Numbered from the stretch's first letter, positions 1 through 64,000 are shown. The stretch is DNA of 64,000 nucleotides from Prosthecobacter sp. (GCA_019186985.1 JABARQ010000008.1:106298-170297); one strand, 5' to 3'. The notes: generated by a model from the letters alone, not told the origin. Program-made: numbers and translations.

Positions 1-787
1 GGCCGTTGAAGATGATGCCTGGCACGCCCAGGGCGGAGGCGATGTTCATCGGGCCGGAGTTGTTGCCGATGAAGAGACGGGCTCCGGCGATGTGGCGGAT
101 CAGGCCGCCCAGAGGGCCGGGCTTCACTCGCTGAACCGCAGAGGCCAGGGTTGCTTCAGCCTCCTGACCCTGGTCCATCCAGAGCACTGGCACGGAGCCG
201 GCAAGGCGGTTGGCGAGGTCGATGAAGCGTTCCAGCGGCCACTTTTTGTAATCACGGCTGGCCCCGGCATGGATGAAGACGCCCTGGTGATCCGCCTTGC
301 CGAAGGCCGAGAGGTCCGGTGGCGGGATGGTGTCCGGCAGGCAGGGGTCCAGGGTCTGGGCGATGCGCCAGTTTTGCCGAGGGTCGGGGGCGGTGAAGTC
401 CACGGGCACCCGTTCATGAAGGAGCCGTCCGAGATGGCGTTCGTGGATGAGCGGGCCGATGCTGCGGGTGGCGCCGGTGACGCGGGTCAGCAGGTGGGCC
501 ACATTGCCCTGGTCGTTGCCGAGCAGGCAGGCGTCCTGCGGCAGGTGGCGGAACTGAAGGACCAGCCTGGCAAGCTGCAGCGGATGACGCCAGGCGCCGT
601 TGAACTCGCGGGTGGCAAATTCGAGCGTCTGAACCCTCGGACAGGTGTTGTTGTAAAGGGGGGCCGCGACGGGGCTGGTGCAGACGGTGATGCTCCAGTC
701 CGGATGCAGGCGCTGAATCTCCTGGACCACGGGCAGGAACACGACGTTGTCGCCCAGTTGGTTCACCTTGAAGATCAGCAGACGCAT
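1..787 (-). CDS. Glycosyltransferase family 9 (heptosyltransferase-like), 3' end beyond window
   Basis: The reverse strand reads open from an ATG at 787 to the window edge, about 262 residues, with no stop. The N-terminus ([20 protein letters not shown]) is the usual start of family 9 glycosyltransferases. Near the visible end, [19 protein letters not shown] matches the family's C-terminal nucleotide-sugar-binding motif (G-N/D-SGP-H/N). The family transfers heptose or similar sugars from nucleotide donors to lipopolysaccharide core or surface glycans, at the cytoplasmic face of the membrane. It diverges from the exosortase gene with about 65 bp between start codons, so both may share a control region. 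The plus-strand open frame over the same DNA is a shadow. Family assignment is firm; the sugar and acceptor cannot be told from sequence. Confidence 0.85.
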
Positions 788-852
788 TGTCGGAAAAATT
801 CTGCGGTAATTCGCCGCGTGGCAACCTGCATGAAGGAAAAAAGCGTGTTTTG

Positions 853-2517
853 ATGCGTGGCAGGAACTTTTTAATCCTGATGGCGGCGGCCGTGGCCATG
901 CTCATGGCCTTCCAGCCGTATGCCGCAGGCTATGGCACCTTCCGGCTGACGCTGCTGGAGGAGCTGCTGCTGCGCTGGAAGGATCCGACCTGGCAGCACG
1001 GGTTGCTGGCTCCCCTGATCGCGGGCTGGCTGGTCTGGCGGCAGAGGGCGGAGCTTGCCGCCCTGCCGGTGCAGGGCCGATTTTCCGGATGGCTGGCGGC
1101 GGGGGTTGCCCTGCTGGCCTATTTCGGTGGCTACAAGGCGAACAATTATTACCTCGGCGCCTTTGCGGTTCAGCTTTTCCTGGCGGGGGTGGTCGTCACC
1201 TGCCTGGGCTGGGCTCATGCGCGGAGGCTCTGCTTCGCCTGGCTGATGCTCGGGTTCATGTGGCCGCTGGTGTTCCTGGAGGACTCGCTGTCGTTCAGGC
1301 TGCGTGTGCTGATGGTGGAGACGACCAGCTTTGTCCTGAACGGCATCGGCCTGGACACGATCCGGGAGGGCACGGCGCTCATTTCCTCGCCCGGGGCGGG
1401 CCGGGCGGCGGGGGAGCTGTTCAGCCTGAAGGTGGACGGGCCGTGCAGCGGCATGAGATCGCTTTTCGCCCTGCTCATGGTGTCGGCCTTGTTCGGCTAC
1501 TTCCGGCAGAAGTCGCTGCCGAGGCGTCTGCTGCTTTTCCTGGCGGGTTTTCCGCTGGCGGTCCTGGCGAACATGGCGCGTCTGCTCATTTTGATCGGAG
1601 GCACGATGTTGTTCGGGCAGGAGTTTGCGGTGGGGGATCAGGAGAAGGAGGTCAGCACCTTCCATTTTGTTTCAGGCCTGGTGGTTTACCTGGTCGCGCT
1701 GCTGGGGCTTCAGGGTTTGTCGCGGCTCATGGGTGGCATGGCGGCAGGCAATCCGGCGCCGTTGCCGAACCTGGTGCCGGTGATGAAGGTGTGCTGGCCG
1801 GGGCCTGTGCTGATGGTTCTTGGCGCGGCGGGCAGCCTGGCCGCCTGCCGGCTGTCGCCGGAAGTCCGCGCCGGAGATGCCGCGGGCGTGGTGATGGAGC
1901 TGCCGACGGCTGTGGGCAGGTTTCTTGGGCAGCCTATGGAAAAGGATGCGGCGGAAAAGGCGCTGCTGCCGGAGGACACGCAGCTGGTGAAGATGCAGTA
2001 CCGCTCCCCGGGATCGGCGGAGGACCGGGATGTGGCGCAGGTGACGCTGGTGCTGGCCGGGGCGGAAAGGCGCAGCATTCATCGCCCGGAGGTCTGCCTC
2101 GACGGCCAGGGCTGGACGCTGCTGGACTCCAGGGTGCTGGACGTGGAGGTGCTGCCAGGCCGGTTTCTGCCGGTGAAGGACCTGCTGGTGGAACGTCAGG
2201 TGCGGATGAAGGACGGCGGCTCCAGGACGCTGCGCGCCCATTATGCCTACTGGTTCATCGGCACGGACGTGACGACGCCGAGCAACGCCAGGCGGGTCTG
2301 GCTCAGCACCTGGGACAACATCTTTCGCAACATCAACCACCGCTGGGCCTATGCCAGCATCACCTGCTGGGTGACCGAGAACCTCCAGCCTGCGGAATCC
2401 GGTCAGCGTGTGAGGGATTCGGAGATGAGCGCGGCCGTGGTGAGGGAGTTGATCCGCCTGCTGGCTCCGAAATTTCAGAAGGAACTGCGGGAGGCCCGGG
2501 GGGCTGAATCGTTGTAA
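853..2517 (+). CDS. Exosortase with fused C-terminal EpsI domain
   Basis: This 554-residue inner-membrane protein joins two domains. Residues about 1-300 form a multi-pass exosortase core with the expected catalytic triad: Cys198 in [12 protein letters not shown], Arg243 in [10 protein letters not shown] and His271 in STFHFVSG. Residues about 310-554 are an EpsI-type periplasmic domain with the signature [12 protein letters not shown]. Exosortases are membrane cysteine transpeptidase-like enzymes that cleave PEP-CTERM tails and process the exported protein. A plausible substrate is encoded at 5771-6586. The frame is open from a TTG at 787, but ATG 853 is preferred because it directly precedes the first hydrophobic segment. 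The domain fusion is common in this enzyme class. The exact exosortase subtype is not assigned. Confidence 0.92.
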
Positions 2518-2585
2518 ATTGTTTGTGATCAGGTGGTTGGAGGGTTGTGTGAAAGGCCTCAAGCGGCACTTTGAAGCTGTCTCCG

Positions 2586-3755
2586 ATGAACCAGCGCCTG
2601 GACCAGGATTCCGAACTGATGATTGACGCCCTGCGCGGCATTGCCGCCGTCATGGTGCTGTTTTCACATTGCTTCGACCTGGCGATCGCGGACAAGTTTG
2701 GCTGGAGCTACGCCGACGCCCCCGAAGGCTGGCGGTTGCTGCGCGCGACCGTCGGTCACGGTGGCTTCTGGGTGTGGTCCTTCTTCATGATCTCCGGCAT
2801 CTGCATCCACAGGTCGATCCTGAAGGGGGTGCAGGACGGGACGTTTTCCTGGTGGAAGTATGGCCTTGCCCGGCTGACGCGCATTTATCCGCTGTTCCTG
2901 CTCGGTCTGCTGCTGGCGGTGATCACCTGGCATCTGCATGAGGATTTTGGGGGGGCGCCGGAAGTCACCCTGCCCTGGCGGCAGTTCCTGGCCAGCCTGG
3001 CGGGCCTGCACATCCTGACGACGTCCTTTCCCGGGTTTGAGACTTCCTGGAGCCTGAGCTGTGAGCTGATCTATTATGCGGCCTGGCCGGTTGTCCTGCT
3101 GATGACCCGGGGGGTCACGTCAAAGGCCGCCGTCCTTTCCATCGGCGTCTCCCTGCTCGGGGCGGCGGCCATCCTGGTGGCCTGGAAGGTGTTTCACCGG
3201 CTGGAGGGAAGCGCCTTGGTGGACGGGGTGTGGACGACGCTGGTCTTGTTTCCCGTGTGGATCTGCGGCGCCTGGATGGCGGCCCACTGGCAGCAGGGCA
3301 GGCTGGCGGTTTCACGAAGCTTCTGGCTGGGCTCGTTCTCCCTCTGCCTGCTGTCCGAGCTGCTGCTGGCGACGCTCAAATACAAGCAGTATCCGGGCTG
3401 GGCGGTCCACCTGGCGGGCTGGAGCGCCATTCCAGGGCTCATGTTCCTGCTCTCGGGGAGCGGTCATCTCCGGCTTTCGTCCCTGCCGGCCGCCCTGCCT
3501 GTGTGCCGCTGGCTGGGCCGGCTGAGCTATCCCTGCTACATCCTGCACCTGCAGATCCTGCTTTTGATCAACCATTGGGTGGATCAGGCCGCTCCGGAAA
3601 GCATCACCCAGCGTCCGTTGTTGCACGCATCGGTGGAGTTTGTGCTGGTGCTTGCCCTGCTGGGCGTGGTCGGCCCCAGGCTGGAGTCGTTTTTCATGGA
3701 CTGGCGCGCAGGCATTCTGGCAAAGGCTTTTCCGCGCAACGCCCGGACCGTCTGA
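2586..3755 (+). CDS. Acyltransferase 3 family membrane protein (OafA-like)
   Basis: The 389-residue protein has about ten hydrophobic segments and the family's opening pattern: an early DALRGIAAVMVLFSHCFD with the conserved Arg and His, then WSFFMISGICIHRSILKG. This family transfers acetyl or other acyl groups to sugars of surface polysaccharides at the inner membrane. The frame also opens at a TTG at 2571; ATG 2586 is the better start. It lies 68 bp after the exosortase gene and 12 bp before the amidotransferase gene, so it is probably cotranscribed with them. A role in decorating the locus's polysaccharide is inferred from context. The acyl donor and acceptor are unknown. Confidence 0.9.
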   Translation: MNQRLDQDSELMIDALRGIAAVMVLFSHCFDLAIADKFGWSYADAPEGWRLLRATVGHGGFWVWSFFMISGICIHRSILKGVQDGTFSWWKYGLARLTRIYPLFLLGLLLAVITWHLHEDFGGAPEVTLPWRQFLASLAGLHILTTSFPGFETSWSLSCELIYYAAWPVVLLMTRGVTSKAAVLSIGVSLLGAAAILVAWKVFHRLEGSALVDGVWTTLVLFPVWICGAWMAAHWQQGRLAVSRSFWLGSFSLCLLSELLLATLKYKQYPGWAVHLAGWSAIPGLMFLLSGSGHLRLSSLPAALPVCRWLGRLSYPCYILHLQILLLINHWVDQAAPESITQRPLLHASVEFVLVLALLGVVGPRLESFFMDWRAGILAKAFPRNARTV

Positions 3756-3767
3756 CAACTTCGTCTT

Positions 3768-5678
3768 ATGTGTGGATTCATCGGCTGCTTCTCACCCGGG
3801 GGGCGGCCTCTGCCTTCGGACGGCGTGCTGGAGGCCATGCTGCGCAGCATCCGCCACCGCGGGCCGGATGACGAGGGCTTCCAGGCGCTGTCCTTCGCCC
3901 GGCACGCGTCCTCGCCGCATCGGCCGGGGGAAACCCTGCCCGAGGGGACGGACGGCGGCTTTGGCTTTGCCAGGCTGAGCATCCAGGACCTGTCGGCGGC
4001 CGGCCATCAGCCGATGATGAGCCGGGATGGTTCAACGGTCCTGGTCTTCAACGGCGAAATCTACAACGCCGGTGAAATCCGTGACCGTCTCCGCAGCGAA
4101 GGCGTGCAGTTTCAGGGGCACTCGGACACGGAGGTGATCCTGCGCTGCTTTGAGCGGCACGGATGGCAGGCCATGCTGGACTCCATCCAGGGCATGTTCG
4201 CCATCGCGGTGGCGGAGGTGGGCGCAGGACGTGTGCGCATGGCGCGCGACCCCTTTGGCATCAAGCCGTTCTACCACACCCGGCTTGCGGACGGCACGCT
4301 GCTCATCGCCTCGGAGATCAAGGCCTTCCTGAAACATCCGGGCTTCCAGGCGGAGCTGGAGGCGGCGCATCTGCCCGAGCAGCTGATGTTCCGCTACACG
4401 GCCTGGGACCGCACTCTGCTTCGTGATGTGCAGCAGCTTCCGCCCGGCCATGAAATGTGCTGGGAATCCGCTTCGGGCGGTCTCTTGCAGCGCCGCTACT
4501 GGCAGCTTCCCGATGCGTCGGACGGCGGCGAGGACGTGGCCTTTGTCCGGCAGGTGCTGAAAAAGGCCGTACGCAGCCAGATGATCAGCGATGTGCCGCT
4601 CGGCACCCAGTTGAGCGGTGGCATCGACAGCTCGTTGATCACGCTTGATGCGGCGGCTGAGGGGAGGGAGGCGCTGCACAGCTTCTCCATCGTTTTTGAA
4701 GATCCGGAGGTCAGCGAGGATGCCTGGATCAGCCAGGCGGCCAGACGGGCCGGCGTGCACAGCCATCGGTTCCTGTTTTCCGCGAAGCATTTCGCCGAGG
4801 ACTTTTCCCGGGTCACCTGGCATCTTGATGCGCCGCCGGGAAATCCCAACACCCTTGCCCTCGACCTGCTGGCGCGCGAGGCCCGTCAGACGGTGAAGGT
4901 GTTGCTGACCGGTGAGGGCTGTGACGAGCTTTTCGCCGGCTACAACCGCTTCTATTATGCGGCGCTCCAGCACAGGCACCCCTTGGTCTTTCGCTGGGGT
5001 GCCGGACTGGCGGGAGCTTCCCAGGGGCGTCTCTGGAGGCTCTTCGGCCAGGCCGGGCAGAGCCTGGAGCATCAAATGATCACCGGCTCCGCCTACGGGG
5101 CGGCGTCCCTGGTCGCCGCCCTACTGCCCGGGGCACGGGTCGAGGACGCCATCTCCATGCGTCTGGATCACCTGGCCGGCATCCCCGGCGAGGGGCTGCG
5201 TCGGCAGATCCGCTATGAAACCGAAACCTACCTGCCTGACCTGCTCATGCGTCAGGACAAGGTGACCATGGCCCATGGGGTCGAGTGCCGGGTGCCGTTT
5301 TTGGACCTGGAGGTCGCCCGTGCGGCCCGCACCCTGCCGCTTTCGAGCCTGGCCTGCCCGGTTTACGGTCCCAATGCCCGCATGCGTGGCACGAAGCGGG
5401 TGATCAAGAAACTGGCGGAGGCGGAATTTGGGACAGCCTTTGCCTATCGGCGGAAGCGAGGGTTTGATGTGCCGCTTCAGGCCTTTTTCCGACAACCGAA
5501 AGTTCAGGAGCAGGCGCAGGATCTCTGGCTGCCTGGGATCAGGAGGCGGGGGCTTCTGGATGGGGCCAGGGTGCAGTCCATCTGGCAGAAAACACAGGGA
5601 CAGGAGGGCAGTCCTGCGGAGGCGGAGGCCCTTTGGGTGGCGTTTGGGCTCGAACTATGGGCTCAACTCGTTTTGTAA
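3768..5678 (+). CDS. asnB: Glutamine-hydrolysing asparagine synthase-type amidotransferase (first copy)
   Basis: The 636-residue protein starts MCGFIGCF, so Cys2 is the N-terminal nucleophile of a class II glutamine amidotransferase. Residues about 1-210 are the glutaminase domain, including RHRGPDDEG, FNGEIYN and RDPFGIKPFY. From about 235 comes the ATP-pyrophosphatase synthase domain, with the PP-loop LSGGIDSSL. Such AsnB paralogues are standard in exosortase-linked exopolysaccharide loci. There they probably amidate a sugar carboxylate or peptide part of the polymer rather than make free asparagine. No clear Shine-Dalgarno is seen before ATG 3768, but the start is fixed by the catalytic Cys2. 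A second copy lies at 8055. The gene is closely spaced after the acyltransferase. Confidence 0.93.
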   Translation: MCGFIGCFSPGGRPLPSDGVLEAMLRSIRHRGPDDEGFQALSFARHASSPHRPGETLPEGTDGGFGFARLSIQDLSAAGHQPMMSRDGSTVLVFNGEIYNAGEIRDRLRSEGVQFQGHSDTEVILRCFERHGWQAMLDSIQGMFAIAVAEVGAGRVRMARDPFGIKPFYHTRLADGTLLIASEIKAFLKHPGFQAELEAAHLPEQLMFRYTAWDRTLLRDVQQLPPGHEMCWESASGGLLQRRYWQLPDASDGGEDVAFVRQVLKKAVRSQMISDVPLGTQLSGGIDSSLITLDAAAEGREALHSFSIVFEDPEVSEDAWISQAARRAGVHSHRFLFSAKHFAEDFSRVTWHLDAPPGNPNTLALDLLAREARQTVKVLLTGEGCDELFAGYNRFYYAALQHRHPLVFRWGAGLAGASQGRLWRLFGQAGQSLEHQMITGSAYGAASLVAALLPGARVEDAISMRLDHLAGIPGEGLRRQIRYETETYLPDLLMRQDKVTMAHGVECRVPFLDLEVARAARTLPLSSLACPVYGPNARMRGTKRVIKKLAEAEFGTAFAYRRKRGFDVPLQAFFRQPKVQEQAQDLWLPGIRRRGLLDGARVQSIWQKTQGQEGSPAEAEALWVAFGLELWAQLVL

Positions 5679-5770
5679 TTTCTAGTATAAAACACCTCTA
5701 AATAATTAAAGAATATAAAATTTATCAAATTATCTTTGCTTTTTTATAAAATTAAGGATATCAGTAAGGT
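5679..5770 (+). promoter_or_regulatory. AT-rich leader upstream of PEP-CTERM gene
   Basis: This 92-bp gap is strikingly AT-rich compared with its surroundings, with runs such as TATAAAATTTATCAAATTAT. It ends in a Shine-Dalgarno-like AAGGA at 5754-5758 before ATG 5771. Its composition suggests a separate promoter for the PEP-CTERM gene. I could not place a -35/-10 pair or a sigma-54 box with confidence. Confidence 0.4.
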
Positions 5771-6586
5771 ATGCGCTCCAAAGTTTTTATCATTTCCTTT
5801 GCGCTCCTCCTTTCGGGTATCGCCAAAGCGGACATCATTGCCATCAATGGTGTGGATCGTGATGGGTATGGTGGAGTTTATGAAGTTGCTGGCACGGGAT
5901 TTGATGGTGGCAGGTACTGGTGGATGTGCATCGAGCCGAATGGTTCCAATTCTGCAGGCAGCGGGCAGGGCTTCCTGGCGGACGCCGTGGGTTTTTATGA
6001 CGGCTGGGACCAGCAGAACACGGAACGTCTCGACTTTTACACCAACAATCCCGGACACTATCTCAGCGCCCTTCCGACCCAGGTGCGGGTGATGGAGTAT
6101 GTGCTCGACACCTACCTGCCCTGGACCACCCTTGCGGGGCCTTCCGGACGCTTTGCCGAACAGGATGCGACCGCCTCCCTCTACGGCAACGATGACCCGT
6201 TCTACAATGCCTTCTTTGCCGTGCAGAACTTCCTGTCCGAAACCTATGGCAAGACCACGAAGTCGGACTTCACGGACATGTCAGATTACAGCTTCTTTGC
6301 CGGAAGCGCCACGGATCCCAACTCGATCGCCGCCCGCAGTTCAATCTTCTCGACCATCCTGGCGGATGTCGAAGCCAAGGCTGCGGTGAACTTTTTCGAC
6401 ACCTACACGGCGGAGCACGGCTACCTGATCGCCAACACGCTGATGCCCTCGGGAGACATCGACAACTGGCAGGACGCCCTCCTGATCTATTCGCTGGCTC
6501 CGGTGCCTGAGCCAAGTGGAGCGCTGCTGATCGCCTGCACCGGTCTGGCCGTCATGCTGCGCCGCATGCGTCGCGTCGCGGCCTGA
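5771..6586 (+). CDS. PEP-CTERM sorting-domain secreted protein
   Basis: The 271-residue protein begins with a Sec signal peptide (MRSKVFIISFALLLSGIAKA). It ends in a textbook PEP-CTERM tail: the motif VPEPSGALL, a short hydrophobic helix, and the basic end RRMRRVAA. The tail marks it for processing by an exosortase, most likely the one at 853-2517. The mature part, about residues 21-245, is rich in Asp, Asn, Gly and aromatic residues (for example RYWWMCIEPNG), as in many exported PEP-CTERM proteins. I recognise no enzymatic domain. Codon use matches the locus, but the upstream gap is AT-rich. It is probably an extracellular or matrix-associated protein made with the polysaccharide. Confidence 0.88.
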   Translation: MRSKVFIISFALLLSGIAKADIIAINGVDRDGYGGVYEVAGTGFDGGRYWWMCIEPNGSNSAGSGQGFLADAVGFYDGWDQQNTERLDFYTNNPGHYLSALPTQVRVMEYVLDTYLPWTTLAGPSGRFAEQDATASLYGNDDPFYNAFFAVQNFLSETYGKTTKSDFTDMSDYSFFAGSATDPNSIAARSSIFSTILADVEAKAAVNFFDTYTAEHGYLIANTLMPSGDIDNWQDALLIYSLAPVPEPSGALLIACTGLAVMLRRMRRVAA

Positions 6587-6619
6587 GACGGGCGGCTTTT
6601 CACCGTCTGGCGAGGACAG

Positions 6620-8035
6620 ATGCGGGAGGCATGGCCCCCTGATCCTGGAATGTCCCTGGAAGACCGACTTTATCCGCTGCTGCGGCTTTACGAAGCCGCT
6701 CCGCAGCCTGTCAAAACCCTGGCCGGGAGCGCCTTCCGGCTGCTGCCTTCCTCGTGGCGCCATGGCAGGGCCTATGAAGCCTTCCGCCGCGAGGCTGCGC
6801 AGGCGGAAACCTGGGATGAAAAGGCCATGCGCGACTACCAGCTGACGGCCTTGCGCGACAGCCTGGCCGCGGCAGGGCAGGCGCCGTTTTATGCGCGGCG
6901 GTTTGCCGAGGCCGGGGTGGATCCGCGGAAGTTCGAGAGCCTGGAGCAGCTCGCCGGCTATCCTTTGCTGAGCAAGGCCGACCTGCTTGAGCATCGCGAG
7001 GCGATGGTGAATCCGCAGGTTCCTGCGGCCCGGCGTCTTTACATCACCACGGGAGGTTCCAGCGGCGTGCCGGTCGGCTTTTACCTGGAGCGCGGAGTTT
7101 CGCGCCCGAAGGAGCAGGCCTATCTGGAGGTGATGTGGTCGCGACGCGGCTACCGGCCGGGCGACCGTGTGGCCGTCATCCGTGGAGGCGTGACCTCGAG
7201 CAGGGCCGGGGGAAAAATCAGCAGCCACGACGCCACGCGCGACTGGCTGATCCTGTCCTCCTATCACCTGGCTCCGGATCGCCTGGCTGAGTATGTGACT
7301 CTTTTGAACCGCTTCCGTCCCCGGCACCTGCATGCCTATCCGAGCGCCGCGCTGATGCTGGCCCGGGGCATGGAGCAGTCGGGATTGAAGCTCAACTTTC
7401 CGCTGGTCTCGGTCCTGTGCGGTTCGGAGAAGCTGGATGAGGAGGCGCAACGCTACCTGGAGCAGGCCTTCGCCTGCCGGGTCTTCCACTGGTATGGGCA
7501 CAGTGAGCGCGTGGTGCTGGCGGGGCAGGGCAGGCGGTCGGATCATCTCTACTTCTGGCCGGCCTATGGGTTCGTCGAATTTGGCGAACCTGACGCGGAG
7601 GGCCTTTGCGAAGTCATCGGGACCTCGTTTCACAACCGGGCGATGCCCCTGATCCGCTACCGCACGGGCGATCGTGTGCGCCTTTCGAAAACCCAGGACC
7701 GCGAACTGCCGATGATCGAGGCCGATGCCGTGGAGGGGCGTGATTATGAGTTCCTGGCCAGCGCGTCCGGCCGCCGGATTTCCCTGACCGCCATCAACAT
7801 GCATGACCGCATTTTCGACGGGCTGCTGGCCGTGCAGTTTGCCCAGGGGCGGCCCGGCGAGGTCGAGTTCCGCTATCAGCCGGGACCGCGCTGGCGGTCA
7901 TCACGCCTGGAAGCCATGCGCGCGGGGCTTCTCCAGAAGCTGGGGGATGACTTCAATCTGGTGTTGCGCCAGGTGACGGAGGTGGAAAAGACACCGGCGG
8001 GCAAGCATCGCTGGCTGGTGCGCCTGAGTTCCTGA
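6620..8035 (+). CDS. PaaK/CapK-like adenylate-forming enzyme
   Basis: The 471-residue protein resembles the phenylacetate-CoA ligase/CapK family of polysaccharide loci. Visible motifs are the ATP-binding TTGGSSGVPVGFYLERG (about residue 142), a SEKLDEEA-like segment, YGHSERVV, and the later RYRTGDRVRL (around 350). CapK-type proteins in capsule and exopolysaccharide clusters are thought to activate a carboxylate by adenylation for transfer to a glycan, but substrates are mostly unknown. ATG 6620 is preceded by GAGGA at 6612-6616, which is rather close. An in-frame ATG at 6650 is the alternative. It sits between the PEP-CTERM protein and the second AsnB, which supports a role in polymer modification. 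Confidence 0.85.
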   Translation: MREAWPPDPGMSLEDRLYPLLRLYEAAPQPVKTLAGSAFRLLPSSWRHGRAYEAFRREAAQAETWDEKAMRDYQLTALRDSLAAAGQAPFYARRFAEAGVDPRKFESLEQLAGYPLLSKADLLEHREAMVNPQVPAARRLYITTGGSSGVPVGFYLERGVSRPKEQAYLEVMWSRRGYRPGDRVAVIRGGVTSSRAGGKISSHDATRDWLILSSYHLAPDRLAEYVTLLNRFRPRHLHAYPSAALMLARGMEQSGLKLNFPLVSVLCGSEKLDEEAQRYLEQAFACRVFHWYGHSERVVLAGQGRRSDHLYFWPAYGFVEFGEPDAEGLCEVIGTSFHNRAMPLIRYRTGDRVRLSKTQDRELPMIEADAVEGRDYEFLASASGRRISLTAINMHDRIFDGLLAVQFAQGRPGEVEFRYQPGPRWRSSRLEAMRAGLLQKLGDDFNLVLRQVTEVEKTPAGKHRWLVRLSS

Positions 8036-8054
8036 TCGTTATCTGCATCCTGTC

Positions 8055-9974
8055 ATGTGTGGTTTTGCCGGCTGGTTTCAAAAGTCGGGCCTGGTCTGGC
8101 CGGAGGACGCGCGCCGGCGTCAGGCCGCCGCCCTGAGGGCGCTGCATCACCGCGGTCCGGATGACGGCGGTGAGGAATCGGGCGGCACCTGGTGGATGGG
8201 CTTCCGACGGCTTTCGATCCTTGATCTCAGCGGTCATGCGCATCAGCCGATGAGCTTTGATCACGGGCACCAGACCCTGACCTTCAACGGCGAGATCTAC
8301 AACTTCCGCGAGCTTCGTGAAAGGCATCTGGGCTCCGTGAAACTGCGCTCCACGGGGGACACGGAGGTGCTGGGCGAGCTGATTTCGCGCAGCCGGCCCG
8401 GCCGCGTGCTGCCGCTGCTGCGCGGCATGTTCGCCTTTGCCTGGCGGGACGGCGCCCGCGGCAGGCTGAGCCTGGTGCGCGACCCGTTTGGCATCAAGCC
8501 GCTCTACTATCATCTCGATGCTGACGGCACTCTTTGTTATGCCTCCGAGGTGAGGGCGCTGAGGCGGCTGCTCGGCGGCAGGGCGGGCGCGCTTTCCCCG
8601 GAGGCGCTGGCCGGCTACCTGAGGTGGGGCTGCGTGCCCTCCCCGGAAAGCGCCGACGACGGCATCCGCTGCCTGCCTCCCGGCCATCGGCTGACCTGGC
8701 TGGACGGCCATGTCGAGATCAAGCGCTGGTTCATGCCGGTCTGGCAGCCGGCCAGGGAATGGGTGACGGAGGCGCAGGAGCAGCGGCAGCTTGTGAGGGA
8801 GGCGGTGCTGGACAGCGTCCGGGCGCATCTGGTTTCGGACGTGCCGGTGGGCGTCTTCCTCAGCGGCGGGCTGGACTCCTCCCTGATGGCCGGTGCCATG
8901 CGGCATCTCGGGCAGAAGCGCATCAAGGCCTTCTCCCTGGGCTATGATGAAGGCGCGGGCGTTCCGGATGAAACCCAGGCGGCGGAAAAGACGGCGCGCA
9001 GCCTGGATTGTGAGTTTCATGCCGAGCGCATGTCCGGCGACGATGTCGAGGGCCTGCTCGACGGCTATCTGGAGAGCCTGGACCAGCCCACGGGCGATGC
9101 GCTCAACACCTGGCTGGTTTCCAGGCTGGCGGCCCGTGAGGTGAAGGTGGTGCTCAGCGGGCTGGGTGCGGATGAATGGTGGGCCGGTTACACGCTTCAC
9201 CGCCTCGCCGCGCTGACGATGCATTCGCCGCTGAGGTTTCTCGGAGCCGCCGCCCGCGGCATCGACGCCCTGCTGCCGCCCGCCTGGCGCGGCCTGCCCG
9301 CCTGGAAGGTGCTCGCCTTCATCCTGGGCAGGCATGGAACGTCGGCCACCGCCCTGCAGCGCTCCTCGCGCGCCCTGTTCAGCCGGGCGGAGGTGGCGGG
9401 GCTGACAGGGCGGCCCTGGTGTGAAAACGACGAAGGAGCGCGGCTGGAACGCGAGGCGCCGGTGAGCGCCCCGGACAGCTGGCTGCATGAGCTGCTGTTT
9501 GCCGAAACCCAGACCTACCTGCCCGACATGCTGCTGCGGGACAACGATGTCGTCAGCATGGCGCACTCGCTGGAGCTGCGCGTGCCGCTGGTGGACCGGC
9601 GTGTCTTTGAGGCTGCGGCGCGCATTCCGCCGCAGGCGAAGACGGACCTGCATTCCGGCAAGCTCATCCTGCGCGAAGCCTGCCGGGATTTGCTGCCGCC
9701 GCACATCCTCGAGGACCGGGTGAAGAAGACCTTCACGCTGCCGCTGATGAAGTGGATGCGCACGCCTGCCTGGCGCCGGCGCATCGAGGACACGGTTTAT
9801 TCCCAGGCCTGCCGGCAGCGGGGATGGCTGACGCCCGCCGTGGTGGAGCGCCACTGCCGTGACTACTTCAGGAGCGGCCTGGACTCCAAGGCCGGCTGGC
9901 TGCTCAGCCAGAGGGTGTGGACGATGTACGTCCTCGAGGCCTGGGCGCTCCAACAGGAGGTGGCAGGACGATGA
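8055..9974 (+). CDS. asnB: Glutamine-hydrolysing asparagine synthase-type amidotransferase (second copy)
   Basis: This 639-residue protein is a second class II amidotransferase fused to an AsnB synthase domain. It starts MCGFAGWF with the Cys2 nucleophile, then LHHRGPDDGGE, FNGEIYNFREL and VRDPFGIKPLYY. The synthase PP-loop is FLSGGLDSSL, about residue 272. It differs clearly from the copy at 3768, so it is a diverged paralogue rather than a recent duplicate. Its stop overlaps the next gene's ATG (ATGA at 9971-9974), which implies translational coupling to the glycosyltransferase. It probably amidates a component of the same glycan. Confidence 0.92.
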   Translation: MCGFAGWFQKSGLVWPEDARRRQAAALRALHHRGPDDGGEESGGTWWMGFRRLSILDLSGHAHQPMSFDHGHQTLTFNGEIYNFRELRERHLGSVKLRSTGDTEVLGELISRSRPGRVLPLLRGMFAFAWRDGARGRLSLVRDPFGIKPLYYHLDADGTLCYASEVRALRRLLGGRAGALSPEALAGYLRWGCVPSPESADDGIRCLPPGHRLTWLDGHVEIKRWFMPVWQPAREWVTEAQEQRQLVREAVLDSVRAHLVSDVPVGVFLSGGLDSSLMAGAMRHLGQKRIKAFSLGYDEGAGVPDETQAAEKTARSLDCEFHAERMSGDDVEGLLDGYLESLDQPTGDALNTWLVSRLAAREVKVVLSGLGADEWWAGYTLHRLAALTMHSPLRFLGAAARGIDALLPPAWRGLPAWKVLAFILGRHGTSATALQRSSRALFSRAEVAGLTGRPWCENDEGARLEREAPVSAPDSWLHELLFAETQTYLPDMLLRDNDVVSMAHSLELRVPLVDRRVFEAAARIPPQAKTDLHSGKLILREACRDLLPPHILEDRVKKTFTLPLMKWMRTPAWRRRIEDTVYSQACRQRGWLTPAVVERHCRDYFRSGLDSKAGWLLSQRVWTMYVLEAWALQQEVAGR

Positions 9975-11182
9975 ACCGGCCGCACAGCCTCGTGCAGGTC
10001 TTCAACCGCTACCTCCAGAAGGGGGGCGAGGAGGCTTCGGTGGAGCGCATCCATGATCATGCGGCCCTGCGTCATCCGGTGACCCGCTGCTTCTTTGACA
10101 GCGCCACTTGGACCGGCCCCGGGGCGCCGGGCAGGCTCCGGCAGGCGGCGAGGTTTTTTTACAATGCTGGTTCGGCGCGGCTGTTCGAGGAGGCGGTGCG
10201 GCGGTCCTCCGCCGAGGCGGCGCTGTTCCACAACATCTACCCCGTGGGTTCGCCGTCGCTGTATCGCAGCGCCCTTCGGCAGGGGCTGCCTGTCATCCAG
10301 TATCTGCACAACTACCGCCCCTTCAGCGTGGGCGGCTCGCTGTTTTATGACGGCAGCGTGCACACGGCGCCCCTGAGCGGAGATTATGCCGGCGAAGTGG
10401 CCGCCGGGGCCTGGCAGGGAAGGGCGCGCAGCCTCCTCTGCGCCCTCATGCTGAAATTGCTCCACCGCAGCGGCTGGCTGGAGTCGGTGAAGGCCTGGGT
10501 CTGCATCTCGCAGTTCATGGCCGACCGCCTCGCTCAGCATGGCTGCGTGCCTGCCGGCAGGCTGCATGTGCTGCGTCATTCCTGGGATGCAATGCCTTCG
10601 CCGCCGCCGCCGGAGGACCGGGGCCATTACTTGTTTCTCGGCCGCCTGATTCCTGAAAAAGGCCTGCCGATGCTGATCCAGGCCTGGCAGGAGCTGCGAC
10701 GGCAACTGGGCGCAAATACGCCGCAGTTGCACATCGCCGGCGAGGGGCCGCTTGAATCGTTGGTCAGACAGGCCGCTGCTGACAGCCCGTGCATCCGCCA
10801 CCTGGGCCTCCTCTCTGGCAGGACGAAGGCCGAGGCTCTGCAAGGCTGTCGTGCGCTGGTCGCACCGTCCGTCTGGTGGGAGCCGCTGGGCCTGATGGTC
10901 TATGAGGCCTACGACCACGGAAAACCGGTGCTTGCCGCGCGCAGCGGCGGCCTGGGCGAAACGGTGCTGCAGGATGAAACGGGCCTGCTTCATGAGCCGG
11001 GGGATGTCGAAGGCCTGGTCCGGGATGTCCTCGCCCTGGAGTCCATGACGGCGGAGCAACGCCAGGCCATGGGCGGCCGTGGACGTGACTGGCTGCTGCG
11101 CGAGGCTTCGGCCGCCCTCTGGCAGGACCGGTTTGACGCCATCCTGGAACAGGCGTTGATGGAACACCGCAGGCCATCGTGA
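9971..11182 (+). CDS. Glycosyltransferase family 1/4 (GT-B fold)
   Basis: The 403-residue protein has a GT-B glycosyltransferase C-terminal domain. The motifs are YLFLGRLIPEKGLPMLIQAW, then HIAGEGPLESLV, and the donor-binding segment VWWEPLGLMVYEAYDHGKPV. An acceptor-side N-terminal domain begins VQVFNRYLQKGGEE. The start is ATG 9971, overlapping the upstream stop, with GGAGG at 9956-9960 as ribosome binding site; the longer frame from 9917 is not needed. It adds a sugar to a lipid- or glycan-linked acceptor at the cytoplasmic membrane, probably for the exopolysaccharide of this locus. Its stop overlaps the GTG of recQ. Sugar specificity is unknown. Confidence 0.9.
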   Translation: MNRPHSLVQVFNRYLQKGGEEASVERIHDHAALRHPVTRCFFDSATWTGPGAPGRLRQAARFFYNAGSARLFEEAVRRSSAEAALFHNIYPVGSPSLYRSALRQGLPVIQYLHNYRPFSVGGSLFYDGSVHTAPLSGDYAGEVAAGAWQGRARSLLCALMLKLLHRSGWLESVKAWVCISQFMADRLAQHGCVPAGRLHVLRHSWDAMPSPPPPEDRGHYLFLGRLIPEKGLPMLIQAWQELRRQLGANTPQLHIAGEGPLESLVRQAAADSPCIRHLGLLSGRTKAEALQGCRALVAPSVWWEPLGLMVYEAYDHGKPVLAARSGGLGETVLQDETGLLHEPGDVEGLVRDVLALESMTAEQRQAMGGRGRDWLLREASAALWQDRFDAILEQALMEHRRPS

Positions 11183-13122
11183 CGTCATCGCTTTCAGACA
11201 TTCTCAGAACTCGCTTCGGCCATGATTCGTTCCGGCCCGGCCAGGAGCAGGTGATGCGCACGCTGCTGGAGGGACGCAGCACCCTGGCCCTGCTGCCGAC
11301 CAGCGCGGGCAAGAGCCTCTGCTACCAGCTTCCCGCCCTGCTGATGGACGGCCTGACGCTGGTGATCTCGCCGCTCATCGCACTCATGAAGGACCAGGTG
11401 CAGTCCCTGCGGAAGCGCGACATTGCCGCGGCAAGGCTCGACTCCTCCATGACCGCCGCCGAGGTGGACAAGGTCTTTGCGGACATCCAGGCTGGTGCGG
11501 TCAGGCTGCTCTACATCGCCCCGGAGCGGCTGATGAACGAGGCCTTCATCCGACGTCTCCAGTCCATGAAGGTGGCGATGATGGCGGTGGACGAGGCCCA
11601 CTGCATCTCCGAGTGGGGACACAGCTTCCGTCCGGAATACCTGCGCCTGGCCCATGTCGCCCGCGAGCTGGACATCCGTCCGGTTCTGGCGCTGACGGCC
11701 ACGGCGACGCCTGCGGTGGCCCGGGACATCCTCACGGCCTTCGGCATTGCCGGGACCGACCTGGTGCGGACGTCCTTCCGCCGGCCCAACCTGCATTTCT
11801 CCATCACGCCCTGCCCGTCGGAGCGGAGGAAGGAACTGCTCGCGCGCAGGCTGAAGGAGCGCGGCGGCGCCGCCGTGGTCTATGTCACGCAGCAGCACAC
11901 GGCGGAGGAGGTGGCGACACACCTTCAGCGGCAGGGCCTGAAGGCGCAGGCCTATCATGCCGGGCTGCCGGATGAGCATCGTCATGCCGCCCAGGATGAC
12001 TTCATGAAGGGCGCGGTGGACGTCATCGTCGCCACGATCGCCTTCGGCATGGGGGTCGACAAACAGGACGTCCGTGCGGTCTATCATTACAACCTGCCAA
12101 GAAGCCTGGAAAACTACCTGCAGGAGGCGGGGCGTGCCGGCCGTGATGGCGAGGTGTCCGTGTGCGAGGTGCTGGCCTGCGCGGATGACCGCCTGGTGCT
12201 GGAAAACTTCATCCATGGCGTCGTGCCGACCGCCCAGGCCCTGCGCCAGCTGGTGGATCACCTGCTGAGAAAGGGGCGGGAGTTTGACATTTCGCTCTAC
12301 GAGCTGGCCCAGGCCACGGATATCCGGCCTCTGGTGATCGAGACAGTTCTGACGCATCTGGAACTGCGCGGCCTGCTCAGGCCGCTGGGATCCTTTTACT
12401 CCACCTGTCAGTTCCGCCTTCTCCAGCCTGAGGCACGCGTGCTGGCCGGGCACAAGCCCGAGCGGCAGGCCTTTCTGCGCCGTCTATTTTCCGCCGGGGT
12501 GAAACGCACCCGCTGGACCACGCTGAACCTGGACGAGGCCGTCTTGCAGGTGGATGCGGACCGCGGCCGGATTCAGGAGGCGCTGACCTGGCTGCAGGAG
12601 TCGGGTGACATTGAATTGAAGCCCGGCGGCCTGCGGCAGCGCTGGTGCCTCGCGGCGGACGGAGAGGTTCCGGACCCGGAGACGGTGAGCCTGGAATTGC
12701 AACGTTTGTTCGCGGAACGGGAGCGCCGGGACCTTGGCAGGCTCGGAGAGGTGCTGGAACTGATGACGGACCGGGGCTGCATCACCGGCCGGCTGCTGCG
12801 TCACTTTGGCGAGGAGCCGGAAGGCGCCTGCGGGACCTGCTCGGGCTGCCTCGAACAGATGGAGGGCGGCTGCGCGGAAGGCCCTCGCGAACTTCCCTGC
12901 TCGACCATCGCCGGCATCACCAGCGGCGATGTCCTGGAGATCCGGCGCATGGTCGATGAACGTCACCCGGCCCTCCGGGCGCCGCGCCAGCTCGCCCGTT
13001 TCCTGTGCGGCATCACCAGTCCGGCGACGACCCGTGCACGGCTGACCCGTCATGACAGCTTCGGCCTGCTGGAGCGCGTGCCGTTTGTGGAGGTGCTGGC
13101 CCAGGCGGAGTCGATGATGTAG
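11179..13122 (+). CDS. recQ: RecQ-family ATP-dependent DNA helicase
   Basis: The 647-residue protein has a RecQ layout. The DEAD/DEAH helicase core shows the Walker A segment TSAGKSLCYQLPALL (about 43-57) and DEAH in AVDEAHCISEWGHSFRPEY, the RecQ hallmark. A helicase C-terminal domain contains QEAGRAGRDGE. An RQC region follows, with the zinc-ligand cluster CGTCSGC near residue 554. No convincing HRDC domain is visible. RecQ unwinds recombination and replication intermediates 3' to 5'. The start is GTG 11179, overlapping the stop of the glycosyltransferase gene by four bases. This apparent coupling is unusual and may just reflect gene packing. Many short-form RecQ proteins share this length. 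Confidence 0.95.
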   Translation: MTSSLSDILRTRFGHDSFRPGQEQVMRTLLEGRSTLALLPTSAGKSLCYQLPALLMDGLTLVISPLIALMKDQVQSLRKRDIAAARLDSSMTAAEVDKVFADIQAGAVRLLYIAPERLMNEAFIRRLQSMKVAMMAVDEAHCISEWGHSFRPEYLRLAHVARELDIRPVLALTATATPAVARDILTAFGIAGTDLVRTSFRRPNLHFSITPCPSERRKELLARRLKERGGAAVVYVTQQHTAEEVATHLQRQGLKAQAYHAGLPDEHRHAAQDDFMKGAVDVIVATIAFGMGVDKQDVRAVYHYNLPRSLENYLQEAGRAGRDGEVSVCEVLACADDRLVLENFIHGVVPTAQALRQLVDHLLRKGREFDISLYELAQATDIRPLVIETVLTHLELRGLLRPLGSFYSTCQFRLLQPEARVLAGHKPERQAFLRRLFSAGVKRTRWTTLNLDEAVLQVDADRGRIQEALTWLQESGDIELKPGGLRQRWCLAADGEVPDPETVSLELQRLFAERERRDLGRLGEVLELMTDRGCITGRLLRHFGEEPEGACGTCSGCLEQMEGGCAEGPRELPCSTIAGITSGDVLEIRRMVDERHPALRAPRQLARFLCGITSPATTRARLTRHDSFGLLERVPFVEVLAQAESMM

Positions 13123-13201
13123 GCGAGGCCGCGGCCTGATGAGGGTGCCAGGCGCAAGATTGGCGCACAGGTCCCTCGTGAAAGAAAGGTCCGGCGGTGT
13201 C

Positions 13202-14029
13202 ATGGAGCGTTTCATTCCCACCCTCCCAGTGTTCAGGCCCGCCCTCCAGATCCTCTTTTTCATCGCCCTCTCCGCCTTCTCTGCGGAGCCGCCAAAGCTC
13301 GACTTCGTCCGCTACATGGAGGGCAAGTACCTGTTTGAGCGCAACTGCCAGGTCTGCCATGGCGCGCGCGGGGATGGCAACGGCGAGATGGCCCCGACGC
13401 TGAGCCCCAGGCCGAGGTCGTTCCGCGAGGGCATGTTCAAGTTCCGCACCACCCCCTTCGGCACGCTGCCGACAGAGGACGACCTTCGCCACACGATCAA
13501 GCACGGCCTGACGGGCACGGCGATGGGCATGTTCTCCCAGCTCACGGATGACGACGTGACCTCGCTGATTGAATATGTGAAGTCCTTCTCGCGCCGCTGG
13601 CGCAAGGCGGAGAACTACGCGGAACCGCTGACGTTTCCGGAGCCTCCCGCCTGGCTGGAGGATGCCAAGGCCCGGGCCGCCCAGGCGGAGAAGGGCAGGG
13701 GGCTTTTTGTGACGCATTGTTCGGCCTGCCATGGGGCCGCGGCCGATGGCCGGGGGCCGGCGGTGCCCGGGCTCAAGGATGTCTGGAACTTCCCGGCGCG
13801 GCCCTCGGACCTGCGCCAGCCGCATCTGCGCTGCGGGGACCGTCCGCAGGATGTCTATCGCGTCCTGGCCACTGGCCTGAACGGCACACCGATGGTGAGT
13901 TTCGAAGGCACGCTGACTCCTGAGCAGCGATGGCAGGTCATCGCCTGGATCTTCACGCAGAAGCTTCCGGACGTGCCGACCCTCGGCAACGCACCGCCGC
14001 GCGAGACGGCGAAGACCGGCACGAAATAA
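13202..14029 (+). CDS. Exported di-heme cytochrome c
   Basis: The 275-residue protein has an N-terminal hydrophobic export signal ending near SAFSAEPP. Two class I cytochrome c domains follow, each with a heme attachment site: CQVCHG near residue 49 and CSACHG near residue 178. In both, GDGNGEMAP-like or ADGRGPAVP-like segments follow, as in c-type domains of electron-transfer chains. It is expected in the periplasm as an electron carrier. ATG 13202 places the signal peptide at the N-terminus; the open frame from 13139 would add a non-signal extension. It lies alone 79 bp after recQ. Its 3' side is the left edge of the accessory island. Confidence 0.88.
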   Translation: MERFIPTLPVFRPALQILFFIALSAFSAEPPKLDFVRYMEGKYLFERNCQVCHGARGDGNGEMAPTLSPRPRSFREGMFKFRTTPFGTLPTEDDLRHTIKHGLTGTAMGMFSQLTDDDVTSLIEYVKSFSRRWRKAENYAEPLTFPEPPAWLEDAKARAAQAEKGRGLFVTHCSACHGAAADGRGPAVPGLKDVWNFPARPSDLRQPHLRCGDRPQDVYRVLATGLNGTPMVSFEGTLTPEQRWQVIAWIFTQKLPDVPTLGNAPPRETAKTGTK

Positions 14030-14057
14030 GCCGCCTGCGGGAAGAACAAAGACGGGC

Positions 14058-14074
14058 GGCCGCACGACAGGCCC
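14058..14074. repeat. Left copy of 17-bp direct repeat flanking the accessory island
   Basis: GGCCGCACGACAGGCCC occurs here and again, identical and in the same orientation, at 20302-20318. Similar bases precede both copies (ACAAAG, then CGG). Each copy can fold as a GGCC/GGCC hairpin with an 8-nt loop. This one lies 28 bp after the cytochrome stop, where a terminator would be expected. Confidence 0.75.
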
Positions 14075-14077
14075 CGG

Positions 14078-14104
14078 GATTGGTAACCGTTATGGAAACC
14101 AATC
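14078..14104. terminator. Inverted repeat after cytochrome c gene
   Basis: GATTGGT (14078-14084) and ACCAATC (14098-14104) form a 7-bp stem with a 13-nt loop, followed by TTTCCC. It lies between the left island repeat and the methyltransferase gene. It could be a weak terminator for the cytochrome gene or an operator for the restriction-modification genes. Confidence 0.35.
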
Positions 14105-14196
14105 TTTCCCTCCGGCTCAGGTTCCCTCGCCAGCATGGAGCACGGATTTAACGCTTGTTGAATGGCACGCCTGCCTGTGAAAGGATGCAATCGTTC

Positions 14197-15900
14197 ATGG
14201 TTGTCCAAAGCCGACATTTCTTCTCCAACAGCACGGAACTCTTCCCGGCCGAAGAGTTTCTTGAAGCTTCATTGCTGAAGATGAAAATGGCGCCATCCGA
14301 GGAACGCGGAGCCATTTTCACCCGTCCTGAGGTCGTTGACTTCATGCTTGATCTTGTCGGCTACACGCCAGACCGGCCTTTGTGGCAGCTCAGGCTGCTG
14401 GAGCCTTCATTTGGAGGTGGCGAGTTTCTTCTGAGGGCAGTCGAAAGGCTGCTCCAATCCGCCCAAACAGCCAAGATCGCCGCAAACGAGCTAGCCCCGG
14501 CTATCCGGGCGGTGGAACTGCATGGCGACACCTTTCAACAGACCCGCGAGACGCTTTCAAAGCTGCTCCGAGATCGCCAAGTGCCTGTGGCAACAAGTTC
14601 GATGCTGCTGGAGGCATGGTTGAAGAACGCTGATTTCCTATTGGAGCCTGATCGCGAGGCTTTCGATTTTGTGATCGGCAACCCGCCCTATGTCCGACAA
14701 GAGCTCATCCCCGCAGATCTGCTCGCGGAATACCGGCTGCGCTACAAGACGCTCTATGACCGTGCCGACCTTTATGTGCCGTTCATCGAAAAGTCGCTAA
14801 ATCTTTTGGAGGATGAGGGGCGGATGTGCTTCATCTGCTCCGACCGATGGATGAAGAACCGCTACGGCGGGCCGCTTCGCGCCCTCATTTCATCCGGCTA
14901 CTCGCTGCGCTATTATGTGGACATGGTGGGGACCGCCGCATTTCAGTCTGAAGTGACGGCGTATCCGGCGATCACGGTCATTCAGCGTGGAAAGTCGGAC
15001 GAGAAGCCGTTGCTGGCTCATCGGCCGGAAGTTTCGAGCGAGTCATTGCGCCAGCTTCACCAACTATTCACGGGGCCGGTTGCCAACTACAACGGCACTG
15101 TGAGCATGCTGGCTGCCAACCCGTGTGGAGATGAACCCTGGCTGCTGGAGTCCGATTCTCAGCCGTCTCTGGAACTCGTGCGCAGGCTCGAAGCCGCTTT
15201 TCCAACCTTGGAAGAGGCTGGATGCAACGTCGGGATCGGCGTGGCCACCGGTGCGGATAAGGTTTTCATCGCGCCGTATGATGAACTGGATGTCGAAGAA
15301 GAACGGAAGCTGCCGCTGGTGACGACGAGGGATATTCTAACGGGAGAGGTTCGGTGGAAAGGTCTCGGCGTGGTGAACCCGTTCGAGGAAGACGGCAGTC
15401 TGGCGGATTTTTCGGCCTACCCTCGTTTTGCCCGCTACATCAATCTCCACCGCGAGGTCTTGCAGAAGCGTCACTGTGCTCAAAAGGCGAATGGATCGTG
15501 GTATCGCACCATCGACCGCATCACGCCTGCACTCAGCGCCAAACCCAAGCTGCTCGTGCCAGACATCAAAGGCGAGGCAAACATCGTTCTGGAGAAGGGG
15601 CGGCTCTATCCTCATCACAATCTCTACTTTATCACCAGCGAACACTGGCCCCTGGAGGCGTTGCAGAGGGTTTTGAAATCCGGCATTGCTCGTCTCTTCG
15701 TCCGTGCCTACTCGACCAAGATGCGCGGCGGTTGTCTGCGCTTTCAAGCCCAGTATCTGCGCCGTATCCGGCTTCCTCATTGGAACATGATCGAGGCTTC
15801 CTTGCAGGGGAGGCTCTGTGATGAGAAACAGTCAGTGGAGCCGCTTCTGGCAGAAATCTACGACTTGTCCGCGGAAGACCTCCCCCACCTGCAATCCTGA
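14197..15900 (+). CDS. Type II N6-adenine DNA methyltransferase (XhoI/PaeR7I-type system)
   Basis: The 567-residue protein is an N6-adenine methyltransferase of the TaqI/Eco57I-like group. SAM-binding motif I reads [10 protein letters not shown] (residues 68-77) and catalytic motif IV is NPPY (162-165) within [16 protein letters not shown]-terminal half with no catalytic motif, about 330-567, should be the target-recognition domain. It modifies the recognition site and so protects host DNA from the partner nuclease next door. ATG 14197 is chosen because AAGGA (14181-14185) lies 11 bp upstream. Earlier in-frame starts are a TTG at 14155 and an ATG at 14185. The nuclease gene begins one base after the stop. 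CTCGAG specificity is inferred from the nuclease's family. Confidence 0.87.
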
Positions 15901-15901
15901 C

Positions 15902-16639
15902 ATGGCTCTTTTTCTCGCAAACCACTCCACCAAAGCCAGCAGGGCGATCAAAGGCTTCTGGAGCGGCCGTGATGAGGCCCGGCTCAAACAAGCCGCTGTC
16001 GGTAAAGGCGACCAAGGGGAGCGTTCGGCCGTGACAGCCGGGAAGAACATGAACGGCTTCATTTCCCTGATGGAAGAACTCGTCCGCGGAAATGGACTCA
16101 AATCCGCCGACATCCACCTTGATCGCCGTGTGCTTACACTGCCCGGATTCTTCCGTCCCACGAAGCTTTGGGACATGCTCGTCATCGATCGCGGCAGGCT
16201 GGTGGCAGCCTTGGAGTTCAAATCCCAGGTTGGGCCGTCGTTCGGAAACAACTGCAATAATCGGGCCGAGGAAGCCATCGGCACGGCACATGATTTTTGG
16301 ACCGCTTACCGAGAGCGTGCTTTCGGCGACGTGCCTCGCCCCTTTTTAGGCTGGCTGATGCTGGTGGAGGACGCTGAAGCCTCGCGAACGCCTGTTCGCG
16401 ATCACTCGCCTCACTTCCCGGTGTTTCCTGAGTTTCAAAACGCCTCGTACCTGGATCGCTACCACCTTCTTTGCAAAAAGTTGGTGCATGAGCAGCTTTA
16501 CACCTCCGCGACGGTCCTTGCGAGCCCTCGGTCTGCGATCAAGGACGGGCGGTTTTCCTGCCATGAGGACATGACCAGCCTCACCAGCTTTGTGTCGAGC
16601 TTTGCAGGCCACATTGCCATAGCGGCATCCGGGAGATGA
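15902..16639 (+). CDS. XhoI/PaeR7I-family type II restriction endonuclease
   Basis: The 245-residue protein matches the XhoI/PaeR7I endonuclease family, and PaeR7I is about the same length. The diagnostic stretch is [14 protein letters not shown] followed by NNRAEEAIG and WTAYRE. The likely PD-(D/E)XK catalytic residues are Asp91 in KLWDMLV and Glu105-Phe-Lys107. The family cuts CTCGAG after the first C. ATG 15902 is one base after the methyltransferase stop, so the pair is probably translationally coupled, methylase first, which favours protection before cutting. The open frame continues upstream into the methylase gene, but those codons are an overlap artefact. No control (C) protein gene is visible. 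Family assignment rests on remembered motifs, not a search. Confidence 0.85.
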
Positions 16640-16873
16640 AAAGGATTTCGCGTGAGAGTGGAGCCCGGATGAATTATTGCTTTCCAAGCAGTGAAGACTG
16701 CCTGGGCATTCAGGGCACGGAGGCAAGAATGCGAAGACCGCATGAACTCTCGGTAGCCTCCAGTCTGATTCTATTCCGGAAGGTGTTGATCAAGAAGCTA
16801 TAATCAGCCGGAGCCATGCCGGGATATTCATACATGCTGTTTACCCGCTCATTTGAGCAAGAACCAGCATTTT

Positions 16874-16941
16874 TGTTGCTTTGCACGCAAATGAGCCGCT
16901 AAAGTAACAAGATGACTCGAAAATCCCCGTGCAAAGCAACA
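16874..16941. repeat. 14-bp perfect inverted repeat
   Basis: TGTTGCTTTGCACG (16874-16887) and CGTGCAAAGCAACA (16928-16941) are perfect reverse complements separated by 40 nt. Position and symmetry suggest a protein-binding, recombination or RNA-hairpin element. No flanking gene explains it. Confidence 0.7.
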
Positions 16942-17041
16942 TTCTTGTCGGAGATAAAGCTGCTGACAAAACAACAAAGTTGTCGATAAATCACCTGTTC
17001 ATTCAACACGCCTAAAAAGGAAGAACGAGGGAGTGATCTGG

Positions 17042-17181
17042 GCCTCAAACAAGGCGAATGAAAGGGGCGTGAAGGAGCGTAGCATTGCTGCTGCGAAGCG
17101 CAGCGAATGACCCGTCATTCAAGCTCAATGAGCAAAGCAAGGCTAAGGTGGAATGAGGGTTTCAATCGCCTTGTTTGAGGC
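17042..17181. repeat. 22-bp near-perfect inverted repeat around a 96-nt core
   Basis: The arm at 17042-17063 (GCCTCAAACAAGGCG, then AATGAAA) is the reverse complement of the arm at 17160-17181, with one mismatch. The core includes GCTGCTGCGAAGCGCAGC, which is itself partly symmetric. It could be a small non-autonomous element (MITE-like), a structured RNA or a strong hairpin. It encodes no protein. Confidence 0.65.
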
Positions 17182-17509
17182 ATTTGGAGGATCGTTCTTC
17201 GCGGGATGGCTGGAGCCAGCCAAGGAGACGGCTGCGGGTGAACATGCGTTGCACGCCAACAGCCGTCTTGGATCCATGCCTGGCCCCCCGGCGTGTAGGG
17301 GCGCGGAGTGCAGGCGTGGGCGGAGCTGCACATGCCGTGAGTTCCAGATGATGCGGCGGTGCGTTTTCGCCAAGGGAATGAACAGTCCACTGCACCAAAC
17401 ATCCAAGCGCGCTGAGACATTGACACGCTTAGGCCGTTCGTTCATTTTCCGTGCCATTCACCTCCGTCCTCCGCTTGGACGTCGGTGAGTTTAAATGTTC
17501 GCCTCAATA

Positions 17510-18019
17510 ATGAAACGCATAGCATTCCTTGCCACGTTACTTCTGGCAGCGTGCAACGAGAATCAAACCGAGAAAACGCATACAGAAGCGCCTAAGATGA
17601 GCCAAACAATCCCAGGGAAGGCGATCACAATCGATAAGTTAGAGGCCATGTTCGAGAACATCTCCGAGACCACCGATTGGAATTTGAACGAGAAGATGCT
17701 GTGGGGATATTTCTTTACCCATCGTGAGCCGAAGGCGCTCGAACCGATTCGGGATGAACTTACCGCTGAGGGATATCGCTTTGTGGATTTATACCAGTCT
17801 GACGACGAGGATCAGGATGGCCCACCTCTTTGGTGGCTTCACGTCGAGCGAGAAGAGATTCATACTCCGCAGAGTTTAGATCAGCGGAATGACACTCTAT
17901 ACCTTCTCGCAGCTAGGCATGGCGTGGATTCCTACGACGGCATGGACATCGGCCCAATTCAAAACCAAGGCGAACAAGACGGTGGTGGACAACCGGCTAC
18001 CCGCCCCGAGACGAAATGA
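17510..18019 (+). CDS. RraB-like domain lipoprotein (cassette gene 1)
   Basis: The 169-residue protein starts with a lipoprotein signal: MKRIAFLATLLLAAC, lipobox LAAC with Cys15. The body resembles the ribonuclease E inhibitor RraB family: WGYFFTHREPKALEPIRDEL, AEGYRFVDLY, an acidic loop, a WWLHVER strand and the closing YDGMDIGPI motif. Classical RraB is a cytoplasmic regulator of RNase E. Here a lipid anchor would place the domain outside the cytoplasm, so the same role is doubtful. ATG 17510 is preferred over 17495 because it gives a clean signal peptide and lies 7 bp after the core GTTCGCC. The 3' end of the gene overlaps the attC-like site at 17969-18094. Confidence 0.68.
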   Translation: MKRIAFLATLLLAACNENQTEKTHTEAPKMSQTIPGKAITIDKLEAMFENISETTDWNLNEKMLWGYFFTHREPKALEPIRDELTAEGYRFVDLYQSDDEDQDGPPLWWLHVEREEIHTPQSLDQRNDTLYLLAARHGVDSYDGMDIGPIQNQGEQDGGGQPATRPETK

Positions 18020-18094
18020 CCCTCTTGGCTACAACCCTTTACCCTGTTGCGGAGTGGCGCTCCCGGTAGCCGGTGCCACACCTCGACGTTCGCC
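17969..18094. repeat. attC-like site 1
   Basis: The outer cores GGCGAAC (17969-17975) and GTTCGCC (18088-18094) are perfect reverse complements. The inner arms include CCGGCTACC (17993-18001) and GGTAGCCGG (18065-18073), also perfect. The site spans 126 bp, within the normal range for attC. It overlaps the end of cassette gene 1, a frequent arrangement in cassettes. Confidence 0.75.
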
Positions 18095-18115
18095 CAACTA
18101 ACAGCGCCATTCGCC

Positions 18116-18547
18116 ATGCAAAGAGCACATAGAGTCACATCGGTCGCGATTGCACTGCTACTTCTCATCTGCCCTTCTTCGCACGGGTCTCAGCCAGTTG
18201 TTTTATCCCTAGACTGGGAGCCAGCATGTGAGGGTAGTGCCATCACTGTGACATCTGATGCTGAGAAGACTATCATGGTTGAGGCTTTCGCTGCTCACTT
18301 TGCAGAATCACGAGAGTGGATATGCACCTACAGGGGTGGTGTTCTCGCCTCTGTTGTATATCGCCACTACAAGAACAGCCGAAAGCCTTCTGGAGAGGAG
18401 GGAGCCTTTACCACTCAGAGTGTATTGGATCGCATCGTAGTAGCAGCCATTACAGATGGTAGGCCGACGGACCTTCCAGACGACTTGAAGAAGGACTTTG
18501 ATGAGGTTATGCAGAAGGTAGCAGCAACGAAGAAAACCAAACCATGA
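18116..18547 (+). CDS. Hypothetical exported protein (cassette gene 2)
   Basis: The 143-residue product has a predicted signal peptide: a basic start, then VTSVAIALLLLICPSSHGSQ. About 115 mature residues follow, with two Cys and a Lys-rich end. I recognise no family. It is flanked by attC-like sites 1 and 2, and ATG 18116 is 22 bp after the right core of site 1, so it is read as a cassette gene. Codon use is less GC-biased than in the surrounding chromosome. The frame is open back to 18047, but that stretch runs into the attC site. Confidence 0.6.
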   Translation: MQRAHRVTSVAIALLLLICPSSHGSQPVVLSLDWEPACEGSAITVTSDAEKTIMVEAFAAHFAESREWICTYRGGVLASVVYRHYKNSRKPSGEEGAFTTQSVLDRIVVAAITDGRPTDLPDDLKKDFDEVMQKVAATKKTKP

Positions 18548-18564
18548 CCACAGACACGACCATC

Positions 18565-18703
18565 GGCCAAACGAGGGCGAACAAGGCGCTGGTGCCAACC
18601 GCCGGGGCTGCTGTGTCGGCCATGCTTTCTGTAACTTTAACCCGCCATCCCGTCTCGGAGCGCCACCCCGCCCCGGCGGTCGGCACAGCTTAGACGTTAG
18701 ACC
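18565..18703. repeat. attC-like site 2
   Basis: The outer cores GGCCAAAC (18565-18572) and GTTAGACC (18696-18703) pair with two mismatches; the right core fits the GTTRRRY consensus. The inner arms at 18592-18607 and 18671-18686 are 16-bp inverted repeats with one mismatch. The site spans 139 bp and includes GCGAACAAGGCGCTGG, shared in part with sites 1 and 3. Confidence 0.75.
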
Positions 18704-18730
18704 AACTGCAAACCATCCCTGACGCCACGA

Positions 18731-19180
18731 ATGGTCATTTACATAGTAGCCGCCATCGTGATCGTGCTGGCGGTCGCATGCCTTATACGATCACCTGGAC
18801 CGTATGCGCGAACCACGTTCGACGCTGGAGAGGACGGCACTGCCGCCGCCATCCACTTGCCGATCGAGCCACACGGTCTCGCGCTGTTTGTTGCCCCAGA
18901 TTGCACGCCAGGTTCCTCGAAGCTTATAGATGAGATGGTTGCAGTTTGGCCAGAGTTGTGGCCGAAGATAAAGTCATGCCTTGATGCCGAGATGAAGGAG
19001 TATGGTGTCGAGACCGTGTTGGGAAAAAACAACTTTATTGGATCGTTCGGCAGGACGACGCCTGAAGCTTATATGGGCGACAAAAGCGATATCATGATCC
19101 GTCTTGAGTTCGAGAAGCCGCCTCTCTGGGACTTTTTCATTCGCAGTTCGACCATTGTGCATTCACAGCCTGTATTCTAG
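18731..19180 (+). CDS. Hypothetical membrane-anchored protein (cassette gene 3)
   Basis: The 149-residue protein starts with one transmembrane segment (VIYIVAAIVIVLAVACLI), then a soluble domain of about 125 residues with mixed alpha/beta character and no recognised motif. It starts 28 bp after the right core of attC-like site 2 and ends 24 bp before site 3, so it has normal cassette geometry. Its function is unknown. Confidence 0.6.
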   Translation: MVIYIVAAIVIVLAVACLIRSPGPYARTTFDAGEDGTAAAIHLPIEPHGLALFVAPDCTPGSSKLIDEMVAVWPELWPKIKSCLDAEMKEYGVETVLGKNNFIGSFGRTTPEAYMGDKSDIMIRLEFEKPPLWDFFIRSSTIVHSQPVF

Positions 19181-19204
19181 CAAACACCATGAGCAAGATC
19201 ATCG

Positions 19205-19254
19205 GCCGAACGAGGACGAACCAGGCGCTGGAGGCGTCAGTTTGATCGTTCGGC
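19205..19254. repeat. attC-like site 3 (short)
   Basis: The cores GCCGAAC (19205-19211) and GTTCGGC (19248-19254) are perfect reverse complements 36 nt apart. The inside contains CGAACCAGGCGCTGG, like site 2. At 50 bp it is shorter than typical attC sites and may be minimal or trimmed. Confidence 0.6.
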
Positions 19255-19269
19255 TCAACCCAACACCGC

Positions 19270-19655
19270 ATGTTGCACCATCTGTCTTTCGCCGTCGCTG
19301 ATCTTGCGCGTTCTGGTGCCTTCTATGACGCCGCACTTGCTCCTCTTGGATGTGTCCGCGTATGGGAGGACGAGAGCGCCATCGGATACGGCTTCGCTGG
19401 TGGCGATGATAAGTTTGCCATCAAGCTTCGCCCTGGAAAAATTTCCGTTCCCGGCGAGGGCTTTCACGTCGCTTTTGCAGCACCATCCCGTGAGGCAGTG
19501 AAAGCCTTCTTTGATGCAGCACTTGGGCATGGCGGAAAGGACAACGGGGGGCGGGGCTTCATCCCGAATATGGCGATGACTACTACGCTGCCTTTGTTAT
19601 TGATCCAGACGGCTATCGTGTCGAGGCGGCAATCATTCAGGAGGGCGACGCATGA
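19270..19655 (+). pseudogene. VOC/glyoxalase-fold protein with a one-base frameshift (cassette gene 4)
   Basis: The N-terminal half reads as a VOC (glyoxalase/bleomycin-resistance) protein: MLHHLSFAVADLARSGAFYD, the metal-ligand-type His, and VWEDESAIGYGFAGG. After the G-run at 19546-19551 the frame is lost. One base off, the rest of the family reads clearly to TGA 19653-19655: GLHPEYGDDYYAAFVIDPDG then YRVEAAIIQEGDA. One base is therefore missing at the G-run, relative to an intact gene of about 128 codons. It could be a real inactivating mutation or a homopolymer sequencing error. The open frame running on to 19785 is an artefact. Members of this family bind or transform small molecules; the substrate is unknown. 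Confidence 0.7.
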
Positions 19656-19663
19656 TCATCACA

Positions 19664-19765
19664 CCAACCCAGAACGAAAAAAACGGACGCCATGTAACGG
19701 GTTGAAGGCTGCCTGTTCTGTCCGCATGTCCACTCCTCGCCGTCGCTTGATCCGAGTCGTTAGGC
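19664..19765. repeat. Possible attC-like site 4
   Basis: The right core GTTAGGC (19759-19765) fits GTTRRRY and is 16 bp before the next start codon. The left half is poorly matched, with ACCAAC near 19664. Short inner segments containing CGGAC and GTCCG could pair. The site may be degenerate; the left boundary is a guess. Confidence 0.4.
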
Positions 19766-19781
19766 GTTGCTCGCGCCACGC

Positions 19782-20249
19782 ATGAAAATGCCCATCAAGT
19801 TTTCTTTGATTGTCGTGCTGGCAATCGGGAGCATCTGGTCTCTCATTCATCTGCGGGCGCAGAGCTCACAGCGAAGACTCGCCGAGCTTCTGCCACGGAT
19901 TACGTCCATCACCCTTTACGATGTTCACGACCCCGCTGCCGATTCCAGCGCGCTCGCTTCTGCTGCTTCCGCTCATTTCCCGGTTGAGGCATTTCGACGC
20001 GCCTGCACATCGGCTGCCAGCGCGGGTGGAATTGCCCTTTGGAAGGGCTCATCTCTGGCGGTTATTACGTTGAGCGATGGCACGCAGCGTCAGGCGCGGT
20101 TCAGTTATCAGGGAGGCTTTTTCACGATTGACGGTTTCAGCGGTTATTTTGTTGTCCCGGGTTCGGAGTTTCAGCGCCTGCATCACCAGTTGATTCAGGA
20201 GCAGTTTGTCCCCAGACGCCATGAACGAAACAAGACCCGCAACGCCTAG
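19782..20249 (+). CDS. Hypothetical membrane-anchored protein (cassette gene 5)
   Basis: The 155-residue protein has an N-terminal membrane anchor (IKFSLIVVLAIGSIWSLIHL). A soluble domain follows that looks beta-rich, with TSITLYDVHDP, LAVITLSDGTQRQARFSYQG and FSGYFVVPGSEF. I know no family for it. ATG 19782 is chosen; ATG 19788 is equally possible. It is the last gene before the right island repeat, 52 bp downstream. No clear attC core follows it. Confidence 0.6.
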   Translation: MKMPIKFSLIVVLAIGSIWSLIHLRAQSSQRRLAELLPRITSITLYDVHDPAADSSALASAASAHFPVEAFRRACTSAASAGGIALWKGSSLAVITLSDGTQRQARFSYQGGFFTIDGFSGYFVVPGSEFQRLHHQLIQEQFVPRRHERNKTRNA

Positions 20250-20301
20250 CCATGCGCTGTAGCGAACAGCCGTCGCGAGGGCCATGAGACAAAGGCGGTT
20301 G

Positions 20302-20318
20302 GGCCGCACGACAGGCCC
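20302..20318. repeat. Right copy of 17-bp direct repeat flanking the accessory island
   Basis: Identical to 14058-14074. Here an extra G gives a GGGCC/GGCCC stem with an 8-nt loop. It lies 4 bp beyond the stop of the minus-strand Coa1-like gene, where a terminator would be expected. Confidence 0.75.
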
Positions 20319-20322
20319 TGGC

Positions 20323-20771
20323 TCAAGGCCGTCCGGAGGATGGCTGAAGCTGGATGACTTTGCCGCTGGTGGTTGCGGTCAGGGTTTCATAGGTCCAGGC
20401 GCCGTCCAATGAGGTGCCGCGCAGTTCGCTTCCGCCTCCCCCTGCGGGCCTTGCACGGTCATGCGGAGTTCGGCACGGCCTTTGCCGTCCTGGGTGTTCA
20501 GGCTGCCGTTGATCCGCCACGCGAGCTCCAGGGGGTCGCCGATCTCCTTCTTCAACTCCGTGCTGGCCTGCGCCGCCCGCAGTGCGTCCTCACAGGGCTG
20601 CGACATCCGCAGGCTGGCAAAGATGCCGACAAACAGAACGGTCACCAGCACCACCGGCACGGCCAGCAGCGCCAGGCATCCGCCGCAGCCCATCATGACC
20701 CCCTTGCCCACGGCGGAGGCGTTTTCCCGCTGCACGGCGGACGGATCACCAAACGGAGGCGGTGTGCTCAT
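20323..20771 (-). pseudogene. Coa1-like membrane protein with a frameshift
   Basis: From ATG 20771 the minus strand encodes a short Pro-rich start, a transmembrane segment (CLALLAVPVVLVTVLFVGIF), and a domain like the cytochrome oxidase assembly factor Coa1: IGDPLELAWRINGSLN then GKGRAELRMTVQGPQG. The frame is lost in the C-run at 20438-20442. The next frame completes the domain as LRGTSLDGAWTYETLTATTS, ending at 20323. One base is therefore missing relative to an intact gene of about 150 codons. The lesion may be real or a homopolymer error. With the island removed it would converge with the cytochrome c gene. Family assignment is by motif memory only. Confidence 0.6.
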
Positions 20772-20967
20772 GGCTTGGATTCAAACACCCGCACCGCCTT
20801 CAGTCACATCCTTTGTTGGGTGCACATGGAGGTTAGACCGGTTCTCAAAATGTCTGACTGATTCCCGTCGGCGGGGCGGCCGCATTGGCGGTGTCATTCA
20901 CTCGTCAGCTATTGTTCCAATAGCCTCCTCGCTCTTTCCTTGCCACTGAAGCAGCCGCGCTCGCCGG

Positions 20968-21262
20968 TCATTTCAGGCATTCTTTTTGAGAATCGGTCTG
21001 CCTGCGCCTGAACCGGACGATGCAGTTCCCCTTCAGCAGTTCCTTCACCTCGTGGGTTTTTTTCAAAGCCGGCCGCGGTGACCTCCGCTTCAAAGACCTC
21101 CTGCCCGGCGCGGACATGGTTCATGATGAAGTCGCTGGTCACCCCGGGGAATTCGTTTGAAGTCGATGAGCACCAGCTTGCCGCCCGGCTTCACGCTGGC
21201 CTCCTGGGCGGGCAGGCAGGTGACGAAGAGAAGGGCAAGGGCGGGAGCTTGGACATTTTCAT
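20968..21262 (-). pseudogene. Relic of a secreted class I SAM methyltransferase, internally deleted and frameshifted
   Basis: Reading the minus strand from ATG 21262 gives, after frame correction, a signal-peptide-like start ending LLFVTCLPAQEASVKPG. This runs directly into the C-terminal part of a methyltransferase: KPGGKLVLIDFKRIP, VTSDFIMNHVRAGQEVFEAE, VTAAGFEK and a final VKELLKGN with an Arg-rich end at TGA 20968. The whole SAM-binding core that should lie between is absent, as if deleted between two KPG-encoding stretches. Extra bases occur in a C-run near 21151 and an A-run near 21062. Non-functionality is clear from the deletion alone. The intact ancestor is inferred from the family pattern. 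Confidence 0.6.
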
Positions 21263-21452
21263 GCGAAGTCGGGGGCAGGTGCCAGGTGTCATTTGGGCAG
21301 ATCAAGGCCGCAGTTGCTGCGTAAAGTCCTCTCTTTGAAGAAAGACAAACTTTCTTTCACGGGTTTTTTGCATGTGTGCCCTACATGGGGCATTTTCTCA
21401 TGGCTTCCCCCCGGGTCTGGTGATTCATCATCGGTCTGCCAAACAATTTCCT

Positions 21453-23420
21453 ATGACAATGGATGCGCATGCAATCACAAGGTCCGATGGGACCCTATGT
21501 AAGTGGACGGGCTCATCGAGCTCTCCGTTCGGTTACACGGGTCTTGAGCGTGCGGGGGAGTGCCTGCTTCAATTTCTCTTTCCGGCTGTGTTTCAAGACG
21601 AGGCCATGAAACGGATGCGCCAGGCACTGGGGCAGGGCAGGGCGATGTGGGAGACACTCATGCTGCGCAAGGATGGCTCCGCCTTCTGGGCGGTCGTGGA
21701 GTGCTGCGTGACGCAGGATGATGAGGGGAGTGTTCTGGCCTGGCATGTGCGTGATGCCACGGCGGAGAAAATCTCCAGGACGGCCCGCATTCTGGAGCAG
21801 CGTCATGCCCGGTTTCTGGAGGTCCTGCCGGATGCGGTGCTGGTGCTGGATGCCAGCGCGCATGTGGTCTATGCCAGCCGGAAGACGCATGACCTGATGG
21901 GCCTGGGCGGCGGGCTGCTGGTGGGCCGTGATGCGGATGAGCTGCTGGTGCTGGATGGAAAATTTGGAGGGCACTGCCTGAAGCTGGCGGGCATGACGGA
22001 GGTCAGGCCGGGCGAGCCCCTGCGGGTGTTCCATGCGCAGCTCGTCCCTGCGGCGGGCGGGGCAGGGGTGAAGCTGAGCATGCGCCTGTTTGACACGGAC
22101 AGCGAGGCGGGGGTGCTCTGGCTGGTGATGGCCGAGGCGCAACAGCAGGCGCAGCAGGCGGGTGCCCCGGAAGAAAGGCCCCTTCTGGAGAGCCTTCGCA
22201 GGGAGGTGCTGCACGAAGAACAGGCGCCGCCGGCGGTCGCGCAGGCCGCACGCCCAAGGCCCCTGGTGCTGCTGGTGGATGACGAAGCCGCGATGCGGGA
22301 CATCCTGGCCATGCACCTTCAGGAGGATTTTGACGTCGTCTCGGCAAGAAACGGCGTGGAGGGCTTTGAGATGGCGCTGGCCCACCTTCCGGACATGATC
22401 CTGAGCGACATCCGCATGCCGGTGCGCAACGGCCTGGAGTTCTGCCGGGACCTGCGGGGTGATGAGCGCACGCAGGACATTCCGCTGGTGGTGCTGACGG
22501 CGACCGACGACCAGGCGATGAAGCTGGACTGCCTCGCCGCAGGTGCCACGGACTTCCTCTCCAAGCCCTGCTCGGGCACGGAGCTGAGGCTGCGCGCCCG
22601 GAACCTGTGCCGCATGCACCGCCAGCAGCAGGAGCTGGCCACCAAGACCCGGCGGCTGGAACAGGCGCTGCATGAGGTGAGGAAGAAGGATGAGCTGCTG
22701 GTCAGGCAGGAAAGGCTGGCCTCCCTGGGCCGCATGAGCGCAGGGCTCATCCACGAGATCAACAACCCGCTGAACTATTCCATGCAGGGACTGAACCTGC
22801 TCCGCCGTGCCGTGGACGGGCTGTCAGAGGAAGCCAGGACGGAGTTCATCGAAGTGCTGGATGACATCGAGGAGGGCGTGAACAGGGTGGCGCGCATCAT
22901 CGGCGACCTGCGTGGTTTTGCCGCCAGCCCGACCCGTGCGGTCCACCAGCCCGTCGGCCTGGCCTCCGTGGTCGAGCTGGCGCTCAAGCACCTCTCCCAC
23001 GTCTGGTCTCCGGTGTGCGAGCCGCAGGTCGAGATGCCGGAGGACTTCTGCATCCTTGGCGACAGGCACCAGATGGTGCAGGTGATGGTGAACCTGGTCA
23101 AAAACGCCCTGGATGCCATCGCTGCCAAGACTTATGCGGCGCAGGAGGAGCCCGCGCTGCTGCTGAAGGCGGTGCGTGCCGACGGCCGCGTGCGGCTGGT
23201 CATCCAGGACAACGGCACCGGCATGGAGCCTGAGGTGGCCGCCCACATCTTCGAGCCCTTCTACACCACCAAGGAGGTCGGCCAGGGCATCGGCCTCGGG
23301 CTTTCCATCTGCCATTCCATCCTCGCCGAGCATGGGGCGAAGGTGGATGTGGAGAGCGTTCCGGGCGAGTTCACTCGTTTCACCCTCGACTTTCCCGCGC
23401 CCGCCATGAGCGACATCTGA
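21453..23420 (+). CDS. PAS-REC-histidine kinase (receiver placed before the kinase core)
   Basis: The 655-residue cytoplasmic protein has PAS-like sensor segments (about 1-110 and 120-240), then a receiver domain about 265-385 (VLLVDDEAAMRDIL; phospho-acceptor Asp in DMILSDIRMP; Lys in FLSKPCS). A coiled-coil follows, then the kinase. The phosphorylatable His is in LGRMSAGLIHEINNPLNY, and the ATPase has N-box VNLVKNALDAI and glycine boxes DNGTGM and GQGIGLGLSI. The order REC then kinase is common in PVC and cyanobacterial hybrid kinases. No membrane span is seen. ATG 21453 is preferred over the 21372 frame start. It is the first gene of a four-gene operon ending at 29417; the next gene begins 26 bp downstream. 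Confidence 0.88.
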   Translation: MTMDAHAITRSDGTLCKWTGSSSSPFGYTGLERAGECLLQFLFPAVFQDEAMKRMRQALGQGRAMWETLMLRKDGSAFWAVVECCVTQDDEGSVLAWHVRDATAEKISRTARILEQRHARFLEVLPDAVLVLDASAHVVYASRKTHDLMGLGGGLLVGRDADELLVLDGKFGGHCLKLAGMTEVRPGEPLRVFHAQLVPAAGGAGVKLSMRLFDTDSEAGVLWLVMAEAQQQAQQAGAPEERPLLESLRREVLHEEQAPPAVAQAARPRPLVLLVDDEAAMRDILAMHLQEDFDVVSARNGVEGFEMALAHLPDMILSDIRMPVRNGLEFCRDLRGDERTQDIPLVVLTATDDQAMKLDCLAAGATDFLSKPCSGTELRLRARNLCRMHRQQQELATKTRRLEQALHEVRKKDELLVRQERLASLGRMSAGLIHEINNPLNYSMQGLNLLRRAVDGLSEEARTEFIEVLDDIEEGVNRVARIIGDLRGFAASPTRAVHQPVGLASVVELALKHLSHVWSPVCEPQVEMPEDFCILGDRHQMVQVMVNLVKNALDAIAAKTYAAQEEPALLLKAVRADGRVRLVIQDNGTGMEPEVAAHIFEPFYTTKEVGQGIGLGLSICHSILAEHGAKVDVESVPGEFTRFTLDFPAPAMSDI

Positions 23421-23446
23421 AATGGGCACGGCATCCACCCACGGTC

Positions 23447-25849
23447 ATGAGCGACTCCTCCACGAAAGCCCCCGCAGACCTTCGGGAGAAGCTGAGGTCG
23501 GCGGCCGCCATGCTCGGCTTCTTCCGCCTGCGCTCCCGCTCCTGGTGGATCGCCGGGGCCTACGGGCTGTTCGCCACGCTCTGGATCTATTATTCCGACC
23601 ATGCGCTGGAGCTTCTGGTGGACGACCGGGAGCTGATGATGAGGCTGAGCGTCTACAAGGGCCTGTGCTTTGTCGTCGTGACCATGCTGCTGCTGCTGGC
23701 GCTCATCCGCCGCGCGTATGGGCGCATCGAGGACGGCTATGCGGCGATGCAGGTGCACGAGGCGGAGATCAGCCGGCTGTCACGGCTGTATGCGGCGTTG
23801 AGCCAGGTCAACCAGGCCATCGTCTGGACCCATGAGCGCCAGGCGCTGTTTCAAAAGATCTGCGCCGTGCTGGTGGAGCATGGCGGATTTCGCATGGCCT
23901 GGATCGGCTGGGCGGACAGGGAGGGAGGCCTGCTTCTGCCCGTGGCGGAATGTGGGGATGAAAACGGCTACCTGAAGAACATCCGCATCCGGCTGGATGA
24001 CAGCCCCGAAGGCCGCGGCCCCTCCGGCACCGCCTTCCGCGAGGCACGATCCTTCGTCTGCAACGACCTGCTCAACGACCCGGCGGCGCTGCCATGGAGG
24101 GAGGAGGCGGCCAGGCGCGGGCTGCGTGCCTCCGCCGTCTTTCCCATCCGCCAGAAGGGGGAGGTCTGCGGCACCCTCAACGTCTATGCGGGAGAGGCCG
24201 GCTTCTTCCAGGACAAGGAGGCGGCCCTGCTGGATGAGGCCGCCTACGACCTTTCCTACGCGCTCGACAACCTGCTGCGTGAGGAGGAGAGGCGTCAGGC
24301 GGAGGAGCGGCTGCGCGCGGAGAGGCTGTTCTCCGACACGATGATCGACAGCATGCCCGGCATCCTGTATTTTTACGACATGAGCGGTCGCTTCCTGCGC
24401 TGGAACCGGAACTTCGAGACGCTCTCAGGCTATTCCGCCCAGGAGATCGCCGGCATGCAGCCGCTGGACTTCTTCGCCGAGGAGCACAAGGAGCTGGTCG
24501 GGCGCCGCATCGCCGAGGTCTTTGAAACAGGCGAGTCCTCCGTGGAGGCCCCCTTCCTCACCAAGGACGGCGTCAGCATGCCCTATTTCTTCACCGGCAG
24601 GCGGGTGATGTTCGACGGCAAGACCTGCCTGGTCGGCTCAGGCACCGACATTTCAGAACGCCGGCAGGCCGAGCTGGCGCTGAAGAAGAGCGAGCAGAGG
24701 CTGCGCAGCACGCTGGACAACATCCTGGAGGGCTGCCAGCTCCTCGGCTTCGACTGGCGCTACCTCTACCTGAACGACGCCGCCGCGCGGCACAACCGTC
24801 GGCCTAACCAGGAATTGCTCGGCAACCGCATGCAGGACATGTGGCCGGGCATTGAAGGCACGCGCGTCTTCAGCCTGGTCCGGCGCTGCCTCGAGCGTCG
24901 CGAGCCCTTCCATGAGGAGACCGAGTTCACCTATCCCGACGGCCAGGTCGGCTGGTTTGACGTGCGCGGCCAGCCCGTGCCCGAGGGGGTCTTCGTGCTT
25001 TCCATCGACATCAGCGAGCGTCACCAGGCGGAGGCCGCGCTGCGCGAGCTGAACGAAAGCCTGGAGCGCAAGGTCGGGGAGCGCACCACGGAGCTGCAGG
25101 CCGCCCTGGTGCGCGCCGAGTCGGCCGACAGGCTGAAGTCCGCCTTCCTCGCCACCATGTCGCATGAGCTGCGCACGCCGCTGAACTCGATCATCGGCTT
25201 CACCGGCATCCTGCTCCAGGGCCTCGCCGGCGAGCTGAACCCCGAGCAGGGCAAGCAGCTGGGCATGGTCCGCTCCAGCGCGCGTCACCTGCTGGAGCTG
25301 ATCAACGACGTGCTCGACCTGTCGAAGATCGAGGCGGGCCAGCTTGAGGTGAAGTCCGCCCCCTTTGACCTGCGCTCCTCCCTGGAGCGGGTCCTGGAGG
25401 TGGTGCATCCCCTCGCGGAAAGGAAAAAGCTCTTCCTGCGCGCCGAGATCTCGCCGGAGGTCGGCCGCATGACCGGTGACCAGCGGCGGGTGGACCAGGT
25501 GCTGCTCAACCTGCTGAACAACGCCATCAAGTTCACCGAAGCCGGCGGCGTGACCCTGACGGCCGCGCTTCAGGAGGATTTCAACGCCGTCCCGTCCGTG
25601 TGCATCCGCGTGACGGACACCGGCATCGGCATCCGGCCCGGGGACATGGACAGCCTGTTCCTGCCGTTTCGCCAGATCGACAACGGCCTCACCCGCTCCC
25701 ATGAGGGCACCGGCCTGGGCCTGGCGATCTGCCTCCGGCTCACCCGGCTCATGGGCGGAGCGATCTCAGCCGCCAGCCAGCACGGCGCGGGCAGCACCTT
25801 CACGGTGATCCTGCCGCTTCAACCTCCAGCCTCACCCCCCACCTCATGA
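23447..25849 (+). CDS. Membrane histidine kinase with GAF and two PAS domains
   Basis: The 800-residue protein has two transmembrane helices near residues 32-54 and 70-90 with a very short external loop. A GAF domain follows (about 115-285; HGGFRMAWIGWADREGG), then two PAS domains (about 295-410 and 420-530). A helical linker leads to the kinase core: FLATMSHELRTPLNSIIGF with the phospho-His, VNLLNNAIKF-like N-box (read LLNLLNNAIKF), DTGIGI and GTGLGLAI. It has no receiver domain of its own. Its stop overlaps the start of the next gene, a stand-alone receiver, which is its most likely phosphorylation partner. The small periplasmic part suggests it senses a cytoplasmic or membrane signal. Confidence 0.9.
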   Translation: MSDSSTKAPADLREKLRSAAAMLGFFRLRSRSWWIAGAYGLFATLWIYYSDHALELLVDDRELMMRLSVYKGLCFVVVTMLLLLALIRRAYGRIEDGYAAMQVHEAEISRLSRLYAALSQVNQAIVWTHERQALFQKICAVLVEHGGFRMAWIGWADREGGLLLPVAECGDENGYLKNIRIRLDDSPEGRGPSGTAFREARSFVCNDLLNDPAALPWREEAARRGLRASAVFPIRQKGEVCGTLNVYAGEAGFFQDKEAALLDEAAYDLSYALDNLLREEERRQAEERLRAERLFSDTMIDSMPGILYFYDMSGRFLRWNRNFETLSGYSAQEIAGMQPLDFFAEEHKELVGRRIAEVFETGESSVEAPFLTKDGVSMPYFFTGRRVMFDGKTCLVGSGTDISERRQAELALKKSEQRLRSTLDNILEGCQLLGFDWRYLYLNDAAARHNRRPNQELLGNRMQDMWPGIEGTRVFSLVRRCLERREPFHEETEFTYPDGQVGWFDVRGQPVPEGVFVLSIDISERHQAEAALRELNESLERKVGERTTELQAALVRAESADRLKSAFLATMSHELRTPLNSIIGFTGILLQGLAGELNPEQGKQLGMVRSSARHLLELINDVLDLSKIEAGQLEVKSAPFDLRSSLERVLEVVHPLAERKKLFLRAEISPEVGRMTGDQRRVDQVLLNLLNNAIKFTEAGGVTLTAALQEDFNAVPSVCIRVTDTGIGIRPGDMDSLFLPFRQIDNGLTRSHEGTGLGLAICLRLTRLMGGAISAASQHGAGSTFTVILPLQPPASPPTS

Positions 25850-26235
25850 GCCTGAGCATCCTGCTGATCGAGGACAACGAGCAGAACCGCTACCTGGCGA
25901 CCTTCCTGCTCGAAAAGCACGGCCACCGGGTGACCTGCGCCCGTGACGGCCTGCGCGGCATCGAGCTGGCCAGCACCCTGAGGCCGGACGTCATCCTGCT
26001 CGACATCCAGATTCCCGCCATGGACGGCCACATGGTCGCCCGGGCCCTGCGCCAGATCAGCGCCCTGGACGCCACGCCCATCATCGCCGTCACCTCCTAC
26101 GCCATGATGGGCGACCGTGAAAAGGCGCTGGCCGCCGGCTGCAACGGCTACATGGAAAAGCCGGTGGATCCCGACAGCTTCGTGGCCGAGGTCGAGGGTT
26201 ACGCCGCACAAAAGCCCCGGTCCTCCGAATCATGA
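25846..26235 (+). CDS. Single-domain response regulator (CheY/DivK-like)
   Basis: The 129-residue protein is a stand-alone receiver domain: acidic pocket LLIEDNEQNRYLA, phospho-acceptor Asp in DVILLDIQIPAMDG, Thr in IIAVTSYAM and Lys in YMEKPVDPDSF. With no output domain it should act by protein-protein interaction or as a phosphorelay shuttle. Both ends overlap neighbours by four bases (ATGA at 25846 and 26232), so it is translationally coupled between two kinases. DivK-like receivers in this setting often transfer phosphate between kinases. Confidence 0.92.
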   Translation: MSLSILLIEDNEQNRYLATFLLEKHGHRVTCARDGLRGIELASTLRPDVILLDIQIPAMDGHMVARALRQISALDATPIIAVTSYAMMGDREKALAAGCNGYMEKPVDPDSFVAEVEGYAAQKPRSSES

Positions 26236-29200
26236 ACCGCATCCTGATCGTCGATGACAAGGAGGAGAACCTCTACTACCTCCAGGCTCTGTTTTCCGGC
26301 CTTGGCTGGGAGGTCGTCACCGCGCGGCATGGGGCCGAGGCGCTGGTGAAGGCACGGCAGAAGCCGCCGCAGATCGCGGTCTCCGACCTGCTCATGCCGG
26401 TGATGGACGGCTACACGCTGCTCTGCCACTGGAAGGCGGACGCAAGCCTGAAGAAGATCCCCTTCGTCGTCTACACCGCCACCTACACCGAGACGGCGGA
26501 CGAGGAGCTGGCCATGAACCTGGGCGCGGACGCCTTCATCCTGAAGCCCTGCGAGCCCGATGACTTCATCCGGCGGCTGGAGGGGGTGGCGGAGTCCGTC
26601 CGGCGGCAGGGGCCGGCCGTGCCCCGCGGTTCGACCCTGGAGGACTACTCCCTGCACCAGGGCTACAGCGAGACCCTCATCCGCAAGCTGGAGGAGAAGA
26701 CCCTGCAGCTTGGCGAGGCCAACCGCGCCCTGAGGGAGGAGATCGCCGAAAGCGAGAAGGCACGCCGGGATAACAAAAAGCTCAACGACGAGCTGACGGA
26801 GCGGGTGAAGGAGCTGCGCCTGCTTTACGACGTCTCCAGGCTGCTGCGGGACACCGAGATGCCGCTTGCCGAGGTCGCCCGCCAGATCGTGGACATGCTG
26901 CCGCAGGCCATGCAGAGGTCGGCCGGCGTTGCGGTGCGGCTCCGGCTGGGCGCCGTCGAGGCGGCCTCCTCCGGCTTCCGTCCCGCCGCCTGGTCCCTGC
27001 TTGCCGAATTCGTCACCAGCGACGGCGTTGAGAACCAGATCGAGGTGGTCTGGACGGATGAGGACGCCACGGGTGAGGAGCCCTTCATGAAGGAGGAGCA
27101 TGACATGCTCGACTCCGTGGCCGAGATGCTTCGCGTCTACCTGGACCAGCGCCTGCTGACCTGGCACCTCGAGATTGAACGGACCCGCCTGGTCACGGCC
27201 CAGAAGGTGGCCAACATGGGCAGCTGGGAGACGGAGCTCGGCACGTTCGCCGTCTCGTGGTCGGAGCAGACGCACCTCATCTTTGAAACCGACCCGCGCA
27301 CGTTTCAGCCCACCCATCAGCGCTTCCTGGAGCTCGTGCATCCCGAGGACCGGGAGGCCGTGGACGCCGCCTTCGCCCGCTCCATCTCCCTGAAGGAACC
27401 CCAGGAATGCGCGCACCGCATCCTCCTGCCCGACGGACGGGTGAAGCATGTCATCGAACGCTGGCAGGTCTTCCTTGAAGGCCACGAAGCCCCGTCCGTC
27501 GCCATCGGCACCACCCAGGATGTCACGGAGCGAGTCCAGGCCGAGCTGGAGTTGAAGCGCACCAGCAACCTGCTCACGGCGGTGGCCGACGGCCTTCCCG
27601 ACGCCGTCTTCGTCAAGGACCTGGAGGGCCGCTACCTGCTCTTCAACAAGGGCGCCGCCAGCTTCGTGGGCAGGCCCGTGGAGGACGTGCTCGGCAGGGA
27701 TGACACGGCCCTCTTCGGCCCCGAGGACGCCCGCCTGGTGATGGAGAACGACCGTGAGGTCATCGTTTCAGGCAGGGCCATCACCACCGAGGAGGTGCTG
27801 ACCGCCGCCGGCGTGACGCGCACCTACCTGGCGACCAAGGCCCCCTACCGCGACGACCAGGGGCGTGTCATCGGCATCATCGGCATCTCCAGCGACATCA
27901 CGCAGCGCAAGCTTGCCGAACAAAAACTGCGGGAACAGGCGACCCTGCTCGACAAGGCGCAGGAGGCCATCCTGGTGCGCGGCCTCGACCACCGCATCCT
28001 GTACTGGAACAAGAGCGCCGAGCGCCTCTACGGCTGGCAGGCCGACGAGGTGCTGGGCCGTTCCATCCGGGAGCTGCTCTACAAGGACCCGGCCGCCTTC
28101 ATGACCGCCACGCAGGCCGCCTTGGAGAAGGGGGAATGGGTGGGTGAGATCCAGCAGTACAACCGTGAAGGCAGGCCCCTGACCATCGAGGGCCACTGGA
28201 CCCTGGTCCGCGATGAACAGGGCAGGCCTCAGTCCATCCTGGCCATCAACACCGACATCACCGAGCGCAGGAAGCTCGAGCAGCAGGTGCTGCGCGCCCA
28301 GCGCCTGGACAGCATCGGCACCCTCGCCGGCGGCATCGCCCACGACCTGAACAACGTCCTGGCGCCGATCCTCATGTCCGTCGAGCTGCTGCGCTCCCAG
28401 GAGAGGGACCCCCGCCGCCAGGACATCCTCGCCACCATGGAGGCCAGCGCCCGGCGCGGGGCGGACATGGTGCGCCAGGTCCTCTCCTTTGCCCGCGGCG
28501 TCGAGGGCAGCCATGCCCCCGTGCAGACGGAGCAGCTCCTCGCGGACCTGGAAAAGATCGCCAACGAGACCTTCCTCAAGACGATCCGCGTGGTGCGTGT
28601 GGTGCCCGCCGACGTCTGGAACGTCATGGGGGACGCCACGCAGCTTCACCAGGTGCTTCTCAACCTCTGCGTCAACGCACGTGATGCGATGCCCAAAGGC
28701 GGCACGCTCACGCTTTCCGCCGCCAATGACTGGGTGGACGAGGCGGCTGCGGCACGCATGGTCGGGCTGCGCCCCGGCCCCTACGTCCACATCCAGGTGC
28801 AGGACACCGGCACCGGCATGTCACCCGAGGTCCTGGAGCGGATCTTCGAACCCTTCTTCACCACCAAGGAGGTTGGCAAGGGCACGGGCCTCGGCCTGTC
28901 CACCTCGCTCGCCATCGTGCAAAGCCATGGCGGATTTCTGCGGGTGGAAAGCGAGCCCGGCAGAGGCGCCGTCTTTCACGTCCACCTGCCCGCCCACGCA
29001 GTCAGCGAACCCCAGGAGGCCTCGTCCGAACACGAACCGCCGCAGGGAAGGGGCGAGACCATCCTGCTGGTCGATGATGAAGCCTCCATCCGCAAGACGA
29101 CGGGCCAGGCACTGGAGGCCTGCGGCTACCAGGTCCTGACCGCCGGAGACGGTGCCGAGGCCCTGGCCGTCTATTCGGAAAAGGGCGGGGACATCGACAT

Positions 29201-29417
29201 CGTCCTGACAGACATGATGATGCCCCTCATGGACGGGGCCTCGATGATCCAGGCGCTCCGCCGGATGGACCCCGGGGTGCGCATCATCGCCTCAAGCGGG
29301 CTCAATGTCGCAGGCATGGTCAGCCGGGCGGCCGAGGCCGGGGTCCACACCTTCCTCGCCAAGCCATACACGACGGAGGCGCTGCTGAAGACGCTGCATC
29401 GCGTCCTTCATGGCTGA
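26232..29417 (+). CDS. REC-GAF-PAS hybrid histidine kinase with C-terminal receiver
   Basis: The 1061-residue cytoplasmic protein reads in order as follows. An N-terminal receiver has LIVDDKEENLYYLQ and Asp in VSDLLMPVMDGY. A coiled-coil and a weak GAF-like region come next (about 195-315), then three PAS domains (about 320-435, 440-560 and 565-675). The kinase core has phospho-His in LAGGIAHDLNNVLAP, N-box LLNLCVNARDAM and glycine boxes DTGTGM and GKGTGLGLS. A second receiver lies at about 940-1060 (ILLVDDEASIRKT; Asp in IVLTDMMMPLMDG). Two receivers around one kinase suggest a phosphorelay hub. It is the last gene of the operon and has no membrane span. Confidence 0.9.
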   Translation: MNRILIVDDKEENLYYLQALFSGLGWEVVTARHGAEALVKARQKPPQIAVSDLLMPVMDGYTLLCHWKADASLKKIPFVVYTATYTETADEELAMNLGADAFILKPCEPDDFIRRLEGVAESVRRQGPAVPRGSTLEDYSLHQGYSETLIRKLEEKTLQLGEANRALREEIAESEKARRDNKKLNDELTERVKELRLLYDVSRLLRDTEMPLAEVARQIVDMLPQAMQRSAGVAVRLRLGAVEAASSGFRPAAWSLLAEFVTSDGVENQIEVVWTDEDATGEEPFMKEEHDMLDSVAEMLRVYLDQRLLTWHLEIERTRLVTAQKVANMGSWETELGTFAVSWSEQTHLIFETDPRTFQPTHQRFLELVHPEDREAVDAAFARSISLKEPQECAHRILLPDGRVKHVIERWQVFLEGHEAPSVAIGTTQDVTERVQAELELKRTSNLLTAVADGLPDAVFVKDLEGRYLLFNKGAASFVGRPVEDVLGRDDTALFGPEDARLVMENDREVIVSGRAITTEEVLTAAGVTRTYLATKAPYRDDQGRVIGIIGISSDITQRKLAEQKLREQATLLDKAQEAILVRGLDHRILYWNKSAERLYGWQADEVLGRSIRELLYKDPAAFMTATQAALEKGEWVGEIQQYNREGRPLTIEGHWTLVRDEQGRPQSILAINTDITERRKLEQQVLRAQRLDSIGTLAGGIAHDLNNVLAPILMSVELLRSQERDPRRQDILATMEASARRGADMVRQVLSFARGVEGSHAPVQTEQLLADLEKIANETFLKTIRVVRVVPADVWNVMGDATQLHQVLLNLCVNARDAMPKGGTLTLSAANDWVDEAAAARMVGLRPGPYVHIQVQDTGTGMSPEVLERIFEPFFTTKEVGKGTGLGLSTSLAIVQSHGGFLRVESEPGRGAVFHVHLPAHAVSEPQEASSEHEPPQGRGETILLVDDEASIRKTTGQALEACGYQVLTAGDGAEALAVYSEKGGDIDIVLTDMMMPLMDGASMIQALRRMDPGVRIIASSGLNVAGMVSRAAEAGVHTFLAKPYTTEALLKTLHRVLHG

Positions 29418-29437
29418 GGGGAATAGGCCTGCGCCGG

Positions 29438-29662
29438 TCAGCGGCAGCCGCAGCCTCCGCAGCCACCCTGTCCGCCTCCCTTTCTGCCGCAGGTGCTGAT
29501 GCCGAAGGGCGCATACAGCGGGCAGAAGCGGATGAAGGCGGTGAGCAGCGGCACGGCGCCGATGGCTCCGAGCCAGGAGTGACTGACGATGCCGTAGGCG
29601 ATGAGGCCAAGGCCGGCGAGGATTCGCAGGGTGCGGTCGATGGGGCCGATGTTCGGTTTCAT
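29438..29662 (-). CDS. DUF2892 (YgaP-like) small membrane protein with Cys/Gly-rich tail
   Basis: The 74-residue protein begins MKPNIGPIDRTLRILAGLGL, typical of the DUF2892 family, with two transmembrane segments and the conserved FCPLYAPFG motif. Its C-terminus, CGRKGGGQGGCGGCGCR, is rich in Cys and Gly and could bind metal or thiol-reactive species. It is the last gene of the minus-strand efflux operon, 12 bp after the RND pump. DUF2892 proteins often accompany sulfide, arsenic or metal stress genes. The function is unproven. Confidence 0.8.
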   Translation of the reverse strand: MKPNIGPIDRTLRILAGLGLIAYGIVSHSWLGAIGAVPLLTAFIRFCPLYAPFGISTCGRKGGGQGGCGGCGCR

Positions 29663-29674
29663 GGTGGGTTCCGG

Positions 29675-32600
29675 TTAGCTTGCGGATTCGGGGCGGGAAT
29701 GCCTGTTCGCCATGTAATACAACACCGGCACGGCCATGCGGCTGATGAACAGGCTTGCGATCTCGCCCGCCATGAGCGCGATGGCGAGGCCTTGGAAGAT
29801 GGGGTCGGCAAGGATCACGGCGGCTCCGGCGACGACGGCCATCGCCGTGAGAAGCATCGGGCGGAACCTGACAGCCCCCGCGTCAATGACCGCCTCGCCC
29901 AGCGGCATGCCTTCATGCACGCGCAGCTCGATGAAGTCGACGAGGATGATCGAGTTGCGCACCACGATGCCGCCTCCGGCCATGAAGCCGATCATGCTGG
30001 TGGCGGTGAAGAAGGCGTCGAGCATTCCATGCGCTGGCAGGATGCCCACCAGGGAGAACGGAATCGCCACCATGACGATCACCGGCGTGAGGAAGCTGCG
30101 GAACCAGCCGACCATCAGCACGTAGATGAGGATCAGGCACGCGCCGAAGGCAGCCCCCAGGTCCCGGAAGACCTCGAGGGTGATGTGCCACTCGCCGTCC
30201 CATTTCATCGAAGGCTCGCTGTCACTGAACGGCATCGCCGCATTGAGGACCTTCAGCCTCGCGCCGCTGCCGCCAAACTCGCGCGTGTCGAGCCTGCTGA
30301 GCGCCTCGTTCATCTGGAAGATGGCGTACACGGGGCTTTCAACCACGCCCGCCACGTCGCCGATGACATAGGTCACGGGCATGAGGTTCTTGTGGTAGCG
30401 GCTTTTTTCGACGGTGACATGCTCCACCCTGGCCAGTTCACGCAAGGGCACGAGCGGCGGTCCGCCGGCCCCGGGTTCGGGCAGCGCGTTCGCATCACCG
30501 GAGCGCACGCGCAGGGCCAGAAGCTCCTCGGGCGTGGTCTTGGCGCTGCGGGGCAGTTCGAGGCGGATGTGCACGTCCTCCTTCTCCGCAGGCTGGTGCA
30601 GAAGGTCGACGTTTTCGCCGTCCACGGCGATCTTGAGCGTCTGCGAGATCGTGGCTGCGCTGATGCCGTGCAGGGCGGCCTTTTCCTTGTCGATGACAAA
30701 GCGGGCCTTCTGCTGATCGGCCTCGATGTACCAGTCCACATCGACGACACCCGGCGTGGATTTGAAGATCGTCTTCACTTTCTCAGCCAGCCTGAGCCGC
30801 GCATCGTCATCCGGCCCATAAATCTCCGCGACAAGCGTCTGCAGCACCGGCGGTCCCGGCGGCACTTCCGCGATGGCGACGCGTGCCCCTTGTCTCTCCG
30901 CAATCGCCGCCACGGCCGGACGCACGCGTTTGGCGATGTCGTGGCTCTGCGCCTTGCGTTCGTGCTTGCCGGCAAGGTTCACCTGGATGTCCGCCACGTT
31001 CGCGCCGCGGCGCATGAAATAATGACGCACGAGGCCGTTGAAGTTGTAGGGCGAGGCGACGCCGGCATACACCTGGCAGTCCGTGACCTCCGGCTCCTGG
31101 CGGATCGCCGCGGCCATCTCGCGGGCGACAGCGGCCGTCTTTTCCAGGGACGAGCCTTCCGGCATGTTCAGGATCACCTGGAACTCGCTCTTGTTGTCGA
31201 AGGGCAGCATCTTCACCTTCACCCAGCCGGCGCCGACCGTCGCCATGCTGCCGAGCAGCAGCCCGGTGATGCCGATGAGGAAGGCCCATCGCCAGCCGAC
31301 GTGATGAATGAGCGGGCCCATCATCCGGCGGTAGAGCTTCGTGAAAAAGTCCTCGGGATGCTCGCTGGCGTTGTGGTGAGCGAGGTCAGCGGCGGATGCC
31401 CTGCCTTCAGTCAGCCTGGAATACTTCCTCCCCCAGCGGAGAATGCGGATTGAAGCCCAGGGCGTGACGATGAACGCGATGAGCAGGGACCAGAACATCG
31501 CCGCGCTCGCACCGATGGGAATCGGCCTCATGTAAGGCCCCATGAGGCCGCCCACAAACGCCATCGGCAGCACCGCGGCGATCACGGCAAACGTGGCGAG
31601 GATGGTCGGATTGCCCACCTCACCCACCGCCTCCACGGCGATGGCGCTCCAGTTCCGGCCCTTGTTCTGCGGCAGGTGAAAGTGGCGCACGATGTTCTCG
31701 ACGACCACGATGGCGTCATCCACGAGGATGCCGATGCTGAAGATGAGGGCGAAGAGGGTGATGCGGTTCAGCGTGAAGCCGTAAAGGTAGAAGACCAGCA
31801 GCGTGAGGGCCAGCGTGGCCGGAATGGCCACGGCGACGATGCCGCTCTCCCTCCAGCCAAGCGTGAGCCAGATCAGGACCGCCACGCTGAAGACGGCGAT
31901 GCCCATGTGCAGCAGCAGCTCGTCCGACTTCTCCGCCGCCGTCTCGCCATAGTTGCGCGTGATGCTCACGCCCACATCAGCAGGAATGACGCTGCCCTTC
32001 AGCAGCCCTACCTTGTGCAGCACTTCATCCGCCACGCTGATCGCGTTTGCGCCAGGACGTTTGGCGATGCTGAGCGTCACGGCGGGTTCGTCATTCGCTT
32101 TGGAGCCGTGAAAGACGTATTGGGTCGGCTCCTCGCCACCATCGACGATCTCGGCGACCTCCCGCAGGTACACGGGACGCCCGCTGAAGACGCCGATGAC
32201 CACGTTGCCGGCATCTTCGGCGGTTTTGAGGAAGGCGCCGGTTTCGACAAGCACCTCGTTGTTTCCCGTGGTCAGTCCGCCGGCGCGAAACTGGCGGTTC
32301 GCCTGCTGAAGCATCGGCACGAGGCCGGCGGGGCTCAGGTTGCGGCTGGCCAGCTTCACGGGGTCAAGCATCACGCGCACGGCGCGACGTGACCCGCCAA
32401 GCAGCGTTGTCTCGGCCACCAGCGGCACTTGTTTGATCGATTCATCCACCTGCGCGGCAAGGCGGCGCAGCGTGAGGTGGTCGTAGCGGGCGCTGTGGAA
32501 GGTGAGCGCGAGGATGGGCACGTCATCGATGCTCTTCGGCTTGATGACCGGCATCGTGACGCCCATCGGGATGCGGTCGAAGTTCGAGCGCAGCTTCTCG

Positions 32601-33088
32601 GTGACCTTCACCAGGCTGCGTTCGGGGTCCTCCCCCACCTTGAAGCGTACAATGACCAGGCTCTCGCTGTCACGCGAGGTGCTGTAGAGATACTCCACGC
32701 CGGGCACCTCCCAGAGCAGCTTTTCCATCGGCCGTGTGGCGCGTTCCTCGATCTCCTTCGCGGTCGAGCCGGGCATGGCGACCATGACGTCGATCATCGG
32801 CACCTTGATCTGCGGCTCCTCCTCACGCGGCAGCAGCACCACCGCCGCCGCACCCAGCAGGACGGACGCGATGACGACGAGCGGTGTCAGCTTCGAATCA
32901 ATGAACGCCGCCGCGATGCGCCCTGCGATGCCGAGATGCGAAGCAGGGCGGCCATCACGCTCCGTCGAGATGAGCCTTGTGTCACCGCCGCCAGGAAGAG
33001 TCTCAGGACTCCGCAGACGTTCCTTGTCAGCGGAAGCGCAAGGCTCGTCACGCGGAGCGACGATGGTTGATTTGGAAGCCTCGCTCAT
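29675..33088 (-). CDS. RND efflux transporter, AcrB/HAE1-like
   Basis: The 1137-residue inner-membrane pump has the twelve-helix RND layout with two large periplasmic domains. Identifying segments are [20 protein letters not shown] in the porter domain and the TM4 proton-relay segment [18 protein letters not shown] with the paired aspartates. The C-terminal half repeats the fold ([19 protein letters not shown]). About 70 extra cytoplasmic residues precede the first helix, more than usual, and the frame has no better internal start. It works with the adaptor encoded just upstream (ATGA overlap at 33085-33088). No outer-membrane TolC-like gene is in the operon, so one must come from elsewhere. 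Substrate is unknown; metal or organic compounds are possible. Confidence 0.92.
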
Positions 33089-34092
33089 GGCTGGATCGTC
33101 ACGGGTTGGCCGTCGGTGAGCCTGGCGATGTCACTCACGATGACCTGTTCACCTTCCTCGATGCCGGAAAGCACCTCGACACGGCCTTCAAGCACCTTGC
33201 CGGTCTTCACCAGGCGCAGCGCGGCTTTGCCAGCCTGGGCGACGAAGACGATCTCCATCTGCCCGCGCTTCAAGACGGCGTTTTGCGGCACCAGCAGCAG
33301 CCTTGCCTCGCCCACAGGCACGGAAACGCGGCCGAACTGGCCGGTTCGCAGGCCTTCGGCGGGCGGCAGGTCGAGCTTCACCAGAAACGTGCGGCTCACG
33401 GGATCGGCCACCGGGGAGATCTCACTCACGGTTCCTTCGACAACCTGGGTCAGCCGCACGGCCATCCTGTCACCCAGCTTCACGCGGTCGAGGATGGCCT
33501 CGGGGAGGTCCGCCTCAAAGCGGAGCGAGGTCGGCGCCTCGATTTCAAGCAGCGGCTTGCCCGGCATGGCGAGATCGCCCACATCAGCCAGCTTGCGCGT
33601 GACGACGCCGTCAAAGGGGGCGGTGACGCTGGCATAGCCGAGCATCGTCTCGGCCTCGTTCAGGGCTCCGGTGCCGATCTTCACCCGCGCCTCCGCCGCG
33701 TCGAACTCCTGACGGGTGGTGGCGTTGCTGGCGATGAGCTGCCTCTGCCGGTCAAAGTCACGGTTCGCCTGGTCGAGCATGGCGCGGGCCTGGTCGACCT
33801 TCGCCTGAATCTCCTGCACGTCGAGCCGGGCCAGCAGGCCGCCCGCCTTCACGGCCGTGCCCGGCGTGGCGCTGTATTCGAGCACACGTCCGCTGACCTT
33901 GGCCTCGACGAGGGCGCGTTGCTTGGAACGCACGGTTCCCACCACCTCCTCCGCCGCCACATGCGGGCTCCACTTTGCCGGCACAACCTTCACGGTGAGG
34001 CTGGGCCGGGATGCAGCAGGAGCAGGCGGGGGTTCATGCCTGCCGCAGGAAACCAGCAGCAGGGCGGGGAGGAGGCGTGAGAGATGTTTCAT
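33085..34092 (-). CDS. RND efflux periplasmic adaptor (membrane fusion protein)
   Basis: The 335-residue protein starts [21 protein letters not shown], a lipoprotein signal with the lipobox LVSC. It then has the HlyD-type plan: a barrel-sandwich segment ([20 protein letters not shown]), a helical hairpin (about 95-165), the return lipoyl half ([20 protein letters not shown]) and a beta-barrel. It links the inner-membrane pump to an outer-membrane channel. Its stop overlaps the pump's start, and it follows the DUF2892 gene by 24 bp, so the four genes form one operon. Confidence 0.9.
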
Positions 34093-34116
34093 CGCGTGAA
34101 AGGAATCGTGAGCCTG

Positions 34117-34323
34117 TCAGGTTTTCGTGCAGCAGGAGCCGCCGACGCCGAGCTTCTTGAGGATCGTTTCCGCCGGACAGAAGCCGGTGAAGGCGGATTG
34201 CAGCAGGTTGGCTCCGACGAAGGCGGTGAGCCAGAGCCAGTTCCGGCTGACGAAATGAGCGAGCAGCAGGCTGGTGAGAATCAGGGTGCCCGCGAGGGCG
34301 CGGATGGCGTTTTCGAGCTTCAT
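34117..34323 (-). CDS. DUF2892 small membrane protein, first gene of the efflux operon
   Basis: The 68-residue protein has two transmembrane helices, the DUF2892 opening MKLENAIRALAGTLILTSLL, and the FCPAETILKKLG motif. It ends in a vicinal cysteine pair (GGSCCTKT). It is the promoter-proximal gene, so its transcript carries the adaptor, pump and second DUF2892 gene. A paired Cys-Cys at the tail, like the Cys-rich tail of its partner at 29438, hints at thiol or metal chemistry. Function is inferred only from family context. Confidence 0.8.
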   Translation of the reverse strand: MKLENAIRALAGTLILTSLLLAHFVSRNWLWLTAFVGANLLQSAFTGFCPAETILKKLGVGGSCCTKT

Positions 34324-34340
34324 GGCAGGTGCGTTCTGGT

Positions 34341-34380
34341 CAACTATATGAGTCTATACGCATACAGTATATTTATGCAA
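34341..34380 (-). promoter_or_regulatory. AT-rich promoter/operator candidate of the efflux operon
   Basis: This short AT-rich stretch directly upstream of the first DUF2892 gene contains an inverted repeat, GCATA (34360-34364) and TATGC (34374-34378), spaced 9 nt, plus other TATA-like elements. Such sites are typical of ArsR-type operators on DUF2892/efflux operons. No ArsR-family gene is in this window, so the regulator is unidentified. Confidence 0.4.
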
Positions 34381-34782
34381 GCTGAATTTGACTCATCCGG
34401 CACTGGGAAAGCGCATTCAATGCACCCGGAAAGCCGAGCAAGGGGCAGCCCATTGAAGCCTGATCGAGGATTCGTTGGCGTTGCCGGCTCTCTCTCCACA
34501 TGGACTGCGGCAGCCCTGCTGCCGCTTTCATCCCGCAGCCCTGCTGCGGTGGCATCAGGCTCCGCTCCATCCCCAGTCTCCGAACCACCGGAGCTCAGAT
34601 CTGCCATGCCCTCGAAACTCCAGGGTCGTTCACGCCAGAAGGGTTGGCTCAGGAAAGCCCTGCTTCCGCAGTCCAAGCAGGCGTTGCAGCGCATGCCAGC
34701 GTGGAGGCATCAGTAAGGATTGATGTCGAATGTCGCTTGCCTGGCAGGCCTGGGGATTGGAAGCGCCAGGAAGCCGGGCCTG
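34381..34782. other. 402-bp intergenic region with tandem hairpins
   Basis: No credible gene is present; open frames here are shadow-like. Two adjacent hairpins share the loop CCCTG: GCGGCAG/CTGCCGC at 34507-34525 and CCGCAG/CTGCGG at 34533-34549. They resemble REP-like dispersed elements more than terminators, since no T-run follows. Confidence 0.55.
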
Positions 34783-36267
34783 CTACTTCCCGGTCTTTCC
34801 TTTACCCTTGCCTTTTCCTTTGCCCTTCCTGGCCTGACCGCCATCACCGGTCATGAGGTCAGGAAGAGGCAGGTAGTCCCAGTCGAGGATCATCTTTTCA
34901 GCGAGGGCCTCGCGAAGCTCGCGCTCCACCTGGGCGAACTGGGGCTTGCCGCTGAGGTTGTTGAGCTCGGAGGGGTCGGCTTCGAGGTCATACAGTTCGT
35001 ACACCGGCCTGGGGGTGGTGAAGTAGGTGGCGCGCAGTCCGGCGGAAAGTTTGCCGGCGGCGTGGGCCTCCTGCATCTCGCGCCAGCCGGCGCCACCGGC
35101 GGAGTCCACGGGCGAGTAGGGCAGCCAGGGGGTGCAGTTGTAGATGAACTTGAAGCGGTCGCTGCGCACCGCGCGACCGAGGTCATAGCCGGCGTTGGTC
35201 ATGTTCACGGTCACGGGCGCGGAACCGTGCGGACCGCGTTCAACAAAGACGTGTCTGCGAGGCGTGTGCTTTTCTCCCTTGAGCAATGGCAGGAAGCTGA
35301 CTCCGCTCATCTTGGCGCCGGGCTTGACGCCTGCGGCATCCAGCAGGGTGGGGGCGAGATCCTCGCCGCTGATGAGGGCGCGGCTGTCGCCTCCCGGCTT
35401 CAGCACGCCGGGCCAGCGGACGACGAAGGGCACGTTGGAGCCCGGGTCGTAGAGGGAGCCCTTGCCGTGCGGCAGCGCCGCGCCGTTGTCGCCGCAGAAG
35501 ATGATGAGGGTGCTGTCCATGAGCCCGCGCTTCTTCAGCTCCTCAAGCACGACGCCCACCGTGCGGTCCACGCGGTTGACCTCGGCGAAGTAGTCCGCGA
35601 GCTGCTCGCGCATTCCGGGCAGGTCGGGCCAGTGGGCGGGCAGGGTCAGGGAGGCGGGATCGGGCCTGAATTCGGCGGGGGCGTTCCAGGCATGGTGAGG
35701 GTCGCTGAAGTTCGCCCACATGAAGAAGGGCTTGCCGGCGGGCCTCTTGTCGAGGAAGGCGGCGAGCTGGCCGGCGACCTCGTTGTCGGAGCAGGTGTTG
35801 AGGAAGTCCACGCGGTCGGCGAAGGTCTTCAGGTGATGCTTTTCAAAGACCTGGGCGGAGGAGGGGCCGGTCTTGGTGGCGCCGTCGAGGTGGAAGCTTC
35901 GGCCGCAGATGCCGGTGTAATAACCCGCCTCGCTGCGCAGCAGCTCCGGCAGCGTGACCTCATCACGGGGCAGGGGTGCGGAGAAACGTGTCATCCTCGC
36001 GGCCACCGGCGAACGGCCGGTCATCAGCGTCGCGCGGGACGGCACGCACTGCGGGGCGCCGGTGAAGAACCGGTGGAACTTCATGCCCTCCGCCGCGAGC
36101 CGGTCGACGACGGGTGTTTTGACGTTCGGGCTGCCGTAGGTGCTCAGGAACGGGTAGCTGTGGTCGTCGCTGAGAAGGAATAAAACGTTGGGCTTGTCCG
36201 CCGCCGAGGCGCTTGCGGCAAGGAGGAGGACGGGCAGAAGTATGAGGCGGGTGGTCAGGGATCTCAT
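34783..36267 (-). CDS. Secreted sulfatase (iduronate-2-sulfatase-like) with Lys/Gly tail
   Basis: The 494-residue protein has a Sec signal peptide (MRSLTTRLILLPVLLLAASA). The type I sulfatase core follows: KPNVLFLLSDDHSYP with metal-ligand aspartates, then AP-QCVPSRATLMTGR, where the Cys of CVPSR is the residue converted to formylglycine. Next are ICGRSFHL, FFMWANFSDPHHAW and FCGDNGAALPHGKGSLYDPG. It hydrolyses sulfate esters, probably on polysaccharides, in the periplasm or outside. The C-terminus ends in a Lys-Gly repeat (GKGKGKGKGKTGK), unusual for the family. ATG 36267 is preferred over the longer 36327 frame. It is immediately preceded by a strong hairpin and no Shine-Dalgarno. Downstream of the heme-binding gene by 49 bp, it probably belongs to the same operon. 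Confidence 0.9.
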   Translation of the reverse strand: MRSLTTRLILLPVLLLAASASAADKPNVLFLLSDDHSYPFLSTYGSPNVKTPVVDRLAAEGMKFHRFFTGAPQCVPSRATLMTGRSPVAARMTRFSAPLPRDEVTLPELLRSEAGYYTGICGRSFHLDGATKTGPSSAQVFEKHHLKTFADRVDFLNTCSDNEVAGQLAAFLDKRPAGKPFFMWANFSDPHHAWNAPAEFRPDPASLTLPAHWPDLPGMREQLADYFAEVNRVDRTVGVVLEELKKRGLMDSTLIIFCGDNGAALPHGKGSLYDPGSNVPFVVRWPGVLKPGGDSRALISGEDLAPTLLDAAGVKPGAKMSGVSFLPLLKGEKHTPRRHVFVERGPHGSAPVTVNMTNAGYDLGRAVRSDRFKFIYNCTPWLPYSPVDSAGGAGWREMQEAHAAGKLSAGLRATYFTTPRPVYELYDLEADPSELNNLSGKPQFAQVERELREALAEKMILDWDYLPLPDLMTGDGGQARKGKGKGKGKGKTGK

Positions 36268-36269
36268 GG

Positions 36270-36300
36270 CGGCCCCGCTGTAACTCCGCCGGCGGGGCCG
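36270..36300. terminator. Nine-bp GC-rich hairpin before the sulfatase start
   Basis: CGGCCCCGC (36270-36278) and GCGGGGCCG (36292-36300) form a 9-bp stem with a 13-nt loop. On the plus strand TTTTT follows (36301-36305), so it fits an intrinsic terminator for antisense transcription into the region. On the minus strand it lies 2 nt before the sulfatase ATG and could hinder ribosome access. Confidence 0.5.
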
Positions 36301-36316
36301 TTTTTCATCGGGCCGC

Positions 36317-39300
36317 CTATTTGCCAAGCCCGCTGAGGTATTTGATCAGGTGGGCGAGCTGCTGTTCGTTCAGCGCGGCGACGAGGCCGTCGGGCATGAC
36401 CGTGCCGCCTGTCTGGATCTTCTGCGTCTCGGCGCGCGGGATCGACTTCACGACACCGGTGGTCATGTCGCGGATGCCGATGGCGTCGGCGGTTTCAGTC
36501 TGCTTGAAGCCGGTGATGACCGTGCCGTCCTTCAGCGTGACCGTGGCGGCTTCGTAGTTCTCCTTCACGTTCAGCGCGGGCCAGACAACCTCCGTGATGA
36601 TCATGTCGATCGGCAGGCCGCGCGCGATGGCGCTGAGGTCCGGGCCGATCTTGCTCTGGGCGGCACCCGGGGTGTGGCAGGCGATGCAGCCGGCAGCCTC
36701 GTAAATCTTCTTCCCCTCGTCGGCATTGCCGAAGGTGTTCGCGGCCTTCACCAGGTTGGCGATGTATTCCTTCGTGTAGGCGGGCAGCGCGCTGTTGATG
36801 CCGGCCAGCTTCATGAGCAGCGGCGACAGCTTCGCGTCATTGCGGCCGATGGAGTTCAGCGCCTGAAGCACGGACCTGGCCTCCGCCTGGGTAAGCGCGT
36901 CCGGCTTCTGCAGGGCGCGCATCAGGGCGGCGTGGCCTTCGGTGCGTGCCACGATGGCGGAGAGCTGCTTCGCAGCCCTGCCGGCGTCGCCGAGGTTCTT
37001 CAGCGTGTGCGAGACGACTTCGTCCGGCTTCAGGCTGATGAGCGCGTCGAGCGCCCGGGGCTGGTCCTGCTCCAGGGCGAGCCTGCGGATGCTGTCCGTG
37101 TAGGCACCGACCTTCCAGGCACCGGCAAGCCGGATGCCCTGGGCGAGCACGGCGGCGTCCTTGGATTCGAACAAGGGTGCCAGCAGCTTCTCGGCCTCCG
37201 CCGGCCTGGAGGCCTTCAGGGCGGCGAGCACGGCGGCGTTCTGGCCTGCACGCTGGAAGATGAAGGCCACGTCCTCACCGGCCGCCGCCCCTGCAAGCGC
37301 CTTCAGCCACCTGGCCTGGCGCGCGGGGTCGCCTTCATGCCGCGTAATTTGTTCGCGCATGATGGCGGCGGCCCTGGCGTTGGAGCTGGGATTGTAGGCG
37401 ATGGCCGCACCGCTGAGGTTCTTCAGGTCGTCGGGGTTGTTCTCCACCCAGCCGTTCTGCAGCGCGAAGATGAGATGCTCGTCCTTTTCAAAGGCCGGTT
37501 TCGGCGACCACAGCGGGTTGAGCACATGCAGCGTCTTGGTGAGCGCGTGCAGATGATAGCCGTTGAACTCCTTGTCGAGAGAACGTGCCGCCACATTTGC
37601 CGCCCGGGCGTCATGGACATAGCTGGCCGCCACAATGGCCTCCAGGCGAACCAGCGCATCGTCGTCGGCGATCTGGGTTTCGAGCAGCTCCAGGGCCTCC
37701 GGCAGGCGGCCGTCGCGCGTCCAGGTGCCGATGACGCGTGTGGCGTAGGCGCGGATGCGGGCGTCGGCATCGCGCAGCAGCGACTTCAGCAGCTCCGGAC
37801 GCGGGGTTTCATGGGCTTCGTAAAGCGACAGTGCCTGGAGCCTGCGGTAGCCGTCCTGCCTGGGTGCCCACGCATCCAGGGCCGCGACCACCTCTTTTGT
37901 CGCACGTCCGATGAGCAGACGCTTGGCCTGATACCAGGCCCAGCGTTCCTTGGAGTCGAGCTGTTCCAGCAGCGCGTCGATGCCGGTTCCGGCGAGCCTG
38001 GCAGGCTCGACCTTCCTGCCCGTCTTCCAGGTCACACGCCAGATGCGGCCATGCTCCTTGTCACGGTCCGGGTGGCGGTAGCTCGCCTGATAATGGCCGA
38101 TGATCGGGTTGTACCAGTCCGCGACATAGATGCCGCCGTCCGGCCCCATGCGCACCTCGACAGGACGGAAGACGTTGTTCTTGGTCTCGATGATGTTCGG
38201 CAGGCGCGTGGTGCTGAACAGGCCGTTTTCCAGCTTCAGCTCATGCCATTCCAGCAGGCTGGCGTAATAGCCGCCGATGAGGATGCGGCCCTGCATCTCC
38301 TTCGGGAACATGCTGCTGTGCAGAAACTCCTGGCCGACCTGCTTGATGGGGGCGAGGCAGAGGTTCATCGCCTGGGCGTTGACGGCAAGGTTGGAGCGCA
38401 CCAGGCCGGGCGTGCTGAACCAGCTGCCGATGTTTGCGCCGCTCTTGTGAAACGGCTGGCCGTATTCGGTGGTGGTCACGCCCCAGCAGTTCGCCCCGGC
38501 GGAGGACCATTGGAAAAACGGATCGAGATGTCCGGTGCGCGGGCGCCAGCGCCAGACCCCGGCGCGATTCAGCGTCTCGACGCCGAAGGGGGTTTCGACA
38601 CGCGAGTAGATGTGATGGCCCTGGGTGAACCACAGCTCGCCGCCGAAGCCCCAGTTGATGCAGTTGATCATCTGGTGCGAGTCGGCCGTGCCGAAGCCGC
38701 CGAGCACGAGGCGTTTTGTATCCGCCCTGTCGTCACCGTCGGTGTCCTTGAAGTGCAGCAGGTCGGTGCCCTGAGCCACATAGAGCCCGCCGTCGCCCAG
38801 CTCAAGGCCCGCCGGCATGAACAGGCCCTCGACGAACTTGTGAAACTTGTCCGCACGTCCGTCGCCGTCGGTGTCCTCACAGACGAGCACATAGTCGTTG
38901 GCCTTCTCGCCGGGCTTGATCTGCGGATAGCTGACCGCGCAGGCGACCCAGAGACGGCCGCGTTCGTCCCAGCGCATCTGCACCGGCTTGATGATGCCGT
39001 CCTTTTCGCTGGCGAACAGGTTCACGGCAAAACCGTCCATGATGGAGAAGGAGGCCAGCTCCTCCTCGGGCGACTGCGGCTTCGCTGTGGGGGGCTCGAC
39101 CGGGATCGACGAACGCACGCCCACCGGCGTCACCGGCTTCCCCTCAAGGGCCGCCCAGATGTTTTGTTCGGCCTGGGCAAGCAGCGGCAGGAAATCCTGC
39201 ATCTCCTGCGGAAACAGGCGTTTCGAGGAATCCTTCCAGTCGCGCGAATAGGGCACGTTGGTGCGGTCGCCCATGAGGAAGGACCAGTTCATCGGGCGCC

Positions 39301-40066
39301 AGTAGTCGAACCACAGGCGTTCAAACTCGATGACCTGGGCGCGCACGGCATCGTTGGACACAGGCTTCATCCCCAGGCCTTCGACGATCCTGCCGGCGAG
39401 CATCTGGTGCCCTGCCTCATTGAGCTGATGGCCGTTCTCCGTCTGCTGGGGAGTCGTGGCCATGATCCATGAGGACAGGTCGATGACGGGTGTTCCAAGA
39501 CGCTTCGCGAGGGTCTTGATGGCCTGTGAGTAATGCAGAATCAGCGGGTTATGCGCCTCCATCGCTCCTTCAAAAGGCACCGGAGTAACCAGCACCACCC
39601 GCCGGCCCTCATCCGCAAACTCCTCGATCAGCTTCTCGTACGCCGCGATGAACTGCGGCAGCTTCTCCTCGCCGTTGAGCGACTCCATCTGGCCGAACTG
39701 GGCGATCACCACCGTCGCACCCGCCTCGGAAAGCTGCTGGCGCCAGTCGCGCTGCTGCCGCCAGCTGTCGGTGCCGGTCTCGGCGCTGATGCGGCGCTCC
39801 GCGGCGGCGCGCTTCGGGTCGAGGTTCTGATAGTTGCCGCCGTCGCGCCACTGCTCGAAGACGGTGTCACCCTCCCAGCCGAAGTTGCGGACCTTGAGCC
39901 GCAGCTCCGGCCTGGCGGTGACGAGCGCGGTGTGCAGATGGCCGTTGAGCCGGGTGCGCTCCATGTTGGAACCGCCGGTGAGGGCAATGACGTCGCCCTG
40001 CCGGAGTTCAAGGGCCTGGGCGGCGGCGGAGACGAGGAGCAGGGAGGCGGCGAGGAGGGCTTTCAT
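36317..40066 (-). CDS. SGNH hydrolase - PVC dehydrogenase-like propeller - HEAT - heme-binding fusion protein
   Basis: The 1249-residue exported protein has four parts. After a signal peptide (MKALLAASLLLVSAAAQA), residues about 20-235 are an SGNH/GDSL-type esterase domain with the serine block as GGSN instead of GDSN and a late HQLNEAGH block. Next is a Pirellula/Verrucomicrobium-type beta-propeller 'membrane-bound dehydrogenase' domain (about 330-680; VCEDTDGDGRADKF). HEAT-like repeats follow (about 700-1090). Last comes a heme-binding domain, with GCIACHTPG as heme site and a closing HLIKYLSGLGK. Such proteins are typical of PVC bacteria and thought to oxidise sugars outside the cytoplasm. 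ATG 40066 gives the signal peptide. It precedes the sulfatase, so a joint role in sulfated glycan breakdown is plausible. Confidence 0.85.
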   Translation of the reverse strand: MKALLAASLLLVSAAAQALELRQGDVIALTGGSNMERTRLNGHLHTALVTARPELRLKVRNFGWEGDTVFEQWRDGGNYQNLDPKRAAAERRISAETGTDSWRQQRDWRQQLSEAGATVVIAQFGQMESLNGEEKLPQFIAAYEKLIEEFADEGRRVVLVTPVPFEGAMEAHNPLILHYSQAIKTLAKRLGTPVIDLSSWIMATTPQQTENGHQLNEAGHQMLAGRIVEGLGMKPVSNDAVRAQVIEFERLWFDYWRPMNWSFLMGDRTNVPYSRDWKDSSKRLFPQEMQDFLPLLAQAEQNIWAALEGKPVTPVGVRSSIPVEPPTAKPQSPEEELASFSIMDGFAVNLFASEKDGIIKPVQMRWDERGRLWVACAVSYPQIKPGEKANDYVLVCEDTDGDGRADKFHKFVEGLFMPAGLELGDGGLYVAQGTDLLHFKDTDGDDRADTKRLVLGGFGTADSHQMINCINWGFGGELWFTQGHHIYSRVETPFGVETLNRAGVWRWRPRTGHLDPFFQWSSAGANCWGVTTTEYGQPFHKSGANIGSWFSTPGLVRSNLAVNAQAMNLCLAPIKQVGQEFLHSSMFPKEMQGRILIGGYYASLLEWHELKLENGLFSTTRLPNIIETKNNVFRPVEVRMGPDGGIYVADWYNPIIGHYQASYRHPDRDKEHGRIWRVTWKTGRKVEPARLAGTGIDALLEQLDSKERWAWYQAKRLLIGRATKEVVAALDAWAPRQDGYRRLQALSLYEAHETPRPELLKSLLRDADARIRAYATRVIGTWTRDGRLPEALELLETQIADDDALVRLEAIVAASYVHDARAANVAARSLDKEFNGYHLHALTKTLHVLNPLWSPKPAFEKDEHLIFALQNGWVENNPDDLKNLSGAAIAYNPSSNARAAAIMREQITRHEGDPARQARWLKALAGAAAGEDVAFIFQRAGQNAAVLAALKASRPAEAEKLLAPLFESKDAAVLAQGIRLAGAWKVGAYTDSIRRLALEQDQPRALDALISLKPDEVVSHTLKNLGDAGRAAKQLSAIVARTEGHAALMRALQKPDALTQAEARSVLQALNSIGRNDAKLSPLLMKLAGINSALPAYTKEYIANLVKAANTFGNADEGKKIYEAAGCIACHTPGAAQSKIGPDLSAIARGLPIDMIITEVVWPALNVKENYEAATVTLKDGTVITGFKQTETADAIGIRDMTTGVVKSIPRAETQKIQTGGTVMPDGLVAALNEQQLAHLIKYLSGLGK

Positions 40067-40230
40067 GGCTGGAGCACTTCTGGTTACGCGGCGAACCAGG
40101 GTGGTCCTGATCACAAACTCCGCGCGGGCCTGTTTGCAAACGCCTTCAAGGCCTGGTTTCCAGGCCCGGGAGCCGGATTTCGAAAGGTCGGGGGCGTTCC
40201 GCCGTTCCGGTCAGCACCCACCGGCCTGCC

Positions 40231-41691
40231 ATGAAATGCTTCCACGCCCTCCTCCTTCTGCCTCTCACCCTTGCCGCCGCCGATTCCGCCCCGGATCCGG
40301 CGGAGGTGACGGCCGCCATGAAAAAGGCCGCGGCCTTCTACTCCTCAAAGCTGGCCGTGCATGGCGGTTATGCCTCGGGCTGGAGGACGGACCTGAGCGC
40401 GGGCAGGACGGAGCACAGCGAGTCGAAGACCCTGATTTCCATCCAGCCGCCCGGCACCACGACGGTGGGGCTCGCGCTGGTGAAGGCGTACGCGGCCACG
40501 GGTGACGTCCAGTTTCTGGAGTCGGCGAAGGCGGCCGGCAGGGCGCTGGTGGAATGCCAGCTTGCCAGCGGCGGATGGGATGACGACTTTGACTTCGCCG
40601 AGGAGCATGCGAAGAAGTACTGGCTGCATCAGCGGGTGCTGGCGGGCGACAAGGAGCAGGGCAAGCGCCGGAACACCAGCACGCTGGATGACAACAAGAC
40701 GCAGTCCGCCCTGCTGTTCCTGCTGGAGCTGGCGCATCTTCCCGAGTGCAGGGGCGATGCAGCCCTGCAGGAGGCGGTGAAGTTCGGCCTGGAGAGCCTG
40801 CTGGCGGCGCAGTTTCCCAACGGGGCCTGGCCGCAGCAGTTCAGCGGGCCGGCGGACCCCGCCACGCCGGTGAAGCCTGCGGCCTATCCAAAAGAGTGGC
40901 CGCGGAAGTGGCCGAACGTGAAGTACACCAGCTTCTTCACCCTCAACGACGGCAACCTGCAGAGGGCCGCCCAGGTCATGCTGCGGGCCCATGAGCTCAC
41001 CGGCGACGCGCGTTATCTGGAGAGCGCGAAGAAGGTGGGCGACTTCCTCATCCTGGCGCAGATGCCCGGGCCCCAGCGCGGCTGGGCCCAGCAGTACAAC
41101 CACGACATGGAGCCGGTCTGGGCGCGCAAGTTTGAGCCGCCCTGCGTCACCGGGGGGGAAAGCATCGGCGCCATGGAGACGCTGCATGAGCTTTATGTGG
41201 TGACGGGGGATGAAAGGTTCCTCAAGCCGCTGCCCGACGCCTTTGCCTGGTATGGGCGCTCCGCCCTGCCGGACGGCCAGCATGCGCGTTTCTACGAACT
41301 GCAGACCAACAGGCCGCTGTACTTTGTGAAGGACAGCTATGAGCTGACCTACGACGACTCGAACCTGCCCACGCACTACGGGTTCAAGATGGACCACATC
41401 GCGCGGGACGTCGCCAAGCTGAAGGAGCTGATGAAGGAGCCGCGTGAAAAGCTGCTGGAGAAGCGCGCCCTGCCAGCGACGGAAAAGGGCTGGACCAGCC
41501 GTGCCAAGGGCGCGCTCGACAAGGTCAGGGCGGCGATGAAGTCCTGCAACGCCGACGGCGTGTGGGTGAAAAACGGCTGGATCGACGCGGCTGAGTTCTC
41601 CCGGCATGTGAACGCCATGGCGCAGTATGTCGAAGGCGCCCGCAAGGGCGGGGCGGAGTTCGAGAAGTTCCGCGCCTCCCTGCGGAAGTGA
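40231..41691 (+). CDS. Secreted pectate lyase (PL10-like)
   Basis: The 486-residue protein has a signal peptide (MKCFHALLLLPLTLAAADSA). It then has an alpha/alpha-toroid fold of the family 10 polysaccharide lyase type, with repeated helix pairs including GGWDDDFDF, STLDDNKTQSALLF, PNGAWPQQF, KYTSFFTLNDGNLQRAAQVM and YELTYDDSNLPTHYG. The family cleaves polygalacturonate by beta-elimination outside the cell. It is divergent from the giant fusion gene at 40066 (164 bp apart) and converges with the DUF1592 gene, nine bases away. Family length and motifs fit, but activity on pectate itself is not proven. Confidence 0.82.
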   Translation: MKCFHALLLLPLTLAAADSAPDPAEVTAAMKKAAAFYSSKLAVHGGYASGWRTDLSAGRTEHSESKTLISIQPPGTTTVGLALVKAYAATGDVQFLESAKAAGRALVECQLASGGWDDDFDFAEEHAKKYWLHQRVLAGDKEQGKRRNTSTLDDNKTQSALLFLLELAHLPECRGDAALQEAVKFGLESLLAAQFPNGAWPQQFSGPADPATPVKPAAYPKEWPRKWPNVKYTSFFTLNDGNLQRAAQVMLRAHELTGDARYLESAKKVGDFLILAQMPGPQRGWAQQYNHDMEPVWARKFEPPCVTGGESIGAMETLHELYVVTGDERFLKPLPDAFAWYGRSALPDGQHARFYELQTNRPLYFVKDSYELTYDDSNLPTHYGFKMDHIARDVAKLKELMKEPREKLLEKRALPATEKGWTSRAKGALDKVRAAMKSCNADGVWVKNGWIDAAEFSRHVNAMAQYVEGARKGGAEFEKFRASLRK

Positions 41692-41700
41692 CCGGTCGGC

Positions 41701-44700
41701 TCAGCGTCCGTCAGCGAGGCCGGCGCCGCGGACCTCGCGGAACTGGCGGCTGAGCACGATCTGTTCGACCAGGCTGCCAGTCCTAAGGTCACCCTTCATC
41801 ATCTGGTCGATCAGCGGCTTGTCGGAGAGCTGGATGCTGCGGCCCAGGGCATAGCCCAGGAGCTTGCGGCAGAACTGGCGGACGAAGTCGTCACGACGCT
41901 TCGTGAGCAGGTAGTCACGAAGGCCGGCGAGGCCGTCGACCTGGCTGCCGTCGGGGAGCGTGGCGCGGGTGTCGGCCTCCCGTGCGCGGCCGATGGCGTC
42001 GAAGCCCTCCAGTGCATAACCAAAAGGATCGATGCGGCGGTGGCAGCCGGCGCAGTTTTCATCGCGGCTGTGGCGCTCGATGAGCTGGCGCTCGGTCAGG
42101 CCTTCCGGCGGCTCCTCGGGAAGCACGGGCACGCCCTTGGGCGGGATGGGGAGCCTGTCGCCGAGGACGACCTCGCTGAGCCAGGTGCCGCGCAGGATGG
42201 CGCTCGTTCGTGAAGCCCCCGACTGGCGGGCAAGGACGGCGGCCAGGCCGAGGATGCCGCCGCGGCCATGGTCGTGCATCTGGTTGACGCGCTGCCAGCC
42301 GTCCTTCTTGAGCGTGATGCCGTAGTGCTTCGCAAGGGCCGGATTGATGAAGCTGTGGTCCGCATCGAGCAGGGCGGGCACGCTGCGGTCGTTCTGAAAG
42401 AGGTCGGTGAAGAAGCGTACGGCCTCCTCCTGCATGTCGCCACGCAGGCCTGCGAAGGCCGGAAAGTGCCGCTCGCTTTTTTCCTCAAGGGTGGCGACAT
42501 CCCGGACATGGAGGTACTGGCAGCCGAACTCGAGGGCGAGGCGGCGCACCTTGTCGCTCTTCAGCATCCGGCGCGCCTCGGCGGCCAGCACTTCGGTGTC
42601 CTGGAGTTTTGCGGAGCGCAGTGCGTCATCCGGTGACGAGGACCAGAGGAAGAAGCTGAGGCGCGTGGCGAGCTCCTGCGTGCTCACAGGCCCGGTTTGG
42701 GCAGGCGCCTTCTCACCGCGATACAAAAACGCAGGAGAGGTGAGCACGCGCACGAGCATCAGCCGCGGGTCGAAGGCTTGCAGGCTGACGACCTCCTTTT
42801 CGGTGAGCGGACGCCGCCAGGCTTTTTCGGCAAAAGCGAGCGCGGCGGCCTTCTGGGGACCGATGGCGGCCTTCTGCTGTTCTTTGAACCTGGCGGCGGC
42901 CTTCAGGATCGGCTCACGCATGGGCTCGAAGGCGCTGGGTCTGGCATCCTGGGTGGCGAACTGGAAAAGCTGCTCAAAGACATCCACCTGCTTCAGCGGG
43001 GCCTCGCTGACAAAGAGCAGTTCGTCCCAGACGCGGTCGAGTTCACGAGATTCGGCCTCGGAGAGCATCAAACGACGCAAAGGCTCGTCCTCGCGATGAA
43101 ACAGCGTCAGCGTGACGACCTCATCCACCGGCACGATGCGCGTGTAGCAGAGCGCCATGGGGAACAAGGCACGAAAATCATCAAAAGCGGCCTCAAGGCG
43201 CCCGCGTGCCTCGCTGGCATCGTTCACGATGATCGGTGCGCTGTGCTGCGTGACGAGGTTGTTGTCGCTCCACTGGCCGTCTTTGACTCCTGTCTCCGAC
43301 TTGCCGGCAACGAGGCTGTTTGAAGCTTCAGGCTTCTCGGTGAGCACGCGCATCTGCACACTGCCGTGGGTTTTGGAGGCTAGTTTGCCGTTCACGATGA
43401 ATTCCGTGCCATTGGCGAGCGCGGCAGGAATCTTCACTTCCAGCATCGAGGGTGCTTTGGCGGTGAGATCAGTCGGATGGGTCCGATCCGGCCGATCATT
43501 CAAAAAGCCCCGCAGCAGCGGTGAGTTGAGCGGGAAGTCTTTCTCCAAATGCTGCCGCACCTTCACCGCGAGTTCCGGCGAAGGCTTCTTCCGCCATTCG
43601 GCGATGGGCGCGGGCACATCCGGCGCGGCTTCGAGGCTCGCAGGCTGGCTGAGGAAATGCCACGCGCCATGCGGATTGCCCTTCAGGATGCTCGGCGACA
43701 CGTCTTTGGCGAGGTCCCACGTCTTGGCGCCATCGTCGAGCGTCAAATTCACCGCCGTGAGGTCACACACATGGTTTCCACCGCGTGGGCCGATGATCAA
43801 CGCGACAACCTGACCGGCTTCGACGCGCACGTTCTCGAAAGGCCCCATCTTGATGACGTTGGCGCCTTTGGTTTCGCCTTTCGCGAGCACTTCGCTGGTG
43901 TAACCGCGGCGGACTTCGAGCGCCCAGGTGACGCCGTTGCCGCATTCGGGATGCGCGTCCGAGACATCTCCCTGGATGCGGAGCGTGCCCGCCTTCTCGC
44001 ATTTCCACGCGATGACCGAGGCGCGCGTCGGCGAGGGATGTGTGGCGACGCTGTGTGCTTTCATCACCCCCGGCGTGCGCACGGTGGCGTCGGAGGAGTT
44101 CGCCAGTACGCTGAGCGCCTGCTCGCCCTGCCAGCCTTGGATGAAGTTGTAATCCGGCGTGCCCAGCATCTTCTTTGTCAGCAACGGCTCGAGCTTGGTG
44201 GTGCCAAGGCCGAGGTATTCACGCCATGCGGCGATCAAAACGGGATCCGCATCGTCTTTGCCACCTGCGATGGCGTTCAGGCACTGCTCGGTGCTTGCCA
44301 TGATTCTCTCACGCTGCGTTTCGAGATGCTTCACGAGCGCGGGAAGGCCGTTGATCGGCAGATCGGGCCTTCCGGGAGCGACGAGGCGCGGATTCTGCCA
44401 GATGACTTCATCGCCCTCGCTGCCATCGCCCGCGTCGGTGGTGGTCAAATAGAGCGTCACATCGCGGTCGGAGGTGAGTTTGACGCGCATCTCGTGATTC
44501 GAGGTAAGCGGCGTCACCGGCTCCTGCCAGGCCTTCGGGCCGTTTTCTTTGCCGATGTGGCCCACGTTGGCAAATCGCCACAAAACCTGCTGCCAGGGCT
44601 CGATGTCGGCTGCGGTGAGCTTTTTCGCACGAAACTTCGCCCGTAGCGGATCGAGCAAAACGGATGGTTTGGTGCTCGTGAGTGCCTCACGGAGAATTTG

Positions 44701-45453
44701 CTGGTATTTCGGGCTCAAACCGTCCGCGCTGCCGCGGTCTTGAAGCGCGTCGAGATACTTCTCGAGCGGCAAACGACCGCTGCCGGTTCCCGTGTCGAGC
44801 TTGATGCCCTGCGCGACGGTTTGCGCCGACTCGCCGGAGGTCGTGTGTTTCGCATAAATGCCGCGAATGCGTGCCAGCGCCTCGTCCGTCCAATCCTGTG
44901 CCGAAGTGCTCGCCGACCAGCGCATGCCGTGCGGCGTGAAAACGGCGTGGGCGGCGACCTCCTTGGCGGCGTCGAGATACTTGGTGAGCAGCGCGGGCGA
45001 CATCACCAGCGCCGCACCGGCATTCGTGAATCCTTCGCCTGCCGCGCCATCGACCGGGAACTCACGCGCCGGATCGAGCGACTCGACGCCGGTCAGATCG
45101 CGCAGGGTGTAGGTGTACTCCATGTTCGACAGCCGCCGCAGCACGACGGGGCCGGGATCGCCTGCGTTCGCGAGCGCGATCTGATCCAAGGTGCCGCGCA
45201 CCCAGTCCGTGAGCTGCTTTTTCTCCGTGGCGGCGGGCTGTTTCTCCTTCTTCGGCGGCATCTCGCCGAGCTGCATCTGGTCGAGCACGTTCTCCCAGAC
45301 ATGCGGTTCCTTATGGATGTCCGAGGCTTCAAGGTCGAGGTCGCCCTTCTGCTTCCCGGTCGAATGGCAGTTGAGGCAGTAGGCCTGGAGGATGGAGCGC
45401 GTCTCGATGGCATGGGAGGACGCGGCAAGCAGAAGCAGGACAAGCGTTCTCAT
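41701..45453 (-). CDS. DUF1592-family planctomycete-type cytochrome protein
   Basis: The 1250-residue exported protein starts with a signal peptide and a PSCyt1-like heme site (YCLNCHSTGKQKGDL, about 27-42). A DUF1587-like segment follows (about 105-165; LRRLSNMEYTYTLRDLTG), then a very long middle part of about 600 residues with no known motif. At the C-terminus come DUF1595 (about 880-940; AFAEKAWRRPLTEKEV), DUF1592 (about 945-1070; ELATRLSFFLWSSSPDDAL), DUF1588 (about 1085-1190; ENCAGCHRRIDPFGYALEGF) and DUF1585. PVC bacteria use many such proteins, probably in extracellular polymer oxidation. It is the last of a five-gene operon and overlaps the DUF1501 gene by four bases. Confidence 0.88.
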   Translation of the reverse strand: MRTLVLLLLAASSHAIETRSILQAYCLNCHSTGKQKGDLDLEASDIHKEPHVWENVLDQMQLGEMPPKKEKQPAATEKKQLTDWVRGTLDQIALANAGDPGPVVLRRLSNMEYTYTLRDLTGVESLDPAREFPVDGAAGEGFTNAGAALVMSPALLTKYLDAAKEVAAHAVFTPHGMRWSASTSAQDWTDEALARIRGIYAKHTTSGESAQTVAQGIKLDTGTGSGRLPLEKYLDALQDRGSADGLSPKYQQILREALTSTKPSVLLDPLRAKFRAKKLTAADIEPWQQVLWRFANVGHIGKENGPKAWQEPVTPLTSNHEMRVKLTSDRDVTLYLTTTDAGDGSEGDEVIWQNPRLVAPGRPDLPINGLPALVKHLETQRERIMASTEQCLNAIAGGKDDADPVLIAAWREYLGLGTTKLEPLLTKKMLGTPDYNFIQGWQGEQALSVLANSSDATVRTPGVMKAHSVATHPSPTRASVIAWKCEKAGTLRIQGDVSDAHPECGNGVTWALEVRRGYTSEVLAKGETKGANVIKMGPFENVRVEAGQVVALIIGPRGGNHVCDLTAVNLTLDDGAKTWDLAKDVSPSILKGNPHGAWHFLSQPASLEAAPDVPAPIAEWRKKPSPELAVKVRQHLEKDFPLNSPLLRGFLNDRPDRTHPTDLTAKAPSMLEVKIPAALANGTEFIVNGKLASKTHGSVQMRVLTEKPEASNSLVAGKSETGVKDGQWSDNNLVTQHSAPIIVNDASEARGRLEAAFDDFRALFPMALCYTRIVPVDEVVTLTLFHREDEPLRRLMLSEAESRELDRVWDELLFVSEAPLKQVDVFEQLFQFATQDARPSAFEPMREPILKAAARFKEQQKAAIGPQKAAALAFAEKAWRRPLTEKEVVSLQAFDPRLMLVRVLTSPAFLYRGEKAPAQTGPVSTQELATRLSFFLWSSSPDDALRSAKLQDTEVLAAEARRMLKSDKVRRLALEFGCQYLHVRDVATLEEKSERHFPAFAGLRGDMQEEAVRFFTDLFQNDRSVPALLDADHSFINPALAKHYGITLKKDGWQRVNQMHDHGRGGILGLAAVLARQSGASRTSAILRGTWLSEVVLGDRLPIPPKGVPVLPEEPPEGLTERQLIERHSRDENCAGCHRRIDPFGYALEGFDAIGRAREADTRATLPDGSQVDGLAGLRDYLLTKRRDDFVRQFCRKLLGYALGRSIQLSDKPLIDQMMKGDLRTGSLVEQIVLSRQFREVRGAGLADGR

Positions 45454-46850
45454 GCCAGGATCTCCTTCACGAGGCTGCCGTGGACGTCGGTGAGACGGTA
45501 GTCACGGCCGAGGTGGCGCCAGGTGAGCCTTTCATGATCGAAGCCTAGCTGGTGGAGGATGGTGGCGTGCAGGTCGTGGAGGTGCACCTTGCCGTCGACG
45601 GGACGGAAGCCGAAGTCATCGGTCTCGCCGTGGGTCAGGCCGGGCCGGATGCCGCCGCCGGCGAGCCAGGTGCAGAAGCTTTCGGGCTGATGCTCACGAC
45701 CATGCTTTTCGATGGGCGAGGTGCCGCTGAGGTCCTGGCTCCAGGGGGTGCGGCCGAACTCGCCGCTCCAGATGACGAGCGTGTCCTCGAGCAGTCCGCG
45801 GGACTTGAGGTCCTTGATCAGCGCGGCGCAGGGCTGGTCGGTGGAGGCGCAGCTTTTCGGCAGGGCGCCGCGGATGTCGCCATGGTGGTCCCAGCCGCCC
45901 ATGGTGACCTGCACGAAGCGGACGCCTGCCTCGCTGAGGCGGCGGGCGAGGAGGCAGGCGCGGGCGTTTTTATCACACTCTTTGTTGCCCACTCCGTAGA
46001 GCTTCTTCGTGGCCTCGGGCTCGCCGGTGATGTCCATGAGCCCCGGCGCGGCGGTCTGCATGCGGAAGGCGGTCTCCATGCCCTCGATCATGCCCTCCAT
46101 GCGGGCGTCGGTTCCGGCCTGCCGGAGGAGGCGTTGATTCAAGCGCTGGGTGAAGTCAATGCGGGCGCGCTGCGACTTCGGGTCGCCGGAGATGTCGGCG
46201 AGATAGTCGATGGGCGGTTGTTTCGTGTCCTGCGGCACGGTGACCTTGGTGCCCTGGTGGGCGGCGGGCAGGAAGCCGGAGCCGTAGAGGCGGGTGTCGC
46301 TGTCGGGATGGATGGTGATGAAGCCGGGCAGGTTCTGGTTTTCGGTGCCGAGGCCGTAGCTGATCCAGGAGCCGAGCGAGGGCCTGACGTCGGAGGTGAT
46401 GCCGGTGTGGAACTGGAGCGCGGCGGGCTGGTGCTGGTTGTTGTCCGAGTGCATGGCGCGCAGCAGGCAGATCTCGTCGGCGATGGAGGCGGTGTGCGGG
46501 AGCAGGTCGGAGATCATCATGCCGCTCTGCCCGCGCGGCCGGACTTCGCTCATCGTGGCGAGGGCGAGGAACCTGTCGGTGCCGACGCGCAGTTCGTTCT
46601 TGTTGACCGGTGCGGAGATGGTGCTGCCGTGCATGCGGCGGATGTAGTCCTTGGGGTCAAAGAGGTCGGGCTGCGAAGGCCCGCCGGACATGAAGAGGAA
46701 GATGATGCGCTTCGCCCTGGCCGGGAACCGGGGTGCGCGGAGGGCGAGCGGCCCCTGCGCGGCATGGACAAGGTCATGCAGTGCAAGCGCCCCGAAACCG
46801 CAGGCGGAGCCGCGCAGCCAGGCGCGGCGGGAGAGGTCATGGTGGATCAT
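45450..46850 (-). CDS. DUF1501 family protein with Tat signal
   Basis: The 466-residue protein has a twin-arginine-type signal (SRRAWLRGSACGFGALAL). It belongs to the DUF1501 family, related to alkaline phosphatase/sulfatase folds: IIFLFMSGGPSQPDLFDPK, RVGTDRFLALAT and a late VIWSGEFGRTPWSQD with GREHQPESF. DUF1501 proteins are nearly always encoded beside DUF1549/DUF1553 cytochrome proteins in PVC genomes, as here. The start is ATG 46850, overlapping the previous gene's stop; the longer frame to 46904 lies inside the upstream gene. The protein should be exported folded to the periplasm. Its reaction is not known. Confidence 0.9.
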   Translation of the reverse strand: MIHHDLSRRAWLRGSACGFGALALHDLVHAAQGPLALRAPRFPARAKRIIFLFMSGGPSQPDLFDPKDYIRRMHGSTISAPVNKNELRVGTDRFLALATMSEVRPRGQSGMMISDLLPHTASIADEICLLRAMHSDNNQHQPAALQFHTGITSDVRPSLGSWISYGLGTENQNLPGFITIHPDSDTRLYGSGFLPAAHQGTKVTVPQDTKQPPIDYLADISGDPKSQRARIDFTQRLNQRLLRQAGTDARMEGMIEGMETAFRMQTAAPGLMDITGEPEATKKLYGVGNKECDKNARACLLARRLSEAGVRFVQVTMGGWDHHGDIRGALPKSCASTDQPCAALIKDLKSRGLLEDTLVIWSGEFGRTPWSQDLSGTSPIEKHGREHQPESFCTWLAGGGIRPGLTHGETDDFGFRPVDGKVHLHDLHATILHQLGFDHERLTWRHLGRDYRLTDVHGSLVKEILA

Positions 46851-49204
46851 GGGCGCAGGAGGAATTCGTTTGAGGCGAGCAGGGCGTGGGTGAGTTCGAT
46901 CCATGCCTTGTCGGCGGGGAGCGAATCGAGAAAGGTGGCTGCCTCATCGCGTTCGGTGCTGGTGATGGGACGGCTCAGGACGCGGAGCCAGAGGGCTTCG
47001 AGGCGTGCGCCGGGATTGGGTTCGGCCTGCGTGACGAGTCTGGCGATGTCGGTGGCGCGGGCGCGGACGAGGTCGCTGTTGATCAGGAAGAGCGCCTGGG
47101 TCGGCACGGTGGTTTCGGCACGGCGTCCGGCGATCTGCGCGGGCTGGGTGAAATCAAAGACATCGCGCAGCCTTGCGGAGCCCGGCTGGGCGGCGGTGCG
47201 GATGACGGGCAGGTAGATCGTGCGTTCGAAGTCCTGGACGGGCCGTGTTTTATTGAAGCTGAAGGCGGGCGGGTTCACCGCGCCGGGGCTGAGGCTGGAG
47301 ACGTTTTCCGGGAACTCGAGGGGCAGGGCGGTGCCTCCACATGAGGGCACAAGGCGGCCGCTGATGGCGAGCATGGAGTCGCGGATGGACTCGGCGTCCA
47401 GGCGCGGCCGGTTCATGCGGGTTAGAAGGCGGTTTTCGCCGGACCTGTCCGTCATGCCCGCTCCGCCTGCGGCCTGCCGATAGGTCCTGGAAAGCACCAG
47501 CCCGCGGATCAGGCGCTTCTGGGACCAGCCGTTCTTAACCAAAAGGGTGGCAAGATGGTCGAGGAGTCCGGGGTGCGTGGGCTTTTCGCCGCGGGTGCCG
47601 AAGTAGTCCACGGTGCGGACAAGGCCCTCGCCGAAGAGCTTCTGCCAGATGCGGTTCACGGTCACGCGGGCGGTGAGCGGGTTGCGCGGGTCGGTGAGCC
47701 ACTCGGCGAGCTGGGCGCGGCCGCTTTGATCTGGCGGGATGGGCGGAAACCCGGCCCAGCTGGCGACACGGAGCGTGCCGCGCTTCACGCGCTGGCCGAG
47801 CGCATGCGGGTTTCCGCGGATGGTGATGCGCATGTCGGCCGGCTTTGCGAGGTCATGCACGGCGAAGGCCCTTGGGATGACGGGCGCAAAAAACCTCGCG
47901 TGGTCGATCCGGGCCTTCAGGGCCTTCGTGTCGGCTTTTTCGGCCGTTCTGGCCTTCAATTCCGCCTCGAGGGCCTGGAGACGTGCCTCGTGATCCTGGA
48001 GCTGCTTTTCGCGAACGGCCTTCTGCGCGGGTGTTTCGGGCAAGTCGGCCTTGTTGACGCTGCTCCAGACGCCGTTGTCGGTCTTGTAGGTGCTGCCGGT
48101 GCTGCGGAACATGCCGGCGATGGCGTAGTAGTCCTGAAGGGCGACGGGGTCGAACTTGTGATCGTGGCAGCGCACGCAGCCGAGGGTCATGCCGAGGAAG
48201 GCGGTGCCGACCTTGGAGACCTGCTGGTCGACGAGGTCATGCTCCATCCTCAGCTTGTCCACGGCGACGATCTCGACATCGCCGAGGACGAGGAAGCCGG
48301 TGGCGGTGAGGTTTTCGGCGCGCTTTTCCGGCGTGGCGGCGGGCAGCAGGTCACCGGCGACCTGCTCGCGGATGAAGTCGTCGAAGGGCTTGTCGGAGTT
48401 GAAGGCGCGGATGACGTAGTCGCGGTAGCGCCAGGCGTGCTCGGCGAAGACGTTGTTGGAGGTGCCGATCTGGTCGGCGTAGCCGGTGAGGTCGAGCCAG
48501 TGGCGGGCCCAGCGTTCGCCGAAGGCGGGCGAGGCGAGGAGGCGGTCGACGACGGTCTCGCGGTCATGGGGGCGGAGCGCGAAGCTGGCGATGTCGCCGG
48601 GGGACGGAGGCAGGCCGGTGAGGTCAAGGTGGACGCGGCGTAACCAAGTGTGTGGCTCGGTGTCCGGGGCGGGGGAGAGGCCGGCGGCCTCCTGGGCGGC
48701 GAGGATGAAGCGGTCCACGTCACCGGCGGGCCAGGCGTTGTCGCTGACGACGGGCGGCGGGGGATTGCGGACGGGCTGGAAGGCCCAGTGACGCCTGCCG
48801 GCCTCGATGTCGATTCCGGTGGCGGACGTGGAGGCCGGGCCGGAGCGCGGATCGGGAGCGCCCATGGCGATCCATCTTTCCAGGACTTCGATCTCGTGGT
48901 CGGGAAGCCTGCCCTTGGGAGGCATCTCCATGTCTGGCCTGGCATAACGAACAGCTTCGACGATCAGGCTCCGGGCCGGGCTGCCGGCGACGAGGGCGGG
49001 GCCGTGGTCGCCGCCGGTCTGCCAGCCGGACCTGGAGTCGAGGGCGAGGCCGCCCTTGAGCTTGCCGGCGTGGGAGTGGCATTCAAGGCAGCGCTTTTGA
49101 AGCAGGGGCAGCACCTGCTTTTCAAAGTAGGCCGCGTCCTCGCCACAGGCCGGTGCGGCCAGTCCGAGGAGCAGGAGCGTGAAGCCTGTGGCGCGGTGTC
49201 GCAT
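46847..49204 (-). CDS. PSCyt1 - DUF1549 - DUF1553 cytochrome protein
   Basis: The 785-residue exported protein has a signal peptide (MRHRATGFTLLLLGLAAPAC), then a PSCyt1 domain with heme site CLECHSHAG (about 39-47). DUF1549/PSCyt2 follows (about 150-360; DVDRFILAAQEAAGLSPA, HWLDLTGYAD, and a second site CVRCHDHKF), then a helical linker. DUF1553/PSD1 is at about 490-750 (RVTVNRIWQKLFGEGLVR, FDFTQPAQIAGRRAETTVPT). This domain set is diagnostic of the Planctomycetes-Verrucomicrobia-Chlamydiae group. It is coupled to the DUF1501 gene by an ATGA overlap and follows the DUF1552 gene by 11 bp. Confidence 0.92.
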   Translation of the reverse strand: MRHRATGFTLLLLGLAAPACGEDAAYFEKQVLPLLQKRCLECHSHAGKLKGGLALDSRSGWQTGGDHGPALVAGSPARSLIVEAVRYARPDMEMPPKGRLPDHEIEVLERWIAMGAPDPRSGPASTSATGIDIEAGRRHWAFQPVRNPPPPVVSDNAWPAGDVDRFILAAQEAAGLSPAPDTEPHTWLRRVHLDLTGLPPSPGDIASFALRPHDRETVVDRLLASPAFGERWARHWLDLTGYADQIGTSNNVFAEHAWRYRDYVIRAFNSDKPFDDFIREQVAGDLLPAATPEKRAENLTATGFLVLGDVEIVAVDKLRMEHDLVDQQVSKVGTAFLGMTLGCVRCHDHKFDPVALQDYYAIAGMFRSTGSTYKTDNGVWSSVNKADLPETPAQKAVREKQLQDHEARLQALEAELKARTAEKADTKALKARIDHARFFAPVIPRAFAVHDLAKPADMRITIRGNPHALGQRVKRGTLRVASWAGFPPIPPDQSGRAQLAEWLTDPRNPLTARVTVNRIWQKLFGEGLVRTVDYFGTRGEKPTHPGLLDHLATLLVKNGWSQKRLIRGLVLSRTYRQAAGGAGMTDRSGENRLLTRMNRPRLDAESIRDSMLAISGRLVPSCGGTALPLEFPENVSSLSPGAVNPPAFSFNKTRPVQDFERTIYLPVIRTAAQPGSARLRDVFDFTQPAQIAGRRAETTVPTQALFLINSDLVRARATDIARLVTQAEPNPGARLEALWLRVLSRPITSTERDEAATFLDSLPADKAWIELTHALLASNEFLLRP

Positions 49205-49215
49205 GGGGTTCGGAC

Positions 49216-50547
49216 TCAGACTTCTTCCAGCATGCTGGTCGCGTCGCCGAAGGTCTTCGGGCGCAGTTCCATCTTGTCCATCAGGGACAGGAAGAGGCGG
49301 CAGAGCTGGCGTTCGGGCTTGTCTTTGTAATCGAGGGTTCGGCCGCCCTTCAGGCGTCCGCCTGCGCCGCCAAGGAGGAGTACGGGCAGCTCGTCGTTGT
49401 TGTGCTTCGCGCCGGCCATCATGCTGGAGCAGTGCAGCAGCAGGGTGTTGTCGAGCAGGGTTCGTTCGCCTTCATGGACGGCGTCGAGCTTGCCGGCGAG
49501 GTAGGCGACCTGCTCCATGAAGAACTGGTTCACCCTGAGCCAGTCCTCGCCGTCGCTGTGGCTGAGGAGGTGGTGGATCATGTAGTCGATGCCATGGCCG
49601 GGCTGCTGGACGCTGCGGATGCCGGGGAAGCGCAGGGCGCTGTGGTCGTTGTTGAGCTTCAGGGTGGTGATGCGCGTGGTGTCGGTCTGGAAGCCGAGGA
49701 CGAGGATGTCGCACATGAGGCGCATGTGCTCGCCGATGTCCTGGGGGATGCCGTCGGCGGGGCGTTGCATGGTGGGTTTGTCGAGCGTGGGCCGCCAGCC
49801 CTGGAGCTCGCCGCGGCTGCCGGCGTTCTCGATTCGCTTCTCCACCTCGCGGACGCTGTCGAGGTACTCGTCGAGCTTGCGCTGGTCGTGGCCGCTGATG
49901 GCGCGGCGGAGGTCGCGGGCGTCGGCGAGCACGGCGTCGAGGACGCTTTTGTCGGCGGGGGAGGCCTCGTCCTTGAAGAGGCGGTCGAAGGCGAGGGCGG
50001 GGTAGAGCTCGAGGGGGGTGGGCGTGGTGGGCGAGCTCCAGGAGATGTGGGAGCTGTAGAGCATCGAGTAGTTCTTGTGGACCGACGGGTTGGACTTTTC
50101 GCAGGCGAGCACAAGGCTGGGGACCTTGGTGCTGCGGCCGTAGGTCTGGGCGAGGAGCTGGTCGAAGCTGGTGCCGGAGCGGATTTCGCCGCCGGAGGCG
50201 ATGGGGGCGCCGGAGAGCATGTTGCCGGTCTGGGAGCTGTGGATGTTGCCCTTGCGGGCCTCTTCGTGGTAGAGGCCGCGTACGAAGACGAGCCTGTCGC
50301 GGAACCTGTCCAGGGGCTGGAGCACGCGGCCGAGCTTCATGGCGCGGCCCTCGCCCTGCGCCCACCATTCCCTGGAATGGAAGCCGTTGCCGGAGAAGGT
50401 CACGCAGAGGCGCACGGGGGCCTCGCTGGCGGGCTGGTTTTTCCGGGGTTCGTCCCCCCAGACATTGACGGACTCCATCCAGGGCAGGGCCATGGAGACG
50501 CCGGTGCCGCGGAGGAATGCGCGGCGGGAGAAGCGGTGGTTGTTCAT
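49216..50547 (-). CDS. DUF1552 family protein with Tat signal
   Basis: The 443-residue protein starts MNNHRFSRRAFLRGTGVSMA, a twin-arginine signal, and fits the DUF1552 family: RLCVTFSGNGFHSREWW, FRDRLVFVRGLYHEE, GTSFDQLLAQTYG, VREVEKRIENA and DNTLLLHCSSMMAGAKHN. DUF1552 and DUF1501 proteins accompany DUF1592/DUF1549 proteins in the same PVC operons, and the operon here has both. ATG 50547 is clear from the Tat signal; the open frame reaching 50916 overlaps the regulator gene and is an artefact of composition. Its biochemical role is unknown. Confidence 0.88.
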   Translation of the reverse strand: MNNHRFSRRAFLRGTGVSMALPWMESVNVWGDEPRKNQPASEAPVRLCVTFSGNGFHSREWWAQGEGRAMKLGRVLQPLDRFRDRLVFVRGLYHEEARKGNIHSSQTGNMLSGAPIASGGEIRSGTSFDQLLAQTYGRSTKVPSLVLACEKSNPSVHKNYSMLYSSHISWSSPTTPTPLELYPALAFDRLFKDEASPADKSVLDAVLADARDLRRAISGHDQRKLDEYLDSVREVEKRIENAGSRGELQGWRPTLDKPTMQRPADGIPQDIGEHMRLMCDILVLGFQTDTTRITTLKLNNDHSALRFPGIRSVQQPGHGIDYMIHHLLSHSDGEDWLRVNQFFMEQVAYLAGKLDAVHEGERTLLDNTLLLHCSSMMAGAKHNNDELPVLLLGGAGGRLKGGRTLDYKDKPERQLCRLFLSLMDKMELRPKTFGDATSMLEEV

Positions 50548-50569
50548 GGGCAAAGAGGGTTGGGCGTGT

Positions 50570-51229
50570 TCAGTCCGAGGCGGGCGGGGTGGGCAGCCAC
50601 TCACGCCAGCCGAGGATGTGCTGGCGCATGAGGCGTTCGCAGTCCGAGGGCGGCTGAGTCCGGATGCATTCGAGGATGGCCTCGTGGGCCTCGACGGTTT
50701 CACGCAGGGTTTCGCGGGTCTGCATCTGGTGGCTGTGATGGAGGCGGCCGAGCCAGAGGTCGAGCTGGCCGCGCATGGAGCGCCAGAGCCGGAGCAGGCG
50801 GGTGTTGCCGGAGGCGGCGAGGATGATCTCGTGAAACTCGAGGTCGAGCCGGGTGACCTCGCGCACGGAGCGGGCGCGGCGGGTGGCGGCGAGGTTGTCG
50901 AGAAGGAGGGCGGCATCCTGCCTCAGGGCGGGGGCGGCAAGCCTGGCGGCGGGGGGTTCAAGCGCGAGGCGGACAACAAAAAGTTCTTCAAAATCCCGGG
51001 GTGTGAGATCCTTCACATAGGCCCTGCCGGTGCCGCTGAACTCGACGAGGCCCTCGCGCTCGAGGGTGAACAGGGCCTCGCGTGCCGGGACGCGGCTGAC
51101 GCCGAGGCGCCGGGCGACGGCGGACTCGGCGAGGAGCTCGCCGGGGGAGGCCTCGCCGCTGAGGATCTGCCTGCGGAGTGCGGCGGTGGCGGAGTCGGTG
51201 CGTGAGGCGGATTGGGCCGGGGAGTGCAT
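50570..51229 (-). CDS. GntR-family (FadR/FCD-type) transcriptional regulator
   Basis: The 219-residue protein has an N-terminal winged helix (TAALRRQILSGEASPGELLA, then ARRLGVSRVPAREALFTLER). An FCD ligand domain follows, with the helical DLEFHEIILAASGNTRLL segment and metal-type His residues (ELFVVRLALEPPAARLA, then the late EAHEAILECI). FCD regulators usually sense sugar acids such as uronates. It is the promoter-proximal gene of a minus-strand operon: DUF1552, DUF1549/1553, DUF1501 and DUF1592 follow with gaps of 22 bp or less. It probably represses this operon and itself through the palindrome just upstream. Confidence 0.9.
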   Translation of the reverse strand: MHSPAQSASRTDSATAALRRQILSGEASPGELLAESAVARRLGVSRVPAREALFTLEREGLVEFSGTGRAYVKDLTPRDFEELFVVRLALEPPAARLAAPALRQDAALLLDNLAATRRARSVREVTRLDLEFHEIILAASGNTRLLRLWRSMRGQLDLWLGRLHHSHQMQTRETLRETVEAHEAILECIRTQPPSDCERLMRQHILGWREWLPTPPASD

Positions 51230-51231
51230 TT

Positions 51232-51239
51232 GGTATACC
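51232..51239 (-). promoter_or_regulatory. Candidate GntR operator upstream of the regulator gene
   Basis: The perfect palindrome GGTATACC, flanked by T, begins 3 bp upstream of the regulator's ATG. It resembles the T-G-G-T...A-C-C-A half-sites bound by FadR-type GntR proteins. A second partial match (GGATAACC) lies close by. Occupancy would block expression of the whole operon. Confidence 0.45.
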
Positions 51240-51303
51240 GTTCTGGATAACCAATCGCATGACCGGCGGCGGATCTTTCAGGGCCGGGCGGACGGGTGGC
51301 GGC

Positions 51304-51789
51304 TCAGGCCCTGCCGACGCGGTTGACCTTCAGGTCCTCGGCGAGGTGGACGAAGTCCTCCTGCTCACACCATTTGACGAAGCGTTCGGTGAGGCGCTTG
51401 AGCTCGTCCCATTCGTGGCGGATGTGCCCGGCCTCCTCCCTGCTGATGCAGTTGTCGCTGGCGGCGTGGCTGATGGCGGCGAGGAGGTCGGCGAACTGCT
51501 GGACGATCTGCTGGGTGGCGGGCATGACCTCGCGGCCGGGGCGTCTGCTGACGGGCGGGTTTTTGACGAAGTAGCCGTCGGCCTTGTTGCAGAGCCACTG
51601 GACGAGGTGCTCGTCCTGGGTGTGTTCGAAGAGGTCGCGGACGCGGTCGAGGGGGTTGTAGTTGCCGCCGTTTCTGCCGCTTTCCTCGCCCCACTTGTAG
51701 AGGAGGGAGAGGGAGATGCCCATTTTTTCGGCCACTTCCTTGACGTGGACCTTTTCGAGGGCGGCCCGGATGACTTGATGTGATTCCAT
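51304..51789 (-). CDS. Helix-turn-helix protein, phage CII-like fold
   Basis: The 161-residue protein starts with a helix-turn-helix (KVHVKEVAEKMGISLSLLYK) and then WGEESGRNGGNYNPLDRVRDL. This resembles the family of phage CII-like regulators found widely in PVC chromosomes. The rest is mostly helical (DLLAAISHAASDNCISREEA). ATG 51789 is chosen over the 51903 frame start because the helix-turn-helix follows at once. It diverges from the DedA gene, about 100 bp away. I cannot tell whether it is a phage remnant or a resident regulator; no other phage gene is near. Confidence 0.7.
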   Translation of the reverse strand: MESHQVIRAALEKVHVKEVAEKMGISLSLLYKWGEESGRNGGNYNPLDRVRDLFEHTQDEHLVQWLCNKADGYFVKNPPVSRRPGREVMPATQQIVQQFADLLAAISHAASDNCISREEAGHIRHEWDELKRLTERFVKWCEQEDFVHLAEDLKVNRVGRA

Positions 51790-51889
51790 GGGGTCAAGTT
51801 GTCCCGGGGGCGGGGGCCTCCGCAAGCGGGAATCCGGGGGCAAGAATTCGTTTGCCGGACGGCCTTCGGAACCGAGTATCGGGCCGCCC

Positions 51890-52525
<636 letters not shown>

Positions 52526-52536
52526 GGTGAGGCCGG

Positions 52537-54816
52537 TCACACAATCTGGACGACCGGGACGTCGAGCTTCACGCTGCTGGACTCGGTGGTCTGGAAGAAG
52601 CTGACCTCGCCGGTGGAAATGTCGTAGAGGGAGCCGATGATGGCGATGCGACCCTCCTTGACGAGGTTGTCGATGGTGGAGCTGCGCTCGCGGATCTTGC
52701 GCATGGTGCGCAGGATGTTGCGGCGTGAGACCTCGTTGGCGTAGGCGGCTTTTTCGCCGGACTTCCAGGCGTCTGCGGGCTTGCAGGTGGAGAGGTCGAC
52801 GGACTGCTGGATCTCGGTGATGAGGGAGTCGAGGTTGACGCAGCCGGTGGCCTCGGCGGCGGTCTTCTTGCTGCAGATGAGGTCGACGGCGGCGTTGACG
52901 GCTCCGCAGGAGGTGTGGCCCATGACGAGGATGAGCTTGGCTCCGGCGACGGCGCAGGCGTACTCCATGCTGCCGAGGACCTTGTCGCGGGCGATGTTGC
53001 CGGCGATGCGGACGCTGAAGATGTCGCCGAGGCCGAGGTCGAAGATGAGTTCGGCGGGGGTGCGGGAGTCGATGCAGCTGAGGACGACGGCCATGGGGAA
53101 CTGGCCTGCGGCGGTGGCGTCGACGAGCCTGCCGACGTCGCGGGTGAGCTGGCGGCCTTCGCGGAAGCGTTCATTGCCCTCCTTGAAGAGCTGGAGGACG
53201 CGCTGGGGGGTGAGCGAGCTCTGGAGTTCACGGCTGCTGTAGTCGACGAACTGGATGTGGTCCTCCAGCTGGCCGTACTTGTCCTTGAAGCCGGTGAGGC
53301 TGAGCTTCACGCCGTGTGCGGAGGCGGTGTTGGCCTGAAAGTCCTGGATGATGTCGAGGATGTCGGCGTCGATGTAGTCGGTGTTGCGTGCGTCGATGAG
53401 CACATGGCCGCCGCGGGGGACCTCGCGGAGGGTCTTGTCCAGGGTGGCGCGGCTGAAGAAGCTGACCTGCTGGGCGAGTTCGATGCGGAGGACGTCGCCT
53501 GCGGCATGATGCTCCATCATCTTGCGCAGGGGGCGTCGCATGTTGCTGTGGAGGATGAAGCAGATGCTGACGCCGAGGCCGATGAGAATGCCGACGAGGA
53601 GGTCGGTGAGGACGATGGCGACGACGGTGATGGCGAAGGGGAGGAACTGGTTTTTGCCTTCGGCCCACATCTGCCTGATCAGCCTGGGGCTGGCGAGCTT
53701 GATGCCGGTCATGAGGAGGATGGCGGCGAGGGCGGCGAGGGGGATTTCATTGAGCCAGCCCGGAACGAGAAGGACGCAGCCGAAGAGGAGGATGCCGTGG
53801 AAGATGGCGCTGAGCTTGGTCCTGCCGCCGGAGTTGATGTTGACGGAGGAGCGGACGATGACGCTGGTCATGGGCAGGCCGCCGACGAGGCCGGAAAGGG
53901 TGTTGCCGATGCCCTGGGCAAGGAGTTCCCGGTTGGGGGGGGAGCTGCGCTGTTCGGGGTCGATCTTGTCGACGGCCTCGAGGTTGAGGAGGGTTTCCAG
54001 GCTGGCGACGATGGCGATGGTGATGGCGGCGACGTAGACGGCGGGGTTGTTGAGGGCGGAGAAGTCCGGGAACTGGAGGAAGCCGAGGAAGGCGCCGAAG
54101 TCCTTGGCGACGGGCACCTGGACGAGGTGGGAGGTGCTGATTTCCAGGCCGCTTTTCAGGGAGCGGAAGAGCTGGTTGGCGACCACGCCAAGGATGACGA
54201 CCACGAGGGGGGCGGGGATGAGGCTTTTCTTGAGCTTCGGCACCTTGTCCCAGAAGAAGAGAAGGGCGATGGAGAGGAGGCCGACGAGGGCGGCACCGCC
54301 CTGGATGTCGGACAGGGAGGCCCAGAGTTCGGTGAAGGTGTTTTCATGGTCGGGCTGTTCGAAGGCCATGTCGCCTTCGGGGTCGGGGTCATGGCCGACG
54401 ACGTGGGGGATCTGCTTGAGGATGAGGATGACGCCGATGGCGGCGAGCAGGCCCTTGATGACGCTGGAGGGGAAGAAGGCGGCGATGAAGCCGGCACGGC
54501 AGAGGCCAAGGATGACCTGGATGACACCGGCGAGCATCACGGCGAGCAGGAAGGTTTCAAAGGTGCCCAGCTTGCCGATCTGGGCGGCGACGATGGCCGT
54601 CAGGCCGGCGGCAGGTCCGCTGACGCTGGTGTGGGAGCCGCTGAGGACGCCGACAAGAATGCCGCCAATGATGCCTGACAGGATGCCGGAGAAGAGGGGT
54701 GCGTTGGAGGCTAGGGCGATGCCGAGGCAGAGGGGCAGGGCGACGAGGAACACCACCAGTCCGGCGGAGAGGTCTTTGGTCAGGGTTTTGGCGGGAAGTG
54801 CGGGGTTGGCAGGCAT
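52537..54816 (-). CDS. SulP anion transporter fused to beta-carbonic anhydrase
   Basis: The 759-residue protein has a SulP-family membrane part (about 1-410). It starts LTKDLSAGLVVFLVALPLCL and continues with SGSHTSVSGPAAGLTAI. A STAS-like cytoplasmic segment follows (about 435-530). The C-terminal beta-carbonic anhydrase (about 550-759) shows zinc ligands in VVLSCIDSRTPAEL (Cys, Asp) and MGHTSCGAV (His, Cys). SulP proteins move sulfate or bicarbonate; the fused anhydrase suggests bicarbonate/CO2 handling at the membrane. Such fusions exist in other bacteria. The cytosolic enzyme would interconvert the transported ion. It is a single-gene unit between DedA and PBP2. Confidence 0.93.
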   Translation of the reverse strand: MPANPALPAKTLTKDLSAGLVVFLVALPLCLGIALASNAPLFSGILSGIIGGILVGVLSGSHTSVSGPAAGLTAIVAAQIGKLGTFETFLLAVMLAGVIQVILGLCRAGFIAAFFPSSVIKGLLAAIGVILILKQIPHVVGHDPDPEGDMAFEQPDHENTFTELWASLSDIQGGAALVGLLSIALLFFWDKVPKLKKSLIPAPLVVVILGVVANQLFRSLKSGLEISTSHLVQVPVAKDFGAFLGFLQFPDFSALNNPAVYVAAITIAIVASLETLLNLEAVDKIDPEQRSSPPNRELLAQGIGNTLSGLVGGLPMTSVIVRSSVNINSGGRTKLSAIFHGILLFGCVLLVPGWLNEIPLAALAAILLMTGIKLASPRLIRQMWAEGKNQFLPFAITVVAIVLTDLLVGILIGLGVSICFILHSNMRRPLRKMMEHHAAGDVLRIELAQQVSFFSRATLDKTLREVPRGGHVLIDARNTDYIDADILDIIQDFQANTASAHGVKLSLTGFKDKYGQLEDHIQFVDYSSRELQSSLTPQRVLQLFKEGNERFREGRQLTRDVGRLVDATAAGQFPMAVVLSCIDSRTPAELIFDLGLGDIFSVRIAGNIARDKVLGSMEYACAVAGAKLILVMGHTSCGAVNAAVDLICSKKTAAEATGCVNLDSLITEIQQSVDLSTCKPADAWKSGEKAAYANEVSRRNILRTMRKIRERSSTIDNLVKEGRIAIIGSLYDISTGEVSFFQTTESSSVKLDVPVVQIV

Positions 54817-54971
54817 GCGTTATGGGTTGGAGTAGGAAGGCCCTATGAGGCCTGGCATATACGTTTCCCGTTCAATCGGAGCTGTGAGATTTTAAAATGT
54901 AGCAGGTGGCGCTACAGGAAGGCTTAAGATTAATCCTTGGGCGCTGCGGGGGCTTGCAGCAGACCTCTGCC

Positions 54972-55000
54972 TTGACGCGACACCGGGCCTCCGTCATTCT
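54972..55000 (+). promoter_or_regulatory. Candidate promoter for the PBP2 gene
   Basis: TTGACG (54972-54977) and CATTCT (54995-55000) are spaced 17 bp, fitting a sigma-70-like promoter with a weak -10. It lies about 40 bp upstream of the PBP2 start codon. Confidence 0.35.
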
Positions 55001-55040
55001 TGGCAACGGGCCTTGTCATGGCTTCCGGCTCCATTTCATC

Positions 55041-57071
55041 ATGTTATCCTTGTCTGACAGAATTCGCCGGTTTGCGCCTGCCGCCCTGGTTGTGTGCGTC
55101 ACGGCCCTGGCGCAGGAGGTGCCAAAGGCGAGTCCTGTGACGGGATCTGGCGAGCCTGGATCCGGTGAGAAGAAGAAGGACCTGGCGGCCACGCTGAGCA
55201 CGCAGAAGGAGGCTCGGACGATGCGTCTGAGCATTCCGGCGCCGCGGGGCCTGATTGTGGACCGCAACGGCGTGGCGCTGGCGCAGAACCGTGTGGTGCA
55301 CTACCTGGCGCTGAACTTTCCCTTCATGGAGAAGGCGACGCCGGAGAAGATCCTTGGCTATGCACGGGAAAAAATCGCGGCGGCCAACAGGATTCTGGGC
55401 CGCAACTGGAGCCTGCCTGATGAAAAGCTGCTGAGCCATTACCAGAACCGGCGCTGGCTGCCGCTGGTGTTTTCGATTGAGGACGGCATCAACGTCGAGC
55501 TGTCGCCGGAGGATCAGGTGAAGCTGAAGCCTTTGTTTGACAGCGGCGACCTGCTGCCGCAGCCCGCCTACATCCGTGCGTACCCCAAGGAGGACTGCGC
55601 GGCGCACATCCTGGGCTTCACCGGCAAGACCCGGCGGCTTCCTGAAGGCCCGATCATGGACGGTGATCCTTTGTTTGAGGAAATGGAGGGTCGTCAGGGG
55701 CTGGAGCTGAGCTTTGATGCGGCCCTGAAAGGCACGCCGGGTGAGATCAACCTGCTGTTTGACGCCGACGGACACCTGCTGGCGGACGAGGTGTTGAGAC
55801 GGCCCAGCCCCGGGCGGACGGTGGTGACCACCCTGGACTTCCGGCTTCAGCGGCATGCGGAGAACGCCCTGAAGCGTCACGCGCGGAACGGCGGGGCGAT
55901 GGTGGTGATGGATGTCCGCAACGGGGAGATCCTGGCCATGGCATCCAACCCCGGTTTTGATCCCAACGAGTTCGTCTTCGGCATTCGCTCCCAGCGCTGG
56001 GACGAGCTGACCAAGGATCCGCGCACCCCCCTTTATGGACGTGCCTTCAGCAGCGAGTACCCGCCCGCCTCCACCTTCAAGATCGTGACGGCGCTGGGGG
56101 CTCTGGAAAGCGGCAAGGTCACGCCGAGCACCTCCTACTACTGCGGCATGTCGCTGCTGGTGGGAGACCGTTACTTTCACAACCACAACACCAAGAGCGA
56201 CGAGGGTGACATGAACGTCATCACGGCCATCAAGCGCTCCTGCAACACCTGGTTTTACCAGGCCGCCCTGGACGTGGGTGCGGATGCCGTGACGAACATG
56301 GCCCAGCGGCTGGGGTTTGCCGAGCGCACCGGCATTCCGCTGAAGGGCGAGGGGCGGGGCAACCTGCCGACGAACGCGGACCACAAGATTCTGGGAGGTG
56401 AGCTGGCGAACATTGCGATCGGCCAGGGGGCGGTGACGGCCACGCCGCTGCAGGTCTGCCAGTGCATGGCGGCGATCGGTGACGGCGTGGTGATGCGCCA
56501 GCCGCTGCTGGTGAAGCAGGTCCAGACCATCAGCGAGGTGGTGGTGGACGCCTTTGAGCCGAAGGTGCGCCGCCAGATCAACCTGGACCCCATCGCGAGG
56601 GACACCGTGGTGAAGGGCATGGTCGCCGTGGTTTCCGGGGACGGAGGGACCGGCCGTGCCGCAGGCATCAAGCAGGTGCAGATCGCCGGCAAGACGGGGA
56701 CGGCGCAGTGGAAGCCCGCCAAGGAGCAGAACCTCGCGTGGTTCACGGGATTTCTTCCGGCCAGCCAGCCGGTGCTGGCCTATTCGGTGGTCTATGAAGG
56801 CCGGCCCGGGGAGAGGGTGAGCGGTGGCGCGATCGCCGCGCCCATTGTTCATGATGTCTTCACCAAGTATTATGAGGGGGCGCCGACGGATGACCCGCTG
56901 CTGGCGGCGATGAAGGACGTGCCTCAGGCGGTGGCCGTGGATGAAGGGGAGCTGGACCCGAACGCGGCCGCCGAGGACGCCGCCCTGCGGCGAGCCCTGC
57001 CGCCTGCGCCGCCGCAGCCTGAGAAGAAGACCCTGGGAGGCTTTTTCAGAAAGCTGTTCCGGCGTGAATGA
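55041..57071 (+). CDS. mrdA: Penicillin-binding protein 2 (class B transpeptidase)
   Basis: The 676-residue protein has an N-terminal membrane anchor or signal (RRFAPAALVVCVTALAQE), then a dimerisation region (about 60-250) including IPAPRGLIVDRNGVALAQN and DGDPLFEEMEGRQGLE. The transpeptidase follows: catalytic Ser344 in S-T-F-K347 (PPASTFKIVTAL), SCN in IKRSCNTWFYQAAL, and KTG in AGKTGTAQWKPAKEQN. Class B enzymes cross-link peptidoglycan during elongation. No rodA or mreBCD neighbour is present, so the cell-shape assignment rests on the RGLI-type pedestal and overall layout. ATG 55041 is preferred over the frame start at 54906. Confidence 0.88.
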   Translation: MLSLSDRIRRFAPAALVVCVTALAQEVPKASPVTGSGEPGSGEKKKDLAATLSTQKEARTMRLSIPAPRGLIVDRNGVALAQNRVVHYLALNFPFMEKATPEKILGYAREKIAAANRILGRNWSLPDEKLLSHYQNRRWLPLVFSIEDGINVELSPEDQVKLKPLFDSGDLLPQPAYIRAYPKEDCAAHILGFTGKTRRLPEGPIMDGDPLFEEMEGRQGLELSFDAALKGTPGEINLLFDADGHLLADEVLRRPSPGRTVVTTLDFRLQRHAENALKRHARNGGAMVVMDVRNGEILAMASNPGFDPNEFVFGIRSQRWDELTKDPRTPLYGRAFSSEYPPASTFKIVTALGALESGKVTPSTSYYCGMSLLVGDRYFHNHNTKSDEGDMNVITAIKRSCNTWFYQAALDVGADAVTNMAQRLGFAERTGIPLKGEGRGNLPTNADHKILGGELANIAIGQGAVTATPLQVCQCMAAIGDGVVMRQPLLVKQVQTISEVVVDAFEPKVRRQINLDPIARDTVVKGMVAVVSGDGGTGRAAGIKQVQIAGKTGTAQWKPAKEQNLAWFTGFLPASQPVLAYSVVYEGRPGERVSGGAIAAPIVHDVFTKYYEGAPTDDPLLAAMKDVPQAVAVDEGELDPNAAAEDAALRRALPPAPPQPEKKTLGGFFRKLFRRE

Positions 57072-57111
57072 GGGGTGTGCTGCTCCGGCGGGGAACGTCA
57101 TCCTGTTCATC

Positions 57112-57537
57112 ATGACCATTCAAATTGCCACCCTCTGCGACTCGGCTTCGGACTACGGCGGCAAGCTGTGCATCCTGGGAGCCTTTGACACCCTCTGCGC
57201 CCGGGAGTTTCCCGTCGTCCATCCAGCCTGCGCGCTGGTGGTGCGCCTGGTCTTTGAACCTGCGGATGCCGGTCATCACCAGTTTGTGATCCGCTGCATG
57301 GATCCGTCCGGAAAAGAATGCGTGCCGCCCTTTGAGCCGCTGGTGGAGGTGGGCTTCCCGGGAACCTTCGTGCCGTTTGTCACGCGCAACATCGTCCTGA
57401 ACCTGCAGCGCCTGAGGGTGGAGAAGCCCGGCTTGTACCGATGGATCATCACGCTCGGAGGCAGGACGCTGGCCGCCATTCCGCTGCGGGTGACCTTGTT
57501 TGACGAAAGCCGTTCCGCCACCGGGCCGGCGGGTTGA
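57112..57537 (+). CDS. Conserved hypothetical protein (DUF6941-like)
   Basis: The 141-residue protein begins MTIQIATLCDSASDYGGKLC and continues with ILGAFDTLCAREFPVVHPAC, then beta-strand-rich segments such as VRLVFEPADAGHHQFVIRCM and GLYRWIITLGGRTLAAIPLR. This resembles the small DUF6941 group found in several phyla, but the assignment is from memory. It starts 40 bp after the PBP2 gene and is probably cotranscribed. No catalytic motif is visible. Confidence 0.65.
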   Translation: MTIQIATLCDSASDYGGKLCILGAFDTLCAREFPVVHPACALVVRLVFEPADAGHHQFVIRCMDPSGKECVPPFEPLVEVGFPGTFVPFVTRNIVLNLQRLRVEKPGLYRWIITLGGRTLAAIPLRVTLFDESRSATGPAG

Positions 57538-57576
57538 TGTTTGCATGAGGCGGGATGGTGAGGCAAGGTGCCGCCC

Positions 57577-58062
57577 ATGCACGAGGATTCAAACCCACCC
57601 ATGAAGGAGACGCCGGTTCGTCAGCAGGAGGGGGTGGCCATCCGGCAGCTTTCCGTTTTCCTGCAGAACCGCGTCGGCGCCCTGATGGCGCTCACCAAGC
57701 TGCTGCATGATCATTCGATCGAGGTGCTGGGCATCTCCATGCAGGACACCACGGAGATGACCCTGGTGCGCCTGATCCTGAGCGATCCCGAGGGTGCCTG
57801 CATGCTGTTCATCGAGCGCGGCATCCCCTATGCCGAGTGCCGCATCGTCGTGGTTGAGCTGAACGAGTCCCGGCACCGCCTGACGGACTGCCTTTCCAGC
57901 CTGCTGGCGGCGGAGCTGAACATCGAATTTTGTTATTCCCTGCTGGTGCGGCCCAACCAGTTCCCCCTGCTGGCCATCCACTGCGATGACACGGAGATCG
58001 CCGGTGACGCCTTGTCAAAGAGCGGCTTTCGCGTGCTCTGCCAGGGAGATCTGTCCCGCTAG
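57577..58062 (+). CDS. ACT-domain protein
   Basis: The 161-residue protein has two ACT-like modules: IRQLSVFLQNRVGALMALTK, then ISMQDTTEMTLVRLILSD; and a second half with VRPNQFPLLAIHCDD. The N-terminal module is the better match. ACT domains bind amino acids and regulate metabolic enzymes; this protein has no enzyme domain, so it may act on a partner. ATG 57577 is chosen because AGGCAAGG precedes it; ATG 57601 is the alternative. It converges with the SirB1-like gene, twelve bases away. Confidence 0.75.
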   Translation: MHEDSNPPMKETPVRQQEGVAIRQLSVFLQNRVGALMALTKLLHDHSIEVLGISMQDTTEMTLVRLILSDPEGACMLFIERGIPYAECRIVVVELNESRHRLTDCLSSLLAAELNIEFCYSLLVRPNQFPLLAIHCDDTEIAGDALSKSGFRVLCQGDLSR

Positions 58063-58074
58063 CAGGGAAGGTGG

Positions 58075-58923
58075 TCAGGCCTGGTCATCCATGAGCTTCG
58101 CGGCCAGGCGGCGCATGAGGTGGCGCAGGGGCAGGTTGTCGGTCCGTTCGCAGGCCTCGTCGAGGTTGCGCAGGATGCGCAGCAGGATCTGGTCGACGCT
58201 GGCGGGCTGGCGGATGACATCCTCAAGGGCGGGGTTGGCGGCGGGATGATGCCTGGCGACGTCGCTGGCGAGCATGAAGCGGCCGCGGTTGAAGCAGTCG
58301 ACGAGCCAGTTCCGGCCCTTGAGCTCGACGCGTGCCAGGAAGTGGCCGGGGAAGTTGCAGCCCTGGATGTCGAGCCCGAAGCGGTGGCCAAGGAGGCGGT
58401 AGAGACAGCAGAGGCTGATGGGGTTGCCCAGGCCGGTGTCGAGCACCCAGAAGAGGTTGCTGTTGCTGGCCTGGTAGTAGGCCTTGCTGTTGCCGCGGAA
58501 GCGCACGGTGCCGTCACGCATGGCAAAGAGCCACTCGCTCAGCTCCCGGGCGTCCATGCGGCCGCCTTCACGGAAGGCCTCCTCGGCGAGGGCGTCGAGG
58601 CGCGGGGCCAGGTCTCCGGCCTGGGTGCGCCAGCCGTTGAGGTAGGCGGAGACCTGGGCGATGCCCTCCTCAAGCTGGGCGTGCGGATTTTCGAGCCAGC
58701 GCCAGCGCATCCAGGTTTCCTCCAGCTCCGCCCGGCGGGCGGGTTCGAGGAGGCGGCCGACATGGCGTTCCTCCTCGGTGGAAAGCGGGCGGCTGAAATG
58801 CTTCAGCCTTTCCGGCAGGTCCCGCCTCATGTTGGTGAACTCCCGTTGCAGGGCCTCCTGCACGACCGGTGACTCGTCGTCGAGCAGTGGGATGAGGTGT
58901 TCGAGCTGGGCGAGGCCTGACAT
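58075..58923 (-). CDS. SirB1/transglutaminase-like family protein
   Basis: The 282-residue protein fits the SirB1 N-terminal/transglutaminase-like family: WRTQAGDLAPRLDALAEEAF, then LDTGLGNPISLCCLYRLLG and LDIQGCNFPGHFLARVELKG. The Cys in NPISLCCLY-type segments and the His in NFPGHFLARV correspond to the Cys-His pair of the fold. Helical repeats at the start (AQLEHLIPLLDDESPVVQEA) look HEAT-like. Its function is unknown. It stands alone and is divergent from the glycosyltransferase gene at 58997. Confidence 0.82.
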   Translation of the reverse strand: MSGLAQLEHLIPLLDDESPVVQEALQREFTNMRRDLPERLKHFSRPLSTEEERHVGRLLEPARRAELEETWMRWRWLENPHAQLEEGIAQVSAYLNGWRTQAGDLAPRLDALAEEAFREGGRMDARELSEWLFAMRDGTVRFRGNSKAYYQASNSNLFWVLDTGLGNPISLCCLYRLLGHRFGLDIQGCNFPGHFLARVELKGRNWLVDCFNRGRFMLASDVARHHPAANPALEDVIRQPASVDQILLRILRNLDEACERTDNLPLRHLMRRLAAKLMDDQA

Positions 58924-58996
58924 GGTTTGTGATTAGCAGAAGGAGGGCCGCCTTTCCAAGTGCAAACTTCGCTTCAGGGATCATCATGGGCGCTAA

Positions 58997-60067
58997 ATGC
59001 GCATCGCGGTCCTCCATTATTCCCTGCCTCCAGTGATCGGAGGAGTTGAACGGGTGATCCGTGACCAGTCGGCCGCCTTGAGAAAGCTCGGGCACGAGGT
59101 GCTGCTGCTGGACCGCCGGGGCGCGGCCGGGTTTTTCTCCAGTTCCGGGGCTGCTCGTCCTGACGCCGTCCTGGTTCACAATGTCATGACCATGCCCTTT
59201 GACCTGGAATGGACCCGTGAGCTGCACGGCCTGGCGGCCCGCCATCCTGAGGTGCGCTGGGTGAACTGGATTCACGATGTCTGCGCTGTCAATCCGGCCT
59301 ATGCCCATGTCCGCTGGCAGGAGCCGGTGCCTCCCATGCTGCATGTGGCCGTGTCCGGGGTGCGGCGTGCGGATTATGCCGCTGTGACGGGACTGCCTCC
59401 GGAAAGGATCCGGGTCATCCCGAACGGCATCGACCTGGCGAGCGTGCTCGGGCTGACACCTCGCATGGCCGCCCTGCCGACGGTGGACTGGGACCTGGTC
59501 CTGGTTCATCCCACCCGCCTGGTCCGCCGGAAAAACATCGAGCTAGGCCTGCGGATCGTCGCCGCCCTGGCCGGTGCGGGCTGTGATGCGCTTTATCTGG
59601 TCACTGGTGCGCCGGATCCGCATCAGGCCGACGGACTTGCCTACCTTGCGGAGCTGAAGGCGTTGGGCGCGGCCCTGGGCGTGGGGGGGCGGGTGCAGTT
59701 TCTGGGTGAGGCCGGCGCCCTGGATGAGGGGGATGTGCGCAGCCTTTACGCCATGTCGGATGCGCTGCTGTTTCCGAGCCTGGGGGAGGGCTTTGGACTG
59801 CCGCTTCTGGAGGCCCTGGCGCACCGCCTGCCGATTTTTTGCTCCGACCTGTCCGTTCATCGTGAGGTGCTGGGGGATGCCCGGGTCTGCTATTTCCGGG
59901 TTGATGAGGAGCCTGGCGAAATCTCGGCACGGATCATGCGTTGGCTTGATGTCAACCAACCCAGGCGCCCCCGAACGCTGCTCCGGCAGAACCATGACAT
60001 GGTCAGAATCTGCCAGGAACATCTTGAGCCACTGCTGCTTACCGCTAACGAATCCGCCCCCACATGA
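58997..60067 (+). CDS. Glycosyltransferase family 4 (GT-B), coupled to glgB
   Basis: The 356-residue protein starts MRIAVLHYSLPPVIGGVERV, the family 4 glycine-rich opening, and has RIRVIPNGIDLASV. The C-terminal donor domain has VHPTRLVRRKNIELGLRIV, LVTGAPDPHQ and LFPSLGEGFGLPLLEALAHR, where EGFGLPLLEA is the donor-site motif. Its stop overlaps the glgB start by four bases (ATGA at 60064). Coupling to a branching enzyme suggests an alpha-glucan or glycogen-related sugar transfer, but the donor and acceptor are not certain. Confidence 0.9.
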   Translation: MRIAVLHYSLPPVIGGVERVIRDQSAALRKLGHEVLLLDRRGAAGFFSSSGAARPDAVLVHNVMTMPFDLEWTRELHGLAARHPEVRWVNWIHDVCAVNPAYAHVRWQEPVPPMLHVAVSGVRRADYAAVTGLPPERIRVIPNGIDLASVLGLTPRMAALPTVDWDLVLVHPTRLVRRKNIELGLRIVAALAGAGCDALYLVTGAPDPHQADGLAYLAELKALGAALGVGGRVQFLGEAGALDEGDVRSLYAMSDALLFPSLGEGFGLPLLEALAHRLPIFCSDLSVHREVLGDARVCYFRVDEEPGEISARIMRWLDVNQPRRPRTLLRQNHDMVRICQEHLEPLLLTANESAPT

Positions 60068-62244
60068 CCGCTCCTGCCAACCTGACCGCCGAGATTCATG
60101 CCATCCTCGAAGCGCGCCACGGCGATCCCTTCGGTTTTCTTGGCGGTCACGCGCTGCCGGATGGTGCCATCTGGGTCCGCACCTTTCAGCCCAAGGTTCA
60201 TTCGGTCAAGGTGACCGCTCGTGATGGCAGCGGCTCCTGGTCGCTGGAGCGGGTTCATCCCCAGGGTCTGTTTGAGGGCAGGACCGGACTCAGGGACCAG
60301 GCCTACGACCTGGAGATCCAGACCCTGGACGGACGCACCCTGCGTCAGGCGGACCCCTATTCGTTTGGCACGATGCTGGGAGACCAGGACATTTATTTCT
60401 TCAAGGAGGGCACGCATCAGAAGCTCTGGGACTGCCTGGGCGCCCACCTCCGCACCGTGGGTGGGGTCAGCGGCGTGCTGTTCGCCGTCTGGGCGCCCAA
60501 TGCCAGGCGTGTCTCCGTGGTGGGCGACTTCAACCACTGGGACGGCCGGGTGAACCCCATGCGCAACCGCGAAGGCGTCTGGGAGATCTTCATCCCGGGC
60601 ATCACGGAGCTTGCCCATTACAAGTTCGAGATCCTGGGCGCTGACGGCGCGGTGCATCTGAAGAGCGACCCCTTTGCCTTCTTCGGCCAGCATGGCACGC
60701 AGACGGCCAGCCTGGTCTTCAACCTCGACCGCTACGGCTGGGGGGATGGCGAGTGGATGCAGAAACGCGCCGGGCAGGACCTCTACCACCGGCCGATGAG
60801 CATTTACGAAGTGCATCTCGGCTCCTGGAAGCGCATTCCGGAGCAGAAGAACCGCTCCAAGTCCTACCGTGAGCTGGCCGATGACCTCATTCCTTATGTG
60901 AAGAGCCTGAACTTCACGCACATCGAGCTCATGCCGGTCTCCGAGCATCCTTTCGACGGCTCCTGGGGCTACCAGGTGACGGGCTATTTTGCGCCGACGA
61001 GCCGCTTTGGCAATCCGGACGAGTTTCGCGAGTTCGTGGACCGCTGCCATCAGGCGGGGCTTGGGGTGATCCTCGACTGGGTGCCGGGCCACTTCCCCAA
61101 GGATGCCTTCGGCCTGGCGCGCTTTGACGGCTCCTGCCTTTACGAACATGCCGATCCACGCCAGGGCGAGCACCAGGACTGGGGGACGCTGATCTTCAAC
61201 TACGGCCGTGCCGAGGTGAGGAACTTCCTCATCGCCAACGCGCTTTACTGGCTGGAGGAGTTCCACATCGACGGCCTGCGCGTCGACGCCGTGGCCTCGA
61301 TGCTCTACCTGGACTACTCACGCAAGCCCTGGGCCTGGGTGCCTAACAAATATGGCGGCCGCGAGAACCTGGAGGCCATCGACTTCATGCGCGAGCTGAA
61401 CCGGCTGGCCTATGAACAGCATCCCGGCTGCACGATCATCGCCGAGGAGAGCACCGCCTGGCCGGGGGTCTCCAAGCCGACGGATGCCGGAGGGCTCGGC
61501 TTTGGCTTCAAGTGGAACATGGGCTGGATGAACGACACCCTCCGCTACATGGAGGAGGATCCCGTGCACCGGAAGTACCACCACGGCGAGGCGACGTTCT
61601 CCATGCTCTACGCCTATGACGAGAACTTCATCCTGGTGCTCAGCCACGACGAGGTCGTTCATGGCAAGGGCAGCCTGATCAACAAGATGCCGGGGGACCG
61701 CTGGCAGAAGTTCGCCAACCTGCGCATGTTCTACGGCTGGATGTGGGCGCACCCCGGCAAGAAGCTGCTCTTCATGGGAGGCGAGTTCGGCCAGTGGCAG
61801 GAGTGGAGCCATGAGCGCAGCCTCGACTGGCATCTTTTCATGGGTGAGGAGCATGCCGCCCTGCAGAAGCTCGTGCGCGACCTGAACCTGCTCTACACGA
61901 CCCGTCCGGCCCTGCATGCCCTGGATCACGAGGGCGGCGGGTTCCAGTGGCTGGACGCCAGCGACGGCGACCACAGCATCTTCGCCTTCCTGAGGCAGTC
62001 GGCCTGTGGTGACAGGGTCTACTGCATCATCAACGCCACGCCGGTGCCCAGGAAGGGCTACCGCGTCGGCGTCGCCGGGCCGGGCAGCTACCGGGAGCTG
62101 GTCAACACCGACGCCCCTTGTTATGCCGGCAGCGGCATGGTGAACCCGCTGCCAATGCCCGCCGGGCAGACGGAGTGGCAGGGCCAGCCCTGGAGCATCG
62201 TCATCGACCTGCCGCCGCTCGGCGTCGTCTGGCTGGGCCGGTGA
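60064..62244 (+). CDS. glgB: 1,4-alpha-glucan branching enzyme
   Basis: The 726-residue protein has an N-terminal CBM48-like module (about 10-110; FGFLGGHALPDGAIWVRTF-like region, read PFGFLGGHALPDG), a second CBM48 (VWAPNARRVSVVGDFNHW), then the GH13 catalytic barrel. Catalytic residues sit in DGLRVDAVASMLYLDYSR (nucleophile Asp), IAEESTAWPGV (acid Glu) and VLSHDEVVHGKGS (transition-state Asp/His). It makes alpha-1,6 branches in glycogen. ATG 60064 overlaps the stop of the glycosyltransferase gene. Length and domain order fit full-length GlgB. Confidence 0.96.
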   Translation: MTAPANLTAEIHAILEARHGDPFGFLGGHALPDGAIWVRTFQPKVHSVKVTARDGSGSWSLERVHPQGLFEGRTGLRDQAYDLEIQTLDGRTLRQADPYSFGTMLGDQDIYFFKEGTHQKLWDCLGAHLRTVGGVSGVLFAVWAPNARRVSVVGDFNHWDGRVNPMRNREGVWEIFIPGITELAHYKFEILGADGAVHLKSDPFAFFGQHGTQTASLVFNLDRYGWGDGEWMQKRAGQDLYHRPMSIYEVHLGSWKRIPEQKNRSKSYRELADDLIPYVKSLNFTHIELMPVSEHPFDGSWGYQVTGYFAPTSRFGNPDEFREFVDRCHQAGLGVILDWVPGHFPKDAFGLARFDGSCLYEHADPRQGEHQDWGTLIFNYGRAEVRNFLIANALYWLEEFHIDGLRVDAVASMLYLDYSRKPWAWVPNKYGGRENLEAIDFMRELNRLAYEQHPGCTIIAEESTAWPGVSKPTDAGGLGFGFKWNMGWMNDTLRYMEEDPVHRKYHHGEATFSMLYAYDENFILVLSHDEVVHGKGSLINKMPGDRWQKFANLRMFYGWMWAHPGKKLLFMGGEFGQWQEWSHERSLDWHLFMGEEHAALQKLVRDLNLLYTTRPALHALDHEGGGFQWLDASDGDHSIFAFLRQSACGDRVYCIINATPVPRKGYRVGVAGPGSYRELVNTDAPCYAGSGMVNPLPMPAGQTEWQGQPWSIVIDLPPLGVVWLGR

Positions 62245-62269
62245 TGCCCCGGCCTGGCGCCCCGGCTCT

Positions 62270-63043
62270 CTAGCGGGCGAAGATTTTGGCGAAGAACCGC
62301 TTCATCTCCTCCCAGGAGGCCTTGTCGGCAGCCTCGTTGTAGGCGGCGCCCTTGGAGTTGTCGTTGCCGGCGGCCTTCTGCGTGAAGGCATGCACCGCGC
62401 CAGGGTAGGAGACGAGCTGGTAATCCACGCCGGCATCCTTCATCTCCTTTTCAAAGGCGGCGATGTCCGCCGCAGGCACAAAGGGATCGTCGGCTCCATG
62501 CAGGGCCAGCACCTTGGCCTTGATGTTTCTGCCATCTTCAGGGGTCGGGCTGTCCAGGCCGCCGTGGAAGCTGACCACGCCCTTGAGGTGGGCGCCGCTG
62601 CGGGCGGCTTCAATGGAGGCGGTTCCGCCAAAGCAATAACCGATGCAGGCGACGCGGGAGGCGTCGGTGCGCGGGTCCTTCAGCAGCACCTGAAGCGCGG
62701 CGTTGACGCGTTCGCGGAGCAAGGTGCGGTTTTTCTTGTACTTGCCAGCCTCGGCTCCCGCCTCAGGCGGCTGGGGACGGATGCCCTTGCCATAAACATC
62801 CGCGCAAAAGACGTTGTAGCCCAGCTCAGCCAGCATCCGGGCGCGCATTTTCTCATTGTCGCCGACGCCGGTCCACTGGTGGACGATGAGAACGGAGGGA
62901 CGCCTGGCGGCACCCTGGTCATCGCAGGCGGCCCAGCCTTCGAACTCGAGGCCGCCCGCCTGATAGGCCACGGGTTTTTCAACGATTCCGCCCAGGGCGG
63001 GCAGGCTGACCAGGCTCAGGAGGGTGATGAGGAGGAGTTTCAT
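62270..63043 (-). CDS. Secreted dienelactone hydrolase-family alpha/beta hydrolase
   Basis: The 257-residue protein has a signal peptide (MKLLLITLLSLVSLPALGG) and the DLH fold: VLIVHQWTGVGDNEKMRAR, the nucleophile elbow GYCFGG with Cys (rather than Ser), and the late GAVHAFT His. Dienelactone hydrolases use a Cys-Asp-His triad; exported members act on esters or other small substrates. It converges with glgB, 25 bp away. The substrate is unknown. Confidence 0.88.
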   Translation of the reverse strand: MKLLLITLLSLVSLPALGGIVEKPVAYQAGGLEFEGWAACDDQGAARRPSVLIVHQWTGVGDNEKMRARMLAELGYNVFCADVYGKGIRPQPPEAGAEAGKYKKNRTLLRERVNAALQVLLKDPRTDASRVACIGYCFGGTASIEAARSGAHLKGVVSFHGGLDSPTPEDGRNIKAKVLALHGADDPFVPAADIAAFEKEMKDAGVDYQLVSYPGAVHAFTQKAAGNDNSKGAAYNEAADKASWEEMKRFFAKIFAR

Positions 63044-63111
63044 GGGGTTGGTTGGAGGCTAGGCGGGGATGAACACGCTTCAAGCGTGTGGCTGAGGACA
63101 GTCAGGACGTG

Positions 63112-63861
63112 TCATCCGGACTTGCCGCAGACCTGGCAGTCCTTCCGGTGGGGAAGCTTGACGCGTCGGAAGCTGACCTTTTCCAGGTTCATGCAGAGCA
63201 TTTCGCCCGCCAGGGGCTCGCCGATGCCGGTGATGAGCTTGATGACCTCCATGGCTCCGATGCAGGCGGCGGTGCCGGAGACCGCGCCGAACACGGGGAA
63301 CTGACGCTTCCAGCTCGGCGGCACTTCCGGCACATAGCAGCCCAGGCAGCCGGTGCGGCCGGGCAGGAAGGTGGTGACGCTGGCTTCCATGCCGTGCATC
63401 GCGCATTCCACCATGGGTTTGCCGGCGCGGTGTGCGGCGGTGTTCAAGGCCAGCCTTTCCTGAAACAGCGGGGCGGCATCCACCACGATGTCCGCCTGCG
63501 CGACGAGCCCGTCGGCATTTTCTGCGGAGACGTTTTCCGCTATGCCGATGAGTTCGCAGTCCGGATTCAGCTCGCCCAGCCGGCGAAGGATGGACTCCAT
63601 GCGCGATTTGCCGACCTGGCTGCGGGTTTGCAGAAGCTGGCGGTTCAGGTCGGACCTCTGAAGCGGGCCTCCATGGGCGAGCACCAGCCTGCCGACGCCG
63701 GCGGCGGCGAGCTCCAGGGCGACCAGTCCCCCCAGTCCGCCGACGCGGGAAACGAGCACCGAGGCGCCCTTCAACCGGCGCTGGCCCTCCTCGCCAACCC
63801 CCGGCACCCACATCTGCCATTCATAAAGCGCGCGGTCGTTTTCAGTGAGTTCAGGGAGCAT
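63112..63861 (-). CDS. ThiF/MoeB/HesA-like adenylyltransferase
   Basis: The 249-residue protein matches the E1-like superfamily: RALYEWQMWVPGVGEEGQRR, the nucleotide loop SRVGGLGGLVALELAAAG, SDLNRQLLQ, TGCLGCYVPEVPP and a C-terminal CQVCGKSG. The paired CxxC motifs should bind zinc. In MoeB and ThiF the loop usually reads GxGGLG; here the first glycine is Arg, and the Asp-rich segment before SDLNRQ is weak, so activity may be altered. Normal proteins adenylate a ThiS/MoaD C-terminus. No ThiS or MoaD-like partner is visible here. ATG 63861 is chosen over 63954. Confidence 0.82.
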   Translation of the reverse strand: MLPELTENDRALYEWQMWVPGVGEEGQRRLKGASVLVSRVGGLGGLVALELAAAGVGRLVLAHGGPLQRSDLNRQLLQTRSQVGKSRMESILRRLGELNPDCELIGIAENVSAENADGLVAQADIVVDAAPLFQERLALNTAAHRAGKPMVECAMHGMEASVTTFLPGRTGCLGCYVPEVPPSWKRQFPVFGAVSGTAACIGAMEVIKLITGIGEPLAGEMLCMNLEKVSFRRVKLPHRKDCQVCGKSG

Positions 63862-63952
63862 GGACGGGGTGGAACGCTCCGAGAAGGAGCCATGTTGCGT
63901 TGCCGTCAAACCGGTTGCCTGCGAGGTCAATCGACGCTTTCTTTTGAAATCC

Positions 63953-64000
63953 ATGAAACGCCTTCCCCTTCATCTCCTGACGGTGCTTGCGATCTCGTCC
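63953..64000 (+). CDS. Start of an exported protein (truncated by window edge)
   Basis: ATG 63953 opens a frame that reads MKRLPLHLLTVLAISS to the window edge, the shape of a signal peptide. It is divergent from the ThiF-like gene. Only 16 residues are visible, so no product can be named. Confidence 0.4.
   Translation, partial: MKRLPLHLLTVLAISS

Follow-up and report, generated by a model that had tools for sequence, protein, structure and literature searches.

Is a run of integron cassettes with no integrase beside it a dead remnant, or can it still be filled from elsewhere in the genome? The usual interpretation of such clusters is that of degraded integrons or of off-target insertions. The 64-kb stretch of Prosthecobacter sp. 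DNA analysed here (the window; contig 11, 106298-170297, of a 5.88-Mb, 55-contig draft genome that is 96% complete) holds such a run, which a sequence-only reading had placed at 17497-20250 and assigned to the CALINs, the clusters of attC sites lacking an integron integrase as termed by Cury et al. (PMC8618304, PMC9024848). CALINs and complete integrons occur in similar numbers (2961 and 2760; PMC9024848), and off-target insertion, loss of the integrase gene intI and rearrangement have been discussed as their origins (PMC8618304). IntegronFinder 2 does not search for attI by default, attI being poorly described outside class 1 (PMC9024848).

The attC sites were scored with a covariance model (R1) whose 12 training attC sites came from two other contigs of this genome, with the window excluded; the unfiltered search covered both strands of the full 64 kb. 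A hand-written scan for cores and arms had found the main sites, but it also gave about one match per 5.5 kb of shuffled sequence and was dropped for the model. The gene cassettes and their attC sites, in window positions, are:

17498..18088, + strand: cassette 1, with a gene at 17510-18019 for a lipoprotein-like protein with an RraB domain (PF06877, 4.1e-14)
17969-18094, + strand: attC 1 (R1 E 1.5e-6, whole window; bottom-strand fold z -3.54)
18089..18696, + strand: cassette 2, with a gene at 18116-18547 for a protein with a signal-like N-terminus
18576-18702, + strand: attC 2 (R1 E 4.6e-7; bottom-strand fold z -1.88)
18697..19248, + strand: cassette 3, with a gene at 18731-19180 for a protein with a hydrophobic N-terminal segment
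19205-19254, + strand: attC 3, a 50-nt hairpin (R1 E 0.11; bottom-strand fold z -2.98)
19249..19759, + strand: cassette 4, with a glyoxalase/bleomycin-resistance-like gene from 19270 (PF00903, 4e-6)
19673-19765, + strand: attC 4, of the 93-bp type common in the family, with a degenerate R'' (R1 E 3e-7)
19760..20277, + strand: cassette 5, with a gene of unassigned function at 19782-20249 and a cut-off left attC half
20230-20277, + strand: left half of a truncated attC, 85% identical to an attC of the contig-26 array

The four top R1 matches in the 64-kb window are array sites, all on the + strand, and the next match has an E-value of 0.44. Because they take the top four places under a model blind to the window sequence, these sites lie beyond chance. 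Scored against the whole 5.9-Mb genome, the sites at 19673, 18576 and 17969 also pass E<=1.4e-4; genome-wide there are 20 matches at E<=0.01, in arrays on contigs 26, 15 and 11, with one further site each on contigs 7 and 5. With R1 matches at E<=1.5e-6, the sites at 17969, 18576 and 19673 conform to the attC structure of inverted R''/R' cores (GTT/AAC) and paired L''/L' arms, and 19205 is marginal. The inverted cores lie where they had been pointed out (GGCGAAC at 17969 with GTTCGCC at 18088, GGCGAAC at 18576 with GTTAGAC at 18696, GCCGAAC at 19205 with GTTCGGC at 19248), and start codons follow 6-28 bp past the right cores (ATG at 17510, 18116, 18731, 19270 and 19782). Three sites had been proposed for an attC-model search: two, at 17969 and 18576, are significant, and the one at 19205 is short and weak (E 0.11), probably shortened by decay. 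With three attC sites that pass a model not trained on them, further ones recognised by eye, and no adjacent integron integrase (local tblastn found no IntI similarity near the array), the assignment to the CALIN type holds. The significant attC scores, together with an array right flank that has no long matching DNA in relatives, also leave standing the view of these genes as cassettes and not ordinary chromosomal genes in conserved order.

The sites are not uniform. In type, attC 2 matches the first attC of contigs 26 and 15; it is 92% identical to the contig-26 site and contains a 28-mer that occurs identically on contigs 11, 15 and 26 only. The bottom strand of attC 4 has no stable fold (single-stranded DNA fold, z +1.73). 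The distal end of the array looks old, attC 3 being shortened, attC 4 folding poorly and attC 5 being truncated. A search of Rfam with the whole window, and with the array at a loose threshold, gave no match to any curated RNA family. All cassette genes are on the + strand. The gene of cassette 1 is single copy in the genome, that of cassette 2 has no Pfam or NCBIfam match above cut-off, and that of cassette 3 matches no Pfam or NCBIfam family. Alignment to a homologue on contig 7 shows the cassette 4 gene to be frameshifted near 19551, where one base is missing.

Where does the array begin? The span proposed earlier starts too far to the right, and the left boundary has to be moved to 16820: an attI site and a leading cassette without an open reading frame (ORF) precede the genes, so that the first description is supported as right but incomplete. 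The left part of the locus reads:

14155..15900, + strand: N6-adenine DNA methyltransferase (Pfam Eco57I 2.2e-24, N6_Mtase 2e-6)
15902..16639, + strand: XhoI-family restriction endonuclease (PF04555 XhoI, 3.7e-91)
16716..16803, + strand: 3' tail of a DUF1080-type gene (3-keto-disaccharide hydrolase), a hitch-hiking remnant recognised by homology to L033 and L027, ending in frame with ...SSLILFRKVLIKKL and a stop
16820..16831, - strand: first four codons of intI (ATG AAT ATC CCG), matching the contig-26 intI start and all that is left of intI here
16820..16999, + strand: attI platform, with its crossover triplet G/TT (the slash marks the crossover) at 16997-16999
16998..17497, + strand: first cassette, 500 bp, with no convincing ORF
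17377-17503, + strand: attC of the ORF-less cassette, recognised from sequence (bottom-strand single-stranded DNA fold z -1.96)
from 16820, + strand: the whole array, comprising attI, the ORF-less cassette and then five gene cassettes in one orientation

The methyltransferase is half of an XhoI-like restriction-modification pair, and both of its genes are left neighbours of the array, not cassettes. The attI region shows no sigma-70-like promoter directed into the array; its one weak candidate points in the opposite direction. Within the ORF-less cassette there is a 22-nt inverted repeat (17042-17063/17160-17181); a match of the core and arm scan at 17020-17200 is this repeat and no attC. In the attC of this cassette the R'' AATGAAC pairs with the GTTCATT expected on the excised circle.

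The window attI shares 93.4% identity over 181 bp with the attI beside an intact intI on contig 26. The similarity ends at the G/TT crossover, where the ORF-less cassette starts, and the site is identified as attI by its homology to an intI-linked attI, by the first intI codons attached to it and by the joining of the first cassette at G/TT. Could the cassettes nevertheless have been inserted off-target at a site that is not attI, the attI-like sequence being no platform? This is a published route to CALINs (PMC8618304), and contig 7 of the same genome carries the ORF-less cassette and one gene cassette at ...CTCAT/GTT with no attI match, which looks like an attG-type insertion, in which IntI inserts a cassette at a genomic site other than attI or attC (mentioned in PMC12901181 and PMC12444791). 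For the window we consider such an origin very improbable, as the alignment to the intI-linked attI, which runs right up to the crossover and comes with the start of intI, already largely refutes it. By definition the window array is a CALIN, yet it comes with an attI and is one of several platforms in the genome among which cassettes are shared.

An integrase elsewhere in the genome, which the sequence-only reading had left to be looked for, does exist. Genome-wide a single protein exceeds the TIGR02249 cut-off (376.6 bits against 265), encoded on contig 26 at 29371-30345 on the minus strand. It is 338 aa long, is free of stops, and carries PF00589 and PF13495, as a tyrosine recombinase with the integron-specific additional domain. 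Its best relative of solved structure is V. cholerae IntI4 (2a3v, 7e-70, residues 17-336), and the alignment covers the integron-specific insert and the HTLRH...Y motifs. In a search of a collection of genome contigs its named relatives were only remote, the best at 48% identity. The gene adjoins an attI and an array of 12 or more cassettes, the majority with a 93-bp attC; it is contig 26, and not the window, that has intI beside attI and cassettes. A further intI could be absent from the assembly, the genome being a 96% complete draft.

We consider it probable that the window holds a satellite integron array, an attI platform minus its integrase that would be filled in trans by the remote contig-26 IntI. 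The intI at the window platform would have been deleted down to its first four codons and attI kept. The contig-26 IntI would excise cassettes as single-stranded, folded attC hairpins and insert them in trans at the G/TT of remote attI sites; attI-proximal cassettes would change over time and older distal ones would decay. Sites without intI would recur in the genus since attI may outlive intI deletion.

The strongest evidence comes from the other attI copies of this genome. Contigs 15 and 17 carry attI without intI, 83-92% identical to one another and to that of contig 26. The first cassettes at the contig-15 and contig-26 attI are identical (622/622 bp), against 84.0% identity between the two attI, and beyond the R' core the arrays differ. 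An identical cassette beside an attI of 84.0% identity is most simply read as recent IntI insertion at both sites, on contig 15 without a neighbouring intI, and recent integrase insertion in trans best explains the shared cassette there. The breakpoints are placed to about 16 bp on the left, at the attI end, and 7 bp on the right, at the core, the bases being identical there, and because of this imprecision gene conversion is still a possible cause. The ORF-less cassette of the window likewise has copies elsewhere, 99.2% identical inside the contig-26 array and 97.8% identical on contig 7, with differing flanks and ends at G/TT.

Segmental duplication or homologous recombination might have copied attI together with its cassettes between loci, with no integrase action, an explanation that we regard as unlikely. 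Some block transfer is indeed apparent on the left side. The DUF1080 3' tail left of attI is common to the window, contig 15 and the related genome G030, as if the platform had moved or been inherited as a block; the complete DUF1080-type gene (PF06439, 1.3e-33, in relatives) lies in the same genome on contig 3 without attI, which implies that tail and attI arrived together, in one block, on contigs 11 and 15. (A candidate reading of the 95 bp left of attI as a piece of a mobile attI unit was rejected, these being the 3' end of the DUF1080-type gene.) Copying of whole segments would, however, leave the cassette and the sequence to its left equally diverged, whereas the shared cassettes are 97.8-100% identical beside attI that are 84-93% identical or absent, with the change at or near G/TT.

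A 55-contig draft in which the 500-622 bp cassettes are repeats could contain chimeric joins at copies of attI or of a cassette. An assembly artefact nevertheless strikes us as scarcely credible: divergence is 6-17% among the attI copies and about 1-3% among the ORF-less ones, none of these copies is near a contig end, and other genomes show this arrangement too. Swapping of sequence downstream of that shared cassette could, moreover, exchange the arrays, yet both attI would keep the cassette.

So, is the window platform still in use? A complete integron may once have stood here, lost its intI and left an array that merely decays, with no service in trans. An intI reduced to four codons, a short attC 3, a poorly folding attC 4 and a frameshifted cassette gene all fit this, as does the truncation of intI at several lengths in relatives. 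The cassette at the intI-less attI of contig 15, 100% identical to one at the intI-linked attI and so a mark of recent use of such sites in this genome, counts against it, as do the well-preserved attC sites of the window's first two gene cassettes, and we judge a dead relic somewhat unlikely. The window's own first cassette, at 99.2% identity, argues for past use of the site, and the contig-15 cassette for recent use of such sites. That first cassette differs from the contig-26 copy at about 4 of 503 bp, so its insertion was not very recent; with distal attC that look dead, the window platform could now be a relic. To return to filling in trans, we infer that IntI may act at the window attI today.

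Among the relatives, IntI above cut-off is present in 24 of 68 family genomes and R1-type attC in 60. A stretch similar to the window query occurs in 18 of the 68, comprising the attI part in about 15 and the DUF1080 tail only in the rest. The attI parts have a common core, GTCGGAGATAAAGCTGCTGACAAAACAAC...TTGTCGATAAATCAC-CTG/TT, with unrelated sequence beyond it. No intact intI lies beside these attI-like sites, for which the flank covered is mostly >1.2 kb (only 92 bp in L034). There are remnants of 43 codons (L050), 23 (L035) and 20 (L040), and from these differing lengths it follows that deletion of intI occurred repeatedly and with differing endpoints, attI being retained. The sites of L051 and L053 have lost GTT and read CTGCTC, as does the contig-17 attI of the present genome, and several genomes with attI-like sites contain no intI at all. 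Loss of GTT and intI-free genomes indicate that some platforms are probably dead.

How does this compare with known systems? CALINs are a known class, and the array resembles them in having at least two attC sites, cassettes of the same orientation, no adjacent intI and a cassette count below that of the genome's complete integron; it differs in keeping an attI platform, which is outside the CALIN definition, and this variant is apparently served in trans, to judge from the shared cassettes. With sedentary chromosomal integrons such as the Vibrio superintegron, the genome shares the contig-26 intI and attI, an array of at least 12 cassettes and a near-uniform 93-bp attC family-wide, but instead of one large array it has four dispersed attI platforms and attC on contigs 5 and 7. 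Xanthomonas integrons (PMC12444791) have likewise lost or truncated intI and kept arrays, with CALINs at several chromosomal loci away from intI. There, intact intI is described at one locus and the CALINs at other loci are not described as having attI; here, attI copies occur at several loci, two with an identical cassette. The contig-7 copy looks like an insertion at attG, whereas the window and contigs 15 and 17 use attI. That CALIN cassettes can be mobilised in trans is accepted in principle (PMC9668308, PMC12444791). A search of the open-licence literature found no description of several intI-less attI platforms filled by one remote IntI, a finding that is weak evidence.

We tentatively extend this to a distributed integron, in which one IntI might serve remote intI-less attI and many CALINs might be live satellites kept by selection. 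If intI-less attI are used in trans, cassettes could be captured at several places simultaneously, the loss of intI at a locus would not end the integron of that locus, and surveys would overestimate the share of dead CALINs.

The genus gives natural replicates, with and without intI. For the window locus itself, an empty site was sought through the right flank, which matched elsewhere only in short repeats and a conserved part of a kinase. G030 has the order recQ, DUF1080 (a nearly full gene), attI, two cassettes and the trigger-factor gene (tig), and in G023, G033 and G045 recQ, DUF1080 and tig are consecutive without attI, which makes G030 against these three an empty-site comparison for a platform without intI.

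The 93-bp attC type is present in 60 of the 68 family genomes surveyed, frequently across many contigs, and it also occurs in family genomes without a detectable intI, as in one relative, G045 (17 sites, 30 contigs). Within the Prosthecobacter genome itself, cassette-related sequence also lies on contigs 5 and 7:

Contig 5, 1287-1380 of L169: solitary strong attC (70 bits), close to a contig end
Contig 7, 8673-10048 of L029: ORF-less cassette and a single gene cassette whose attC is of the 93-bp type, in a location that lacks attI

The contig 7 pair looks like an off-target insertion of the attG type, that is, at a genomic site that is neither attI nor attC. In the window, alignment of the glyoxalase cassette (the fourth gene cassette of the array) with its contig 7 homologue reveals one base missing from a G run at 19551, which reflects either a true frameshift or a sequencing error.

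The array and its attI platform are flanked in the window by the following features:

14155-16639: adenine methyltransferase and PF04555 endonuclease that form an XhoI-like restriction-modification pair, immediately left of the attI platform
20834-21000: MITE-like element of ~166 bp with imperfect inverted ends of 27 nt, right of the array
21005-21194: second repeated stretch of ~190 bp, also right of the array, recurring across many genomes of the genus at 77-86% identity

Copies of the MITE-like element are numerous in the genus (80-94% identity), with several in this same genome.
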